Source: a virus. From it: a stretch of 52,549 nucleotides of DNA. Shown here piece after piece: positions 1 to 52,549 of this stretch (the stretch's first letter is position 1; each line of letters starts with the position of its first letter). The stretch covers positions 274 to 52,822 of IMG/VR virus record IMGVR_UViG_3300000575_000132; one strand, written 5' to 3'. Below the pieces are notes generated by a model, which was given only the letters and a program-made list of their open reading frames with translations, was not told where the DNA came from and made no database searches. Made by a program: the position numbers and the translations under genes.

Positions 1-83
1 CCTAAAAAATCTGTAAAATTTTTTTCTGTCTTTTTTAGCCCCCACCCAGCGGCCCAACTATCGCCAAATGTAAAAATCCTCAC
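1..83 (-). CDS. SGNH/GDSL hydrolase-like protein, N-terminal fragment (cut by window edge)
   Basis: A GTG start at 83 overlaps the TGA stop of the upstream DegT-like gene (GTGA), and the frame stays open to the window edge. The first residues read RIFTFGDSWAAGWG, the block I motif (GDS with the catalytic Ser) of SGNH hydrolases, which act on ester or acyl groups of glycans and lipids. Only about 27 residues are visible, so the other catalytic blocks cannot be checked. It would be the third SGNH-like protein of the island, with those starting at 1977 and 6545, and is translationally coupled to the aminotransferase. The frame and motif are seen; the function is inferred from the family. Confidence 0.6.
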   Translation of the reverse strand, partial: MRIFTFGDSWAAGWGLKKTEKNFTDFL

Positions 84-667
84 CTAAACACCTTCATGTT
101 TGTTAAGTTAGGATAATCCCGATAACTCCATTTTTTTGGAGTTGTTTTTATAGCAGTATCTAACCGATTGATTCCTAATTGGGCAGTCTCGGGTGTCATA
201 TAATAATGATACCCCATGCTTTCTATGTCTTGTTCTATCCAGGACGAGTTAGGCATTCGTCCATCGTAGCTCATTTTTTTTAAGTTTATGTAATCTTTTT
301 TGTTGTCGAGCAAAATTGCGCCACCTCGACCTAAAGCAAGATGTTTTTTAAATTGAAAACTAAGACACATAAATGTATTTGGTATATATCCGTTTTTCTT
401 CCAATATACAGCAGCATCTATAACGGAATCTGTAACATAATAATAGTCGTGCCATTTGACGTCTACAAAACTCCATTTGATACCTAATTTTTCAAAAGTA
501 AAAGGTATAGAAATATAAGTGTGCTTGGGGGAATCGGCTTGTACAGCATTTGTATATCGCAATGACAATTCAACAGCATGAGTGCAGCAGTCAGTAGCAA
601 CAGCATATCTAGCACCGTAAAATTCAGCAATCTTTTTTTCAAACAATTCCACGGTTTTAAAATCCAT
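80..667 (-). CDS. Compact DegT/DnrJ/EryC1-like PLP aminotransferase
   Basis: 195 residues against about 360-400 for normal DegT enzymes. The N-terminus (FEKKIAEFYGARYAVATDCC) matches the opening of the family. VIDAAVY (Asp84) sits where the PLP-nitrogen Asp lies, and SFQFKKHLALGRGG (Lys108) matches the Schiff-base lysine loop. The stretch that normally lies between the first helix and the Asp is much shorter, and little follows the lysine loop. Such enzymes transaminate keto-sugars that go into surface glycans. It is divergent from the UDP-sugar dehydrogenase gene and coupled to an SGNH gene downstream. It could be a minimal active enzyme or a binding-only relic; the key residues argue against simple decay. 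Confidence 0.75.
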   Translation of the reverse strand: MDFKTVELFEKKIAEFYGARYAVATDCCTHAVELSLRYTNAVQADSPKHTYISIPFTFEKLGIKWSFVDVKWHDYYYVTDSVIDAAVYWKKNGYIPNTFMCLSFQFKKHLALGRGGAILLDNKKDYINLKKMSYDGRMPNSSWIEQDIESMGYHYYMTPETAQLGINRLDTAIKTTPKKWSYRDYPNLTNMKVFR

Positions 668-680
668 ACTGTATACTTAT

Positions 681-722
681 TTTGCAAAAAATATTGCACT
701 TCAGTTTGCGATTTGCAAAAAT
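681..722. repeat. Direct repeat TTTGCAAAAA in the divergent promoter gap
   Basis: The gap between the divergent genes at 667 and 761 holds TTTGCAAAAA at 681 and again at 712, about 31 bp apart (near three helical turns), with a further TTGCG between. This spacing would suit a regulator bound on one face of the DNA and acting on both genes. No regulator is known; this is inference from the pattern alone. Confidence 0.3.
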
Positions 723-730
723 GTTACTAA

Positions 731-741
731 GTTAAATACTC
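731..741 (+). promoter_or_regulatory. T4-type late promoter candidate (TTAAATACTC)
   Basis: TTAAATACTC resembles the T4 late consensus TATAAATACTATT. It lies 23 bp before the ATG at 761, so a start about 6 bp downstream would leave a short leader with the AGAGGAT ribosome site. The same TAAATA core recurs in five other intergenic sites in this window. It would make the plus-strand island late-expressed. Confidence 0.45.
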
Positions 742-760
742 AGTTAACAAAGAGGATATT

Positions 761-1990
761 ATGCATATAGGATATATTGGTGTTGGTAAACTGGGATTGC
801 CCTGTGCAGAAGCAATTGCAAAAAAAGGACACCGTGTAATCGCATATGATCGAGAGCCTGCCAAAAGTAATTTGGTAGACTTTATGTCAACTATAAAAGA
901 ATGTGTTGAAGGTTGTGAAATTGTTTTTGTAGCAGTCCCTACGCCGCATCATGCCGACTATGACGGAAAGCATCCTACTGCTTATCTTCCTCCCAGAGAC
1001 TTTGATTATGGTATTGTAAAATCTGTTCTTGAAGAAGCAGACAAACACATGAATCAGGAACAATTACTTGTTCTTATTTCCACAGTGCTGCCTGGTACTA
1101 CGAGAAGAGAGTTTGTACCGTTGATAAAAAACACCAGATTTGTGTATAACCCTTATCTTATTGCAATGGGTTCCGTTGCATGGGATATGGTAAATCCTGA
1201 AATGGTAATGATAGGCACAGACGACGGATCAGAAACAGGCGATGCAAAACAGTTACGAGATTTTTATGAAACTGTTATGGAAAACAATCCTCGTTATGTA
1301 ATCGGAACATATGATGAGTGCGAATGTATAAAAGTATTTTATAATACGGTTATTTCCGCAAAAATCAGTCTCGTAAACATGATGCAGGATGTAGCCGAAA
1401 AGCAAGGTAACATCAATGTTGATGTGGTTACAGATGCTTTAGCAAATTCAACTAAGAGAATAATAAGCCCGCAGTATATGACAGCAGGAATGGGCGACGG
1501 CGGTGCTTGTCATCCCAGAGACAATATTGCTCTGCGATATATGGCGCAAGAATTAGATCTGGGTTATGATTTGTTTGATTCTATCATGCAATCAAGAGAG
1601 ATACAGGCAAAAAATCTAGCTCAAGAATTGGTTAAGCATGCAGACAAAAACGACATGCCTGTGTATATTCATGGTAAAGCATATAAACCCAAAGTACCAT
1701 ACACAGACGGTAGTTACAGTTTACTGGTTGGGTATTATGTGCAGGAAATGGGCATTAAACCTACTTATATAGATCCTTATACAGGAGATAATTATCAGCC
1801 CACAGAACCCGGTGTATTCTTAATGGCACATTCTGCAAGTATCACATACGACTATACCAAAGATAAACCCAAAGATGAAATTTACTGTGTAATTCCGCCG
1901 GGTAGCATCGTTGTTGATCCCTGGAGAAAGATATCAAGCTCGGTTAGTCGAGTAATACACTACGGTAACACTAGAAATGCTCGAACTTGA
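761..1990 (+). CDS. UDP-glucose/GDP-mannose dehydrogenase family protein
   Basis: 409 residues. It starts with a Rossmann NAD site (GYIGVGKLGLPCAEAIAKKG) and has the catalytic cysteine block GGACHPRDN (Cys250, where the family has GGxCxPKD). A C-terminal domain with HGKAYKP resembles the UDP-binding segment of UDP-sugar 6-dehydrogenases. Family members oxidise the C6 alcohol of a nucleotide sugar to a carboxylate in two NAD-dependent steps. The substrate cannot be told; the cysteine block is closer to UDP-N-acetylmannosamine dehydrogenase types than to Ugd. AGAGGAT precedes the ATG. It is the first gene of the plus-strand island and overlaps the next gene by 14 bases. Confidence 0.85.
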   Translation: MHIGYIGVGKLGLPCAEAIAKKGHRVIAYDREPAKSNLVDFMSTIKECVEGCEIVFVAVPTPHHADYDGKHPTAYLPPRDFDYGIVKSVLEEADKHMNQEQLLVLISTVLPGTTRREFVPLIKNTRFVYNPYLIAMGSVAWDMVNPEMVMIGTDDGSETGDAKQLRDFYETVMENNPRYVIGTYDECECIKVFYNTVISAKISLVNMMQDVAEKQGNINVDVVTDALANSTKRIISPQYMTAGMGDGGACHPRDNIALRYMAQELDLGYDLFDSIMQSREIQAKNLAQELVKHADKNDMPVYIHGKAYKPKVPYTDGSYSLLVGYYVQEMGIKPTYIDPYTGDNYQPTEPGVFLMAHSASITYDYTKDKPKDEIYCVIPPGSIVVDPWRKISSSVSRVIHYGNTRNART

Positions 1991-2762
1991 ATTTGTACAA
2001 GATGATATTTTAATTGATTCTGAACATAAAAATAAATGTTTGCCCTATTATGTTAAACAAGAACTAGAAGACTTTGAAAAAAGCAAAGATCTAGTTGATC
2101 CTAAATATCTAGAAAAACCTATCGAATACAAATTTAATTCACACGGTTATAGAACTAAAAATATTCAGAATCTTGATAAAGATTTTGTGCTTGTTTTTGG
2201 TTGTTCGCATACCGAAGGCGTTGGAAACTTTTATGAAGACATTTGGTGTTCTCAACTAATATCTAGATTTGATTTAGATTTTCTAAACCTTGCAAAAGCA
2301 GGTACTGGCCCTGATATTCAGTATCTAAATACCGTGCAGTATATTAAATCTGATTATCCTCGACCAAAAGCAGTTATATATCAGTGGCCTCAGTCGTTTA
2401 GAAAAAGTTTTGCATATTCTCAAGGCAAAAAAATCATATTAAAACACCACAATATAAACAACAAGACGGAAAAAAGAGACACAAACTGGTACATAAAAAG
2501 ATATTGTAATGAACTAGGAGAAATGATGATGAGCAATTATGCTTGTTATACTGCTGTAAATTTGTTATGGAAAAATTTAGGAGTTCCAGTTTTAAATTGG
2601 AGTTGGCAGGGTGATTTTGAAAATAATTATAAAGATCTGCATGTTATAAAAATTCAAGACACTGGTAAAGCAAGAGATTTAATACACGACGGTGCTGATA
2701 TACATCGTCAGGTTGCTGTTAAACTAGAAAAAATATTTGAAAATACTTTAAAGACGTGTTAA
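1977..2762 (+). CDS. SGNH/GDSL-like hydrolase
   Basis: 261 residues. VLVFGCSHTEGVG (Ser77) is block I, NLAKAGTGPD is a block II-like Gly/Asn segment, and HDGADIH near the C-terminus provides the Asp-x-His pair. This is the order seen in SGNH esterases and acyltransferases. The N-terminal 65 residues include HGYRTKN, also seen in altered form (NYGFRGKEF) in the second SGNH gene at 6545, so the two are paralogues. It overlaps the dehydrogenase gene, which implies coupled translation. A role in adding or removing an O-acyl group on the glycan made by neighbouring enzymes is inferred. Confidence 0.65.
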   Translation: MLELEFVQDDILIDSEHKNKCLPYYVKQELEDFEKSKDLVDPKYLEKPIEYKFNSHGYRTKNIQNLDKDFVLVFGCSHTEGVGNFYEDIWCSQLISRFDLDFLNLAKAGTGPDIQYLNTVQYIKSDYPRPKAVIYQWPQSFRKSFAYSQGKKIILKHHNINNKTEKRDTNWYIKRYCNELGEMMMSNYACYTAVNLLWKNLGVPVLNWSWQGDFENNYKDLHVIKIQDTGKARDLIHDGADIHRQVAVKLEKIFENTLKTC

Positions 2763-2770
2763 AATAAGTT

Positions 2771-3448
2771 ATGTATGATATAGTTTTTATTTCTTATAAT
2801 GAACCAAACGCAGACAAAAACTGGGAAAGTCTAAAACAGAGGTTTCCTAATGCAAAGCGAGTAGACGGTGTAAAAGGAATACACGAAGCTCACAAAAAAG
2901 CAGCAAAAAAATGTTTTACCAAAATGTTTTGGGTAGTAGATGCAGACGCAGATCTCGACGAGAGCTTTTTGTTTGATTACGAAGTTAACTCTTACGATTT
3001 AGAAACTGTGCATGTTTGTCTAACGGAAAATCCTGTGAATGGTTTAAGATACGGGTATGGAGGAGTAAAACTTCTTCCTCGAAAATCCACTATAAATCTA
3101 GATGATAGCCAAATTGACATGACTACGTCTATAAGCAACAATTTCAAAATTATAAACCAAGTTAGTAATGTTTCTAGATTTAACACAGATGCTTTTTCGG
3201 CTTGGAAATCAGGATTTAGAGAGTGTGCTAAACTAGCAAGTAAGACAATTGAAAGACAAATTAATCAAGAAACAAAACATAGACTAGACGTGTGGTGCAA
3301 TGTAGGTGCAAATACTCCATACGGTATAGACGCTATAAGAGGCGCAAAACAAGGAAAGCAGTTCGGACTGGAAAACAGAGATAATCCAGATGTGCTTTCT
3401 AAAATCAATGATTTTGATTGGCTAAAAGAAAGATTTTCAAAAGGGTGA
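2771..3448 (+). CDS. Phage glycosyltransferase-like protein with DxD motif
   Basis: 225 residues. It opens with YDIVFISYNEPNADKNWESL, has RVDGVKGIHEAHKKAA, and then FWVVDADADLD, which supplies a DxD-type metal and nucleotide-sugar site. I recognise this layout from conserved proteins of marine T4-like phages that look like a short GT-A glycosyltransferase. The acceptor is unknown. It lies between an SGNH gene and the nitroreductase fusion, with 8 and 3 base gaps, so it belongs to the same operon. Confidence 0.65.
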   Translation: MYDIVFISYNEPNADKNWESLKQRFPNAKRVDGVKGIHEAHKKAAKKCFTKMFWVVDADADLDESFLFDYEVNSYDLETVHVCLTENPVNGLRYGYGGVKLLPRKSTINLDDSQIDMTTSISNNFKIINQVSNVSRFNTDAFSAWKSGFRECAKLASKTIERQINQETKHRLDVWCNVGANTPYGIDAIRGAKQGKQFGLENRDNPDVLSKINDFDWLKERFSKG

Positions 3449-3451
3449 AAG

Positions 3452-4720
3452 ATGTATAAAAAATCTGCTGAAATATTGTTGCAAAACAAGGATGCATTAA
3501 GCAAAAAAGTAAGTAACTGGATAGTTAATAACTACCCCTATAGAACAAAGGAAAATGGAAAATGCGAAAGAGATGTATCCTTTATTATACACGCTGTTGC
3601 TAGTTGCTTATCAGAAAAAGACACTCGGGCTATAGATCATGTAATTAGAATATTCTTTAAAGGCGGAAAGTTCCAATTAAAATCGTTTGATGCTGAACTA
3701 GAAGCATATAACTATCTCCTTACAGAAATTGAGCCTCTACTTAGTCAAGGCGAACCCGGAAGCTTTGAATATGCTAAAGACACAGTTGAGTTATTGCAAG
3801 AAAGTTTCAAAAGAGGAACCGCTATTGAAAATGGCTTTAATTTTAGAAACGAAGAAAATCGCCAGGAAAGAGTAAAAAGGATGTTCTACGGTTGGGACGA
3901 GGAGATGGAAATTGTTCGCCAAATTCAAAAATGTCAACGCAATTGGGATCATTCGCAAGAAATTCATCCTGAAGTTGTAGACTATCTTCTATGGCATGCT
4001 GAAAACTCGCCCTCTAAACAATGGGAAGCCTATTACGATGTATATTGGACTGCAGATAGACAGGTTCTAGATGAACTATATGAATATACATGGGGGACTA
4101 CACACAACAGAAATCCTCCATCTACTTGGCGAAATTCGCAAATGAATGCGAATCTTTATATTTTATTTGTGGCAAAAGAACCAGAAACCAAACTAAATTG
4201 TCATGCGGACGGAACATTAAAATCAAATAAAGATCCTGCAAGGTGGGAGAATGCCTATGTAAGCATAGGAATAGCAATGGGGCTAGTAATGAGAGCTGCA
4301 GCAAAGTTAGGCCTTGCTACAGGATGCAACAAAAGCCACGGTGACATGAACGGAAATGACTTTTGGGAAAAAAGATTAGGAATTTTGGACGAAGTTCAAG
4401 CAGGAACAAAAAAAATTGCCTATGGTATAGGCATAGGTTTTCCACAGGAGGGCAGACCTAGATGGGAAACTGACCAAACAGAATTATGTATAGGTTCAGG
4501 AAATGGCAGTAATCTTACAACAAAGAACGAACAGGATCCTGATTGGCAAGAGAACCATCCCAGAACCGGAAAGCCTTTTAGAAAGGTTAAAATTATAGAT
4601 ATACATAGCTGTAACGAAGCAACAGATCCTTACGGAAATGTGCACAAAATACCAGACGAATCTACTATAAAAATTAACTCCATGCGAAAGAGGCAAATCA
4701 ACGTAATAGAAATTAAATGA
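3452..4720 (+). CDS. Fusion: virion-type helical domain plus nitroreductase-like domain
   Basis: 422 residues. The first ~125 carry KCERDVSFIIHAV and a helical remainder. This matches the KCxRDVxxIxxAV module I know from large structural proteins of marine T4-like phages. From about residue 150 a nitroreductase-like domain begins: IQKCQRNWD, then ENSPSKQWEAYY (FMN-site loop, canonical APSxxN), then NAYVSIGIAMGLVMRAAAKLGLATG (the flavin-fold helix). The NSPSKQ loop is shared with the two stand-alone paralogues at 8374 and 10334. Nitroreductase-fold enzymes use FMN for hydride transfer or dehydrogenation. GGGTG precedes the ATG, and the stop overlaps the next start (ATGA). Whether it is a virion enzyme is open. 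Confidence 0.7.
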   Translation: MYKKSAEILLQNKDALSKKVSNWIVNNYPYRTKENGKCERDVSFIIHAVASCLSEKDTRAIDHVIRIFFKGGKFQLKSFDAELEAYNYLLTEIEPLLSQGEPGSFEYAKDTVELLQESFKRGTAIENGFNFRNEENRQERVKRMFYGWDEEMEIVRQIQKCQRNWDHSQEIHPEVVDYLLWHAENSPSKQWEAYYDVYWTADRQVLDELYEYTWGTTHNRNPPSTWRNSQMNANLYILFVAKEPETKLNCHADGTLKSNKDPARWENAYVSIGIAMGLVMRAAAKLGLATGCNKSHGDMNGNDFWEKRLGILDEVQAGTKKIAYGIGIGFPQEGRPRWETDQTELCIGSGNGSNLTTKNEQDPDWQENHPRTGKPFRKVKIIDIHSCNEATDPYGNVHKIPDESTIKINSMRKRQINVIEIK

Positions 4721-5568
4721 TTTATATAGTTTGTGTTTCTAAGCCCTGTGACGGGTTGTTTTATTACAGTTACGAGTACTGTGCATTACTAAATGATAAA
4801 GGCATGCCTGCAAAAGTTCTTGTTGTGCCTCACAAAATGTTTACAAAACAGGATTATATTTTGTCAGTTGATAAAAAATACATTCACTGTCAAAATATAT
4901 TATTTGATTTAGATAGGCCTTGCCAGAGCGATATTTTTCTTGTCATGGGCAGAAGCATGATAACTCTGGCCTTTATAAATTTTAGAGACTATGACAATAA
5001 TCAAAAAAAACTACTGAGGTCTGTATTTTCAAAAAAAATTATTGCAGTATATTCTGAAAATCATCCCATACAGTATCCGCAAGCAATCGATTTTTTTAAG
5101 CCGCAGGCAGTTTGTGATTTATGTGATCGGGAAGTTTATCCTCAAGGCACAGGAAATCATTTTGAAAAAAGAATTAACTTTGACATCTATAAGCCAATTG
5201 ACGAATGTATAGAATTTGAACATTTATTTTTAGGAACCAACAAGGAATATTATTCGGCTGCTGAGAGGCTACTTAACAAGTATCCCGATTATGGAATACT
5301 AGCATATCGGGCAGACTATGTTAATTCTGCTCTTAATAATGTGTTTGTTCCCACAGACAATCTTTTAGGAAAATTCAAAAAATATATATATTGTAAAGAA
5401 GTATTTGATCCTGCTCCTAGAATAATTCAGGAATGCAAGTACTATAGCAAGAGTATAAAATATGAGAGAGATTCTTCAATAGTAGACGGAGGAAGTATAT
5501 ATATGAATAGACAAATTGTGCAACCAGATGTTAATCCAATTATAACTGCATATGACCAAATACATTAA
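4717..5568 (+). CDS. Possible glycosyltransferase-like protein (unassigned)
   Basis: 283 residues without a motif I can name with certainty. The C-terminal part (FDPAPRIIQECKYYSKSIKYERD) resembles the donor-side segment of some GT-B-like capsule or LPS proteins, and an N-terminal alternation of hydrophobic strands fits a Rossmann-like half. Its place between the nitroreductase fusion (ATGA overlap) and a SPASM-like protein (17-base overlap) supports a role in the same pathway. I cannot tell a sugar or acceptor. Confidence 0.45.
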   Translation: MIYIVCVSKPCDGLFYYSYEYCALLNDKGMPAKVLVVPHKMFTKQDYILSVDKKYIHCQNILFDLDRPCQSDIFLVMGRSMITLAFINFRDYDNNQKKLLRSVFSKKIIAVYSENHPIQYPQAIDFFKPQAVCDLCDREVYPQGTGNHFEKRINFDIYKPIDECIEFEHLFLGTNKEYYSAAERLLNKYPDYGILAYRADYVNSALNNVFVPTDNLLGKFKKYIYCKEVFDPAPRIIQECKYYSKSIKYERDSSIVDGGSIYMNRQIVQPDVNPIITAYDQIH

Positions 5569-5869
5569 ACCAAGCTGCATGCCCTTTTATTACAAAAGTG
5601 GCCAAAAAATATACAAACAAACTGTAGAGCAAAATATTGCATATACAGCAGACGGCTTTTTGCTTCCCTGCTGTTGGTGTGATGCTCCGTCTGCTAGAAA
5701 AGATATAGAACGTATGAACATGTACGAACACAATTTAAAATTAGAAAACTGTCAATCTATCGATGAAATAGTAGAATCGAAAATTTGGGAGAATTTTGTA
5801 GATACAATTTTACATGATCCTGAAAATGCACCTAGATGTTGTAAAGAAAAATGCGGGCACAATGACTAA
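5552..5869 (+). CDS. Free-standing SPASM-like Fe-S domain protein
   Basis: 105 residues, rich in cysteine: SCMPF near the start, then TADGFLLPCCWCDAP, then RCCKEKCGHND at the end. The C-x(n)-G-x4-C followed by a Cys cluster is the pattern of the SPASM auxiliary cluster domain, which is normally the C-terminal half of a radical SAM protein. Here it is its own gene and lies before its likely partner, whose ATG overlaps this stop. The similar protein at 9896 lies after its radical SAM partner. No clear ribosome site precedes the ATG, which overlaps the upstream gene, so coupled translation is likely. Confidence 0.6.
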   Translation: MTKYIKPSCMPFYYKSGQKIYKQTVEQNIAYTADGFLLPCCWCDAPSARKDIERMNMYEHNLKLENCQSIDEIVESKIWENFVDTILHDPENAPRCCKEKCGHND

Positions 5870-6545
5870 GGATTTAAGAGAATTTATAAGTGCACAAAAG
5901 CACAAATTAATCAATGTAGAGACGTCTACTAGGTGTACCTTAAGGTGTCCTCAGTGCACAAGAGCAAAATTGTATGCTCCTAAGCACACTAGCGATTACA
6001 AAGAGACAGTATCAAGGATTGCTAACGGAAACGATCTTACCTTGAAAGAAGCAGAAATGATGTTAAATTTTACTGATTCTGGACTCATGCTGTGCGGTCA
6101 ATTATCAGATCCTGTTTTTTGGCCAAACTTTCTTGAATTTCTCAAGCTTTCAAATAATTATCCAGACAAAAAAATACAAATACACACTGCAGCAACCAAA
6201 AACAGCTTAGAGTGGTACAAGAAGGCTTACTCATTATGTCATAAAAATGTAACTTGGATATTTGGTATTGACGGACTTTCGCACACGAGTCCTATATATA
6301 GGATAGGCCAAGACGGCGATCTAATTATGAAAGCAATGATGCTAGGAAAAGAACTGGGGATAAACGTAGAATGGCAATTTATAGTTTTTGAACATAATGT
6401 TAGTCAATTAAACATAGCAGCAGAAATTGCAAAAGATAAAGGAATTCCGTTCCAGTACATAAAAAGTAACAGAGTGGGCGGAAATGTCGAAGTACCAGTG
6501 GAATTTAGGCCAAATCGAAATAAAGAAATGGTGTATAATTTTTGA
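5862..6545 (+). CDS. Radical SAM protein (core domain only)
   Basis: 227 residues. I chose the ATG at 5862, which overlaps the previous stop (ATGACTAA), over a farther upstream Met that lies deep in the SPASM gene. RCTLRCPQC (Cys25, Cys29, Cys32) is the CxxxCxxC motif that binds the 4Fe-4S cluster for S-adenosylmethionine cleavage. LCGQLSDPVFWP takes the place of the usual GGEP-type loop, and the same CGQxSDP appears in the paralogue at 9282. WIFGIDGLSHTSPIYR is also shared with it. The protein ends before a SPASM domain, which is supplied by the gene just upstream. Confidence 0.8.
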   Translation: MTKDLREFISAQKHKLINVETSTRCTLRCPQCTRAKLYAPKHTSDYKETVSRIANGNDLTLKEAEMMLNFTDSGLMLCGQLSDPVFWPNFLEFLKLSNNYPDKKIQIHTAATKNSLEWYKKAYSLCHKNVTWIFGIDGLSHTSPIYRIGQDGDLIMKAMMLGKELGINVEWQFIVFEHNVSQLNIAAEIAKDKGIPFQYIKSNRVGGNVEVPVEFRPNRNKEMVYNF

Positions 6546-7288
6546 TGTTTTTAAATTACAGACCAAAAAATCGTATCGATTCGTTTGATGACATAGATAG
6601 TAAGAGGTCTTATCAAAAAAATCTCCGGACACAACCTCATGACTGGGTCTATAGAAATAAAGACATTTCATATAGATTTAACAATTATGGGTTCCGAGGC
6701 AAAGAATTCTCAACAGTAGAATGGGATAAATCTGTTATTGTAATAGGGGACAGTATTGTTTTTGGCTGCGGACTTGCAGAAGACGACACAATTCCCAAAC
6801 AGCTCGAAAAAATAGCTAACATACCTTGTGTTAATTTAGGTATTTCTGCATCTGGAATTGACCTAGCATGTGTTAATTCTTTGATTTTGCACGATAATTG
6901 CCCTACACCAAAAGCTATTGTCCATATATGGACAGACATGTATCGATATACAGATTTTTCTCCCTTGTCGCTGAGAACGACCAGCAATTATAATGTAAGC
7001 AAGGGCTCTTCTGAAGCCAAGCCTTTTATACCCAGATGGAAGGACTATAATGCTAGATTAAATTGGGGGCAAAGATCTGAATTTTACATAAAAAGCGACA
7101 GAGCTTTATGGAAAAATAAAACCTGTTATATCGAGTGTAGTTTTCATAATTATGAATGGACAAAAGAGAAAGGCATAGATTTTCTTCCTATAAAAGATCT
7201 TGCTAGAGATCTTGATCACCCGGGCATAAAGAGTTGTAGGTATGCAGCAAAAAAAATAGCGAAAAAATTAAACAGGTGTAACATATAA
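6545..7288 (+). CDS. SGNH/GDSL-like hydrolase, second copy
   Basis: 247 residues from the ATG at 6545, which overlaps the upstream TGA; a TTG one codon earlier is less likely. VIGDSIVFGCGL gives block I with the catalytic Ser, NLGISASGID is the Gly/Asn block, and DLDHPG near the C-terminus supplies Asp-x-His. NYGFRGKEF before block I resembles SHGYRTKN in the paralogue at 1977. It is followed by a strong GGAGAGG site for the DegT gene. The role as O-acyl esterase or transferase on a sugar is inferred from the neighbourhood. Confidence 0.65.
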   Translation: MFLNYRPKNRIDSFDDIDSKRSYQKNLRTQPHDWVYRNKDISYRFNNYGFRGKEFSTVEWDKSVIVIGDSIVFGCGLAEDDTIPKQLEKIANIPCVNLGISASGIDLACVNSLILHDNCPTPKAIVHIWTDMYRYTDFSPLSLRTTSNYNVSKGSSEAKPFIPRWKDYNARLNWGQRSEFYIKSDRALWKNKTCYIECSFHNYEWTKEKGIDFLPIKDLARDLDHPGIKSCRYAAKKIAKKLNRCNI

Positions 7289-7297
7289 GGAGAGGTA

Positions 7298-8377
7298 ATG
7301 ATACCATACGAAGGCTGGGATAGAGAATATCAAGAAAATAAAGAAAAATACCTCGAAATCTTTGACAAGTTTATGAGTCAAAGCAACTATGAAAATCCTG
7401 AAATTTTTGAAAAAGAATTTGCAAAATTTATGGGAAGAAAATATGCTGTCTCTGTTGCGAGTGCCACCGATGCTCTTTACTTTTCTTTGCTTGTTCATGG
7501 CGTAGGTCCAGGAGATGAAGTTTTAGTTACAGACTTTTCCTGGATCTCTACATCTTCTTGTGTCTCTATGACAGGAGCAATTCCTGTTTTTTGCGATATA
7601 GATTTAGATTCTTATCATATATCTCTAGACAGCATAAAAAGAATGTATTCTCCAAAAGTTAAAGCTTTAATTTACACGCATCTGTTTGGTAACATGACCG
7701 GCACAAAAGAAATAGAAAAATTCTGCAAGGAAAAAGGAATAGCCTTGATAGAAGACGCAGCCCAGTCGTTGGGTTCTAGCCTAAATGGCAGAAAAGCAGG
7801 AACAATCGGAGATTCCAGCAGCTTTAGTTTTAACACAAATAAGGTTATAGCAGGCATAAACGGCGGCGGCATGTATCTTACAGACAACAATAGCCATGCA
7901 GAGTATGTGAAAAAGCTTCGCCGACACGGTAAAGGAAAAGACTTTGAGTTTTTAGGATATAATTCTAGAATGTATGTGTTAAATTCAGAAATAATCAGGT
8001 ATAGATTATCGCAAATTGACAATTATCAGGCTAAAAGAAATCGAATTGCGGATGTTTATAATAGACAATTCTGTAGTTTACCGGTAACTATTCAAAAACC
8101 TTTAGAACATCAGGAGCACAACTATCATAAATATGTCATAAGGTGTTCAAATCAGCTAGATAGAGATAATTTAAAAAATCTATTATCTGCTAGTATACAT
8201 TATGATACCTGTTTGAGTGCAAACTCGATGTACAATAGTGTTTTCCATAGAAAAGACACTTGTGTAAATTCAGAAATTGCGTCACAAACAGTTCTTTCAT
8301 TGCCTGTACATGCATGGCTTTTTCCAAATGAACTGGACTGGATAATCGATTCAGTAAGGGATTATTTTCAATCATGA
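7298..8377 (+). CDS. DegT/DnrJ/EryC1/StrS family aminotransferase
   Basis: 359 residues, normal length for the family. It has GPGDEVLVTDFSW, then THLFGNMTGTKEIEKFCKEK, then IEDAAQSLGS (Asp153 to the PLP ring nitrogen), then FSFNTNKVIAGINGGG (Lys182, the Schiff-base lysine). These enzymes transfer an amino group, usually from glutamate, to a nucleotide keto-sugar used in surface polysaccharides. GGAGAGGT lies just before the ATG. The stop overlaps the nitroreductase start by ATGA. Compare the much shorter relative at 80-667. Confidence 0.9.
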   Translation: MIPYEGWDREYQENKEKYLEIFDKFMSQSNYENPEIFEKEFAKFMGRKYAVSVASATDALYFSLLVHGVGPGDEVLVTDFSWISTSSCVSMTGAIPVFCDIDLDSYHISLDSIKRMYSPKVKALIYTHLFGNMTGTKEIEKFCKEKGIALIEDAAQSLGSSLNGRKAGTIGDSSSFSFNTNKVIAGINGGGMYLTDNNSHAEYVKKLRRHGKGKDFEFLGYNSRMYVLNSEIIRYRLSQIDNYQAKRNRIADVYNRQFCSLPVTIQKPLEHQEHNYHKYVIRCSNQLDRDNLKNLLSASIHYDTCLSANSMYNSVFHRKDTCVNSEIASQTVLSLPVHAWLFPNELDWIIDSVRDYFQS

Positions 8378-9042
8378 TTTATGAAATTCTTAAGAAGTAT
8401 GCTCATATATGGTCTTATGATAAAGATAAGCAAATTAGCAACGATTCTTTTACAGAACTACTATATAAGTCTTGGAAAGTCACACCGTCAAAAAATAATT
8501 TTATGCCATATAAAATACATGTGCTTAATTCCCAACATATAAATTACAAAAACAAAGTTTACGATATTTGTGTTCGGAACCAAACAGAAGTAAATAAAAA
8601 AAATACTAAAAACGCTCAAAGCACAGTAAACCCCAATTTCAGACACTTGTTAAACTGCAACTTTATGCTTATTTTTACAGTGCGTCCAGAAAATCAACCT
8701 AATAGATTTCAAAGTAGAGAAATAAGTCAAGGAGCATATTATGAAGCATGTCACAGCAATGATATAGATGATATATTAGATCTTATATCTCTAGAAGTTG
8801 GTTTATTCGCAAGTACATTAACATCACTTTGTCTAGAAAACGGAATGCACACTTCTTACATTAAATGTTTTTCAAAAAAAATCGAAATTTGGAAAGATTT
8901 GGAATTTATAAAAACCAGACCAATTTTAATAATGACATCAGGATATGCCGATGTAAAAAGACAAGATGTTGCAAAAAAACAAGGATGGGCTAACGACGAC
9001 TTGAAGCCCGATTTTAATCGAATTGTAAATTTTATAGAGTAA
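8374..9042 (+). CDS. Nitroreductase-like flavoprotein
   Basis: 222 residues. The FMN-site loop reads KVTPSKNNFMPYKI (family APSxxNxQPW), and EVGLFASTLTSLCLENGMHTSYIKC matches the helix that packs on the flavin. RPILIMTSGYA is the closing strand. It shares the PSKxN signature with the paralogues at 3452 and 10334, and a dead partial copy follows directly. The partner substrate is unknown. The start overlaps the aminotransferase stop by ATGA. Confidence 0.7.
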   Translation: MIYEILKKYAHIWSYDKDKQISNDSFTELLYKSWKVTPSKNNFMPYKIHVLNSQHINYKNKVYDICVRNQTEVNKKNTKNAQSTVNPNFRHLLNCNFMLIFTVRPENQPNRFQSREISQGAYYEACHSNDIDDILDLISLEVGLFASTLTSLCLENGMHTSYIKCFSKKIEIWKDLEFIKTRPILIMTSGYADVKRQDVAKKQGWANDDLKPDFNRIVNFIE

Positions 9043-9045
9043 AAA

Positions 9046-9281
9046 ATGATATATGAAATTCTAAAAAAACGACAACATGTCTATGAATACGACATGAATC
9101 AAATACCCGACAGTCGAATTATAAAAAATCTTTTATACAAAACATGAGAAATAACACCGTCTAAACAAAACATAGTGCCGTATAAAGTAAGTGTAGTAGA
9201 TCCAGATAATTTCGAAACAAAACAAAAAATTTATAATAAGGTTGTCGGCAATCATAGAAAAATGGAAGATGAGAGAAAAAC
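9046..9281 (+). pseudogene. Truncated nitroreductase-like copy with in-frame stop
   Basis: Starting at the ATG at 9046, the translation MIYEILKKRQHVYEYD repeats the opening of the gene at 8374 (MIYEILKKYAHIWSYD). TGA at 9145-9147 falls where the intact copy has TGG (SWKVTPSK against stop-EITPSKQN). The homology goes on in the same frame through PSKQNIVPYKV and stops around codon 75, where the radical SAM gene at 9282 begins in another frame. So it is a tandem duplicate that gained a stop and lost its 3' two-thirds. Selenocysteine or recoded TGA is unlikely because the rest of the domain is missing. Confidence 0.8.
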
Positions 9282-9893
9282 ATGGAAAACAAATTCTTTG
9301 ATAGGGGACCAAAGCGTCTTAATATAGACATTACACACAGGTGTCCTTTAGAGTGTTCACGATGCGGTAGACAAACCAGTTTTAGAAATAAAGGAAAAAA
9401 GGTTCCGGGGTACGATATTTCTTTAACAGAATTTGATATTATAACAGATCATTTTAAACACATAAGTTTCTGTGGACAGTATTCTGACCCAATTCATCAT
9501 CCTAAATTTTTAAAAATTTTAGAAATATGCAAACAAAAGAATATTGTCTGCGAAGTTCATGTTGCTTCTTCTTTTAAAACAGAATCGTGGTTTTTTAAAG
9601 CATTTGAAACATATCCAAAAGCAGAATGGATATTTGGAATTGACGGACTGCCTAAGGACAGTCATATTTATAGAAAAAATCAAGACGGTGAAAAATTATT
9701 CGACGTAATGTTAAAGTCAAAAGAATTTCTTTTCAAAAAACCTATTTGGCAATATATTATTTTTAATTATAATCAACATAAGATTGATGAAGCAATGGAC
9801 ATAGCAAAGAGGGCTGGGGTCGAATTTATGATCATAAATTCCGCAAGGTGGGAAAATGATAACGATCCTTTAAAGCCTTCAATAAGGAGATAA
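9282..9893 (+). CDS. Radical SAM protein (core domain only), second copy
   Basis: 203 residues. RCPLECSRC (Cys21, Cys25, Cys28) binds the 4Fe-4S cluster. FCGQYSDPIHHPKF and WIFGIDGLPKDSHIYRKNQDG match the paralogue at 5862 closely. The chain ends at about the end of the partial TIM barrel, and the SPASM part is the next gene, three bases downstream. The start lies inside the remnant nitroreductase, so the fusion point of an old duplication is near 9280. It probably acts with the SPASM protein on a peptide or sugar substrate, which is not known. Confidence 0.8.
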   Translation: MENKFFDRGPKRLNIDITHRCPLECSRCGRQTSFRNKGKKVPGYDISLTEFDIITDHFKHISFCGQYSDPIHHPKFLKILEICKQKNIVCEVHVASSFKTESWFFKAFETYPKAEWIFGIDGLPKDSHIYRKNQDGEKLFDVMLKSKEFLFKKPIWQYIIFNYNQHKIDEAMDIAKRAGVEFMIINSARWENDNDPLKPSIRR

Positions 9894-9895
9894 AA

Positions 9896-10246
9896 ATGGA
9901 TACAAAGAAAGTAGAACTAGACCCTCTGTGTCAAAAAGGAAAAATTGCAATGGCAGTTACCAACAGAGGACAACTTATTCCCTGTTGCAGGTGCGACGAT
10001 CCTCGGACTATGAATGATCCTGAATTTCAAAAATTACTAAAAGTAAGTAATATACGTGATTATGATAGCATACAAGAAATTTTAGATACAAAAGAATGGG
10101 TAAAATTTAATGAAAATTTGAAGAATAACATAGGACCAGATGCTTGTTTAAAAACATGTAGAAAAAACAAGCCCGAAGAGGAAATTCAAAATCTAAAAGT
10201 TTTTGATCCTAACACCGATACGATTATCGATGAACAAAACAGGTAA
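9896..10246 (+). CDS. Free-standing SPASM-like Fe-S domain protein, second copy
   Basis: 116 residues. LDPLCQKGK, then NRGQLIPCCRCDDP, then DACLKTCRKN gives the SPASM cysteine pattern. Its partner core lies just upstream, as it would in an ordinary single-chain radical SAM/SPASM enzyme, with only a stop and AAGGAGATAAAA between them. It therefore looks like one enzyme split by a stop codon, yet with its own good ribosome site and start. Its counterpart at 5552 keeps the same split in reverse order. Confidence 0.6.
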   Translation: MDTKKVELDPLCQKGKIAMAVTNRGQLIPCCRCDDPRTMNDPEFQKLLKVSNIRDYDSIQEILDTKEWVKFNENLKNNIGPDACLKTCRKNKPEEEIQNLKVFDPNTDTIIDEQNR

Positions 10247-10250
10247 TAAA

Positions 10251-10270
10251 TTAGTTAATGCAATAACTAA
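10251..10270. other. Small hairpin after the SPASM gene
   Basis: TTAGTTA and TAACTAA form a perfect 7-bp stem with a 6-base loop, five bases after the stop of the preceding gene. No run of T follows on the plus strand, so it is not a standard terminator. It could slow exonucleases or end transcription weakly before the promoter at 10305. Confidence 0.3.
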
Positions 10271-10304
10271 AAAGATATTCATACTTTACTAAACGCGAAT
10301 TAGT

Positions 10305-10333
10305 TTGACTTTTTACACATTTGAAAGTACAAT
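10305..10333 (+). promoter_or_regulatory. Sigma70-type promoter, internal to the plus-strand island
   Basis: TTGACT (10305-10310), 17-bp spacer, TACAAT (10328-10333). Each box differs from consensus by one base. The -10 box abuts the ATG at 10334, so transcription should begin near 10340, at the second in-frame ATG (Met3). That would give a leaderless or nearly leaderless message for the nitroreductase gene and restart transcription of the last five genes. Confidence 0.6.
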
Positions 10334-11062
10334 ATGTCTATGATTAATAACATAATTAAAGCTATAAACTCTTGTCAGAGAGCTCAGCGTAATTATGACT
10401 TAAATAAATCTATACCAGAATCGGATTTACATGCTTTAATTTACGCAGCAAAAAACTCACCGTCGAAGCAAAATGAAACTCATTATCAGCTCTGTGTTTA
10501 TACAGACAATGCAATAATATCTCAAATTTATAACCATACAAAAAAATTTACATTAAGCATTAACGAAGCATTAGAAAAAAGTAAGGGGGAAGAGTGGCTA
10601 TATGAAAATAAATCAGTTAAAAATTCTCAGATTTATGCAAATACTTTATTTGTTTACCTAGAAGACGAAGGAGATGCAAGGAGCGCAACTCATCTAAGAG
10701 CACAAAGCGGCTATGGTTTCGAACAAAGTGTCCTCACCGAACAAAAAAACTATAGTATAGGAATAAGCGTCGGCGAACTAATTTTATCAGCTAGCTTGCT
10801 TGGATATAAAACAGGAATATGTTCTGCTATGGATGTAGAACCTATAAGACAGATTATAAAAACACAAAAAGAACCAAAACTATTAGTTGGTATAGGCTAT
10901 GAAAACGAAGATAGAGATAGAACGGAGCATGCCGAAACGTTAAATAAACATGTTCCGGAAAATTTCAAAACAGGTTCTGATAGTGAATATTGGAAATTTC
11001 CTACTTTTCAAAAAAAATGTGCAGTTTATCTAAACGGACAAAAAATTAAAGATGACAATTAA
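10334..11062 (+). CDS. Nitroreductase-like flavoprotein, third copy
   Basis: 242 residues. AKNSPSKQNETHYQ is the FMN-site loop; SIGISVGELILSASLLGYKTGICSAMD is the flavin-fold helix plus strand; LLVGIGYENEDRDR is the closing strand. It is nearer to the fusion protein at 3452 in the NSPSKQ loop than to the gene at 8374. A promoter lies so close that the transcript may start at Met3 (10340), which would make the protein two residues shorter. It overlaps the following radical SAM gene by 11 bases. Confidence 0.7.
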   Translation: MSMINNIIKAINSCQRAQRNYDLNKSIPESDLHALIYAAKNSPSKQNETHYQLCVYTDNAIISQIYNHTKKFTLSINEALEKSKGEEWLYENKSVKNSQIYANTLFVYLEDEGDARSATHLRAQSGYGFEQSVLTEQKNYSIGISVGELILSASLLGYKTGICSAMDVEPIRQIIKTQKEPKLLVGIGYENEDRDRTEHAETLNKHVPENFKTGSDSEYWKFPTFQKKCAVYLNGQKIKDDN

Positions 11063-11897
11063 GACCATAGATGAATTAAAAAACGGTGGATTTCTTACAG
11101 TAGATTTTTATCTTACAAAATCCTGCAATAAGTCCTGTTGGTATTGCACTTCATGGACAAAGCAGATGCGTAATCTTGACGTTGACATGGAGTTTTTAAG
11201 AACTGCTCTAGAATATCTTTCACCCTATAAAACAAGAATCTGTTTGTTAGGGGGCGAGCCTGCTCTAATACACAATCTTAGCGAAGTCATTGGCGAAATA
11301 AAGAAGCATGATAATCTAATTCCTCAAGTAATGTCTAACTCACTTATTAGAAACAGATATCCCTGGGTACTAGAAGATCCTGAAATATTTTATATGGAAC
11401 ATCTTGTTCTGGATTTTCACGAGGATAGAATTGAAAAACTAGGAAAACATGATTTCTTGCCAGAGAATGACTGCAATAATTTTAACTTGATAATCAAAAC
11501 TCCTAATTATTTTAAATATAGGCAAAAACACGATTTGTCTGAAATTGATCATAAAAACACAGAATTCAAAGAATATAATGGCAGATCGCCTGTGTTTGAT
11601 AGAAAGCAGGTAGACGATCAAGAGCAATCTCCTGAATTAGATAGAAGGATCTGTGCACAATTTCCTCTCGTGCCTGTAATCGATTTTGAATTACAAAAAA
11701 TCAGGCACTGCAGCAGAAAAACTGTAAATGGTTCTAGAACATTTGAACTTACAAAAGAAAACATTGATAAAATGATGAATTTCGATCTATTTGAGTTCGA
11801 ATCTTACTGTAAAACCTGCACAGAGATAATTCCTCGTCGTCCTGACTGGCAGAGGAACTTAATACTAGAAAAGTTAAGAATGTCAGGCCAAATATGA
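11052..11897 (+). CDS. Radical SAM protein with C-terminal cysteines
   Basis: 281 residues. SCNKSCWYC (Cys25, Cys29, Cys32) is the radical SAM cluster site and LLGGEPALI is the standard GGE motif, unlike the CGQ form in the other two. The C-terminal third has RICAQF, IRHCSRK and SYCKTCTE, enough cysteines for an auxiliary SPASM or twitch cluster in the same chain. The substrate is unknown. The stop overlaps the carbamoyltransferase start by ATGA, so these two enzymes are likely made together. Confidence 0.8.
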   Translation: MTIKTIDELKNGGFLTVDFYLTKSCNKSCWYCTSWTKQMRNLDVDMEFLRTALEYLSPYKTRICLLGGEPALIHNLSEVIGEIKKHDNLIPQVMSNSLIRNRYPWVLEDPEIFYMEHLVLDFHEDRIEKLGKHDFLPENDCNNFNLIIKTPNYFKYRQKHDLSEIDHKNTEFKEYNGRSPVFDRKQVDDQEQSPELDRRICAQFPLVPVIDFELQKIRHCSRKTVNGSRTFELTKENIDKMMNFDLFEFESYCKTCTEIIPRRPDWQRNLILEKLRMSGQI

Positions 11898-13417
11898 AGA
11901 ACATTTTTTCTATTGCCGTTAACATACACGATCATAACTGGTACAATGGCACAATACACAGGCAGGAAGAAAGATATACCAGAAAAAAACACAATCTCGA
12001 TCCTGCTAATTCTCATAACCCTGCACTAAGTAGACAGTTTTTTAAAGATCATTTTGTTACTAATTTTGTTAAACAAACCCCACAGGATCTGTTCTGTTTT
12101 ACGTGTTCAAATCTTGGACAAGAATTTGTGTATGATTTGTTACAAGAAACCACAGGAGAGACAGATTTTCTCAACTTCAGGCCGAACAATCTGTGGGACT
12201 ATTATGCTACGGAATCTTATTATTACATAGATCACCATCAGTCGCATGCTGCTTATGCATTTTTGACGTCTGGCTTTGCAGAAAGTGATATTTTAGCCAT
12301 AGACGGAAGGGGCTGGCAGTTTAACTGTATTTTTGTAGACAAATATGGCAAAATAACGGATCTTTCTGATTACATGTCAATTGGAGGACTTTGGAATAGA
12401 TTGGCACAAGATATTGGATTAGGCTATCTGGGTGCAGGAAAGGTTATGGGGCTAGCAGGCTATGGATCATATGATAGATCTGTCTATAAGGTTATCCAGG
12501 AGTATCTTTCAAATCCCAATCACAAATTGCCCCAAGATGGCAAACAGATAATAGAGTCCGTGCCAAAGGAAAATGTTGCTTATACACTACAGTATGCTAC
12601 AGAAGAATTGGTGGATAGATTTGTTTTGCCGCTTAAAACCTGTGATAACTTATGCATAGCAGGAGGAGTTGCCTATAATGGCTATGTAAACGAAAAATTC
12701 TGCAAGCATTATTGCCAGGTTCATGTACCTCCTGCTGTTGGTGACGAAGGCCAAAGCTTGGGAACATACATGCATGCTGATTATACAATAAATGGCAATA
12801 TTCATATTCCTTCTACATATGCAGGGGAAGCTCATCCTGTTAACACTAAAATTTTCGAAAATTTTAGATACGAAGAATTGCAAGACGAAGTTTTATACCG
12901 ATCGGTTGCACACGAAATTGCTCAGGGAAAAACAGTAGGATGGTATCAGAGTTGTTCAGAATCAGGAAACAGAGCCTTGGGGAATAGAAGTATACTAGCA
13001 GACCCTAGAGACCCTCTTATAAAGGATAAAATCAATCACTTGATTAAAAAGCGAGAAGACTTTAGACCGTTTGCTCCTGCAGTACTAGAAGAATACTATC
13101 AAGATTATTTTGAAACCAGTCAACCATCCCCTTACATGTCAAGAATTGTTCCGGTAAGGTCAGGAAAAATTCCCGGAGTGACTCACGTTGATAGAACTGC
13201 ACGAATACAAACTGTAAACACAGAACAAAATGCTAGGTTATATTCTTTAATACAGGAGTTTAAAAAACTAACAGGAATACCCATGCTCGTTAATACCAGT
13301 TTTAACTGTCAGGAACCAATTGTAGAAACACCATTAGATGCCGTAAAAACATTTCAAAATACCAATCTAGATATTTTGGTAGTGAATAATTACGTTGTAA
13401 GGAAAAACATTGATTAA
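11894..13417 (+). CDS. NodU/CmcH family O-carbamoyltransferase
   Basis: 507 residues. DHHQSHAAYAF (113-123) is the Kae1-like metal site; LAIDGRGWQ is a sugar-kinase-type phosphate loop; LCIAGGVAYNGYVN and YQSCSESGNRALGNRSILADPRDP are typical of the family, and a YrdC-like C-terminal part follows. These enzymes use carbamoyl phosphate and ATP to carbamoylate a hydroxyl group, for example on Nod factors, antibiotics or sugars. In this island a sugar or lipid-linked hydroxyl is plausible. The family's start and end are both present, so it looks intact. Confidence 0.9.
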   Translation: MKNIFSIAVNIHDHNWYNGTIHRQEERYTRKKHNLDPANSHNPALSRQFFKDHFVTNFVKQTPQDLFCFTCSNLGQEFVYDLLQETTGETDFLNFRPNNLWDYYATESYYYIDHHQSHAAYAFLTSGFAESDILAIDGRGWQFNCIFVDKYGKITDLSDYMSIGGLWNRLAQDIGLGYLGAGKVMGLAGYGSYDRSVYKVIQEYLSNPNHKLPQDGKQIIESVPKENVAYTLQYATEELVDRFVLPLKTCDNLCIAGGVAYNGYVNEKFCKHYCQVHVPPAVGDEGQSLGTYMHADYTINGNIHIPSTYAGEAHPVNTKIFENFRYEELQDEVLYRSVAHEIAQGKTVGWYQSCSESGNRALGNRSILADPRDPLIKDKINHLIKKREDFRPFAPAVLEEYYQDYFETSQPSPYMSRIVPVRSGKIPGVTHVDRTARIQTVNTEQNARLYSLIQEFKKLTGIPMLVNTSFNCQEPIVETPLDAVKTFQNTNLDILVVNNYVVRKNID

Positions 13418-14033
13418 TCTACAGCAGAATACACTTGATTTAGATCTGTTTTCTAGAGTTTTAAAAGTAATTAAAGACACAGATAGAAAAGATATAATGG
13501 ATTCTTTCAGCGACAACCAGTTCAAGTCTAAGACTGAACTGCTTCGACTCATTGACAGTGTATTTGATGTAAACAATAATACAAATGTCACTATATGGGG
13601 TTGTTGGTTCGGAAGCATACTCGTCCCGGTTCTTGCCCCAAAAGTTTCTAGTATTATTATGATTGATCTAGACGACGAAGCAATTAGAATAGGCAAGAAT
13701 AAACTGTTTAGTAGCTATACAAATGTGTCTTGGTCTACCGGAGATGTATTCGAAAAATGGAGAGGAGATATTCCTGATACCGATTTGTTAATTAACACGT
13801 CTTGCGAGCATATGAAACCTATGGCAGAGTGGCAAAATTGGAATTTAATGAAAGCCGGAATGAAATTTGCTTTTCAGTCTAATAACATGTTTCATATTGA
13901 CGAACATACAAATTGTGTCAACAGCATTCAAGAGTTTAAAGATCAGTTGCCTAATAACTTTTGTGTAGAAACTCATTCAGAAATAACCGACGAGAGAGGA
14001 TCAAGGTATACAATTGTAGGAAGACTATTATGA
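13410..14033 (+). CDS. SAM-dependent methyltransferase (class I)
   Basis: 207 residues from a TTG start at 13410, supported by AAGG seven bases upstream; the stretch overlaps the carbamoyltransferase stop. VTIWGCWFGSILVPVLAP is the SAM-binding loop, IIMIDLDDEA the acidic strand that holds the ribose, and DLLINTSCEHM the post-motif. The SCEHM signature is one I know from small methyltransferases of marine phages. The acceptor is unknown; its neighbours suggest O- or N-methylation of the same product. Confidence 0.75.
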   Translation: MINLQQNTLDLDLFSRVLKVIKDTDRKDIMDSFSDNQFKSKTELLRLIDSVFDVNNNTNVTIWGCWFGSILVPVLAPKVSSIIMIDLDDEAIRIGKNKLFSSYTNVSWSTGDVFEKWRGDIPDTDLLINTSCEHMKPMAEWQNWNLMKAGMKFAFQSNNMFHIDEHTNCVNSIQEFKDQLPNNFCVETHSEITDERGSRYTIVGRLL

Positions 14034-14665
14034 AAAATTTAGAATTATTTCAAAACCTATGCATTTACGGTAATGTGTATGAAACGAATCATAGAATAAA
14101 AAAAACAGAAAAATTAGTTGATTGGACGGAAGAAAATTTTAAATATGTTGATTATAATCCTAGGAAAAAAATAGCAAGAAAGGGGTTAAGTATTACTAGC
14201 CTAAATGGAACTCTATCCGGAATTCCGGATTTAGATAGTTTATACGAGTATAACTGTGAGAACAACACAAGCTATACTGAATTAGATTTTACTGTTCCTA
14301 CACCCGTATACAATTATCCATGTATATCATATGCTTTAGATCCTATAAAGGATTGTATATCTAGAACACATATTATTAAACTTCAGCCCGGCGGGTTTTT
14401 CCCGCCTCATAGGGATACTAGAGGAGTTTACTTAGAAAGTTTTAGATTATTAGTTCCTTTAAAAAATTCTAATCCTCCCAAATGTAATTTTGTACTGGAA
14501 GACAAAATTATGAATTGGAACGAAGGATCCTTTTATTTTATTAACACCTGCCTAATGCATTATATATTCAATTCTAGTATGAGTGATTCTTATATATTGG
14601 TTGCTAATGTAAAATTATGTGAAAAGTCGGTTCAGTATGTAACTGAAAATCTAAAATACAAGTAA
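14030..14665 (+). CDS. 2OG-Fe(II) oxygenase, Asp/Arg hydroxylase-like
   Basis: 211 residues from the ATG that overlaps the methyltransferase stop (ATGA); an in-frame Met farther upstream lies inside the methyltransferase. LQPGGFFPPHRDTRG provides the His-x-Asp metal pair, and FINTCLMHYIFN the distal His. The FRLLVPLKN strand is as in beta-hydroxylases of the aspartyl/asparaginyl type common in marine phages. It is the last plus-strand gene, and its TAA abuts the TAA of the converging gene with no base between. Confidence 0.7.
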   Translation: MKNLELFQNLCIYGNVYETNHRIKKTEKLVDWTEENFKYVDYNPRKKIARKGLSITSLNGTLSGIPDLDSLYEYNCENNTSYTELDFTVPTPVYNYPCISYALDPIKDCISRTHIIKLQPGGFFPPHRDTRGVYLESFRLLVPLKNSNPPKCNFVLEDKIMNWNEGSFYFINTCLMHYIFNSSMSDSYILVANVKLCEKSVQYVTENLKYK

Positions 14666-15196
14666 TTACCTTTCTACTTCTTTGATATATTCTATGTCTC
14701 CGATATAAAAAATAGACTGCCAATTATTTTTTGATTTCAACTCTATCATTTCAGGATAGACATTCCACTCATTAAAAAGAGAATTATGTTTTTTAAGTCT
14801 TCTAAAAAATCCGTTACCTTTTTCTCTAGTCCATATAATTAATTTATATTTTTCTAACATAGGCAACCAGTATGTAAGGTCAAGAAAATTGTCATTCTTA
14901 TCTAACATATGACTACCAAAAAATCGATATTCTGGAAAAACGTAATATCGACTAAAAACTCTTACAACATTACTGCTTAACTTTTGACATCCGGCAGCGT
15001 GTTCTGGCTTATTGTTTTCGTCAAAAACAAATGAGTAATGAATCATTTCATGTAATTTTAAATTTTGCCTAGTATAATTATTGCCTAATGGATCTTTATA
15101 TGCGTTTTGTTGCATAATGTTTAAGGCCTGTTCGCATAAAGAATTTTGCTTGACCAGATTATAATTTTCTATGTAGGGAATAAGTTTGTAGTTCAT
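14666..15196 (-). CDS. GNAT-like acetyltransferase (tentative)
   Basis: 176 residues. FVFDENNKPEHAAGCQKLSS, then RVFSRYYVFPEYRFFG, then LIIWTREKGNGFFRRLKKH resemble the central strands of GNAT-type proteins encoded by marine phages, where a pantetheine-binding loop would follow the second strand. The classical Q/RxxGxG/A loop is not clear. It is the last gene of the minus-strand island operon. The call is by general shape only. Confidence 0.4.
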   Translation of the reverse strand: MNYKLIPYIENYNLVKQNSLCEQALNIMQQNAYKDPLGNNYTRQNLKLHEMIHYSFVFDENNKPEHAAGCQKLSSNVVRVFSRYYVFPEYRFFGSHMLDKNDNFLDLTYWLPMLEKYKLIIWTREKGNGFFRRLKKHNSLFNEWNVYPEMIELKSKNNWQSIFYIGDIEYIKEVER

Positions 15197-15203
15197 TGAT
15201 TGG

Positions 15204-15860
15204 TTATTGTAATCTTGTTTCTACTATGTTTTTAAATTTGTAGTAATCAATGTCTGCAGGAATATTGTTCCATCGGGTTACCCATGCACACCTTGGTACT
15301 TCCAATGGTTTAACGCGATGCATAATGTTAGTATCTATTAACAGGGGGTTATTTACCACAATTTCCCCTATTTTTCTCTCATATAAAAATTTTTCGAACT
15401 CTTGGCTTCCTTGCCCCATTTGTTTTTGTGCATAAAATTCATGATAATATGCATGCCCATGAGCATTCTTTTCTGGTAAAAAAACTTCATCGTCTTTAGT
15501 TTTAAAATACTCAATGACACTATTTCCGTGTAAAGGAATCACTAAATTAAAATAATTAGGATATTGTTGATCATAATCTACGTCAGTATGCGGAAATAAA
15601 TCTTCTTCTATGGCATGAGCGGTGTTAAACCCGGTAGACCGTTTTTGCATATAAGGATGCACTTGTCTGTGTATTTTTAATATTGGTTCAAATAACTCAA
15701 GATATTCTGTAGGCCGGCCAGTAAGATTGTCTTCTAAACTAAAACTGCACCATTTTGTTTTACCAAATGTATTTGCGTTTTTCTTTATGTTTTTATAAAG
15801 ATAATTCAAAATATCTAAGTGGGGATTTATATCTAGATATTCAGCTACATTCTTAATCAT
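15204..15860 (-). CDS. 2OG-Fe(II) oxygenase-like protein
   Basis: 218 residues. EEDLFPHTDVDYD supplies His-x-Asp; YFNLVIPLHG is the strand next to it; LIDTNIMHRVKPLEVPRCAWVTRWN supplies the distal His and a candidate 2OG-binding Arg. The spacing fits a small double-stranded beta helix oxygenase. It overlaps the peroxiredoxin gene by 8 bases, so the two are in one operon. Confidence 0.6.
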   Translation of the reverse strand: MIKNVAEYLDINPHLDILNYLYKNIKKNANTFGKTKWCSFSLEDNLTGRPTEYLELFEPILKIHRQVHPYMQKRSTGFNTAHAIEEDLFPHTDVDYDQQYPNYFNLVIPLHGNSVIEYFKTKDDEVFLPEKNAHGHAYYHEFYAQKQMGQGSQEFEKFLYERKIGEIVVNNPLLIDTNIMHRVKPLEVPRCAWVTRWNNIPADIDYYKFKNIVETRLQ

Positions 15861-16263
15861 CTATCACACCCTCAATAAATGGATTTTCATAATATTTAAT
15901 TAATTTTTTATCTTTTACTTTCATAGTATAACGTTTGCTCCTAATTCCTATAGATTCTCCTAAATCAATTTCTTGTCCTATGCTTTTGGTAAAAATCGCT
16001 AAAGGGTCTGCTACAGGATCAATATCTTTGTGACCGTATAAGCGGTTCCACTCATGCATAACATTAGGGTCATTTACACTAATAAATATTATTTTATATG
16101 ATAAACTATCGAGATTGTTAGCAAAACCACGCAAATGTCTCTCTGTGCATGTAGGCGTAAAGGCCCCCGGAACTCCGCATATTATTATCTCGCCTTGAGG
16201 AATTACATAAGGTATGTAATTATTGTTATCTAATATATATAATCCTGTGTCGTCTATAACCAT
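15853..16263 (-). CDS. Peroxiredoxin, Prx5/AhpE-like
   Basis: 136 residues. GVPGAFTPTCTERHLRGF is the active-site block with the peroxidatic Cys39 (family PGAFTPTCS...H). VNDPNVMHEW follows, as in Prx5 enzymes. It would reduce hydroperoxides. It is shorter than usual (about 160 residues), mainly at the N-terminus. It sits next to a flavin reductase and oxygenases, so it may protect from peroxide made by their uncoupled turnover. Confidence 0.85.
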   Translation of the reverse strand: MVIDDTGLYILDNNNYIPYVIPQGEIIICGVPGAFTPTCTERHLRGFANNLDSLSYKIIFISVNDPNVMHEWNRLYGHKDIDPVADPLAIFTKSIGQEIDLGESIGIRSKRYTMKVKDKKLIKYYENPFIEGVIDD

Positions 16264-16865
16264 TTATTATTCCATTCATCGTATTGGGCATTCCATTTAG
16301 GGGTTTTGTGCTGCAAATCCTTTTTTGTATATTGTTTGCTTTCTATAACCGTATTTAAAATTTTATGGCACTCGGTTTCAACAAATTTAAAATTTTTAGG
16401 TATTACTTCCTGCCACCCGTTATTCTTTACAAAACACGCTTGTACATCAGCCCCAAGCTTTGTTAAAATATGCTTAGACATGTCAAAGTGTCTATGTCCT
16501 GCGCCTTTAAAAGCAGGCGTAAATGTAATAATAAATATAGGCTTATTTGTGATACAATATTTTTGACCTAAACTACTGTTTAAGGTATCTGCAACAACAA
16601 GCCAATCTAGGGCATTTTTGAAAGCAGCAGAGTAATGTTCTGAATATTCGGGTATACTAAAAACCAGAATGTCTGCCTCTCTTAATGCTTCGATAAAAGA
16701 AGAAACTGATTTAGGAATATTTCCGTCGGGCTTATTGTTATTGCAGAACGGTAGATTTATTTTATAAATCTTGTGGAAATTCAGAAATTCGTTCATTAAT
16801 AGTAGCCCTCGAAATGACATAGAATGTTCACAATAACTGAACGATACTGCTGATATTTTTTTCAT
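16254..16865 (-). CDS. NADPH-dependent FMN reductase-like flavodoxin-fold protein
   Basis: 203 residues. PEYSEHYSAAFKNALDWL matches the PEYNxSxPxxLKNAIDW flavin motif of the FMN reductase family, preceded by ADILVFSIP. It would pass electrons from NAD(P)H to FMN, and could feed reduced flavin to the nitroreductase-like or other enzymes of the island. ATGA overlap with the methyltransferase upstream and a 10-base overlap with peroxiredoxin downstream. Confidence 0.8.
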   Translation of the reverse strand: MKKISAVSFSYCEHSMSFRGLLLMNEFLNFHKIYKINLPFCNNNKPDGNIPKSVSSFIEALREADILVFSIPEYSEHYSAAFKNALDWLVVADTLNSSLGQKYCITNKPIFIITFTPAFKGAGHRHFDMSKHILTKLGADVQACFVKNNGWQEVIPKNFKFVETECHKILNTVIESKQYTKKDLQHKTPKWNAQYDEWNNKWL

Positions 16866-17515
16866 ATAGATATGTCTACTACAATTCTATTCCCTGCAAA
16901 TATTTCTAAATCAAAATAGTATTCTTTAAATTCTTTGCAGTTAGTTCTATATGCATCCAGTTCGTTATCTATTGTGTGCAAAATAAGCTTTGGGTCCCAG
17001 TATTTTTGATTTGACCTGGGTTCTTGTATAATTGCATTAGGGCTGTTATATAAGTAACAGGTGATTTCTTTAAAAAAATCAAAATGATTATTTGGTTTAT
17101 ACAACAAAACTCCACTCCAAATTACTTGGTCTACTTGAAAATCCACAGAAATATCTGCTTTATTGTCCCAGGAGATGTTTCTAAATTCTATATTATTGAA
17201 ATTTTTCCATTTTTTTTGAGCAATTGAAATGGGATCAATAGAAGTATCGAAGCCCATATAATTAAAATTTTTGTACCCCTTGTCGTGCAGTATTTTTAAT
17301 ACCGGGCCATGCCTGCATCCTACATCTATAATACCTTTACATTTTTTTTCTATAATGATATCTGCTTGTTTTTCAAACATTGGATATGCTTCGTTTGTAT
17401 CCAAATAAGACATGTCGGAAAAATCATAATTTTCTCCTAAAGGAACTAATTGCCGATTATTTGTTATTGGTGTTTTTATTTTAGGCCAAGGAACTCGATT
17501 AGATTGGTCTGTCAT
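16862..17515 (-). CDS. SAM-dependent methyltransferase (class I), second
   Basis: 217 residues. GIIDVGCRHGPVLKILHDKG is the SAM-binding motif I, YMGFDTSIDPIS motif II, and DQVIWSGVLLY post-motif. It is not close to the methyltransferase at 13410. The acceptor is unknown. It lies between a TauD-like oxygenase and an FMN reductase. Confidence 0.8.
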   Translation of the reverse strand: MTDQSNRVPWPKIKTPITNNRQLVPLGENYDFSDMSYLDTNEAYPMFEKQADIIIEKKCKGIIDVGCRHGPVLKILHDKGYKNFNYMGFDTSIDPISIAQKKWKNFNNIEFRNISWDNKADISVDFQVDQVIWSGVLLYKPNNHFDFFKEITCYLYNSPNAIIQEPRSNQKYWDPKLILHTIDNELDAYRTNCKEFKEYYFDLEIFAGNRIVVDISI

Positions 17516-17528
17516 AACAAGTTCTTAA

Positions 17529-18320
17529 TTAACCAAGAATTGTACTATAGTCACTAGCAAGACGCCACAAAAGTCTATCTCCCATTACGGGTGTGCGACG
17601 ATGTAATGTGCAAAATTGATCCATTAATAATAGATCGCCTTCAGCAAACACATGATGTTTTTGATATTTGCTACGGAATATTATAGGCTTTAACTTGTCG
17701 ATTATTAGTTGAGGATCAATTTGCTTCTTTCCTTCCCATGCTTTAATAATAAAATGATATGGAAAATAAAAATAGTGTTTTCCTGTATGTGGGTGCAAAC
17801 CCACTAAATCGCGAATACTTCCTTTATTCTGACTCATAAATTCTAGTTCTGGATCGTCTTCATCTAAATGATACATCGTATCATTTTGAAATTTTAACCT
17901 AATTTTTATAGATTTCCAGTATTCTTGTTCTTCTTTTGTTAAATCATAAAAAGGTTCACTCGTGTTACAAATACTTAAAGTTGTGTTCACATCTCCCTCG
18001 ACGCAGTACAGTCCAATTAAAATTTTATCTATTAGATGTCTACTGTTTCCGTTACTATGCCAGCCTAACTCACCGTCTCCAAACATTCCTATTTTTTTAC
18101 CATCCTTGTCCTTTTTTCCAGTAACTATAAATATTTCTGGAAAATCGTTATGATTCATAAACAGCCCGGGTGCTTCGCACTCTCCTATTCTTTTGAAAAA
18201 ATCAACAATTTGTCGCTCAGAAAATTTTTGATCGTGTAAAATTGCCAGTCCGTCATTTTGAACTTTTTGTACTAAATCTTTTAACTGTTCGTTATTATAA
18301 TTATAAACTTGTAATGTCAT
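17529..18320 (-). CDS. TauD/clavaminate synthase-like oxygenase with HxN at the metal site
   Basis: 263 residues, near the usual TauD length. GELGWHSNGNSRH lies where the family has WHxD/E; His88 is kept but the acidic ligand position carries Asn90. The distal TLHRR and the LLWRLASDY strand, with Arg for 2OG, are present. I know this HSN form from similar marine phage proteins, so it looks like a fixed subfamily and not a chance mutation. A lost carboxylate ligand is what 2OG halogenases show (Ala or Gly there), so activity may differ from hydroxylation. Overlaps the upstream gene by 20 bases. Confidence 0.75.
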   Translation of the reverse strand: MTLQVYNYNNEQLKDLVQKVQNDGLAILHDQKFSERQIVDFFKRIGECEAPGLFMNHNDFPEIFIVTGKKDKDGKKIGMFGDGELGWHSNGNSRHLIDKILIGLYCVEGDVNTTLSICNTSEPFYDLTKEEQEYWKSIKIRLKFQNDTMYHLDEDDPELEFMSQNKGSIRDLVGLHPHTGKHYFYFPYHFIIKAWEGKKQIDPQLIIDKLKPIIFRSKYQKHHVFAEGDLLLMDQFCTLHRRTPVMGDRLLWRLASDYSTILG

Positions 18321-18936
18321 CGGTTCCGTCCAAACTAAACATGAGTGCTATTCTAGGATCTTTCCCCATATTAACTACAGCATGAGGATAGCCTATATTA
18401 AGGAAGTATGCGACACCGTCCTTAAGATTAAAAGCTTCTAATTCGTTATCTCTCTTAAATAGGTTAACTACATTGTCTCCGCCGTACACCGGAACGATAC
18501 ATCGAACAGCATAGTTAACATCATAATCAACATGCCAAGGAATAATTTTACCTGCGGCTAGCTTTGTAATTCTTATTCTACTAGCGGGTGCTTTTAACTG
18601 TGTAATTATTTTTTCAAAATAACTGTCGGTATAATCTGATGTAGGAACATTATACAAATGCTCTTCTCTTCTTCTTAATCTTTCTTTAATGCTTGTTTCG
18701 TACGGAAGAACTTCACTAGGTTCGGTTAGATTAATTTGTTCGAAATTATCATATACACTGCCAACTAGTTCTTTATGATTATCGCAAAGCATGGGGTTAG
18801 CAGTGCGAACGTCTACAAACTTTCCAGCTAGGTTGTTGGTAGCTTTTCTAAGAAGTTCTAGGTCCACCTCAATAGGTAGTTGAGCTATTGTGGGTAATTT
18901 TTTTTTGTTTAATTTTTTAGTAGTGGTGTCAGACAT
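18301..18936 (-). CDS. 2OG-Fe(II) oxygenase, Asp/Arg hydroxylase-like
   Basis: 211 residues. ITKLAAGKIIPWHVDYD supplies His-x-Asp, and IGYPHAVVNMGKDPRIALMFSL the distal His and an Arg for 2OG. The first 25 residues (KKLNKKKLP) are lysine-rich. It overlaps the PLP enzyme gene by 28 bases. Similar proteins are common in marine T4-like phages, with unknown substrates. Confidence 0.75.
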   Translation of the reverse strand: MSDTTTKKLNKKKLPTIAQLPIEVDLELLRKATNNLAGKFVDVRTANPMLCDNHKELVGSVYDNFEQINLTEPSEVLPYETSIKERLRRREEHLYNVPTSDYTDSYFEKIITQLKAPASRIRITKLAAGKIIPWHVDYDVNYAVRCIVPVYGGDNVVNLFKRDNELEAFNLKDGVAYFLNIGYPHAVVNMGKDPRIALMFSLDGTDDITSL

Positions 18937-19781
18937 AATCTCGCCTCTTTATCTCGTCTTCTACGTATAGAATAGTATTCATCTTTGCTAGTTGCTAAAA
19001 AATATGTATCGCTAGGCTCTAGGGAATATTTATTACATAGGTATGACTGGTCTTCTCTAAAACGGTTAAACATATAATCTGGGGTGAAAGATTTGATAAT
19101 TGCGTCAATTATTCTAACCATATTGTAATTCCAACATTCTACTTTCTTTAAAGGATGCAGCGTTGGATGAGGTTGTTTAGTATATAATAGCCCGCATCTT
19201 TGACCTATGAGACCCCATCCTTTACTAAAGCTAAACATTATTTGTTCGGTGTTAGGAGGAATTTCCATATGATGTATAGAAGTAGCTCCCAAATACGCAC
19301 AGTCTAATATTACAGGGCAGTTTATACTCTGTAGGAATTTATTATGTATAAAGTTGCCATTGGCACACTGGGGATTACTAATATACAGGACTTTGTCGTT
19401 TGAAGGAAAGTTTACTTCAGATCCCTTGTAAGAAGAAATCAAATTTGGCCATTGATAATCTCCTTTCAAATATTGCCATGCTCTAGCGTCTGATAATATC
19501 CAATGATTAATAGCTTCTGTGGCGCCTGCTACTGCATATACATAAGGAAAGTCTGCTAAAGAAACTATAGGAGAAATCCATTCTCTATGTTTCTTTTCTA
19601 GCGTTTCGAGATCTTGTGTAGCTTTCTTTGTGCCTCTTAGGTAATACTGATCACTAATACTTAGTGTGTTTATTACAGATTTTACTTCTTCGGATATAGG
19701 AGATTGTGCCCATGGATTGTATTTTAATTGTTTGCTAAATATTTTACTAGAATTTTTTGCCGACAAACAATTTCTCCGCAA
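18909..19781 (-). CDS. PLP-dependent aminotransferase-like protein (fold type I), TTG start
   Basis: 290 residues, shorter than class I/II aminotransferases (about 390). SNPQCANG, ILDCAYLG (Asp160) and MFSFSKGWGLIGQRCG (Lys187) match the substrate, ring-nitrogen and Schiff-base regions. The start is TTG at 19781; a perfect AGGAGG lies five bases upstream, inside the end of the desaturase gene, and decides the start. The C-terminal small domain looks reduced. It may transaminate or decarboxylate an amino acid for the product of this operon. Confidence 0.7.
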   Translation of the reverse strand: MRRNCLSAKNSSKIFSKQLKYNPWAQSPISEEVKSVINTLSISDQYYLRGTKKATQDLETLEKKHREWISPIVSLADFPYVYAVAGATEAINHWILSDARAWQYLKGDYQWPNLISSYKGSEVNFPSNDKVLYISNPQCANGNFIHNKFLQSINCPVILDCAYLGATSIHHMEIPPNTEQIMFSFSKGWGLIGQRCGLLYTKQPHPTLHPLKKVECWNYNMVRIIDAIIKSFTPDYMFNRFREDQSYLCNKYSLEPSDTYFLATSKDEYYSIRRRRDKEARLCLTPLLKN

Positions 19782-20391
19782 TTATTCCTCCTAGGTCCCA
19801 TTTCGATAATCTTACTTGTTGTATGTTTTTATGATGATTCTTGTGATATCCCTCCCCTGCAACAAATAAGTTAAGCCAGGGCACGTTTGCCGGACCGTCT
19901 TTGTGTCCTAATGTGTTCAAAAGACCAAAACCGATTTTGGCAAAAACAAAGGGAACCAAAGCAAAGGCAACAAAAAAATACGGACTAATTAAAAACGAGA
20001 TTATCCAAACTATTGCTAGGATTTTAAGCCAGTGTCTGTGGCAAAAAACCAGCATAGGATTCTTATATAAGTCTTTCGCATACTTAACAGGAATTCGATC
20101 TATCGACCAAATTGTTAGCAACACTTTCCAAATACCGACATGCTTAGGAGAATGCGGGTCATGGGCTGTATCAGAATGTCTATGATGCATTCTGTGGCTT
20201 GCTATCCACCCTATGGGGCTTCTTATACATGCAATCATTAACATTGCAAGGCCAATAGCTTCGAACCATTTAGGAACTTCAAATTGCTTATGGCAATAAT
20301 GTCTATGCAATAATATGCTGGCACCGAAGTGCGAAATAATTTGACTCCATAGTACTCCAAATAGAATAGCTATAATGAGATTGGTTAGCAT
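19747..20391 (-). CDS. Acyl-CoA/acyl-lipid delta-9-type fatty acid desaturase
   Basis: 214 residues. The three histidine boxes are HRHYCH (29-34), HRMHHRH (66-72) and GEGYHKNHH. Hydrophobic segments around 1-20, 46-60 and 122-160 fit a membrane protein. These di-iron enzymes put a double bond into fatty acyl chains. It is short compared with bacterial enzymes (about 280-320). Desaturases of this kind occur in marine cyanophages. AGGAG precedes the ATG. First gene of the minus-strand island operon, so lipid change may be part of the pathway. Confidence 0.88.
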   Translation of the reverse strand: MLTNLIIAILFGVLWSQIISHFGASILLHRHYCHKQFEVPKWFEAIGLAMLMIACIRSPIGWIASHRMHHRHSDTAHDPHSPKHVGIWKVLLTIWSIDRIPVKYAKDLYKNPMLVFCHRHWLKILAIVWIISFLISPYFFVAFALVPFVFAKIGFGLLNTLGHKDGPANVPWLNLFVAGEGYHKNHHKNIQQVRLSKWDLGGIIAEKLFVGKKF

Positions 20392-20409
20392 GCGGACTCC
20401 TACGTTACG

Positions 20410-21690
20410 TTATATATATAGTGGGATATATCTTGTGTTACCATTAAATATGATTTGTAACCATTCTGTTGGCGAATCCTGAGTAGGATTGTCGTTGTCG
20501 GGAGAGGTACCTGCGGTTCCTATTAGCTCAATATCTCGTAGAGTACCTAAAATTTCTCCATTTTCTGCATCAATTAATAAAGAACTATCTGTACTTAAAA
20601 TGTCCGCCGTAGCGGTAGAGGACTCTAGGTGACCGTTTATAATAGCATTGCCTTGTACATCAAGGTTTGCATTTGGAAGAAACGTTCCTATTCCTAATTT
20701 GGTATCTCCCCATGTTAACGTAGCGGCTTCTTGGTTGATAGAGGGCAGACCTGCACTATCTGCTGTTATATAGACAAATCCTTGTGATCCGCCACCGTTT
20801 ATTCTGGCTGTTGTCAAACTGCCGTTGACATCGATCCTTGTAAATTGTATTGCAGCGTCCGGTGTTTGGTCTCCAGAAAGATCAGAACTACTTTGTTTAG
20901 TCAGGCTTAGAACACTCGTGCCTTCTATTGCGGCAGATTCTAGATTCATATCGCCTTCGCTGTTACTAAAAATCGAAAACAGATTATTGTTTGGAATAAA
21001 GTTGCTTGCTGTAACAGCATTTAATTCTATGTCTATTAAGATAGTTTCTTCGTCGCTTCCTACATCTCCGATTAAAAATCCGCTAAAAATATCCGAAGCA
21101 ATCAAATTACTTTGGACTTCTGCTGCTGTAATAGTATTGTTAATTGCATCTACAATCGGAGATGAATCGTCACCGAATAGAGAACCTTTGAAGTTTGCTT
21201 CAAATGTTTGTGTTTCTGTATCGTAAATCACAGTGCTGTCCTGGGCAAAAATGTCGCCAACACTAAGAGAACCTGCAAAGACGTTGCCGTCCACAAACAT
21301 CCCAGTAAAATGACCATTTTGCCATCTGAAGTTTTCAGAACCTAGATCAAAAGCAGTATCAGTAGTAGGAATAAGATCAGAAGAAATTGTGCCGCCTACG
21401 ATGACATTATCCTCAACACCGTCGCCAATGTTTATGTTGCCAGTAGCAGTAATATTGCCGTCTATGTTTATGTTGCCATTGCCAACAATGTCGTTGCCGT
21501 TTAGGTTCAGATTGGCTGAAAGGCTAGGAGAGTCGTCGTTTTCTAAACTTGCACTTACTAAGCTGCCGCCCTGCGTTGTGCCATCGCCTACATATATGAG
21601 GCCTGTGTCTGTAACGTATAACAGCTCGCCTGATTTTGGGGTTATAGTCTGACGCTCTGCGTCTGTACCTCTTCTGATTCTCAAAGCCAT
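20410..21690 (-). CDS. Tail-fibre-like structural protein
   Basis: 426 residues. The N-terminus RIRRGTDAERQTITPKSGEL followed by VTDTGLIYVGDGTTQGG is the marker of phage tail fibre or receptor-binding proteins of marine T4-like phages. The middle is repetitive beta-type sequence with many GNINI/GNITATG-like turns, which fits a trimeric fibre shaft. The C-terminus (STEWLQIIFNGNTRYIPLYI-like) is short and probably closes the shaft. A strong AGGAG seven bases before ATG lies in a hairpin arm, with a late promoter in the loop, so expression is probably restricted to late times. Confidence 0.8.
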   Translation of the reverse strand: MALRIRRGTDAERQTITPKSGELLYVTDTGLIYVGDGTTQGGSLVSASLENDDSPSLSANLNLNGNDIVGNGNINIDGNITATGNINIGDGVEDNVIVGGTISSDLIPTTDTAFDLGSENFRWQNGHFTGMFVDGNVFAGSLSVGDIFAQDSTVIYDTETQTFEANFKGSLFGDDSSPIVDAINNTITAAEVQSNLIASDIFSGFLIGDVGSDEETILIDIELNAVTASNFIPNNNLFSIFSNSEGDMNLESAAIEGTSVLSLTKQSSSDLSGDQTPDAAIQFTRIDVNGSLTTARINGGGSQGFVYITADSAGLPSINQEAATLTWGDTKLGIGTFLPNANLDVQGNAIINGHLESSTATADILSTDSSLLIDAENGEILGTLRDIELIGTAGTSPDNDNPTQDSPTEWLQIIFNGNTRYIPLYI

Positions 21691-21693
21691 TGA

Positions 21694-21740
21694 GTAACTC
21701 CTGATCTGTATTAAGAGTATTTATCCAAATCAGGAGTTAC
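21694..21740 (-). promoter_or_regulatory. RBS-sequestering hairpin with late promoter in its loop
   Basis: GTAACTCCTGAT and ATCAGGAGTTAC are a perfect 12-bp inverted repeat separated by 23 bases. The 3' arm (minus strand) contains the AGGAG site of the tail-fibre gene; the 5' arm contains the stop codon of the preceding gene. GATAAATACTC, a T4-type late promoter, lies in the loop (TATTTATC at 21718-21725 on the plus strand). Readthrough transcripts would hide the ribosome site, while transcripts begun in the loop would lack the 5' arm and expose it. T4 genes e and soc are controlled this way. Confidence 0.7.
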
Positions 21741-22039
21741 CTCTTCTTTTTGAGGAAATGGTTAGTACGCTTTGACACGTCCTTTTTTACTCTTTCAATA
21801 TCAAGACGAAAGTCGATGTTGACAATTTCCTGTTGATATTCATCCACCAAGTCAGTAATTGCACCTTCCAGGTCAGCTTCCTTTGCTTGTTCTGTAAGAT
21901 CAATATTCCAGGAAATGCCGTCATCAAACTCCACAATGATAGAATGTAGGTACTCTACAGGAACTACATCTATCTCGAGGTCCTCAAAAACTTCTGGCCA
22001 AAAGTCGATTAACTCTTGAGGAAGCTTGCGATCAGGCAC
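21737..22039 (-). CDS. Conserved marine T4-like phage protein of unknown function
   Basis: About 100 residues from a GTG at 22039 that overlaps the upstream stop; the longer in-frame form from an ATG at 22144 would overlap the upstream gene by over 100 bases and has an unrelated leader. The core DLEIDVVPVEYLHSIIVEFD and FDDGISWNIDL is strand-like, then an acidic helix and a basic tail ending in HFLKKKR. No known catalytic motif. Its stop codon lies in the hairpin before the tail-fibre gene. Start choice is uncertain. Confidence 0.55.
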   Translation of the reverse strand: MPDRKLPQELIDFWPEVFEDLEIDVVPVEYLHSIIVEFDDGISWNIDLTEQAKEADLEGAITDLVDEYQQEIVNIDFRLDIERVKKDVSKRTNHFLKKKR

Positions 22040-22631
22040 TAGACTTTGTCTTTCTCTTGGTGGGTGAAAGCTTTTCTGCTTCTTCTCGGAGCCTCTTTGC
22101 TTCCTTGTACAGTCTGTCAGCGTCGCTGCGATACTTTGCAGCAAGTTCTTCGTCTGTAATTACTTCTTCTTCTTGGACTACCACAGGCTCGTCAGATGGC
22201 AATGTTTCTGTGGCAGCAGGCTCTGTTTTCTTCTGAGAACTGGTATTGCTGGAAAGAGCCAGATCTTCTACAGATACCCCTTTCTGCTCGGCGATCTGTC
22301 TATTGAGCTCATCTAGACTTACACTGGTGTTGCGATCAGGAATCATCTCTACTTCTGAAGTAGGCATCTTCATCATCTTTCCAGTAGTATGAAAACCAGC
22401 AAGCATATTTCTGCCGTCCGGCAGACTAGTGCGTGACATTGCTTCTGCAAACTCGTATGCACTTTGACCAGCGTCGCTTTCTACAGCCTTCATAAGAGCG
22501 TCGTGTTCGTCTGCCATTAGACTTTCTGTAGTTACTACCACACAGCTTTGAGGATCACCAGGAACAGTGCGATATGCTACAACTACCTTTCTCTGGTTCT
22601 TTTTTACTCTACCAACATGCTTTAAACTCAT
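22032..22631 (-). CDS. Conserved marine T4-like phage protein of unknown function
   Basis: 199 residues. The first 95 (KKNQRKVVVAYRTVPGDPQS, SLMADEHDALMKAVESDAGQ, GFHTTGKMMKMPTSEVEMIP) are a pattern I recognise from marine T4-like phages, without known function. The rest is low-complexity acidic sequence with a predicted helix (YKEAKRLREEAEKLSP) and a basic end. A structural or assembly role is guessed from its place between small virion-type genes and the tail fibre. Confidence 0.65.
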   Translation of the reverse strand: MSLKHVGRVKKNQRKVVVAYRTVPGDPQSCVVVTTESLMADEHDALMKAVESDAGQSAYEFAEAMSRTSLPDGRNMLAGFHTTGKMMKMPTSEVEMIPDRNTSVSLDELNRQIAEQKGVSVEDLALSSNTSSQKKTEPAATETLPSDEPVVVQEEEVITDEELAAKYRSDADRLYKEAKRLREEAEKLSPTKRKTKSSA

Positions 22632-22852
22632 TATGTTTCTCCTTGTGAAGAACTTACTGCATTAAGGAAAGTCTCCAACTTTGAATATGTTTGACCTACT
22701 GCTACCATTTCGTTGGGCCGAAATGCGCCTCTCTGGCTTGCAAGGTCGATAATCTGCTTGATTGCAGCTAGATCTTGCACAGTAAGTTCTGCTTGATTCT
22801 GATTCTCTGCAGCAGTTTCTGCAGTTTCTTCTTGTACGGTTTCTTCTGACAT
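22631..22852 (-). CDS. Small acidic conserved phage protein
   Basis: 73 residues. An acidic N-terminus (EETVQEETAETAAEN) precedes LTVQDLAAIKQIIDLASQRG and a second helix (VGQTYSKLETFLNAV). Helix-turn-helix-like pairing is possible but not shown. Similar small proteins stand next to the 199-residue protein in marine T4-like phages. GGAGG lies five bases before ATG, and a late-type promoter lies 28 bases upstream. Its last base is the first base of the next gene, so translation is coupled. Confidence 0.65.
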   Translation of the reverse strand: MSEETVQEETAETAAENQNQAELTVQDLAAIKQIIDLASQRGAFRPNEMVAVGQTYSKLETFLNAVSSSQGET

Positions 22853-22877
22853 GTATACCTCCGGAATTAAATGCTAA

Positions 22878-22887
22878 GTTATTTACT
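22878..22887 (-). promoter_or_regulatory. T4-type late promoter candidate (AGTAAATAAC)
   Basis: TAAATA on the minus strand at 22885-22880 overlaps the TAA stop of the preceding gene (CAG TAA ATA). It stands about 28 bases before the ATG at 22852, like the other late sites in the window. The flanks are a weaker match than GATAAATA. Confidence 0.35.
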
Positions 22888-23170
22888 GTTGTTTAAGATA
22901 AGGACAGCCCAAAGTGAACAGTGAAAGTTCTTTTGGGTTTTCGAATCCGATTTTAATTATCTTTGTTTCTTTGTTGTTTTTATCTAATTCATACATGGAT
23001 CCCACATAAAAACGACCATTTGTATTTCTTTCCACCCATTTTAGTATAGAATGCTCTAGATTATATCCCCTCATTGCTATTGAAATGTATTCAAAGTGAG
23101 GGGGCGGAACCTTCATTCGCCGTATGCCATAAAAATTTAGTGCATTCACCTTGTTTGGTAAGTTACTCAT
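22883..23170 (-). CDS. Unassigned small phage protein
   Basis: 95 residues with no motif I can name. KVPPPHFEYISIAMRGYNLEHSILKWVERNTNGRFYVG and IKIGFENPKELSLFTLGCPY suggest a small mixed alpha/beta fold. It overlaps the VWA gene by 8 bases (GATGAGTAA), so it is translated with it. The stop codon merges with a late-type promoter for the next gene. Confidence 0.6.
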   Translation of the reverse strand: MSNLPNKVNALNFYGIRRMKVPPPHFEYISIAMRGYNLEHSILKWVERNTNGRFYVGSMYELDKNNKETKIIKIGFENPKELSLFTLGCPYLKQQ

Positions 23171-24416
23171 CGTAGTATGTGGTTACTCCAAAGGGTGCCT
23201 CGGGAGCCCGGCCGTAAACAGAGTGGATTACAAACACTGTATCTGCATAATCTGGATCGCCCCATTCACCCCAGGGCATTCCATCTGTAAACATCAGGAA
23301 TTTTTTAGGCTGAATATCCTGTTCCTTCATGTATTCCCAGTTTGCCATGAAATCTGTTCCGCCACCGCCTTTGATCTCATAGTCTGTGATTTCTCTCCCA
23401 TCGTCTGCAGTAAAGTTGTCTTCGTTATACACTTTGGTGTCGAAGCACCAAATTTTGATGTTATAGTCTTGGTACTGGTCCATAATGCCCTTTACTTCAC
23501 TCAGGAACACCCGGGCCTGCTCGTCTCCAATAGAGCCACTCATGTCTAGTGCAATACAGATGTCAATGGTCTCATCAAAGTTCTGACCAGGCAAAACAGC
23601 ACCCAGATGCCATCCTTTTCTGGACGGACGTGCAAAGGTAAAGTCATTTTTGATAGTGCTCTGAATCTGTTGCTGAAGAATCTCTCGCCAGTTCATTTTA
23701 GGCTCAGTAAGATCCTTAACCATTCTTTCGATTTCGCCAGGAACATTGCCAGCACCTGCGGCCTGTGCAGCACTGATCATGTTTTCTTTGATTTCGTCTC
23801 GAATTCTTTCCAGCTCTTCTCGAGAATATTTAGGACGACCGTTGTTGTCCTTGTCATCGTCGTCACCGGAGCCTTCGCCTTCCTTTTCCCAGTCAAGGTG
23901 CTCGTCCAACATTTTGCCTAGTTCATCGAGGTCGATTTTATCTGCCTTGTCATACAGTTCATCGTAGATTTCTTCTGACGTCCATCCGTCGTATTTAAAA
24001 TCCTGAAAGATATCAAGATCGGGCTTTTCTCCGATGCGATCGCGTACCAGTGTGTTATTGACCTTGTAATCGCATGCAATATTATACAGCTTGGGGTTTC
24101 GATCATGTCGACGAATAATATGGTCAAACACACAGTGCAGAATTTCGTGAGCAATTACAAATTCAATCTGCTTAGTAGTAAGCGTGTCAAAGAACTGAGA
24201 ATTGTAAAACAGGTTCCTTCCATCTGTTGCTGCAGTGGGACACCATCCGTCGCAAGGCTGAACTCGTAGACGAGTAGCCATGTTGCCAAACCAGGGATGG
24301 CGTAGCAGCAGTCCCACTCTGGCAGTAATTACTTTCTCACGAACTTCCTCCTGAAGTGCCTTTAATGCTTCTGTAGAAAGCTCTTCCTGTTCTACCACGT
24401 TTTGCTCAATGGTCAT
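23163..24416 (-). CDS. VWA-domain protein with N-terminal HExxH (MoxR partner)
   Basis: 417 residues. The N-terminal domain has VIAHEILHCVFDH (90-94 HEILH plus a third His), a zinc-metallopeptidase-like site as in DUF2201-type proteins. After an acidic linker (GSGDDDDKDNN) a von Willebrand A domain starts; DMSGS (291-295) is the MIDAS metal site, with a later GGGTDF. Such proteins act with MoxR AAA+ ATPases in metal insertion or complex remodelling. A MoxR gene lies immediately upstream on the same strand, separated by a terminator and this gene's own promoter. The target in infection is unknown. Confidence 0.8.
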   Translation of the reverse strand: MTIEQNVVEQEELSTEALKALQEEVREKVITARVGLLLRHPWFGNMATRLRVQPCDGWCPTAATDGRNLFYNSQFFDTLTTKQIEFVIAHEILHCVFDHIIRRHDRNPKLYNIACDYKVNNTLVRDRIGEKPDLDIFQDFKYDGWTSEEIYDELYDKADKIDLDELGKMLDEHLDWEKEGEGSGDDDDKDNNGRPKYSREELERIRDEIKENMISAAQAAGAGNVPGEIERMVKDLTEPKMNWREILQQQIQSTIKNDFTFARPSRKGWHLGAVLPGQNFDETIDICIALDMSGSIGDEQARVFLSEVKGIMDQYQDYNIKIWCFDTKVYNEDNFTADDGREITDYEIKGGGGTDFMANWEYMKEQDIQPKKFLMFTDGMPWGEWGDPDYADTVFVIHSVYGRAPEAPFGVTTYYDE

Positions 24417-24446
24417 AGCGTTGTCCTTGTCTTACATTACCAGTTA

Positions 24447-24475
24447 ACTATACTAAATCACACCGTAAATGTCAA
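24447..24475 (-). promoter_or_regulatory. Sigma70-type promoter of the VWA gene
   Basis: Minus strand: TTGACA (24475-24470), 17-bp spacer, TATAGT (24452-24447). The -35 box is perfect and the -10 differs by one base. It lies right after the terminator of the MoxR gene and 31 bases before the VWA start codon, so the VWA gene is a separate early-type unit. Confidence 0.75.
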
Positions 24476-24476
24476 T

Positions 24477-24504
24477 AAAAAAGGGCGATTTCTCGCCCTT
24501 TTTG
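24477..24504 (-). terminator. Rho-independent terminator after the MoxR gene
   Basis: An 11-bp perfect stem (AAAAAGGGCGA with TCGCCCTTTTT) and a 4-base loop lie directly after the MoxR stop codon. A and T runs on both sides let it act in both directions; on the minus strand it ends the MoxR transcript. Confidence 0.85.
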
Positions 24505-25587
24505 TTAGGCCTGCTGTGCGGCAGTAATGTATTTTCCGAACCTTTCGTGAAACTCGTCGAAGCATTCAATTGCGTCCGGGTCAATTGGCAAGCTGTACTG
24601 AGTGAGTGCCAGCTTGATGCCCATGACAACCAATTCAATTTCGAAGTTGTCCATGGAAAAGCGAAGAAAGTTGTTTACCATGTCGTTAAATGCAGGGTCT
24701 CCTGCATCGTTGGCCTCTTTAAGCTCATAGCAGAGTGACACAGTCAAAGAATACATAGCAGAGATTTCTTTAGTGTTGAGCTCTTTTACCTTGCCGCTGA
24801 TAATATCAGCAGGGTTTGGCATCTGACTGGCAACCTTGCGATGTGCCATAAACTTCACAGCCAACCCTTCTCCCACTGCACCAGAAACAAGGTCTGTAGT
24901 AGTGCTTTCTCCGAGATTGTCTTCTAGCAAATCGCTTACAAAACTCCAGGAACGCGGAGTAGCAAACGACCGAGACGGTGATTTAGGATCAAAATCGTAT
25001 AGATCCTTCTTGGAGAAAGTCAGGAAGCCCACAACATCCTGATGGATGCCGTTATCAACAGCCCACTCAAACCAGTCATCAAAGTTTACCGTCATTTCAA
25101 GGTGAACGAAACGGTTAGCAAGCGGAGAAGGCATGCGATAGGTAACACCTTTATCTGCTTCTCGGTTACCAGCAGCAACAATGTAAACATTGTCCGGCAG
25201 TGTGTAAGTACCTACCTTGCGATTGAGAATAAGCTGATAGGCAGCAGCCTGCACAGCCGGAGCAGCAGAGTTCATCTCATCAAGGAACAGAACAATGTTC
25301 TCGTGTTTGGCTGCAAGCTCTTCGTCTGGTAGCTCAAGCGGAGGAGCCCAAACCATTTTGCCAATGTTGGAATCAAAGTAAGGAATACCCTTGATGTCAG
25401 TGGGTTCCCAAAGCGAAAGTCGAACATCAATAACCTTGGCATTCATCTGCTCGCCAATCTGGTGAACAATGTCACTCTTTCCAATTCCGGGCGGCCCCCA
25501 AAGGAAAATTGGACGCTTCTTGCGAATAGCGTGATTGATAGACGCCTTTGCAGAATTAGGTGTAAGCTGACGAGTTGCAGTATCCAT
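24505..25587 (-). CDS. MoxR-family AAA+ ATPase
   Basis: 360 residues. GPPGIGKS (31-38) is Walker A, VLFLDEMNSA (about 99-108) Walker B with the MoxR-type Glu, and YIVAAGNREAD with sensor 1 Asn follows, then RMPSPLANRFVHLEM with the arginine finger. MoxR ATPases are chaperone-like machines that mature metal-dependent enzymes or complexes with a VWA protein. Such a pair is seen here with the gene at 23163. GC content looks higher than in the left island. It has its own promoter and terminator. Confidence 0.85.
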   Translation of the reverse strand: MDTATRQLTPNSAKASINHAIRKKRPIFLWGPPGIGKSDIVHQIGEQMNAKVIDVRLSLWEPTDIKGIPYFDSNIGKMVWAPPLELPDEELAAKHENIVLFLDEMNSAAPAVQAAAYQLILNRKVGTYTLPDNVYIVAAGNREADKGVTYRMPSPLANRFVHLEMTVNFDDWFEWAVDNGIHQDVVGFLTFSKKDLYDFDPKSPSRSFATPRSWSFVSDLLEDNLGESTTTDLVSGAVGEGLAVKFMAHRKVASQMPNPADIISGKVKELNTKEISAMYSLTVSLCYELKEANDAGDPAFNDMVNNFLRFSMDNFEIELVVMGIKLALTQYSLPIDPDAIECFDEFHERFGKYITAAQQA

Positions 25588-25626
25588 AAGTACCTCTAAT
25601 TGCGGTTGTGTTTAAGTACAAGTGTT

Positions 25627-25654
25627 ATTGTACATGAATTAAGGCAAGTGTCAA
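25627..25654 (-). promoter_or_regulatory. Sigma70-type promoter of the MoxR gene
   Basis: Minus strand: TTGACA (25654-25649), 16-bp spacer, TACAAT (25632-25627). The -35 box is perfect, and the -10 is one base off. It overlaps the 3' end of the upstream gene and leaves about 35 bases of leader. Confidence 0.7.
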
Positions 25655-26043
25655 CTCTTTTTGGCTTCCTGTCTTGCCAAAGCTTTGGAAATACCGTATT
25701 TTTTGATATCTCCGGAAAACATATGCAGTTCCAGTGCCTTTTTGTCGTCTGACACAAACATGCTTTTCTTGTCCAGATAATATGGACAATCTATAAAGTT
25801 GTCAAGCCATATAATTATCTGTGTAGTAAATTGCATGTCTGGTGCATATGGAACTTCATAGAATGATATGTCTAGATCTTCTGTCATCATTCTATAGCCT
25901 TCCGGCGTAAGCCTTAAACCACCTTTGGTTTTGGATCTAGGATTTTGCCACCAAGCAGTTTTGTAGCTTTTGACATTGAGATCATTGTCTGGTTGATCCA
26001 GGTTTCTCAAAAAGATTCTTGTGTATGTGTCGTTCAAGCTCAT
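25651..26043 (-). CDS. Conserved marine T4-like phage protein of unknown function
   Basis: 130 residues. GGLRLTPEGYRMM, then IIIWLDNFIDCPYYLDKKSMFV, then ELHMFSGDIKKYGISKA are a set I recognise from small proteins of cyanophages and related viruses. The function is not known. The start overlaps the upstream stop by ATGA, and the stop lies in the MoxR promoter. Confidence 0.7.
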   Translation of the reverse strand: MSLNDTYTRIFLRNLDQPDNDLNVKSYKTAWWQNPRSKTKGGLRLTPEGYRMMTEDLDISFYEVPYAPDMQFTTQIIIWLDNFIDCPYYLDKKSMFVSDDKKALELHMFSGDIKKYGISKALARQEAKKS

Positions 26044-26336
26044 TCTTTGTCCAGGGGAACGATTATCCCTTGTGTAAGTTTTACTACTTGAAATTCGTCG
26101 GTGTTAAAAAGATTGTTTAATTTTTTGGCAAGGTTAATCGCATGACCTGGATTAGAAAAGCTGACTTTGGGGTATTTAGGACCAGGGTAGTTTGTTAGCA
26201 TGTTTGCAGATTTCAGATTAAAAGGGCTGCCTTGATAAAAAACAGCCCAGATTGCTTCGGCTTCTAATATCTGCTCTGTTTTATAGGTTTTTCTATCGAT
26301 ATGTTCTCGTAGAACATTCGGTTTGGGTCTGCTCAT
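26040..26336 (-). CDS. Conserved small phage protein of unknown function
   Basis: 98 residues with a basic start (SRPKPNVLREHIDRKTYKTE) and a core NPGHAINLAKKLNNLFNTDEF. No catalytic motif is seen. TGCGTA and TACGCA flank the AAGGAA ribosome site, so the site would be in the loop of a 6-bp hairpin. A late promoter lies about 35 bases before the ATG. Confidence 0.6.
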   Translation of the reverse strand: MSRPKPNVLREHIDRKTYKTEQILEAEAIWAVFYQGSPFNLKSANMLTNYPGPKYPKVSFSNPGHAINLAKKLNNLFNTDEFQVVKLTQGIIVPLDKE

Positions 26337-26364
26337 GCGTAATTCCTTTTAAGTTAACTACGCA

Positions 26365-26376
26365 CTTATTTATCTT
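26365..26376 (-). promoter_or_regulatory. T4-type late promoter candidate (GATAAATAAG)
   Basis: GATAAATA on the minus strand (26374-26367), the same 8-mer as in the tail-fibre hairpin and before the gene at 42787. It lies in a 41-base gap, about 35 bases before the ATG at 26336. Confidence 0.45.
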
Positions 26377-26377
26377 T

Positions 26378-26620
26378 TTACCAGTCAGATCCGCCGTCCA
26401 TTTTTACCTGTATAACTTCACCGGTATTTGAGTTTTTATTCAACAGAAGTTCTTCTAAATCGCCTTCCAGCCTGGTCATAACTTCTCCCAGACAATATGC
26501 GAGTCTTCTTGCATTTGCTACGCTCAGTTTGACTTCTTTTGCATTACCCAAATCTGCACTTTTTACTTGTGAAATGAATTGTTGTATGGGTATAGTGTTT
26601 AATGGCTCATTTTTTTGCAT
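26378..26620 (-). CDS. Small conserved phage protein of unknown function
   Basis: 80 residues. IPIQQFISQVKSADLGNAKEVKLSVANARRLAYCLGEVM is mainly helical and followed by LEGDLEELLLNKNS, a heptad-like stretch. No function is seen. It overlaps the next upstream gene by 14 bases. Confidence 0.6.
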   Translation of the reverse strand: MQKNEPLNTIPIQQFISQVKSADLGNAKEVKLSVANARRLAYCLGEVMTRLEGDLEELLLNKNSNTGEVIQVKMDGGSDW

Positions 26621-27074
26621 TTGCTTTACTCAGTGCTTGCTTTGCTTCTAATTCAGTTCGAAATGGTCCCTGATAATTATTGTTTTCTAAGGTAATTAGT
26701 TTTGGACAAAAACTTTTAAGCCAGTTAACATTAAATTTAATAATGTAATACCCTGCACAGTAGACACTTTTTGACTTAGGGGACTTAGTAAAAAGAGGAA
26801 TTTTCTTTTTGACATTATACATGGGATTATATGGTTTATATGAAGTAGGATAACCATAAACTTCATATATAATTTCATCAAAAACTCTGTTTTTGTTGTT
26901 CCAGGTAATGTCTCCCAGAGTCTTTTTCAAACTTTTTTCAGAATCAAAAAATTTTGTTTCGTTCTTGCTGCTGAACATGTACTGATTTTGGTCCAGAGTA
27001 AGTGTTCCTATTCTAACACCTTTGTCTTCCAGTATCCAAAATTTTCCGTTTAGTATAGGTTTTGCATTAGTCAT
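26607..27074 (-). CDS. Conserved phage protein of unknown function
   Basis: 155 residues. ILNGKFWILEDKGVRIGTLTLDQN and VYGYPTSYKPYNPMYNVKKKIPLFTKSPKSKSVYCAG are strand-rich, and the C-terminus LITLENNNYQGPFRTELEAKQAL reads like a small nucleotide- or DNA-linked domain. It overlaps the exonuclease gene by 8 bases, which suggests coupled use in DNA metabolism, but no motif supports that directly. Confidence 0.6.
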   Translation of the reverse strand: MTNAKPILNGKFWILEDKGVRIGTLTLDQNQYMFSSKNETKFFDSEKSLKKTLGDITWNNKNRVFDEIIYEVYGYPTSYKPYNPMYNVKKKIPLFTKSPKSKSVYCAGYYIIKFNVNWLKSFCPKLITLENNNYQGPFRTELEAKQALSKANAKK

Positions 27075-28053
27075 TTAAATACCTCGCTGATAGTGGTTTA
27101 GCAAACGAAGCTGCTTGATCAGCAATTCTCTGCATGTCCCATTTTGCACAAAATTTCATTAGTCTTAATCCTACCTGACTGATGTTTTTAGACTGTACAT
27201 TCTGTGTTTCTTTGTTGATTATTTCTCTGATATCTTCTGGCTGTGCAGTGAGATCACAGAGAGTGACATTTCTGTTATAGTCATCGATAACTCTGTGCTC
27301 CATGCCCTGATGATCCACCCATCTTTGCAGCATAAGATTGTTCCAGTTAAAGCCTTTTGTGTGTTTGTCTTCAAATGCTTCAAACAGTCCGACTTTGTTC
27401 TTGGTGCCCTTTTTTCTTACACCAGGATAAGCACTAAACACATTATCCGATGTATCGCCTCGAATACATTTTTCGAACAGCATCCATTCAGGGTTCGGAG
27501 CAGGCTTAGGCTCTCCTGTTTTCTTGTCTATTACTGGGTTGCCTTTGTCGTCAAAATATCCTTCGTGTGTTATAGTAGTAGAAGCAACTCCGTTGTATTG
27601 TCTTACATTAGGAGCAATTAACTGAGCAAAATCGCCATCTGTAGATATGATCACATGATCATCGTTGGGATGATTTTGCACCCAACCTGCAATTAGGTCG
27701 TCTGCTTCTAGATTGTTGTGCTGCAGAACAGTGACATTTGTTTTTTCAGTGAGAAATGTTCTTAATTCGTCGAAGATTTCCCAAAAGACTCGATCTTCTT
27801 CTTCTTCTTTTGCAGTCATTGCAGATCGAGCTTCTTTTCTATTGCGTTTGTATGGTTCATAGTAGTCTTTGCGCCATGACCGTCCTTCTAGACATACAAC
27901 AGTATGATCTCCATCAAAGTCTGTCCATGCTTTCTTCAAGGAAGACAGAGTAATATGGATGGCCATGCCTACCTTTGTGTCAATGTCGCCACGAACAATA
28001 TGGCGACTGCGAAAAAACACATTTGCAAAATCTAAAAGAATATATGTACTCAT
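27067..28053 (-). CDS. rnh: 5'-3' exonuclease / RNase H-type (FEN family)
   Basis: 328 residues against 305 for T4 RNase H. ILLDFANVFFRS starts the PIN-like fold with the first metal Asp; EADDLIAGWVQNH and VIISTDGDFAQLI hold further acidic metal ligands; KCIRGDTSDNVFSAYPGVRKKGTKNK is the H3TH DNA-binding region with the last Asp residues. It removes RNA primers and flap DNA on the lagging strand. It is transcribed with folE, queE and small genes. The gene symbol is by analogy with T4. Confidence 0.8.
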   Translation of the reverse strand: MSTYILLDFANVFFRSRHIVRGDIDTKVGMAIHITLSSLKKAWTDFDGDHTVVCLEGRSWRKDYYEPYKRNRKEARSAMTAKEEEEDRVFWEIFDELRTFLTEKTNVTVLQHNNLEADDLIAGWVQNHPNDDHVIISTDGDFAQLIAPNVRQYNGVASTTITHEGYFDDKGNPVIDKKTGEPKPAPNPEWMLFEKCIRGDTSDNVFSAYPGVRKKGTKNKVGLFEAFEDKHTKGFNWNNLMLQRWVDHQGMEHRVIDDYNRNVTLCDLTAQPEDIREIINKETQNVQSKNISQVGLRLMKFCAKWDMQRIADQAASFAKPLSARYLND

Positions 28054-28172
28054 ACAGGATTCATTCCTAAACTTTCTGTTAAATTAAAGACATCATGTCC
28101 TTTGAGTTTATATAGCATAGCATGTTTAGGTTGCAAATGCAATAAATCATTGTCTATAAGATATAGATGCAT
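28050..28172 (-). CDS. Small 40-residue protein tightly overlapped on both sides
   Basis: Its ATG overlaps the stop of the upstream gene (TAATG), and its TGA overlaps the exonuclease start (ATGA). The frame (MHLYLIDNDLLHLQPKHAML, then LKGHDVFNLTESLGMNPV) is open and fills an otherwise empty 118-base gap. The double overlap is typical of real genes in this genome. It would be missed by size cut-offs. No function can be given. Confidence 0.6.
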   Translation of the reverse strand: MHLYLIDNDLLHLQPKHAMLYKLKGHDVFNLTESLGMNPV

Positions 28173-28555
28173 TATGAAACTTCAGATCGTCCTTTGTCGA
28201 TAGGAGTTACATTGATATAACCCATGCCTCGGTCTGTGTCAACTCCTTCTTCTGCTAACATCTGGCTTACTATAGTTCTAAACCATGCGTCCACAATCTG
28301 TTCATTTGTTTCCCCTGTATACCCAGCATCTAACAATCTTTCAATAAACTCGTTATTCCAGTCCAGCTCAAAAAAGCCATTTCGAATATTATCTGGGTTA
28401 ACCTGAGTATCAAGTACAGCTACCCAAGGTTCTCTTCGTTGAGTGGCTGCGTGTTTTTCTTTCTCAAGTGTCTCTCTGCGGACATCTTCGGCTGTTTTTT
28501 CTCCTGTAGAGGCTACTTCTTTATTTGATTTTAGCTTCTTCCAAAAATTAAACAT
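28172..28555 (-). CDS. Conserved marine T4-like phage protein of unknown function
   Basis: 127 residues from the ATG at 28555, which follows AAAGGTG; a GTG three codons earlier is part of that ribosome site. REPWVAVLDTQVNPDNIRNG then FFELDWNNEFIERLLDAGY and EQIVDAWFRTIVSQM is a pattern I recognise from marine T4-like phages; function unknown. The N-terminal 40 residues are charged and probably disordered. Confidence 0.65.
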   Translation of the reverse strand: MFNFWKKLKSNKEVASTGEKTAEDVRRETLEKEKHAATQRREPWVAVLDTQVNPDNIRNGFFELDWNNEFIERLLDAGYTGETNEQIVDAWFRTIVSQMLAEEGVDTDRGMGYINVTPIDKGRSEVS

Positions 28556-28603
28556 TGTATTCACCTTTAAAATCCTGATTTTCTAAGCTTTTCTGTGGGA
28601 TCA

Positions 28604-29473
28604 TCATGTTCCCCAGGCATTTCCGAAGAGGTCGATATGAAGTCTCGGTGTATATCTCCATCCTCTTGACATTGCAAGTTTTGCAACTCGTTCTGTGTTA
28701 AACTCATACTCCTCGGATCGTCCGCCGAGCGGCATGATGTAGACTGGACATTGGATGCCTGCTTCTCGATATAACTGTGTAGCTTGAGTAACTTCATCCA
28801 CATCTTGTTCATCAGCAACCACAAACTTAAAATACTGGTCGCTACAAGGAGTATTGAAGTATTCCCTAGCAATCTCAGGCTTAATAGCACGATCCCAACG
28901 TTCTCCCGAAACGGTAAGTTTGGGTGAGCACGAAAAGGTAACATGTATTCTGTCTTGAGTGTTAAGCCAATGTTTAAAATCTGGCTGTAACTTCTGTGTT
29001 GTATTTGTTTCAATAGTGACATGTTTTAGGTCCTGCATATCTGGGTGAGCAAATAGTTCTGGCCAAAACTTCTGCCAAAGCATGGGCTCACCGCCTGTTA
29101 GAATAAGGTGAATATCCTGTCCGTTTGATTGTGTCCATCTTCCTTCTGGAATGAGAGACAGCAGATGTTCCACTACTTCATCTACAGTTTTATCCTGCAT
29201 AAACTTCTTAAACTCTGGATAGATAGAAGCGTATGTGTCACAGCCTGTATGAATAATAGGTAGATCCCGGAATGTTTTAGTATTTTCTAAAACACCGTTG
29301 TCCAGAAGTTCTTTGACTTCTGGATTATATTTGCCCATCTCTTCGTTTTTGTCTCTGCCAAATGCCTTACAGCGAAAGTTGCAGCCAAATGTTCTTAAAA
29401 ACAGCGAGGGCACGCCTACAAACCTGCCTTCACCTTGAACTGAATAAAATGCTTCTGAGTATCTTAGATTCAT
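28604..29473 (-). CDS. queE: 7-carboxy-7-deazaguanine synthase (QueE-like radical SAM)
   Basis: 289 residues. YSVQGEGRFVGVPSLFLRTFGCNFRC matches the N-terminus of QueE, and ILTGGEPMLWQ and IETNTTQKLQP follow. The cluster cysteines are Cys31 and Cys35, but the third, which normally follows after two residues, appears at Cys78 in HTGCDTYAS after a 42-residue insert. QueE turns 6-carboxy-tetrahydropterin into 7-carboxy-7-deazaguanine. ATGA overlap with folE upstream gives one operon. I recall similar inserts in other phage QueE proteins. Function is well supported by family; the insert's role is unknown. Confidence 0.85.
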   Translation of the reverse strand: MNLRYSEAFYSVQGEGRFVGVPSLFLRTFGCNFRCKAFGRDKNEEMGKYNPEVKELLDNGVLENTKTFRDLPIIHTGCDTYASIYPEFKKFMQDKTVDEVVEHLLSLIPEGRWTQSNGQDIHLILTGGEPMLWQKFWPELFAHPDMQDLKHVTIETNTTQKLQPDFKHWLNTQDRIHVTFSCSPKLTVSGERWDRAIKPEIAREYFNTPCSDQYFKFVVADEQDVDEVTQATQLYREAGIQCPVYIMPLGGRSEEYEFNTERVAKLAMSRGWRYTPRLHIDLFGNAWGT

Positions 29474-30156
29474 CGTGGAGCAAATTCCTGTTGTAGCTTT
29501 ATGTTGTCGAAAAATTCTTTCTTTGTACTGGAATCAGTCATAAATGATCCTTCCAGCACTGTGGTTTGTGTTAGACTGGAATGTGCCATTAGGCCTCTAT
29601 TAGTGCAACAACCATGTTCTGCTTGTATGTAAACTCCCACGTTTTCAGAACCTGTTACACTCATAATTTCTCGTGCAATATCATTTGCAAGTTCTTCCTG
29701 TAGAGTTCCGCGTCGAGCACACCACTGAGCAATTCTGGTGTATTTAGAAAGTCCAATTAATTTTTCTGCTGCAATTATGCCAATATATGCCACGCCTGTG
29801 ACAGGCTGGTGATGATGCGAGCACATAGAACGCAGTTCTGACCGAACTACAAGCATGCCTTCATAACCGTCTTTGGGATCATTAGGAAAAGCAGTCGCGT
29901 TTGGCATGGGATAATACCGACCGCTCATTAGCTCATTTACATACATTTTTGCAAGTCTGCGACCGGTGTCTTGTGAATTAGGATCAGTTTTCCTGTCGAT
30001 CACGAGAGAGTCAAGGACACCCTCAAACTTTTCTGTAAGTTCGTCAACAAGATCTTGTCTTTCTCCTTCTTCAATATACTCTGAGATATTATCTCCAGCC
30101 CAATAGCGAACTTCTGCTTGTTCTAATCGCTGTTTTATTTTTTGTGATGTTTGCAA
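29470..30156 (-). CDS. folE: GTP cyclohydrolase I (FolE)
   Basis: 228 residues. MCSHHHQPVTGVAYIG (zinc ligands Cys112, His115), GLSKYTRIAQWCARRGTLQEELA and EHGCCTNRGLM (Cys183) are the family's metal and substrate segments. It turns GTP into dihydroneopterin triphosphate, the first step toward 7-deazaguanine (and folate). Next to queE and with QueD-like and DpdA-like genes nearby, the DNA-modification route is the likely use. It has its own promoter with a perfect TTGACA. Confidence 0.92.
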   Translation of the reverse strand: MQTSQKIKQRLEQAEVRYWAGDNISEYIEEGERQDLVDELTEKFEGVLDSLVIDRKTDPNSQDTGRRLAKMYVNELMSGRYYPMPNATAFPNDPKDGYEGMLVVRSELRSMCSHHHQPVTGVAYIGIIAAEKLIGLSKYTRIAQWCARRGTLQEELANDIAREIMSVTGSENVGVYIQAEHGCCTNRGLMAHSSLTQTTVLEGSFMTDSSTKKEFFDNIKLQQEFAPR

Positions 30157-30196
30157 TTTAATCTCCGATTTTTAGCGACGGATGTCTAGTTTTTAT

Positions 30197-30225
30197 ATGT
30201 TACGTTATATTTAGGTTTTTGTCAA
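30197..30225 (-). promoter_or_regulatory. Sigma70-type promoter of the folE-queE unit
   Basis: Minus strand: TTGACA (30225-30220), 17-bp spacer, TAACAT (30202-30197), 41 bases before the folE start. Both boxes are identical to those of the promoter before the QueD-like gene at 33655-33683, so the two units may be switched on together. Confidence 0.7.
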
Positions 30226-30234
30226 GAAAACCAA

Positions 30235-30504
30235 TTATTTAAACGGGTAATACAAAAGAGGAGATCTACCTGCTTCCAATTGAACATCTTCAAGGCCCAT
30301 GTAGGTATATAATGCTTCTAGCTTGTCGTGATAGTCAGCAATTTCTGCAAGCTCTTTTTCTAGTTCTTCTAGTATATCACCGCTGTTGCCAACACCTGCT
30401 GCATTTGTTGCTAGAATTTCTGCATTTGCTCTGTGCTTCTCAATGTGTCCTACAAAATGGGCTTCAGCAGCCAACAGAACTTCCGATCTCATATTCTTCA
30501 TCAT
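30235..30504 (-). CDS. Conserved small phage protein, helical
   Basis: 89 residues from the ATG at 30504; GAGGAG lies three bases before it and six before the next ATG, so either of the two Met codons is possible. RSEVLLAAEAHFVGHIEKHRANAEIL, then GDILEELEKELAEIADYHDKLEALY form two long helices. I know similar proteins from marine T4-like phages; function unknown. It overlaps the HIT gene by 41 bases. Confidence 0.6.
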   Translation of the reverse strand: MMKNMRSEVLLAAEAHFVGHIEKHRANAEILATNAAGVGNSGDILEELEKELAEIADYHDKLEALYTYMGLEDVQLEAGRSPLLYYPFK

Positions 30505-30883
30505 CGTCTCCTCTTGTTTTATAGTTTGCTTTGCATGGAATGACATGACGCACACCGCCAGTAGGATCTGACATGTCACCTGTCCGTCTTGGTATAAGAT
30601 GAACGTGTGGGTATTTAACGGTTTGGCCTGCTGCTTCTCCTACATTCTGTCCTATGTTAAACGCGTCACAGTAACCTCTGTCTACCCAGTCTGTGCCCCA
30701 TTTATAAGCAGCTTCCCAGCACTTAGTAATGTGTTGCCAGTCTTCCTGAACAGGTACAATAAGAACATGTCCTTCTGTTACCGGATAAGCATCACGATAT
30801 ACCACATAATCTCTTGTTTCTACTAACACATCTTGCCAGGGAACTACTCCCTGTAATCTAGCATTGTCAAGATTCTGGGCCAT
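30464..30883 (-). CDS. HIT-family nucleotide-binding protein
   Basis: 139 residues from the ATG at 30883, with AGAGG nine bases upstream; a TTG two codons earlier is less likely. DAYPVTEGHVLIVP is the first HIT strand and FNIGQNVGEAAGQTVKYPHVHLIPRR holds the catalytic HxHxx triad in the form YPHVHLIP. Family members hydrolyse or transfer nucleoside phosphates such as AppppA or AMP-lysine. A role in recycling nucleotides during infection is inferred. Confidence 0.8.
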   Translation of the reverse strand: MAQNLDNARLQGVVPWQDVLVETRDYVVYRDAYPVTEGHVLIVPVQEDWQHITKCWEAAYKWGTDWVDRGYCDAFNIGQNVGEAAGQTVKYPHVHLIPRRTGDMSDPTGGVRHVIPCKANYKTRGDDDEEYEIGSSVGC

Positions 30884-31064
30884 ATTCAACGACCTCTACA
30901 TTTTCTTCCTTGCCTTTGACAGTAAAAATTTCAGCATGCTCTTGTGCAGCTTCTCGTGTATCAAATGTTTTTATAACAGGCTTGGAATAATCCATGCATT
31001 CAACAATCTCTGAAACCATCATCCACTCGTCGTCAAATTTGACTCTAATTGCGTATTCAGTCAC
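30867..31064 (-). CDS. Small phage protein of unknown function
   Basis: 65 residues, AIRVKFDDEWMMVSEIVECM followed by KTFDTREAAQEHAEIF. The strand-strand-helix run and the TFDTREAAQEHAE segment look like small proteins encoded often in phage genomes without known role. It overlaps both neighbours by 8 and 17 bases. Confidence 0.6.
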   Translation of the reverse strand: MTEYAIRVKFDDEWMMVSEIVECMDYSKPVIKTFDTREAAQEHAEIFTVKGKEENVEVVEYGPES

Positions 31065-31608
31065 GATACTCTCCTACAACTTCCCAGGGAAAACAAATCC
31101 AGCGACTGTCTTCGTCTTTGTTTATTTCAGTAGCATAATATGACACACTATCAAACCGGCTAGGAGTATTATTTACTAGCACAGCGAATCTCACATTTTT
31201 TTCCCAAACGCTTCCCCAGGCGTGTTCTTCATTTGGAAAGCAACCCTGCTGCCAGTCATCAAGAATCCAACTTAGTGTGTTGCCTGTGTCATTAATATCA
31301 TCAACTACAAGAATATTTTTTCTGAGATCAACATCCCAGCGGCTTTTGTAGTTAGGATCGTCTACTACACCGAAAGCATCACAAGCCATCCAGAGATTTG
31401 ATTCACACTCTGCATTATCTCTAAGTGCAACTTTTAACGCTTCGCAAGGAACATTAAGCATGTGAGAAATTATAGTAGCTGGAATATTTCCTCCTCTGGT
31501 AATTCCTACAACATAATCAGGTCGCCACTTTTGTCTTGCCATCTGATTTACAATAGATTGACACTGGCGTTCACAATCATCCCAACTGTAATATACCTTG
31601 TTAGTCAT
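31057..31608 (-). CDS. Type I phosphoribosyltransferase
   Basis: 183 residues from the ATG at 31608, with GGAGG upstream; a start six codons earlier lies in the upstream gene. VVGITRGGNIPATIISHML is the pyrophosphate loop and NILVVDDINDTGNTL the PRPP-binding motif. These proteins make nucleotides from PRPP and a free base. The base is not clear. In a phage that alters its guanine it may salvage purine bases, but this is a guess. Confidence 0.85.
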   Translation of the reverse strand: MTNKVYYSWDDCERQCQSIVNQMARQKWRPDYVVGITRGGNIPATIISHMLNVPCEALKVALRDNAECESNLWMACDAFGVVDDPNYKSRWDVDLRKNILVVDDINDTGNTLSWILDDWQQGCFPNEEHAWGSVWEKNVRFAVLVNNTPSRFDSVSYYATEINKDEDSRWICFPWEVVGEYRD

Positions 31609-31984
31609 TATCGTTCCTCCAGTCATCTTTTACAAGGTTGTAAGTGTTTTGAAACTGTTCTAATGCTTTTTGTAAAGCAGGATAGCGTTTGCACATTTTT
31701 TCAAAATCTTCAGGCGGTAGATTTACGTCAATACCAACGTATTCACAGAGGTCTTGATAAGGATTTTCGATAGTAACATCATTCCAATTAAACGCTGTAT
31801 TGTCACTAATAGTAATTCCGTCAGATAAATTGTTTGTGATAGTAGAAGCTGTAATATCAAAATCTTTCAAGATATCCTCGTGATCTAGGTCGATAGTAAT
31901 CACATCGTCTGTATAAGTGGCATTAGTAATTGTGTAATTTAGTTCGTATTGTTCTTGTTTACAACTGGGGTTCTGTAATGACAT
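31601..31984 (-). CDS. Phage protein of unknown function
   Basis: 127 residues. The N-terminal half has repeats of strand-like ITIDLDHEDILKDFD and DGITISDNTAFNWNDVTIEN; the C-terminal half, DFEKMCKRYPALQKALEQFQNTYNLVKDDW, is helical. I recognise such C-termini in short T4-like proteins, with no activity known. Its stop overlaps the phosphoribosyltransferase start. Confidence 0.55.
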   Translation of the reverse strand: MSLQNPSCKQEQYELNYTITNATYTDDVITIDLDHEDILKDFDITASTITNNLSDGITISDNTAFNWNDVTIENPYQDLCEYVGIDVNLPPEDFEKMCKRYPALQKALEQFQNTYNLVKDDWRNDND

Positions 31985-31986
31985 TG

Positions 31987-33036
31987 TTAGTTCCCGTTTA
32001 ATAAATTTTCAATCATGGTTTTGGAACTCAGATAATCTGTCTTGAGTATTTGCTTTTGGCTTTCCAGAATATCTGAATATTTTTCGGAATTCTGCATTCT
32101 TTCATTGATAAAATCTAGCAAATCTTGTTTGTGTTTTTGATAACAATTGTAGTCTTTTGTCCATTCACTGGGATACAAAAACTCTTTATAATACATTTCT
32201 GAGTAACTACACCGATCAGGCAACACAGGAATAGTATTACATAATACTGCTTCCATGACACTGATACCCAGGTTTTCATGTAAACTACAACTAAAAATTA
32301 CCTGACTTTTTGCAAGTTTTTTATAATAGTCTGATTTTTTTAGTTCGAGTTTTTGTGTAATTGTAACCGGAAGATTCAGAGAGATGTCTTCAATAATATC
32401 AGGTTGTTTATCTGCATTATACCTGTGTGGCCAGATCACTGTTTTTTCTTTGACAGTGTCAGAAAGACTCTCCAGAGAATCCACAATCAATTCATGGGGC
32501 TGCCCACTTTTTATGGCCTTATACTGATACTCTGCTGGTATTTCTAGATTTTTTAAGAACATGTTTTTGTGAAAATCTGTAGCAAAGTAATTGGCATCAC
32601 TAGCATAAAACCAGCTACGTTCCGTATTTTCTGGCCACATTTTTGACATTTTCATACCCAAAATGTCACTTGGGTCGTATGCCCCAGCATGCCAAATACT
32701 GTGTATTTCCACAGGAATATCTAAAAGCTCACTGGAGTACTTGATTGGTGTTATTACAAAATTCCAGGCATCAGTTACCAAAAAACGGTCACCAGCATTA
32801 ACCTCACCATTCATAAACATCTGGCTAATCTTTGCAGCCTGCGAGGCCTTGTAATAGTTTGTTGCTGCAAAATCCAAAAATGCTCCTGAAGTGGTATTAT
32901 TAGGAACAGGGTCACCGTCTATTGTAACAACATCCACACTGTTATTGTAATTTTTAATAAGCAGTGGTATATTTTCATACCACTGCTTTGTATAACGATT
33001 ATCTATGGGTTCAATAGGAATTACGAAAATTTTCAT
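31987..33036 (-). CDS. GT-B-type glycosyltransferase
   Basis: 349 residues. SLHENLGISVMEAVLCNTIPVLPDR is the nucleotide-sugar segment of GT1/GT4-type enzymes with the ExxxxxxxE motif, and TVIWPHRYNADKQPDI is a typical phosphate-side loop. The N-terminal domain (VTDAWNFVITPIKYSSELLDIPVEIHSIWHAG-like) fits the acceptor half. It lies in the unit that begins with the QueD-like gene, between the deazaguanine genes, and so could modify DNA base or tRNA. It could equally act on surface sugars. Confidence 0.7.
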   Translation of the reverse strand: MKIFVIPIEPIDNRYTKQWYENIPLLIKNYNNSVDVVTIDGDPVPNNTTSGAFLDFAATNYYKASQAAKISQMFMNGEVNAGDRFLVTDAWNFVITPIKYSSELLDIPVEIHSIWHAGAYDPSDILGMKMSKMWPENTERSWFYASDANYFATDFHKNMFLKNLEIPAEYQYKAIKSGQPHELIVDSLESLSDTVKEKTVIWPHRYNADKQPDIIEDISLNLPVTITQKLELKKSDYYKKLAKSQVIFSCSLHENLGISVMEAVLCNTIPVLPDRCSYSEMYYKEFLYPSEWTKDYNCYQKHKQDLLDFINERMQNSEKYSDILESQKQILKTDYLSSKTMIENLLNGN

Positions 33037-33227
33037 TTTCTGTTCCTTGATTTGGCTCTATGTTCTGCATTCTTGTAGTGCTGCCATCTTTCATATGCTT
33101 GCCATACAGGATCTTTTTTATTGTAAAGGGACTGTTCATTAAAAACATGTCCTTCGTAGCGACAAAAGTCACGCAAACGATCCAGTTCGTCAAAGATTTC
33201 ATTTACCGGTGGAAAATTGCTAGCCAT
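33033..33227 (-). CDS. Small conserved phage protein of unknown function
   Basis: 64 residues. FDELDRLRDFCRYEGHVFNEQSLYNKKDPVWQAYERW is a helical pattern I know from small marine T4-like phage proteins, for which no role is known. Its stop overlaps the glycosyltransferase start by ATGA. Confidence 0.65.
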   Translation of the reverse strand: MASNFPPVNEIFDELDRLRDFCRYEGHVFNEQSLYNKKDPVWQAYERWQHYKNAEHRAKSRNRK

Positions 33228-33245
33228 TTTTTATATACCTTTATG

Positions 33246-33617
33246 TTATGGAAATTGTGGATTGTGCTCGATAATACCATCACTTTCCCCATCTTCGGAT
33301 ACTACAATTTCATAGTATCGATTATCTCCGTAGCAGGGAATAAGATGATTCTGTAGTATATCTACCGCAATCATTTCACATGATTTATGATTTTGATTGC
33401 CAGATTTTATAAATTCCTGGAGTGCCCATTTTACAAGAAAGAACTCTAGTTCTCTGTCTGTGTGTGTAACAGAAATCTTAACTTCTACCTTGAACATGTG
33501 TCGATGCTCGTTCTCCAGGAAACGAATACGCTCGTCAATGTTTCCTGCATCAGGATAATAGTGATATCCTTCAAATTCAGTGCGAACTTTGATAAAAGTT
33601 TTTGTATTTTTTGTCAT
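33246..33617 (-). CDS. queD: QueD/6-pyruvoyl-tetrahydropterin synthase-like protein
   Basis: 123 residues. TEFEGYHYYPDA (zinc His), NEHRHMFKVEVKISV (His-x-His) and the downstream SCEMIAVDIL and VVSEDGESDG with the acidic residues follow the layout of the QueD/PTPS fold. QueD enzymes normally have a catalytic Cys four residues before the His-x-His (CRRLHGH); here that position is Leu, and I see no Cys nearby. It would make 6-carboxy-tetrahydropterin from FolE product. The phage form may work with a different residue or be a paralogue. Own promoter upstream. Confidence 0.75.
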   Translation of the reverse strand: MTKNTKTFIKVRTEFEGYHYYPDAGNIDERIRFLENEHRHMFKVEVKISVTHTDRELEFFLVKWALQEFIKSGNQNHKSCEMIAVDILQNHLIPCYGDNRYYEIVVSEDGESDGIIEHNPQFP

Positions 33618-33654
33618 TTAGATACTCTCATAACGCAAAGTAAAATTTATATTG

Positions 33655-33683
33655 ATGTTAACAATGATGCTTGATATTGTCAA
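33655..33683 (-). promoter_or_regulatory. Sigma70-type promoter of the QueD-like unit
   Basis: Minus strand: TTGACA (33683-33678), 17-bp spacer, TAACAT (33660-33655), 38 bases before the start codon. The pair of boxes is identical to that of the folE promoter. Confidence 0.7.
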
Positions 33684-33689
33684 GACCTA

Positions 33690-35195
33690 TTACTCCTGTA
33701 TAGACTCCAGAAACTCTTGGGCTTCTTGTTCCTCTTCAGGTGTAAATTCAGAACCATCATTTTCCTGAAAATCATTTTCAACTTCAAACAAATTACTAAA
33801 GCTCTGATTAGAAGTTGCTTTAACCGGGTTGCCGCCAAAATTTGTAAGCATATCCTGAGCTTCATCAATCATGGTCATGGGTGTTTCACTTCTGAATAAT
33901 TCGTCAATAAAATTAACCATGTACAGTGCATTTCTGGGCACCCAGGGATCAAATATTTCTGCTTTGCTTCCTCTTTTAAGCTTTCGCCAGTGTTTGTAGT
34001 TGGTGTCGAATCTGGCTTTGGCAGCATCCACCAGTGAGTTTGCACGTTGAACACTTTCAATGTGCTGATATACATTGTGTGACATAAGCAACAAATAACT
34101 GAAACTATCCCAACTGGTTTTTCCTTCTTTTCCGATTTTGTTGAGCATTCCAGGTGCATAGTGGCAAATATCTCCCAGTGTAAGCCTTTCAGCAATTGGA
34201 CTATTCCAGGGAAACGGAATTTTGCTTCCTGCCAATGCTTTATCGTCTATTGCTGAATCCATTATGAACCCAAACCGATCGTTTCTGTGAACATGTTGTG
34301 TATACATTTGTCCTTTAGCTGTTGCGATAAAAGGACTTGCACAATCAAAAGTAACTTCCATGTTGGGATTCACATGCTCTCTTAGAGCTCTTTTGATTGC
34401 AGTGTATGCCACACCCCAATCAAGCTTTGAAATACCCAAATAGTGTAATAGATCACGATTGTCAAGCATTTTTTCATCTCTCATTTTAATAAGAGTTGTT
34501 AATACGATGCTGATATCGTTTTTTGTGCTACCACCAAATGCAAATCCCTCAAAAGGATAGTGTTTCATCTGATCATACCAGTGCATTGCTTCTGCCATAT
34601 TTCTGCCTTGCATAACATTTAGGTATTTGGTATGGCCTTTTCGGTTCTTAACAAACCAATCGTTGTTGTATTGAGTATAATCAAGGCATTCATTAAAGCT
34701 GGTAATGCCAGTTTTTTTAGAAAAAGTGGGTTCTGCTGCTAATGTTGGAACATCCAGTATCATGCTGTAATCAGCAGTATGCTCTAGCCAATTTAAAATT
34801 GTTTGTCTAAGACTGTGGTCAGATTTAAAGTTATTCCAATCACACTGTATTACGCCTTTTAAAATCTGGAAACCACCTGAGTCTCCCAAAATAAATGTAT
34901 TTTTTCGATCGCGTTCTTGCACCATGCTGTCTTGTTCATTTGCTTTAGATAAATTTAGACATGCATGTCCTGCTGAGTACAACGACCATTTATAGCTATA
35001 ATACCCCTTTTCAGCATTTAAAAAATTGCAACCCTCAACACCATTTTCAAATTCAGCAGGCATTCTGCTTGCAGGAATAAAATCAGGATTGTATCTTTGT
35101 TTTGCAATCTGTTTATTATAAAAAGTACTGATACTAGGAAGAAATACAGAATAATCTTTATTTTTTTCGGTTAAATTTACTTGTGTTTTACTCAT
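33690..35195 (-). CDS. dpdA: DpdA-like tRNA-guanine/DNA transglycosylase family protein
   Basis: 501 residues. FILGDSGGFQILKG (nucleophile-side Asp105), YLNVMQGRN, FEGFAFGGST and VTFDCASPF (Asp284) are the base-exchange motifs of the tRNA-guanine transglycosylase family. The zinc-binding Cys/His cluster of bacterial Tgt is not seen. Phage members (DpdA) insert a 7-deazaguanine into DNA instead of tRNA. FolE, QueD-like and QueE genes in the same region support this. The stop lies 7 bases from the QueD promoter. The acidic Gln/Glu-rich tail is unusual for Tgt. It follows the clamp gene on the same strand. Confidence 0.8.
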   Translation of the reverse strand: MSKTQVNLTEKNKDYSVFLPSISTFYNKQIAKQRYNPDFIPASRMPAEFENGVEGCNFLNAEKGYYSYKWSLYSAGHACLNLSKANEQDSMVQERDRKNTFILGDSGGFQILKGVIQCDWNNFKSDHSLRQTILNWLEHTADYSMILDVPTLAAEPTFSKKTGITSFNECLDYTQYNNDWFVKNRKGHTKYLNVMQGRNMAEAMHWYDQMKHYPFEGFAFGGSTKNDISIVLTTLIKMRDEKMLDNRDLLHYLGISKLDWGVAYTAIKRALREHVNPNMEVTFDCASPFIATAKGQMYTQHVHRNDRFGFIMDSAIDDKALAGSKIPFPWNSPIAERLTLGDICHYAPGMLNKIGKEGKTSWDSFSYLLLMSHNVYQHIESVQRANSLVDAAKARFDTNYKHWRKLKRGSKAEIFDPWVPRNALYMVNFIDELFRSETPMTMIDEAQDMLTNFGGNPVKATSNQSFSNLFEVENDFQENDGSEFTPEEEQEAQEFLESIQE

Positions 35196-35245
35196 CTTGT
35201 GCTCTTAGTAGATTTTGTATTCTTGTATGAGATTAGTGCTGTCAT

Positions 35246-35989
35246 TTACCGGGATTGTGCTGGCAGAAAGTAATCGTATTTGGCTAATCCACTGTCTACA
35301 CTAAGAAGCATTACGCCTTGATCTGAAATACTCATTGTAATTTTGCCATTAAGATTCATTATAGCAAGAGCTTGTTTCACCGGCCAGCTTAGTGTATGCG
35401 ACAGTGGCTGCTCAACATCATTTTGAAATACAAAGCGTCCGCCATGCATGCTGGGTTCGCCAAACACAAAAATCAAATTTGTGGAATCACCGGCGGTTTC
35501 GGTTTTAACACTAAAAATGGGCTCGTCACTGTGTGAGGCACTCATGAGCTTCATTCTCTGAATAGCAACATGTGATGGCTCAAATACAGTATTCCATTTG
35601 GCACCTTTAAACTTTGCTGTTTTTAGAATGCTTTCTATTTGTTCCTTGCTCATGAATCTGTAATCATTTTGAAAATCACCAGCTTCGTTTTCAAAATGCA
35701 TATACGCCGGCACAGTTTCTCCGTTTCTGTCTTCAGTGACCACCTCAATTTTTGCATGTTCCTCATACTCTGGATTTTTAAGATGTAATGAAAGTTTATC
35801 CAGATTTGGCATGCCAAATACAGAATTAAATTCTGCCACAGGGCTGTGTGTCTCAGCAGACAAAATTACAGAACGGTCCTCTGCCAGGGAATCAAATTTA
35901 GTAGCACCGTCTTCACCATTAACTTTAACTAGTTCTAGAAACCCCAACCCATGAGTTTTAGAAACCAGATCTTGCAAAATATCTTTCAT
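35246..35989 (-). CDS. DNA polymerase sliding clamp (gp45-like)
   Basis: 247 residues, close to T4 gp45 (228). FNSVFGMPNLDKLSLHLKNPEYEEHAKIEVVTED resembles the interdomain region of gp45, and SWPVKQALAIMNLNGKITMSISDQGVMLLSV the end of a clamp subunit. The length and beta-rich character fit a trimeric ring. It holds the polymerase on DNA and, in T4, also activates late transcription. It is behind a perfect consensus promoter. Identity is by overall pattern and location next to the polymerase. Confidence 0.8.
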   Translation of the reverse strand: MKDILQDLVSKTHGLGFLELVKVNGEDGATKFDSLAEDRSVILSAETHSPVAEFNSVFGMPNLDKLSLHLKNPEYEEHAKIEVVTEDRNGETVPAYMHFENEAGDFQNDYRFMSKEQIESILKTAKFKGAKWNTVFEPSHVAIQRMKLMSASHSDEPIFSVKTETAGDSTNLIFVFGEPSMHGGRFVFQNDVEQPLSHTLSWPVKQALAIMNLNGKITMSISDQGVMLLSVDSGLAKYDYFLPAQSR

Positions 35990-36013
35990 TTGTAAAGTCT
36001 CCTTATTTTTAAT

Positions 36014-36042
36014 ATTATAATATATAAGTTTATGATTGTCAA
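36014..36042 (-). promoter_or_regulatory. Perfect-consensus sigma70 promoter of the clamp gene
   Basis: Minus strand: TTGACA (36042-36037), exactly 17 bp, TATAAT (36019-36014). All twelve bases match. The -35 box overlaps the stop codon region of the 33-residue gene upstream. AAGGAG follows before the ATG at 35989. Confidence 0.85.
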
Positions 36043-36140
36043 TGTTTTTTTGCTTCTTCTATGATTTGCACCAGTTTTTCAACCAGTTCTCGATCATCTG
36101 TTTTATCAGTGTCCAACAACACTTTAATTTCAATCTGCAT
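36039..36140 (-). CDS. Small 33-residue helical protein between polymerase and clamp
   Basis: ATG at 36140 follows the polymerase stop after one base, with GGAGAG upstream at good spacing, and the TGA overlaps the clamp promoter's -35 box. The frame reads QIEIKVLLDTDKTDDRELVE then KLVQIIEEAKKH, a strand and an amphipathic helix. I believe similar tiny proteins occur near the polymerase in marine T4-like phages, with unknown role. Confidence 0.6.
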   Translation of the reverse strand: MQIEIKVLLDTDKTDDRELVEKLVQIIEEAKKH

Positions 36141-36141
36141 T

Positions 36142-38814
36142 TTACTCTCCAAAGTCAAAGAAAGACGTAAATGTATTATCTCTCTTGGTATCTTCTAGAT
36201 CTATATCCAATACACCAATAAGGTTTTTCAGTTTTAGATCGATAATTGTTTCTGCCATGGCAGCGTCGTCAAAAGGCAATTGCTTAAACCAGTCTGGCAG
36301 TCTTAGTTCGTCTGTGGGATAGGCAACAGAAGTATAGCCCATTGGATTGTGTTTGAGCTTGCATACAACAACTTTCATGCCATCTACAATATCTTGAGAA
36401 TATCTATCACCGTTCATGTGTTTAAGATTGTTCCAATTAATAGATGCTCTAACATGTCCTGGCATATTGGCTTTGCCCTTTCTTTGTTCTTCTTTATGAT
36501 AGCGACCTATATTGTTTGCACGTTTCGGGGATCCCTTTTCCCATCCCGGCATCTGTTTGAATTCCTGACGAAATTCTGTTATTCGTTCAAGAATGTTCTT
36601 TTCCTCGTAACCCTGAAGAATCATAAGAAGTATTTCCATTAGAAACTCCTGCATATAGACGGGAGTGTCTGAACGTCTAAGATCCAGCCCCATCGCTTTG
36701 ACTTTGCCTGGCTCGCCGTCAACATCTCGACGTGTTCCTTCGTCGTCATATACTAGAATTGCATATCGCTTTTTGGTTATGAACAAGCCGCTTTCTCCTA
36801 CAATCTCTCTGCCTGCTGCAATAACATCAGAACGTGATTTAGGACAGTGAAATGCTTGCTGCATAAAGTCTTGGAAAGAAGTATTTGCCTGCTCGCATAT
36901 TTGATCGTATAATTGTACAACTGTATCTTTTGTCCAAGGCACTTTTCCTGCTTGGATATCTTCTTTTAGAGTAGGATATGCAGAAAAATAGGTCGAATCG
37001 GTATCTCCATATATGATAGCATCTCCGGTGTGATCGTACTCACCTGTTATTACCTTGTTAACTGCGGCACTCATGTGTTTTACAATCTGTCTACCTGTGA
37101 GCGTGGTGCTCTGTCCTAGACGCTTATCAAAGAAACGACAGCCAGGGTTGAGAATGGCGCCATAAAGTGAATTGAGGTTGATTTTTTTGACTAACTGACG
37201 TTTGTCCCAAAAAGCAGTTTCCACAGCGTTTCCTGCTTCCTGTGCTTTCTTTTTCTTTGCCTGCAGTTCTTTTCTTTCAGCATACCAGCGTTTAAGTAAC
37301 CCCGGAATAACACCTTCAAATTCTGTGGTAAGAATAGTGCCATTTGCTGTAAGCATGAGCGGGGCATGAGAGTTAAAGATTCGGTCATAGATCTCGGCAC
37401 CACTTAAAACTTCTGTGTTGCCGTTCTCCCAATCCACAGTGATAGCAAGATCTTTTCTCTGCTCCATTACTGCGTCATATTCAAGTGAGCCAAATCGACC
37501 TTCCCAGGCAGCAGCGAATGACTTTTTCTTTAAGCCAGTTTCTTCCTTAATGAAGTCTTCTGTATAGTCCTGCCTCAACTGTCCTACAATAGTTTCAGGC
37601 GCCATGTTCAATGCTCGGATAACAGAAGGGTACAGAGAATTCAAGTCCATAGAGCCTATCCATTTGTGCAAGCCTTTTTTGGGATACGCTACATAAGCAC
37701 CTGCTGCTCTTGTATCGTCTGCATCATCATGTTTCGGGCGATTAGGGACAACCAAGCCCCTGTGATGAGCTTCATTGATGATTGCCTGCTCTGTGACTGC
37801 AACTGCACCCATTGTGGTTTGCATGAGAACGGTATTTGCATGAGCAAGTTCGTTGGATAGATCAATAAACCTTAACTTCTTGTCCAGTTTGTCAAGCAGA
37901 GCAACGTCCTGCCTGTTGTATTCTATAAACTTTCGAAAGTCGTTGTTGTAGAGTTGATCCAGTGTGCCTTCGTAAACAGTCTTGTTTTCACCGATTTCCA
38001 TTTCGCCTATTGCGTCTAGACGATAGCTATGCCGTTCTTCGTAGGTGTATTTTCTATACAGTTCTAGTGAGTCCAGGTGCACTCTGCCTACAAGATCAAA
38101 TGTTTCTGCTGTTTTACCATATCTTTCAAATTCTCTTTTCTTGGGTAACTGTTTCCACAAACAGAATCGACGAGTGTCGTCTTTTGACAGTATCCTGGAT
38201 ACACGATTTACAGTATAAGGAATATCATAGCCTTCGGAGTTCCAGCCTGACAGCACATCTGCATCCTGAATTATATCCAAAAATGCTTCCAGCATGTCTG
38301 CTTCTCGTTCATATAAAAACGTATTATCAAAATCTTTCACACTTTCTTGTGCTTCCTGCATGGTCATTGTTTTAGGAGGCAGTGCAAATGTAATCAGAGC
38401 ATCCATCCATTGTAGATGTACTGTGATAGCAGTGATTGGCATGAACGGATCTGCAGGATCTGCAAATCCTCGCTCAGGGTCAAAGTCAGTCTCAATATCA
38501 AAGAACGCAATGTTTAGTTTAGGAGCGTTCTGATTTAGGTAATTTTCTGACAGGCACTGAAAGATTGGGTTCACATCTGCTTCAAACAGGCGTTTGTTTT
38601 TGTTAATTGCAATTTCCTTGCGGAAGTCTTTGGTACTTTTACAGACTATTCGTGATACAGGATCACCGTAAACCGAACGATGTTTTCCTCGAGGGTCTTC
38701 ATAGTAAAATGTATATTTGACTGGATAGTCGTGAAATTGTCTTTTGCCGTCGCGTCTTTCCACTACGCGAATAACGTCCGAGTTGCGATCGAACATCGCA
38801 TCGATGTAAGCCAT
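36142..38814 (-). CDS. DNA polymerase, family B (gp43-like)
   Basis: 890 residues from the ATG at 38814, which AAGGAG precedes by seven bases; an upstream Met adds 11 residues without a ribosome site. Exonuclease motifs: FFDIETD (Asp106, Glu108), GWNSEGYD (Asn192), YNRQDVALLD (Asp303). Polymerase motifs: DLNSLYPS (390-397), KKINLNSLYG (about 543-552) and IYGDTDST (about 601-608). It copies the phage genome with proofreading, and acts with the clamp. No intein or insert is seen. In the same unit lie a small membrane protein and a DsbA-like gene. Confidence 0.95.
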   Translation of the reverse strand: MAYIDAMFDRNSDVIRVVERRDGKRQFHDYPVKYTFYYEDPRGKHRSVYGDPVSRIVCKSTKDFRKEIAINKNKRLFEADVNPIFQCLSENYLNQNAPKLNIAFFDIETDFDPERGFADPADPFMPITAITVHLQWMDALITFALPPKTMTMQEAQESVKDFDNTFLYEREADMLEAFLDIIQDADVLSGWNSEGYDIPYTVNRVSRILSKDDTRRFCLWKQLPKKREFERYGKTAETFDLVGRVHLDSLELYRKYTYEERHSYRLDAIGEMEIGENKTVYEGTLDQLYNNDFRKFIEYNRQDVALLDKLDKKLRFIDLSNELAHANTVLMQTTMGAVAVTEQAIINEAHHRGLVVPNRPKHDDADDTRAAGAYVAYPKKGLHKWIGSMDLNSLYPSVIRALNMAPETIVGQLRQDYTEDFIKEETGLKKKSFAAAWEGRFGSLEYDAVMEQRKDLAITVDWENGNTEVLSGAEIYDRIFNSHAPLMLTANGTILTTEFEGVIPGLLKRWYAERKELQAKKKKAQEAGNAVETAFWDKRQLVKKINLNSLYGAILNPGCRFFDKRLGQSTTLTGRQIVKHMSAAVNKVITGEYDHTGDAIIYGDTDSTYFSAYPTLKEDIQAGKVPWTKDTVVQLYDQICEQANTSFQDFMQQAFHCPKSRSDVIAAGREIVGESGLFITKKRYAILVYDDEGTRRDVDGEPGKVKAMGLDLRRSDTPVYMQEFLMEILLMILQGYEEKNILERITEFRQEFKQMPGWEKGSPKRANNIGRYHKEEQRKGKANMPGHVRASINWNNLKHMNGDRYSQDIVDGMKVVVCKLKHNPMGYTSVAYPTDELRLPDWFKQLPFDDAAMAETIIDLKLKNLIGVLDIDLEDTKRDNTFTSFFDFGE

Positions 38815-38855
38815 ATTTTTCTCCTTGTTGTGGTTGTTTGTGGCCAACCTGCCTT

Positions 38856-39137
38856 CTACATGCTCGTCTTTCGACCTGAGCGGAATTGGTACCAGCGTAT
38901 CAATCCAACAATACTTAACCCAAACCAGAATATTTCTATGATAATACTGGAAAGGTTGGGTTTGAAGTATAAATTTATTCCTAGCAGGATTGCTACCACA
39001 AGATTGTTAAAAGAATACCAAAATCCTTTTGGATCCATTTTTCCAAATTGTATTGCGGCATACGTACCCACAAGTAATACTACGCCTATGTTGCCTATAA
39101 AATCTGACAGTTGATACTGATAATTCAGTAATTCCAT
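38856..39137 (-). CDS. Small three-helix membrane protein (CBU_0592-like)
   Basis: 93 residues. Three hydrophobic segments: FIGNIGVVLLVGTYAAIQFG, FNNLVVAILLGINLYF and IIIEIFWFGLSIVGLIRWY. The WYSFNNLVVAILLGINL and SSIIIEIFWFGLSIVGLIR runs resemble the small bacterial CBU_0592-type family of unknown function. An inner membrane location is likely. It stands between DsbA-like and polymerase genes. Confidence 0.6.
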   Translation of the reverse strand: MELLNYQYQLSDFIGNIGVVLLVGTYAAIQFGKMDPKGFWYSFNNLVVAILLGINLYFKPNLSSIIIEIFWFGLSIVGLIRWYQFRSGRKTSM

Positions 39138-39142
39138 ATAGG

Positions 39143-39403
39143 TTACTTGTCTTTGCCTACAGTTGTAACAATAGTTTCAAGGTCTTCAAATTCATCATAA
39201 TGCTTGTGCCAGTCACCGTTTTTAGCAACTTTAATAGCTTTGTTGATTAGGCTTGGTTTGATGTCTAATTCTTCTGCCACTGACTTTACTGTTTCTTTTA
39301 GACCTTGCTGTAGATCTTCAACCTCTTGCATAACAGTTACGCCTTCATTTACAAGACGCTCCAGTTTTGCTTTTTCTTCAGCACCATAAGTTCTATCACT
39401 CAT
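39143..39403 (-). CDS. DsbA-like late-transcription DNA-binding protein
   Basis: 86 residues (T4 DsbA 89). EEKAKLERLVNEGVTVMQEVEDLQQGL, then LDIKPSLINKAIKVAKNGDW and EFEDLETIVTTVG correspond in arrangement to phage DsbA, which binds double-stranded DNA near late promoters. The sequence would agree with the T4-like late promoters in the window. AAGGAG lies before the ATG, and it overlaps the upstream gene by 8 bases. Assignment by pattern, so moderate. Confidence 0.6.
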   Translation of the reverse strand: MSDRTYGAEEKAKLERLVNEGVTVMQEVEDLQQGLKETVKSVAEELDIKPSLINKAIKVAKNGDWHKHYDEFEDLETIVTTVGKDK

Positions 39404-40313
39404 TTATTTCTCCTTTTGTGTTATGTATTTCAACGTGGCTTATTCTACCCACGTTTGCTATGCTTTCAATTATATCCTGTTCACTTTCGTGACTGTGCTC
39501 TATCATAGCCACCGGAATAAGGCCAATTGCGTTTTTAGGATCATTTTTTTCAAACCCTAGTTCTTTGAGATATTTTGAATTACTATCCCACCACAAATTT
39601 AATCCTGATATAAACTTTTTTACTTCTTCTTGATTTTTGTCATGGAAGTATAGCGAAAAGTCTGCACTATAGTATCGGAGAGGACGTATATTGTCCTCTC
39701 CTACAATATCATCGTTGTCTCTATATACATCGTAGATAGGTTTGCCAACCTCGCAGTAGTTTATATACACTTCACCGAACTTTCTTGCCATAGTAAAATG
39801 TTTATAATCGTCGTCCTTGAGGAAATGTCTTTCTCTATCTGAAAACGTGCAAACTGCTCTTGGTTGAATTTTATTTGAATTCTTTGAATTGTAAAAGTCT
39901 TCTGCTCTATGGATAACAATGTTGAACCTATTCAAAGCTTCTCTTGTATGCTGATTTGCTGTGTTCCAAAATGCTGTGGGGGATAGAATACCACCTCTAA
40001 GGTTCTCAAAGTAATGATGCAGGTGATTAAGTTGTTGCCTAGGCATTCCTTTAAAAGCTGTATGGTGAATTACCTGTTTGTTCCGGTTTATGATTTCTAT
40101 GCATGAATTTAGTTCATTAACTATTTTTTCTTCTGTCCATTCTCTATTAGGAAATCCATACAGCCTGTCTTTTTCTGCAACAATAGGATTTATTTCGCAT
40201 TGTTTTTTTAAAGCATTTGCCCAACGTTTTGCAATGTCGCTTGCATACGTTTCATACGGGATTTTAAACTTCTGATTAGAATTATTTGAAAATACTACGG
40301 AAAACTGCATCAT
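39396..40313 (-). CDS. Conserved marine T4-like phage protein of unknown function
   Basis: 305 residues. FHHTAFKGMPRQQLNHLHHYFENLRGG-like text with many His, then YFHDKNQEEVKKFISGLNLW and NAIGLIPVAMIEHSHESEQD. I recognise the protein as one in marine T4-like phages without assigned function. Two neighbouring ATG codons at 40313 and 40310 share AAGG upstream. A sigma70-type promoter lies just ahead, so it starts a unit that runs to DsbA and polymerase. Confidence 0.65.
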   Translation of the reverse strand: MMQFSVVFSNNSNQKFKIPYETYASDIAKRWANALKKQCEINPIVAEKDRLYGFPNREWTEEKIVNELNSCIEIINRNKQVIHHTAFKGMPRQQLNHLHHYFENLRGGILSPTAFWNTANQHTREALNRFNIVIHRAEDFYNSKNSNKIQPRAVCTFSDRERHFLKDDDYKHFTMARKFGEVYINYCEVGKPIYDVYRDNDDIVGEDNIRPLRYYSADFSLYFHDKNQEEVKKFISGLNLWWDSNSKYLKELGFEKNDPKNAIGLIPVAMIEHSHESEQDIIESIANVGRISHVEIHNTKGEINE

Positions 40314-40330
40314 TTATACCTTAGATTATA

Positions 40331-40359
40331 AGTTTATGATATTGTTAGAGTTTTGTCAA
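40331..40359 (-). promoter_or_regulatory. Sigma70-type promoter before the 305-residue gene
   Basis: Minus strand: TTGACA (40359-40354), 17 bp, TAAACT (40336-40331). The -10 is weak (4 of 6), and a TATAAT lies further downstream at a poor spacing. The gap of 49 bases has no other function. Confidence 0.5.
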
Positions 40360-40362
40360 CTG

Positions 40363-40998
40363 TTATTTGTAGTAAAAGCCCAAACGGGCATGAGGAATAT
40401 TTTTTTCTGCGTCTACATAGTCGTCATGGAAACGGTAGCCTTGTTTTTCTAGGTTTTTGCATGTTTCTTGCGGAGTGTCGTCCCATACACTTATAATTTC
40501 TTGTGCACCGTCGGGAAAATCTTCTCCCCACCTTAGATGTATTTCAATTATACAATTTCCTATGAATTCCATGTTTATACGAGCAACGTCTTGTAATTCG
40601 GTAATCCAGTCAGGCAACGGAAACTGTTTATTTGCTATTTTTTTCCAGGAATGAAAACGATAGAGATTTTTCATGTCGGTATAACCCTTGCTGGTATGAA
40701 CAGCCACCAGGCAGTTGTCCTGCCATTCAAAGTTTACGCTGTATTGATCACCTTCAAACCTTTCGCACCAGAAGTGAGCCGGAGGAATTTCCAATATCTT
40801 ATGTTTTTCTAGATAACACATCTTTGCCTGTGCTGCCATTCCGCCTAAATTCATTATTGGACGTACACAGTAATATCCTGACCTTGGCACAGGCATAGGT
40901 GCAGGTCCGCAAGTGTAGCCCAATCTCATACTCAGTTCCAGTTTGTTATATATCCATCTGTGCTGTGGATATAATGCCCATGCGTCCCAGTCTTCCAT
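40363..40998 (-). CDS. Conserved phage protein of unknown function
   Basis: 211 residues. YPQHRWIYNKLELSMRLGY, GPAPMPVPRSGYYCVRPIMN and FWCERFEGDQYSVNFEW are a set I recognise from marine phages; the arrangement resembles an ATP-grasp-like front end but lacks a clear catalytic motif. The stop lies just upstream of the 40331 promoter. It overlaps its GNAT-like neighbour by one base. Confidence 0.6.
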   Translation of the reverse strand: MEDWDAWALYPQHRWIYNKLELSMRLGYTCGPAPMPVPRSGYYCVRPIMNLGGMAAQAKMCYLEKHKILEIPPAHFWCERFEGDQYSVNFEWQDNCLVAVHTSKGYTDMKNLYRFHSWKKIANKQFPLPDWITELQDVARINMEFIGNCIIEIHLRWGEDFPDGAQEIISVWDDTPQETCKNLEKQGYRFHDDYVDAEKNIPHARLGFYYK

Positions 40999-41414
40999 TA
41001 TACGAATTCAAATCCTTGTAGTTCTTGTTTATACGGAGCAGATTCTCCCAGATACAAATACTGGAACCCCAATCTTTTATATCTGGCACACTCTGATCTT
41101 ATAGATCGATACCCCAGTTTCTTAGCAGGGTCTTTATAATTCCATGCAAATTGGTCTGCCATACAACTATTTTGAGACGGATATAGGTATATCAGGGAAA
41201 AAGCTTCTAAATTGTTGTTTGAATCAAAATAACCAATAATTTCTGTATTTGCTGCTTCTAGTTCTTCTAGAAATATGGGCAGAACGCTGTTTAATTGCTT
41301 TACGGTAGCATATTGTTTATAAATCAGTTGTATTTCCCTGTACCAATCTGAAGTCAACAAAGCATAAGGAATCTCTCGATAGTTGGTGTTTGCCAGGCAT
41401 ACTCTGCAATACAT
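40998..41414 (-). CDS. GNAT-like acetyltransferase (tentative)
   Basis: 138 residues. IIGYFDSNNNLEAFSLIYLYPSQNSCMADQFAWNYKDPAKK LGYRS and ECARYKRLGFQYLYLGES follow the strand-helix order of a GNAT fold, with the acceptor side first. The acetyl-CoA loop is not obvious. One base separates it from each neighbour, so this is one operon. Confidence 0.45.
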   Translation of the reverse strand: MYCRVCLANTNYREIPYALLTSDWYREIQLIYKQYATVKQLNSVLPIFLEELEAANTEIIGYFDSNNNLEAFSLIYLYPSQNSCMADQFAWNYKDPAKKLGYRSIRSECARYKRLGFQYLYLGESAPYKQELQGFEFV

Positions 41415-41867
41415 CTAGATACTTAGCAGGTTATCCAGCATATCTTTAGGCCAACTGTCATAATAGCCTTTTTTGCGTAAACTCTGTCTGTATTTTTCCA
41501 GTTTATGTCTGGTTTGTACGATCAGTATAGGATATACACCGTTGTTAAAAACAACGTCTTCCAGTATTTCTGGCTCGCTGGGATGGTCTTCTAGTGCAAC
41601 CAGATCTGGATTGCTTTTGTTAAATTGGTTAGCAAGATCGATCAGCTCTTCTGGTGTTATAAGATCTGTAAACACAAGAACAACAGCATCTAGATCAGAT
41701 AGGTCAACAGTAGCAGGAAAAGTCTGTTGTGTCACATAAACAAAATCCAATTTGTTGTCTTGTAATGCGGGTTTTGCAAAAGGACAAGAAGCAAGACCGT
41801 TCAGTGTTTTTTGAGGTTTTGACAGATCATTGTAGATCCAGTGATGCAGATATTCTACAGGAGTCAT
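41415..41867 (-). CDS. Phage protein of unknown function
   Basis: 150 residues. HHWIYNDLSKPQKTLNGLASCPFAKPAL opens it; the SCPFAK segment is distinctive and recurs, as far as I recall, in related phages. TVDLSDLDAVVLVFTDL and GVYPILIVQTRHKLEKYRQSLRKKGYYD follow. No function can be given. Confidence 0.55.
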   Translation of the reverse strand: MTPVEYLHHWIYNDLSKPQKTLNGLASCPFAKPALQDNKLDFVYVTQQTFPATVDLSDLDAVVLVFTDLITPEELIDLANQFNKSNPDLVALEDHPSEPEILEDVVFNNGVYPILIVQTRHKLEKYRQSLRKKGYYDSWPKDMLDNLLSI

Positions 41868-42211
41868 CAGACACCAAATCGGTTAGGACGCCTCTGAGCA
41901 ACTGGTGACTGAGTATTGGGAGAATCTATTTCTCCTTTTTTGTCGGTGCTGTCTCCGATGTCGTTAAATTTTACCCCTCGAGATTTTAGAAATTGTTCGA
42001 ATTCCTGCTTTTCTTCAGGAGAATAAAACATGGTCATTGCATTGTTGCCTACCTGGTTATAGGTGTCTTTTTCTGCTCTAAACTCTTTCATAAGAGTAGA
42101 AAGTTCATACGGAGAAATTTCAATATTGAATACATTTTCCTGAGAGATCAGTGTTTCCATCAAGGAAAAAGTTTCTAGTAAATCTTTTATTTGGTCTTTG
42201 TGCGACACCAT
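41867..42211 (-). CDS. Phage protein of unknown function
   Basis: 114 residues. An N-terminal helix (HKDQIKDLLETFSLMETLIS), a middle with YSPEEKQEFEQFLKSRGVKFNDIG and a Pro/Gln-rich tail that ends RRPNRFGV. It overlaps its downstream neighbour by one base. No family is recognised. Confidence 0.5.
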   Translation of the reverse strand: MVSHKDQIKDLLETFSLMETLISQENVFNIEISPYELSTLMKEFRAEKDTYNQVGNNAMTMFYSPEEKQEFEQFLKSRGVKFNDIGDSTDKKGEIDSPNTQSPVAQRRPNRFGV

Positions 42212-42214
42212 GTT

Positions 42215-42787
42215 TTACAAATCACTGACTATTTCTGCAGTTTTGTCGTCATAGGGCCTTATCTCTCTAAAGTTGCCCTGTCTTTGATATCTTTCTAGTT
42301 CTGATTTTATCTGGTCAGGTCTAAGATCACCGCTCAGCCGTTCTGCATTTCGTGTTGTTAATTTTTCTGGGCTGAGTCCTAGTAGTATTCTAAATCCTGT
42401 TGGTTTTCTAACTATCTTATAATAAGCAACTCCTGAAGGGTCTGAATGAAACTTCATCTCTTCCTTGAGTCGTTTATGCAAGTTGTTAGCATAGTCTCTA
42501 GATTCGGGCGTGTCAATTTTTTGATCTAACGGTGTCCCTGCGTTCGCTGGACTCATGTCGTAATCTAGAGAATGGTATACTGAGGATAGATAATCACTCG
42601 CCTTTGTGATTTTTGCAGCTTGCCATGCTTCTAGGTCTGCGGTTCCTTTCAGCATTTCGTGCAACTTAATGGAATATTTTGCCATTTTATAAAGTTGCGA
42701 CCTGGCCATCTGTAGTTCGTGATCTGTTTCGGCTTCTGCAGCCAGTTGTGCTAGATCCTCTTTTAGTTTTTTTTGTCTATTCGTCAT
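42215..42787 (-). CDS. Conserved phage virion-type protein, helical
   Basis: 190 residues. HELQMARSQLYKMAKYSIKL and DLEAWQAAKITKASDYLSSV, then VYHSLDYDM is a pattern I know from head-associated proteins of marine T4-like phages. The rest is charged and helical. GATAAATA lies just upstream, overlapping the stop of the preceding gene, so it would be late. A head or scaffold role is inferred. Confidence 0.6.
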   Translation of the reverse strand: MTNRQKKLKEDLAQLAAEAETDHELQMARSQLYKMAKYSIKLHEMLKGTADLEAWQAAKITKASDYLSSVYHSLDYDMSPANAGTPLDQKIDTPESRDYANNLHKRLKEEMKFHSDPSGVAYYKIVRKPTGFRILLGLSPEKLTTRNAERLSGDLRPDQIKSELERYQRQGNFREIRPYDDKTAEIVSDL

Positions 42788-42808
42788 AGCTGATTCCTAT
42801 GTGTATAC

Positions 42809-42820
42809 ATTATTTATCGC
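42809..42820 (-). promoter_or_regulatory. T4-type late promoter candidate (CGATAAATAATG)
   Basis: GATAAATA on the minus strand at 42818-42811. The last codon and stop of the preceding gene (CGA TAA) are inside it. It lies 24 bases before the start at 42787. Confidence 0.5.
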
Positions 42821-43800
42821 TTAACAGGTTTACCGCCCATTAGGTTGTTGTCAACATCTAGAGCATTTTTAGCAGTGCCATCTGGGTTTGTTTTCTGTGG
42901 AGCCTTGGGCACACCTTTCTTGTCTCTCTTAATTTTGGCTCGTGCTGCAATCGGGTTTGCGACACTAGCAACAGAACCCGCTGAAGTTGCTCCTGCTGTT
43001 GCAGATTCTTGCATAACAGACGAAATAGTAATGCCTGGATCGTTCAAGAACTCGGCTTGAGAAGTTTTGTCTTTACTTCCACGTTCAACTTCGCTGTGAT
43101 AACTAATTGGGTACTCAACTAATTCGCCGCGGTATTGGTCATTTACATCTACAGTGTATCGCGAACTCTCGGCAATGCTAGGGGCTTGAGATATCATTTG
43201 GCGTGTTAGGGTAAAAATCGGTCTAGGCAACTTTTCTTCCTGTCTGATATTACGATCATATATCCTCTGCATGTTAAAAGTTTTTTTGTCGTCGTCGTCG
43301 TCACTGACCAAAAGATAAAGTCGCCCGTTTTCTTCGTATACTGCTCCAAATTCAGGAATAGTCTCAAGTGCTTCTAATAGTTTTACATTGAAAATTACAG
43401 AAGAACTTCGTTTCCGTTTTCTATCAGTGCGAGTGCCTAACTGTCTATCCTGGCGTTGTCTCTCCCGCTCTTCTTGGTCTTGTCTTGCACGTTCTACTTC
43501 TTCTGGCTTAATATCTGTGTCTATTTGCTTTTCTGCTTCTTTTTGTAAACGAGCCTTGCCCCATTGCTCTCCTGCAGGTGGAAAAATTTTCCTAACAGGT
43601 ACTCTATCTTTGTATATTGCAACAAATTTAGAAGGAAACCTAATTTCACCTTGTACTAAATTTTCTGGATCTGTCCATGCTGTTCCTACTGGGCCAGTTT
43701 CAGATTTGCCAACCATAATTTGGTAGCCGTTATAATCATATTTTGATAGAACCTCGGCTTCGACTAACTTGTTATTTTCGAATAGTTCTCTAAATCTCAT
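42814..43800 (-). CDS. Putative head-packaged protein with capsid-targeting-like leader
   Basis: 328 residues. The leader MRFRELFENNKLVEAE has Leu-Val-Glu|Ala at 12-15, the (L/I)-x-E|(A/G) pattern cut by T4 prohead protease gp21. A charged coil region (VERARQDQEERERQRQDRQL) and an acidic DDDDDKK stretch follow, then a Gly/Ala-rich end. ATTTTCGAATAGTT at 43774-43787 is identical to a stretch at 45721-45734 in another gene of this run, so leaders seem copied. Function after ejection is unknown. AAGGAAAG lies before the ATG. Confidence 0.55.
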   Translation of the reverse strand: MRFRELFENNKLVEAEVLSKYDYNGYQIMVGKSETGPVGTAWTDPENLVQGEIRFPSKFVAIYKDRVPVRKIFPPAGEQWGKARLQKEAEKQIDTDIKPEEVERARQDQEERERQRQDRQLGTRTDRKRKRSSSVIFNVKLLEALETIPEFGAVYEENGRLYLLVSDDDDDKKTFNMQRIYDRNIRQEEKLPRPIFTLTRQMISQAPSIAESSRYTVDVNDQYRGELVEYPISYHSEVERGSKDKTSQAEFLNDPGITISSVMQESATAGATSAGSVASVANPIAARAKIKRDKKGVPKAPQKTNPDGTAKNALDVDNNLMGGKPVKR

Positions 43801-43831
43801 TACTTTTCTTTCCTTAACTTGTGTTTTCTGT

Positions 43832-44269
43832 TTACCTTTTAATTAATGTGTACAGAACTTCGTTTTCATCCTCGTTGCTATCTTGTAATTTATATCCAAC
43901 TGATGAAGCAAATCGTTTTATCAACCTGTTATACAGTCGAACTCTAGAATCACCACCTATATCATTTTTTCCTGCTGAAAATTCCAGAGTCTCTGGATCG
44001 TTATCATGTATAAAATTTTCTATAATATTTAACACTGTTGAAAAAATAATAATTTCGTCTCCTCCGTCTGTAACATCAGTAACTTCATCAACAGTGAAAA
44101 CTACAGACCAGTCTCCTTGATTTCGGTCTGTCCAAAACTTTACTATCAATTCTCTATTTTTTATATTTGACTCATAATGTATATCATAATCTGTGTGAAA
44201 TATAATACGCCAATTGGAAGGACGGTCAAATAATTCCTTGATCTGAGTTTTAACTTCTCTAAATCTCAT
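43832..44269 (-). CDS. Conserved phage protein with leader MRFREVKTQIKELF
   Basis: 145 residues from the ATG at 44269 that overlaps the upstream TGA; an in-frame Met 11 codons earlier is inside the ParB-like gene. The body DWSVVFTVDEVTDVTDGGDE, then FSTVLNIIENFI and SRVRLYNRLIKRFASSVGYK is a domain I recognise from marine phages. The leader, MRFREVKTQIKEL, is like those of the neighbours, and its first 14 bases (44256-44269) are identical to 43787-43800. AGGAAA lies upstream. Confidence 0.6.
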   Translation of the reverse strand: MRFREVKTQIKELFDRPSNWRIIFHTDYDIHYESNIKNRELIVKFWTDRNQGDWSVVFTVDEVTDVTDGGDEIIIFSTVLNIIENFIHDNDPETLEFSAGKNDIGGDSRVRLYNRLIKRFASSVGYKLQDSNEDENEVLYTLIKR

Positions 44270-45747
44270 GATTTTTTCCTGCCTGATTTCATGTTCGCAC
44301 ACCAGTGGTACCCTTTTTGCTTTTCCCCACTGCTGTTCTTTGCTTTCTTACGTAAGCTGGTTACACTGCCCTTGCAACTAACACCGGCTTTTTTAAATCT
44401 ACCTGGGCGACTTTTGCCCTTCTTCTTACCGTCAGCAAAATTTTCGCCTAGGCGTGTTCGTTTTAAGATTTGCGTATTCCATATTTGATATGAAATATTA
44501 TCACCGTCTACCATACGCACGCCATCATAGCCCATGTTTTCAAGTTCGCCTGTGCTGTATTTGTCTATGTCGTCGTAGGAAGCCAACTTCGCTCGAGGAG
44601 ATATTTTAAACGCCATGTCCACACCTTTGCCCGATGTTACAGTGCTGTCCCAGTCGGTATTATCTACACCATTAAGCCAAAATGTTCCATCTGCGCTTTT
44701 ACTTAAATCTATAACCGCAAAATCTTCTGAACTTCTATGTATTCCGATTTCTCTTTCATTATCTTCCGCATATGTGTCTTTGGCAGTATGGGAAAAGTCT
44801 TGTATTAACTCTTGGATTGTAGCATCCTTGACTCTGATTACAGGAACTTCAGACACGCCTAATTTTACATATGCGTCATATCGATGATGGCCATTTACAA
44901 TAAAACCGTTTTTATCAACTACCAGAGGCTTATCGAAGCCGTCTTTTATGCTTTGTACAGTTTTATCTACCATGCCAGGAATTCTTTGATCCTGAGAAGT
45001 TTCTAGTGTAGATGGATCGACAGAATCTGATTCTAGATCATAATTGCCTTTTAGATCCTTCATGCTAATTTGAGGCATTTGATTTCTGGGAATATTTAGC
45101 TCATCTAGGATCGACTCTGCCAATCCTAGATTGTACAGCACATTAGTCGACTTTCCTTTAGTCTTTTTACTCAGTGTTGGCGGACGACCGTCTCGGTCCA
45201 CAGTGTTGCCAAACTTTGCAGCCTGCTTTTTAACTTCATCAGGACCGACATCTCGAGTTTGATTCTGCTTGGTTATTCTGCCAACGCCGCCTTCTTTTAT
45301 TTTCTTGCCCTTTTCTACAGGCGAGATATCAGTTGATTCATTTTCTACTAGATCCTCAATAACAAATACTTTTTGTATTGTATGACCATAATTCTCTTTT
45401 CTTTGTATAGTTGCACAAGAAAATTTTAAACTGTTTTCTTTTTGTCCTTGTTTTACATTCACAACAACGATTATGTCTGTTTTTAGATCTTTTAGAATTA
45501 TCTGCTGCCAAGGATCTAATTCTAAAAAATGTTTTTTACCATTAAATTTTGCATGATTTTTAAAAAATCTTAATAATTCTGTCATTTTGATTTTTGGTCG
45601 ATTTCTTTCGTCTAATGCTCTTTCGACAAAATGTTGTGTAAATTCCAGTTTATCAATATTATAGCGAGATAAAGCCCTTTCGGCAAAAATGCGCACAGTT
45701 TCTAAATCAGAGGGCGACATATTTTCGAATAGTTGTGAAAATCTCAT
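44266..45747 (-). CDS. ParB/Srx-like domain protein with head-targeting-like leader and Cys-rich basic tail
   Basis: 493 residues. Leader MRFSQLFEN, a first domain to about 140, and a central ParB-like part: DKPLVVDKNGFIVNGHHRYDAYVKLG, with the GHHR motif. A third domain from about 350 has DMAFKISPRAKL and NMGYDGVRMVDGDNISYQIWN, akin to ADP-ribosyltransferase-like ends in phage proteins (weak). The tail has KKAGVSCKGSVTSLRKKAKN and KGYHWCANMKSG, a basic Cys segment common in phage virion proteins. ParB-like folds often bind nucleotides or cut DNA. If packed in the head, it may enter the cell with the DNA. Confidence 0.6.
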   Translation of the reverse strand: MRFSQLFENMSPSDLETVRIFAERALSRYNIDKLEFTQHFVERALDERNRPKIKMTELLRFFKNHAKFNGKKHFLELDPWQQIILKDLKTDIIVVVNVKQGQKENSLKFSCATIQRKENYGHTIQKVFVIEDLVENESTDISPVEKGKKIKEGGVGRITKQNQTRDVGPDEVKKQAAKFGNTVDRDGRPPTLSKKTKGKSTNVLYNLGLAESILDELNIPRNQMPQISMKDLKGNYDLESDSVDPSTLETSQDQRIPGMVDKTVQSIKDGFDKPLVVDKNGFIVNGHHRYDAYVKLGVSEVPVIRVKDATIQELIQDFSHTAKDTYAEDNEREIGIHRSSEDFAVIDLSKSADGTFWLNGVDNTDWDSTVTSGKGVDMAFKISPRAKLASYDDIDKYSTGELENMGYDGVRMVDGDNISYQIWNTQILKRTRLGENFADGKKKGKSRPGRFKKAGVSCKGSVTSLRKKAKNSSGEKQKGYHWCANMKSGRKKS

Positions 45748-45974
45748 TTCTTACTACGTCCTCTAAAACCAGGTTGTTGGTTCATTGCACCGGTCATATA
45801 AGGCAAACTAAACCAAAGCTTAAACCATTCGTCTGTTCCTGGTTCTATGCCTTTCTCTCTTTCTATCTGTTTCTTTTCTGTGCCTGTTACAGAAATATTA
45901 GAACCCTCATAAGGTTCGTACCCTCGAAATTCATTAGTTATACCGGCGAGTTTTTGTAGTTCTTTTAAATCCAT
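45744..45974 (-). CDS. Small phage protein with LKELQKLAGIT start
   Basis: 76 residues. MDLKELQKLAGITNEFRGY is a typical start of small marine T4-like phage proteins; the end is GFRGRSKK. ATGA overlap with the ParB-like gene. The leader is related to, but not the same as, MRFxELF. No activity is known. Confidence 0.55.
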   Translation of the reverse strand: MDLKELQKLAGITNEFRGYEPYEGSNISVTGTEKKQIEREKGIEPGTDEWFKLWFSLPYMTGAMNQQPGFRGRSKK

Positions 45975-46307
45975 TTAATACTCGCCTTTGCGTATATTTT
46001 CGATTTCCTCTTCGGTAATTTTTGATATAATATTTTGCCTGTCTTCTGCAGTAAACAAATCGCTCATTTTTCTTGCTACTTGAAATTTTTTGCAATAGGT
46101 ATTCATTGCACTATCAACAATTCTGCCAAAGTGCTTTTCTCCGTCTGCACTTTTCTTTTTGTCATATTCTTGTTTCATATTGCATAATGCAGGATAGTAT
46201 TTGTTGCGGTAAAAAATAGGATCATTTTTCATAAACACAGTGATGTCTTCAACAACATCAAAAGGAAGTTTGTCCGTGTCCGTTGTTGTAAATTCATTAA
46301 TCTTCAT
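45975..46307 (-). CDS. Conserved phage protein with leader MKINEFTT
   Basis: 110 residues. DVVEDITVFMKNDPIFYRNK, then YYPALCNMKQ and DRQNIISKITEEEIENIRKG is a pattern I recognise from marine T4-like phages; function unknown. Leader MKINEFTTT is nearly the same as that of the gene at 46775, and the two share 16 identical bases (46282-46297 and 47145-47160). This points to a shared targeting leader. Confidence 0.6.
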   Translation of the reverse strand: MKINEFTTTDTDKLPFDVVEDITVFMKNDPIFYRNKYYPALCNMKQEYDKKKSADGEKHFGRIVDSAMNTYCKKFQVARKMSDLFTAEDRQNIISKITEEEIENIRKGEY

Positions 46308-46764
46308 CGGTTACCTCGTCGAAATTTGCACTTTTTTGCCAATCATATGAGACTTTGTCTTCGTTTATTGGGCCGCCTTTTGCCCATGTTCGGCATGTCC
46401 GTGCAGAGTGACATTTAAAATGATGCATCCAACAGTAGCCTAGTTCGCCGTCTTCGTCTGAAGTGGGTCCGGGTAAACAGTCTTTGATTCTTTCTGATAT
46501 GTCAAAAGCACTGCAATTAGCACACACAGATGATTTAGCGGCCTTTTCTGTAGTGCTCCAAAAATCTGCTATATCTTTCCAATAATCGCCTGGTTCGTCT
46601 ACATTTAAGGGACCGTACTGTATATGGTCCGCTTGTATGGCTTGATTTCTATTTTCAGTGTTAAGTTGTAGATCCTCAGTAGCAGGAGGGCAGGGCATCT
46701 TTGCTTCTGTTAGTTTAAGGGAAAATTCTCTATTTTGTATTGTTGCTATTTCGTTTATTCTCAT
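46297..46764 (-). CDS. Cys-rich conserved virion-type protein with cleavable-looking leader
   Basis: 155 residues. The conserved part of this family, as I know it from marine T4-like phages, begins at MPCPPATEDLQLNTENRNQA; here 22 residues, MRINEIATIQNREFSLKLTE|AK, precede it, and Leu18-Thr19-Glu20|Ala21 is a gp21-like cleavage site. The cysteines SVCANCSAF, KDCLPG, YCWMHHFKC and SARTCRTW suggest an Fe-S or zinc site. It probably enters the head and is cut there. Overlaps the next gene by 11 bases. Confidence 0.65.
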   Translation of the reverse strand: MRINEIATIQNREFSLKLTEAKMPCPPATEDLQLNTENRNQAIQADHIQYGPLNVDEPGDYWKDIADFWSTTEKAAKSSVCANCSAFDISERIKDCLPGPTSDEDGELGYCWMHHFKCHSARTCRTWAKGGPINEDKVSYDWQKSANFDEVTDED

Positions 46765-46774
46765 TTTTATACAC

Positions 46775-47170
46775 CTATAGGAATGATTTTTTTGGATCTA
46801 ATTTAAGTTTTTTTATGCTCCAAATAATTTGATCATACTTTCCATCATATATTAATTCACTATTGCCTAAATTGGGTTTGCTAGTGTTAATTTCTTTTTC
46901 AGCATCTTTATATGATTTTGGCTTGGCATGTTTAGGAGCATCCTTGGGCCAGCCTCCTCCTGCTACATTGTAATATGTTATTACTGAATAAACTTCAGGA
47001 TCTTCGACATCTAATTCCCAACCTTCAGGACCATGTGGATACGTTATATAAAGTGCTCCTTTCTGTATAAGATAAGGAACATTCAGTTTTTTTCTCTGTT
47101 TATTAAAGGTAAAGGTACTGATATTTTCTAAAAGTTCAATAACTGTTGTTGTAAATTCATCTATCCTCAT
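46775..47170 (-). CDS. Phage protein with leader MRIDEFTTT
   Basis: 131 residues. Leader MRIDEFTTTVIELLEN is similar to those of neighbours, with Leu13-Leu14-Glu15. The body YITYPHGPEGWELDVEDPEVYSV and NVAGGGWPKDAPKHAKPKSY is not a domain I know. The first bases match the gene at 45975, so the leader may have been exchanged. Confidence 0.5.
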   Translation of the reverse strand: MRIDEFTTTVIELLENISTFTFNKQRKKLNVPYLIQKGALYITYPHGPEGWELDVEDPEVYSVITYYNVAGGGWPKDAPKHAKPKSYKDAEKEINTSKPNLGNSELIYDGKYDQIIWSIKKLKLDPKKSFL

Positions 47171-47172
47171 TT

Positions 47173-47643
47173 TTATATTCCTAATTTTTCTGGAAATAAC
47201 ACACCGTCTTCTATTCTTTCGCCGCCATCATAGTATTTTAATTCCACAGGTAGATAATTCCACCCTAATTCCGCTGCAGCCATTATTCGGTGATTGCCTT
47301 CGTTTACCCAAGCTTCTCCGTTCCATGCAACTTGCACAAACGGAGCATACTCTCTGCCAAAATTTGTTAAAGGTAATTTTCCAGTGTCTTGCATTATTTT
47401 CTTAATATTTTCCAAATCCTTTTTTCTTACTTGTTTTTGCTCACCGCGATTACCGGGAAGTTTTTTCAACAGTTTTACTGGCAATTTTACATGATCTTCG
47501 AAATATGCTGTAATCGTTCCTGTAAAAGGTGCACCAAAATTATCTCTGCCTCGTTCTTTTGCTATACTAATTTTACGCTCCAGCCATTCCTCGTCAGGTA
47601 CATCTACTTTTAGATTTTCAGGTAAAATTTCCGAAATTTTCAT
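47173..47643 (-). CDS. ParB/Srx-like fold protein with leader MKISEI
   Basis: 156 residues. PFVQVAWNGEAWVNEGNHRIMAAAELGWNYLPVEL holds the GNHR-type motif that in ParB/sulfiredoxin-like folds binds nucleotide. Start MKISEILPENL is of the shared kind. A second ParB-like protein, with 44266, in this run. Substrate and partner unknown. Confidence 0.6.
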   Translation of the reverse strand: MKISEILPENLKVDVPDEEWLERKISIAKERGRDNFGAPFTGTITAYFEDHVKLPVKLLKKLPGNRGEQKQVRKKDLENIKKIMQDTGKLPLTNFGREYAPFVQVAWNGEAWVNEGNHRIMAAAELGWNYLPVELKYYDGGERIEDGVLFPEKLGI

Positions 47644-47647
47644 AATA

Positions 47648-48214
47648 TCACCAGGCTTTACAACTCCAATATCTGGCTTTTGTTTTGGGACCTGGATTAT
47701 CGCAGTTGTGTCTTGCTCTAAAGCTTCGGCGTTTATCAGGATTGCTTTTCTTTATCTTGGAATCAGGATCGCCAAAGTTTACTTTTTTTACATTGTCTGT
47801 CTTAGGATCCTTTACATATACGTGAAACTTTTTTGGACCATCAGAACTCCGTATAGGCTTGTTGAGTTTTACTTTTTTGCCCTGATATTCTGCTTCCCAT
47901 AGGTCATCTTCAACATATCCCAGTATTCCGAATTCTTCATAAAAATCGTCTAGGTTTTCTATTGTTATTTCGTCAGCTTCTTCCAGATCGTCTGCAGAAA
48001 TTTCGATATCAAAGTCATTATACCCTTCTGCAAAAAAGTAGTTTGCAATTTTTTCTGCAATCTTCTGAGACTGTTCTTCATTTGGACTTTTAGGAAGATT
48101 GATTTCGAATACGGTATTGCCTTGTGAAGTCTCATACAAATTGTACTCTGTGAAAGATTCGCTCAAAGCAACTGTTTCCTGTTTGTCCATTATAACTCGT
48201 GCAAAGTGTTCCAT
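47648..48214 (-). CDS. Conserved phage protein with basic Cys-containing C-terminal domain
   Basis: 188 residues. The C-terminal part KKFHVYVKDPKTDNVKKVNFGDP then RRSFRARHNCDNPGPKTKARYWSCKAW is a domain I know from T4-like phage virion-type proteins. The middle is acidic (ISADDLEEADEITIENLDDF). Near the start ALSE|S (17-20) looks like a possible prohead protease site, though the leader differs from the others. Function unknown. Confidence 0.6.
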   Translation of the reverse strand: MEHFARVIMDKQETVALSESFTEYNLYETSQGNTVFEINLPKSPNEEQSQKIAEKIANYFFAEGYNDFDIEISADDLEEADEITIENLDDFYEEFGILGYVEDDLWEAEYQGKKVKLNKPIRSSDGPKKFHVYVKDPKTDNVKKVNFGDPDSKIKKSNPDKRRSFRARHNCDNPGPKTKARYWSCKAW

Positions 48215-48221
48215 GTCGTCC

Positions 48222-48653
48222 TCAGTGATTAAAAAAGATACTGTTTATTGTTCCGCCTGACCAGTTTTCTACAACAATTCTTACAAAAACATAGTTGCCT
48301 GTAAAATTAACAAAGTCGTTTGCTTCTTCCTCGACCCCGGGTGTACTTTGTAGATCGTAGGAATTTTGGTATACAGTGAACCAGTCTTGGTTTTCTGGGT
48401 CGATCGCAAGTGTGGCCTGTATTTTAATTGTCGCAACAAGTCCTGCTAGGTTGTATTGAACAGTGTGTAAGCCATCTGCTCTGCCATACCAGCCATCTCC
48501 TCTGAGAGGCTCGGATTTAGCAGTGAGAATATCGTTAAAACCCAGGACGTCGGTTGGGTAGGTAATATTGACCCCTTCACGTTCGATAGTATCTCCCGTG
48601 TCAGGGTCTGAGAAATTAAATTTTAGTAAGAATGTTTCGCTTTTTGCCGGCAT
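48222..48653 (-). CDS. Phage virion-type structural protein
   Basis: 143 residues, strand-rich. ADGLHTVQYNLAGLVATIKIQATLAIDPENQDWFTV is the DGxHTV...IQASL...DWF pattern I recognise in marine phages. No ribosome site is seen before the ATG at 48653; the late-type TAAATA lies only 4 bases upstream, so the message may be leaderless. Late structural expression fits. Confidence 0.65.
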   Translation of the reverse strand: MPAKSETFLLKFNFSDPDTGDTIEREGVNITYPTDVLGFNDILTAKSEPLRGDGWYGRADGLHTVQYNLAGLVATIKIQATLAIDPENQDWFTVYQNSYDLQSTPGVEEEANDFVNFTGNYVFVRIVVENWSGGTINSIFFNH

Positions 48654-48655
48654 GT

Positions 48656-48665
48656 AGTATTTAGC
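48656..48665 (-). promoter_or_regulatory. T4-type late promoter candidate, only 4 bases before an ATG
   Basis: GCTAAATAC on the minus strand; TAAATA at 48663-48658, then CTAC and ATG at 48653. A T4-like start about 5-7 bases downstream would fall on the start codon. The nearest GAGG is some 20 bases upstream, and so is not usable by such a message. Confidence 0.4.
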
Positions 48666-48668
48666 ATA

Positions 48669-49244
48669 TTATGCCTCACAAACCAAACGATCTACTCTTC
48701 TAATATTTTCTGATATCATAAGGTTAACAAGCGATAATACCTTGTCGTTCCTGATATAGAAATACAGTCCTCCGGTCATCCATCCGCGATTTATTGCTCT
48801 ATACGCAGCATCTCCGATTTTGATTTTGTCGGGGTTTGCTTTGACCCATTTAGCAAAATTGCTACTTATGTTGCGGTCGTTCATCGTGACTTTAATGGGA
48901 TAAGCAGGCTTTTCCTTCACAATAATTGTATTTGCGTTTTTCAGCAGATGCTCGCGTTCAGGACTGGGTTGCCAGATTTCTTGGATTTCTTTAGCAAATC
49001 TCTCACTCATCTCTGCTAAAAAGTCTGTGTCATTTGTAAAGACAGCAACAAGACTACCTTCGCTTCGAGTTTTAATGTCTTTGTTGTGTATTAAATTCAG
49101 CAAGTCTTCTTCGTCTTTGTTAGTAGGCTCAGGGAAGTTTCTACGCATACTGGTTATTGTAAACAGATACACACAAGGGACACGTATCACTATCTTGTAC
49201 AAATAGCGATTATACCAAAGTTTTGTGGTCTCAAGCTTTTTCAT
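48669..49244 (-). CDS. Conserved phage protein of unknown function
   Basis: 191 residues. TNKDEEDLLNLIHNKDIKTRSEGSLVAVFTND, ISSNFAKWVKANPDKIKIGDA and YFYIRNDKVLSLVNLMISENIRRVDRL are helix-strand mixtures without a motif I can name. A Met 33 codons in (MRRNFPEP) is an alternative start that would drop a hydrophobic leader (YKIVIRVPCVYLFTIT). Its start overlaps the ClpA stop by one base. Confidence 0.5.
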   Translation of the reverse strand: MKKLETTKLWYNRYLYKIVIRVPCVYLFTITSMRRNFPEPTNKDEEDLLNLIHNKDIKTRSEGSLVAVFTNDTDFLAEMSERFAKEIQEIWQPSPEREHLLKNANTIIVKEKPAYPIKVTMNDRNISSNFAKWVKANPDKIKIGDAAYRAINRGWMTGGLYFYIRNDKVLSLVNLMISENIRRVDRLVCEA

Positions 49245-51484
49245 TACTCTGCCTCAATAGTCTCGGTGTTAAGAACAATTTCGTCGTGCTTAAAGTCGAT
49301 TACAACATTTCCGCCTTCTCGCAGTTCACCAAACAGCATTTTGCGTGACAACGGAGATTTGATTTCTCTATCAATCACACGCTGCAGCGGCCGAGCTCCC
49401 ATCTTGGGATCAAAGCCTACATCCACAAGGTGGTCCAGTGCATCGTTTGTAATATCAATATCAATTGATTTATCACTTACCATGCCTTTCAGTTCAAGCA
49501 GGAACTTGCCAACGATTTTGATCATGGTTTCCTTGCTTAGTTTTGCAAATGTTACTACGGCATCCAAGCGATTACGAAACTCTGGAGCAAAGAATTCCTT
49601 TAACGCAGTGTCATCGTATTCTTTTTCCTGAAAATCAGTAAAACCAATTGTGTTTTTTTCTGCGTCCCTTGCTCCCAGGTTAGTGGTAAGAATCACAATA
49701 GAATTTTTTGCATCTGCTTCTTTTCCGTTAGAGCCTGTGATCTTACCGTTGTCCATCATCTGCAGCAAAATTTGAGACACATCAGGGTGTGCCTTTTCGA
49801 TTTCGTCCAACAGCAGGACACAGCCCGGATTTTCCTGTAGCTTTGTAATCAAGACACCGGCATTGTCTTCATAGCCAACATAACCAGGAGGAGATCCGAT
49901 TAATTTTGCAACAGAGTGCTTTTCCTGGTATTCACTCATGTCAAACCTCACAAGCTCTGTGCCCATCTGTTCTGCGAGCTGTCTAGCAGTTTCGGTCTTG
50001 CCACAGCCTGTAGGACCCATAAACACAAACGACCCTACTGGTTTGTTTTCTTCTTTAAGTCCTGCCTGAGCAACCAGAATCTTGTCTACTACTTTTTCGA
50101 TTGCTTCGTCTTGTCCATAGATGGATTTCTTGAGATTTGACTCCAGTTCTGCCAGCCTGTCGTTTTCTTTTTCTGCAATAGTTTCTTCAGGAAGCTTCAC
50201 GGTTTTAGCCAGTTCAAATTGAATGTTTTCTTCGTCGACTGATCTTTCTTCCTCTGGCACGTCTTTGATTTTAAATCTGGAACAGGCCTGGTCAATCAGA
50301 TCAATTGCTTTGTCAGGCAGTTTCTTATCAGCCTGGTATTTCACACTAAGCTTCACTGCAGACTGAATTGCAGCGTCCAAAATTTCGGCTCCGTGATATT
50401 CTTCATAGTATTTTCTCAAACCTTTTAGAATGTCTACAGCTACTTCCTGCGTTGGCTCGTCCACAGTGATTCTCTGGAACCGCCGCATAAGAGCCCTATC
50501 TGCTTCAAAGTGCTTGCGATACTCGTCCCAGGTAGTAGATGCAACAACTTTAAGATTTCCCTTGCTAAGAGCTGGCTTAAGAAGATTTGCTAGATCAACT
50601 GAATTTTCTCTAGACCCTGATCCGGCACCACTAATCATGTGAGCTTCGTCAATAAACATGATGGTTTTGCCTTTCTTTTCTAAACCTTCAATAATCAGTT
50701 TGAATCTTTCTTCAAAATCGCCTCGATACTTAGACCCTGCAAGCATGGAACCAATATCTAGATTGTACACTTCATAGTCTAGCAGGAATAACGGAACATT
50801 GCCGTTCACGATATTCCAGGCAAGTCCTTCGGCAATTGCAGTTTTTCCCACGCCTGGATCGCCCACAAGAATGGCATTGTTTTTTGTTCGACGTCCAAGT
50901 GCAAGTGCAATTTGCTCTAGCTCTTCTGCTCTGCCAATAACAGGATCAATCTTGCTTTTTTCTACTGCCTGATTTAGATTATCGGTAAATTTATGCAGAG
51001 CTTTTTGTGCACTGTTACTGATCTCTTCTTTTTCAATCTTTTCTTCTGTTTCTGAGGACGCAAAGTCAGCAAATTCTTCTTTTGCTACTCCGGATTCTTC
51101 AAGATAGTAATAGGCATAGCTTTTCTTTTCTGACAGCATGCTTAGAAGAACGTCTTCTAATTCAATATTGGGCCTGCCATTGAACAAAACCTGTGTAAAA
51201 GCACGATTAAGTGTTCGTTCTACTGTTGCAGTCTTTTTGGGCTTATATTTGTCAACACCTTCTGCTACTTTTAAATCTTCACACTTGTCTTTGAGATAGT
51301 GGTTTAGCGATGACTTTAGATAATCTACATTTGCTCCATAGTCTTTGAGCATTTTGTAAAAGTCGTCACACTCCAGCATAGAAAACAGAAAATGCTCTAG
51401 TGTAAGATACTCATGCCTGAGTGTTTTTGCATTTTTGATACTTGATTCAAATACCCTAGTAAGCTCTTCGCTTGGATCAACCAT
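49244..51484 (-). CDS. clpA: ClpA-type AAA+ unfoldase
   Basis: 746 residues (E. coli ClpA 758). An N domain of about 145, then D1 with Walker A GDPGVGKT (208-215) and Walker B IMFIDEAH (275-282), then D2 with GPTGCGKT (490-497) and VLLLDEIEKAH (556-566). IGF at 613-615 (KNTIGFTDF) stands where ClpA/ClpX have their ClpP-binding IGL/IGF loop. Thus it may form a degradation machine with the host ClpP. No clpP or clpS is in the window. The N domain (LTLEHFLFSMLE, LEDVLLSML) is kept. Deformylase start and ClpA overlap by 8 bases. Confidence 0.9.
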   Translation of the reverse strand: MVDPSEELTRVFESSIKNAKTLRHEYLTLEHFLFSMLECDDFYKMLKDYGANVDYLKSSLNHYLKDKCEDLKVAEGVDKYKPKKTATVERTLNRAFTQVLFNGRPNIELEDVLLSMLSEKKSYAYYYLEESGVAKEEFADFASSETEEKIEKEEISNSAQKALHKFTDNLNQAVEKSKIDPVIGRAEELEQIALALGRRTKNNAILVGDPGVGKTAIAEGLAWNIVNGNVPLFLLDYEVYNLDIGSMLAGSKYRGDFEERFKLIIEGLEKKGKTIMFIDEAHMISGAGSGSRENSVDLANLLKPALSKGNLKVVASTTWDEYRKHFEADRALMRRFQRITVDEPTQEVAVDILKGLRKYYEEYHGAEILDAAIQSAVKLSVKYQADKKLPDKAIDLIDQACSRFKIKDVPEEERSVDEENIQFELAKTVKLPEETIAEKENDRLAELESNLKKSIYGQDEAIEKVVDKILVAQAGLKEENKPVGSFVFMGPTGCGKTETARQLAEQMGTELVRFDMSEYQEKHSVAKLIGSPPGYVGYEDNAGVLITKLQENPGCVLLLDEIEKAHPDVSQILLQMMDNGKITGSNGKEADAKNSIVILTTNLGARDAEKNTIGFTDFQEKEYDDTALKEFFAPEFRNRLDAVVTFAKLSKETMIKIVGKFLLELKGMVSDKSIDIDITNDALDHLVDVGFDPKMGARPLQRVIDREIKSPLSRKMLFGELREGGNVVIDFKHDEIVLNTETIEAE

Positions 51485-51974
51485 TCTTTAACCTCTTTTG
51501 TTGTTTCTTTCGTGCTCTATCTAATTTTAATTTAGAAACCCTGTCTTCGAATGTAATGCCCTGCAAATGATCATATTCGTGTAAAAAACAGCGAGAGTCT
51601 AAATCCACAAGTTCTATTATACACTCTTTCTGATTTTTGTCAAAATATTTGGCAACAATAGACCTAGGTCTCTTAACTTCTAGCCAAAGTTCCGGATATG
51701 ACAAACAACCTTCTGGTCCGTTTTCTGTTTCTTCGCTTACACTAAGAATTACCGGATTAATAACTTCAAATGGTTCAGTAGTTTGCAATAACGTGGGTTT
51801 CATTACAAAAATTTGTGCATCTATAGCAACCTGATTTGCTGCTAAGCCAAGTCCGCCCAGTCTTGTCATTGTGTCGATCATTTTGCCGCTTATTTCAACA
51901 GCGTCTAGTGCTGAAAAATCAAAAGGCTTTGTTTGTGTTTGTAGCCATTTATTAGGATGTTTTATCAATTGCAT
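51477..51974 (-). CDS. def: Peptide deformylase
   Basis: 165 residues. The three motifs are all present: GLGLAANQ (41-48), EGCLS (88-92, metal Cys90) and HEYDH (132-136). The C-terminal tail is basic (LDRARKKQQKRLKNG), as in other PDFs. It removes the formyl group from new proteins; marine phages often carry it, and it may keep protein maturation going in infected cells. It overlaps the DnaJ 3' end by 23 bases and the ClpA gene by 8. Confidence 0.95.
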   Translation of the reverse strand: MQLIKHPNKWLQTQTKPFDFSALDAVEISGKMIDTMTRLGGLGLAANQVAIDAQIFVMKPTLLQTTEPFEVINPVILSVSEETENGPEGCLSYPELWLEVKRPRSIVAKYFDKNQKECIIELVDLDSRCFLHEYDHLQGITFEDRVSKLKLDRARKKQQKRLKNG

Positions 51975-52549
51975 TTTTTATTTCTGCCAATTTGGTAATG
52001 ATTTCTTGATCGTTGATTTTTGGTATTGACCCGTATATTTTTATTATCAATTTGCCTCTTGTGTTGCGTCTTGTGTCAGGCAGACCATGATCAGAAACGC
52101 TAAAAGCAGTTCCGCTTGCGGTGCCCTGTGGAATTTTTAAATTGATGGTTTTTCCTTCTGGTGTATCTAATTCTAGTTCTGCGCCGGTAAGAAGATCGAA
52201 AACGCTTACTGTAATATTAGTTTGTAGATCATTCCTGCCTACAAAATTCCACCGCCGGTCTGTTTTATTCTGATCTGTAAAAAAAGATCACCTCTGGGAA
52301 GATCCTGTCTAGAATTATCTCCATAACCCTGGAACCTGATTGTGTCATTGGGCTTTACACCTGGCGGAATATTTACCGTCAAAGTTTCTTGATCTCCGCT
52401 GGGAAGTGAATAATTGATGTTTACTTCTTTTCCTGTAAAACATTCTTGCAGTACCAGTGTATAAGATATTTTTATGTCTTGATTTTTTCTTTGAGGCCGC
52501 TGTCTGGTTCTTCCGAAACCAAACGCCTGGGCAAATATGTCTTCGAAAG
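51952..52549 (-). CDS. DnaJ-like co-chaperone, C-terminal region, frameshifted and cut by window edge
   Basis: Minus strand from the window edge: EDIFAQAFGFGRTRQRPQRK then DIKISYTLVLQECFTGKEVN and LTVNIPPGVKPNDTIRFQGYG is the DnaJ C-terminal domain I. At the A-run (52263-52266 on the plus strand, TTTT) the frame changes: frame one ends in TAG after GGGIL, and the next frame goes on with WNFVGRNDLQTNITVSVFDL, then GLPDTRRNTRGKLIIKIYGS to a TAA at 51954. One more A in the run would join them as RIKTDRRWNF. It is either a sequencing error, a broken gene, or a recoding site. Confidence 0.7.

Follow-up and report, generated by a model that had tools for sequence, protein, structure and literature searches.

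A T4-like leader shared by a run of marine jumbo-phage genes: a probable system for capsid targeting and prohead cleavage

Why do neighbouring phage genes with unrelated products begin with nearly the same residues? The question is raised by a locus in a DNA stretch of 52 549 nucleotides (the window), which derives from a 52.8-kb IMG/VR fragment of a marine jumbo myovirus, a bacterial virus. A sequence-only reading had taken these starts for T4-type capsid-targeting leaders, and this interpretation was upheld by their T4-like form, the unrelated cargo, the hydrophobic-x-E sites, a site shared with the capsid protein, enrichment among PA5oct virion proteins and a gp21-type protease in relatives. 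We consider it probable (about 0.83) that the run represents a T4-type capsid-targeting and prohead-cleavage system which loads modular internal head proteins.

The leader run and its genes

The start M-[KR]-[IF]-x-[EQ]-[ILVF] was found in seven of eight consecutive minus-strand genes (42814-47643). These seven are the only matches among the 76 called genes of the window. Shuffled N-termini gave 0.145 motif genes on average (maximum of three in 2000 shuffles), and the Poisson probability is 2e-10. The seven shared starts noticed earlier (MRFRELFEN to MKISEIL) all belong to real ATG-initiated open reading frames. The features of the locus are as follows (an arrow marks a possible or predicted cut).

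42814..43800, minus: leader protein 1 (328 aa, MRFRELFENNKLVEAEV...), in which the leader precedes 250 residues of uncharacterized cargo and a C-terminal module B
43759..43800, minus: first 14 residues of protein 1 (leader), which may be cut at LFE↓N and LVE↓A
42817..43005, minus: module B of protein 1 (residues 266-328, SATAGATSAGSVASVANP...), preceded by VMQE; its start is that of the mature major capsid protein (predicted) of relatives
43832..44269, minus: leader protein 2 (145 aa, MRFREVKTQ...), resembling phrog_16075/6387 and weakly DUF6934
44266..45747, minus: leader protein 3 (493 aa, MRFSQLFEN...), made up of an N-terminal extension, module A, a ParB-like domain, a further domain and module C
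45724..45747, minus: leader of protein 3 (residues 1-8), LFE↓N
45112..45291, minus: module A of protein 3 (residues 153-212, GGVGRITKQNQTRDVG...), preceded by IKE
44800..45045, minus: ParB/sulfiredoxin-like domain of protein 3 (residues 235-316); phrog_620, E=2.3e-12; AlphaFold2 model against PDB 5k5d, E=6.5e-6, a match that rests on a partly confident model
44269..44442, minus: module C of protein 3 (residues 436-493, NFADGKKKGKSRPGR...), a basic module with LGE ahead of it
45744..45974, minus: 76-aa protein (MDLKELQKLAGI...), the single gene of the run that does not match the strict leader motif; 36 hits show its conservation in relatives
45975..46307, minus: leader protein 4 (110 aa, MKINEFTTT...); family core MRNDPxFYRK
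46297..46764, minus: leader protein 5 (155 aa, rich in Cys); its first 20 residues form the leader, with LTE↓A directly ahead of the conserved CPPAT domain
46775..47170, minus: leader protein 6 (131 aa, MRIDEFTTTVIELLEN...), an orphan; possible LLE↓N
47173..47643, minus: leader protein 7 (156 aa, MKISEILPE↓NLKVDVP...), weakly ParB-like
47648..48214, minus: neighbour without leader (188 aa); basic C-terminal Cys module RRSFRARHNCDNPGP..ARYWSC
49244..51484, minus: ClpA-like ATPase, fixed upstream neighbour of the leader cluster in relatives

Two clear (L/I)-x-E↓A sites had been reported from the letters alone. Both are present, LVE↓A at residues 12-15 of protein 1 and LTE↓A at residues 18-21 of protein 5, and the count was too low: LFE↓N occurs at residues 6-9 of proteins 1 and 3 and LPE↓N at residues 7-10 of protein 7, and additional E sites lie in the interior of two leader reading frames. 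In some leader proteins the site is not conserved. No clear cut site was found in protein 2, and the family of protein 4 retains the leader in all relatives, yet has no conserved E site.

In the family of protein 5 (at least 595 relatives) the conserved part begins directly past LTE↓A, as had been claimed, and the junction was confirmed in relatives. In some of these the leader is T4-like but different (MKLILENFRKFITE↓A), and fused copies retain IIE↓A ahead of the domain. The AlphaFold2 model of the 155-aa protein was poor (pLDDT 50). The Cys-rich domain itself (CxxC...GYCWMHHFKCHS..C) is extremely widespread among marine viral contigs. In two relatives the domain of protein 7 lies behind LKE↓N and VAE↓G as part of large proteins. 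By eye, residues 317-434 of protein 3 had looked ADP-ribosyltransferase-like, a suspicion that found no support on checking. The Cys module of the leaderless neighbour is also C-terminal in leader proteins of relatives (L010 15801 and L015 16271); this basic module recurs in numerous marine phage proteins, whether they carry a leader or not.

The leader and the movable modules in relatives

The DNA polymerase of the window is nearest to those of jumbo myoviruses (Sinorhizobium phage Phosso, 50%; Vibrio phage 2.275.O; Agrobacterium phage Atu_ph07; the 121Q/RaK2 group), and the virus is distant kin of the Phosso/Atu_ph07/RaK2/PA5oct group. Relatives of the clpA-like gene, downstream of which the leader cluster lies, were found on 80 marine contigs with 66-83% identity. 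At 42 loci the leader was present in 105 of 412 distinct genes no more than 8.5 kb downstream of clpA, compared with two of 613 elsewhere. The relatives supplied 123 distinct leader starts. The motif occurred at 7.2% of their gene starts and at 0.17% of internal positions; among single-member families chance matches are expected for about 0.16% of genes. A near-complete 357-kb relative has nine leader genes among 492 (0.8 expected), in four places. Leader genes also lie far from clpA, at 120, 327 and 349-353 kb in G016 and at 83, 152-158 and 260 kb in PA5oct. The nearest isolates, Atu_ph07 and Phosso, have no leader run beside clpA.

The cargo behind these leaders comprises about 20 families that are unrelated beyond the leader, including cytidylyltransferase-like, 5'-deoxynucleotidase, ParB-like and DUF6267 proteins; the closest relative (L121) carries an additional deoxynucleotidase. 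Leader codons differ synonymously among relatives while the residues are kept, which indicates that selection acts on the peptide and led us to reject a translation-level or RNA-level cause of the shared start. As a separate observation, a protein resembling the T7 gp0.7-type protein kinase (phrog_15752, E 5e-10; L024 8098-8673, also in L025-L027) has an M-K-I-T-E-L start; it is encoded upstream of clpA and has no E site, and so may belong to the small number of matches that arise by chance.

A hydrophobic-x-E site ending at residues 8-16 was present in 85 of 123 leader proteins and in 372 of 1656 others (P 8e-26). Each of the three modules (A, B and C) was found both directly behind leaders and within larger proteins. 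An E lies one to three residues ahead of module A (GRIVKGVNTT-like) in 24/24 contexts, immediately ahead of module B (SATAGATSAG) in 8/8 and at P1 of module C in 21/21, where the upstream sequence is unrelated. At the internal B and C junctions P3 was hydrophobic in 18 of 24 cases against an expected 30% (P 7e-6), with no enrichment at the adjacent positions P2, P4 and P5. In L121 module A directly follows the leader (MRFRELQE↓GGVGRIT), and module B stands alone behind one in a 71-aa protein (MRFREILE↓AATAGATSAG). In the window, new sequence separates the leader from the module, but KIKE↓GGVGRIT and VMQE↓SATAGATSAG are retained. The junction E could partly be inherited as a component of each module. 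A tblastn search of phage records with module B, a low-complexity query, gave no matches. An L121 protein (2212-3945) has an extra module, EKWSKKYKGSINCNNPKGFSQKAHCAGKKKNEN, compared with the window protein, with an E on either side.

The capsid protein, the protease and the virion

In relatives the genes for gp21 (an S77 protease, E 4e-27), gp22 and gp23 are arranged as in T4, and the related records G011 and G016 contain a gp21-type protease together with a leader cluster. Searches for gp21 and gp23 in the 52.8-kb fragment and in G001, the closest long record, found neither; both records are partial. A check proposed with the original reading, to look for cut sites of the protease in head proteins, gave a positive result: the context of module B matches the capsid protein of relatives. 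That protein begins, past the predicted cut, with SATAGATSAGNVAT. Its site in G011, with the cut placed as in T4, reads YLAE↓SATAGATSAG, compared with VMQE↓SATAGATSAG at module B in the window; other jumbo-phage capsid starts are ME↓TATAGATSAG, RE↓SATAGATSAG and VE↓NASAGATQAG. The match between module B and the major capsid protein of relatives extends over the E site and about 14 residues. This identity exceeds the protease motif, and module B may be a docking element.

Virion data were available for cultured relatives. The PA5oct record tags virion proteins identified by ESI-MS/MS, and the leader motif was fixed before counting. The leader was present in six of 90 tagged proteins and in two of the 390 called genes that lack the tag (odds ratio 14, P 0.0008). 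The result comes from one phage, and its leader proteins and those of the window are mostly not orthologs. The PA5oct capsid protein is 67% identical to that of G011, and a tagged 498-aa protein contains a module B-like KVEE↓TASAGASSAG. In Atu_ph07 the clpA gene sits in one of three clusters of virion proteins identified by MS (PMC6102473); its neighbours have no leader.

Function of the leader and alternative explanations

In T4 the internal proteins are diverse cargo joined by the capsid-targeting sequence only (PMC3012670), and gp21 removes short N-terminal peptides (PMC9958956). The starts in the T4 record are MAKINELLRE↓S (gp24), MKTFKEFTSTTTPVSTITE↓A (ipI) and MKTYQEFIAE↓A (ipII/ipIII). 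As in T4 IPI-IPIII, Alt and gp24, a short N-terminal leader is carried here by unrelated proteins, hydrophobic-x-E stands ahead of A/S/N/D/G and, in relatives, the protease gene lies beside gp22 and gp23. As judged from sequence, the window has the testable defining features of T4-type targeting, the protease gene excepted, as the record is a fragment. Unlike T4, it has more leader genes per run, with the consensus M[KR][IL]x[ED][IL]xxE, and the cargo of its group is enzyme-like and modular, with sites also within proteins and a module that copies the capsid N-arm. The jumbo phages SPN3US and phiKZ likewise have protease-processed head proteins (ejection proteins; processing is predicted here), whereas SPN3US propeptides mostly exceed 100 residues with the motif AxE (PMC5694885, PMC10052503) and the present leaders are short with an LxE-like motif. 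Polyvalent proteins (Iyer, Burroughs, Aravind) are also multidomain, with ParB-like and nucleotide-acting domains, and are believed to accompany DNA into the host; unlike these, the window proteins are short and tagged and have protease-type junctions, and the likeness is one of domain resemblance only. The leader-bearing virion proteins of PA5oct have the same leader form and the same module B start; they differ in most of their cargo, and the PA5oct record does not call them leaders. A search confined to the open literature found no description of T4-like leaders for phages of this group.

The N-terminal leader would direct the individual proteins to the scaffold core of the prohead, where a gp21-type protease would then cut past hydrophobic-x-E and remove the leader, and would probably also part some proteins at the internal junctions of modules A, B and C. 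The freed cargo, consisting of small basic modules and enzyme-like domains (ParB-like; in relatives cytidylyltransferase-like and deoxynucleotidase), would remain in the head with the DNA, and part of it, at least, would probably enter the host. The start tag is closely T4-like, so the tagged proteins are probably packed in the head with DNA; their delivery into the host is the less certain step. A further proposal, which we advance tentatively and at somewhat less than even odds, is that some of these are self-dissecting head polyproteins, in which interchangeable modules separated by protease sites share one leader and are cut apart in the prohead, module B docking on the inner capsid by imitating the mature capsid N-arm. 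The copy of this arm in small internal proteins suggests a way in which the head may retain them.

The leader might target the head core while the cargo consists of head-building or DNA-condensing parts and not of host-acting injected proteins. Several modules are indeed small and strongly basic (module C and the RRSFRARHNC module), module B repeats the capsid N-arm and the PA5oct tags show virion presence only; against this, the enzyme-like cargo (the ParB/sulfiredoxin fold, and the deoxynucleotidase and cytidylyltransferase-like proteins of relatives) fits proteins that act on nucleotides or host factors, and T4 injects IPI and Alt (PMC3012670, PMC9503650). We regard this alternative as unlikely, although it deserves serious weight. 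An uncleaved virion-targeting tag, with the E residues belonging to an amphipathic motif, would accommodate the protein 4 family described above; it appears improbable, since the internal junctions keep their sites despite unrelated upstream sequence and the sites coincide with the cut context of the capsid protein.

Two readings without any capsid role were also weighed. The adjacency and mostly small size of the genes would suit a shared start left as a relic of gene duplication, or serving as a translation-initiation signal, with no targeting function. The cargo, however, is unrelated, the leader residues are kept while the codons vary and leader genes are over-represented among PA5oct virion proteins, which makes this very improbable. 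Scarcely any probability is given to a recognition tag for the adjoining phage ClpA: the cluster does lie downstream of clpA in relatives, but leaders also occur remote from it (G016, PA5oct) and the similar T4 leaders are capsid-targeting.

Read as a capsid-targeting signal, the leader would provide a sequence handle for predicting head-borne proteins among the uncharacterized proteins of marine T4-like and jumbo phages, and it points to a large, rapidly changing group of candidate proteins for host takeover or anti-defence. It also opens the question to N-terminal proteomics.

Elsewhere in the window, a long block (80-20391) contains aminotransferase-, radical-SAM-, carbamoyltransferase-, dioxygenase-, nitroreductase-, methyltransferase- and desaturase-like genes, as assigned by eye from the translations only. 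It looks like a phage-borne small-molecule or surface-sugar pathway.
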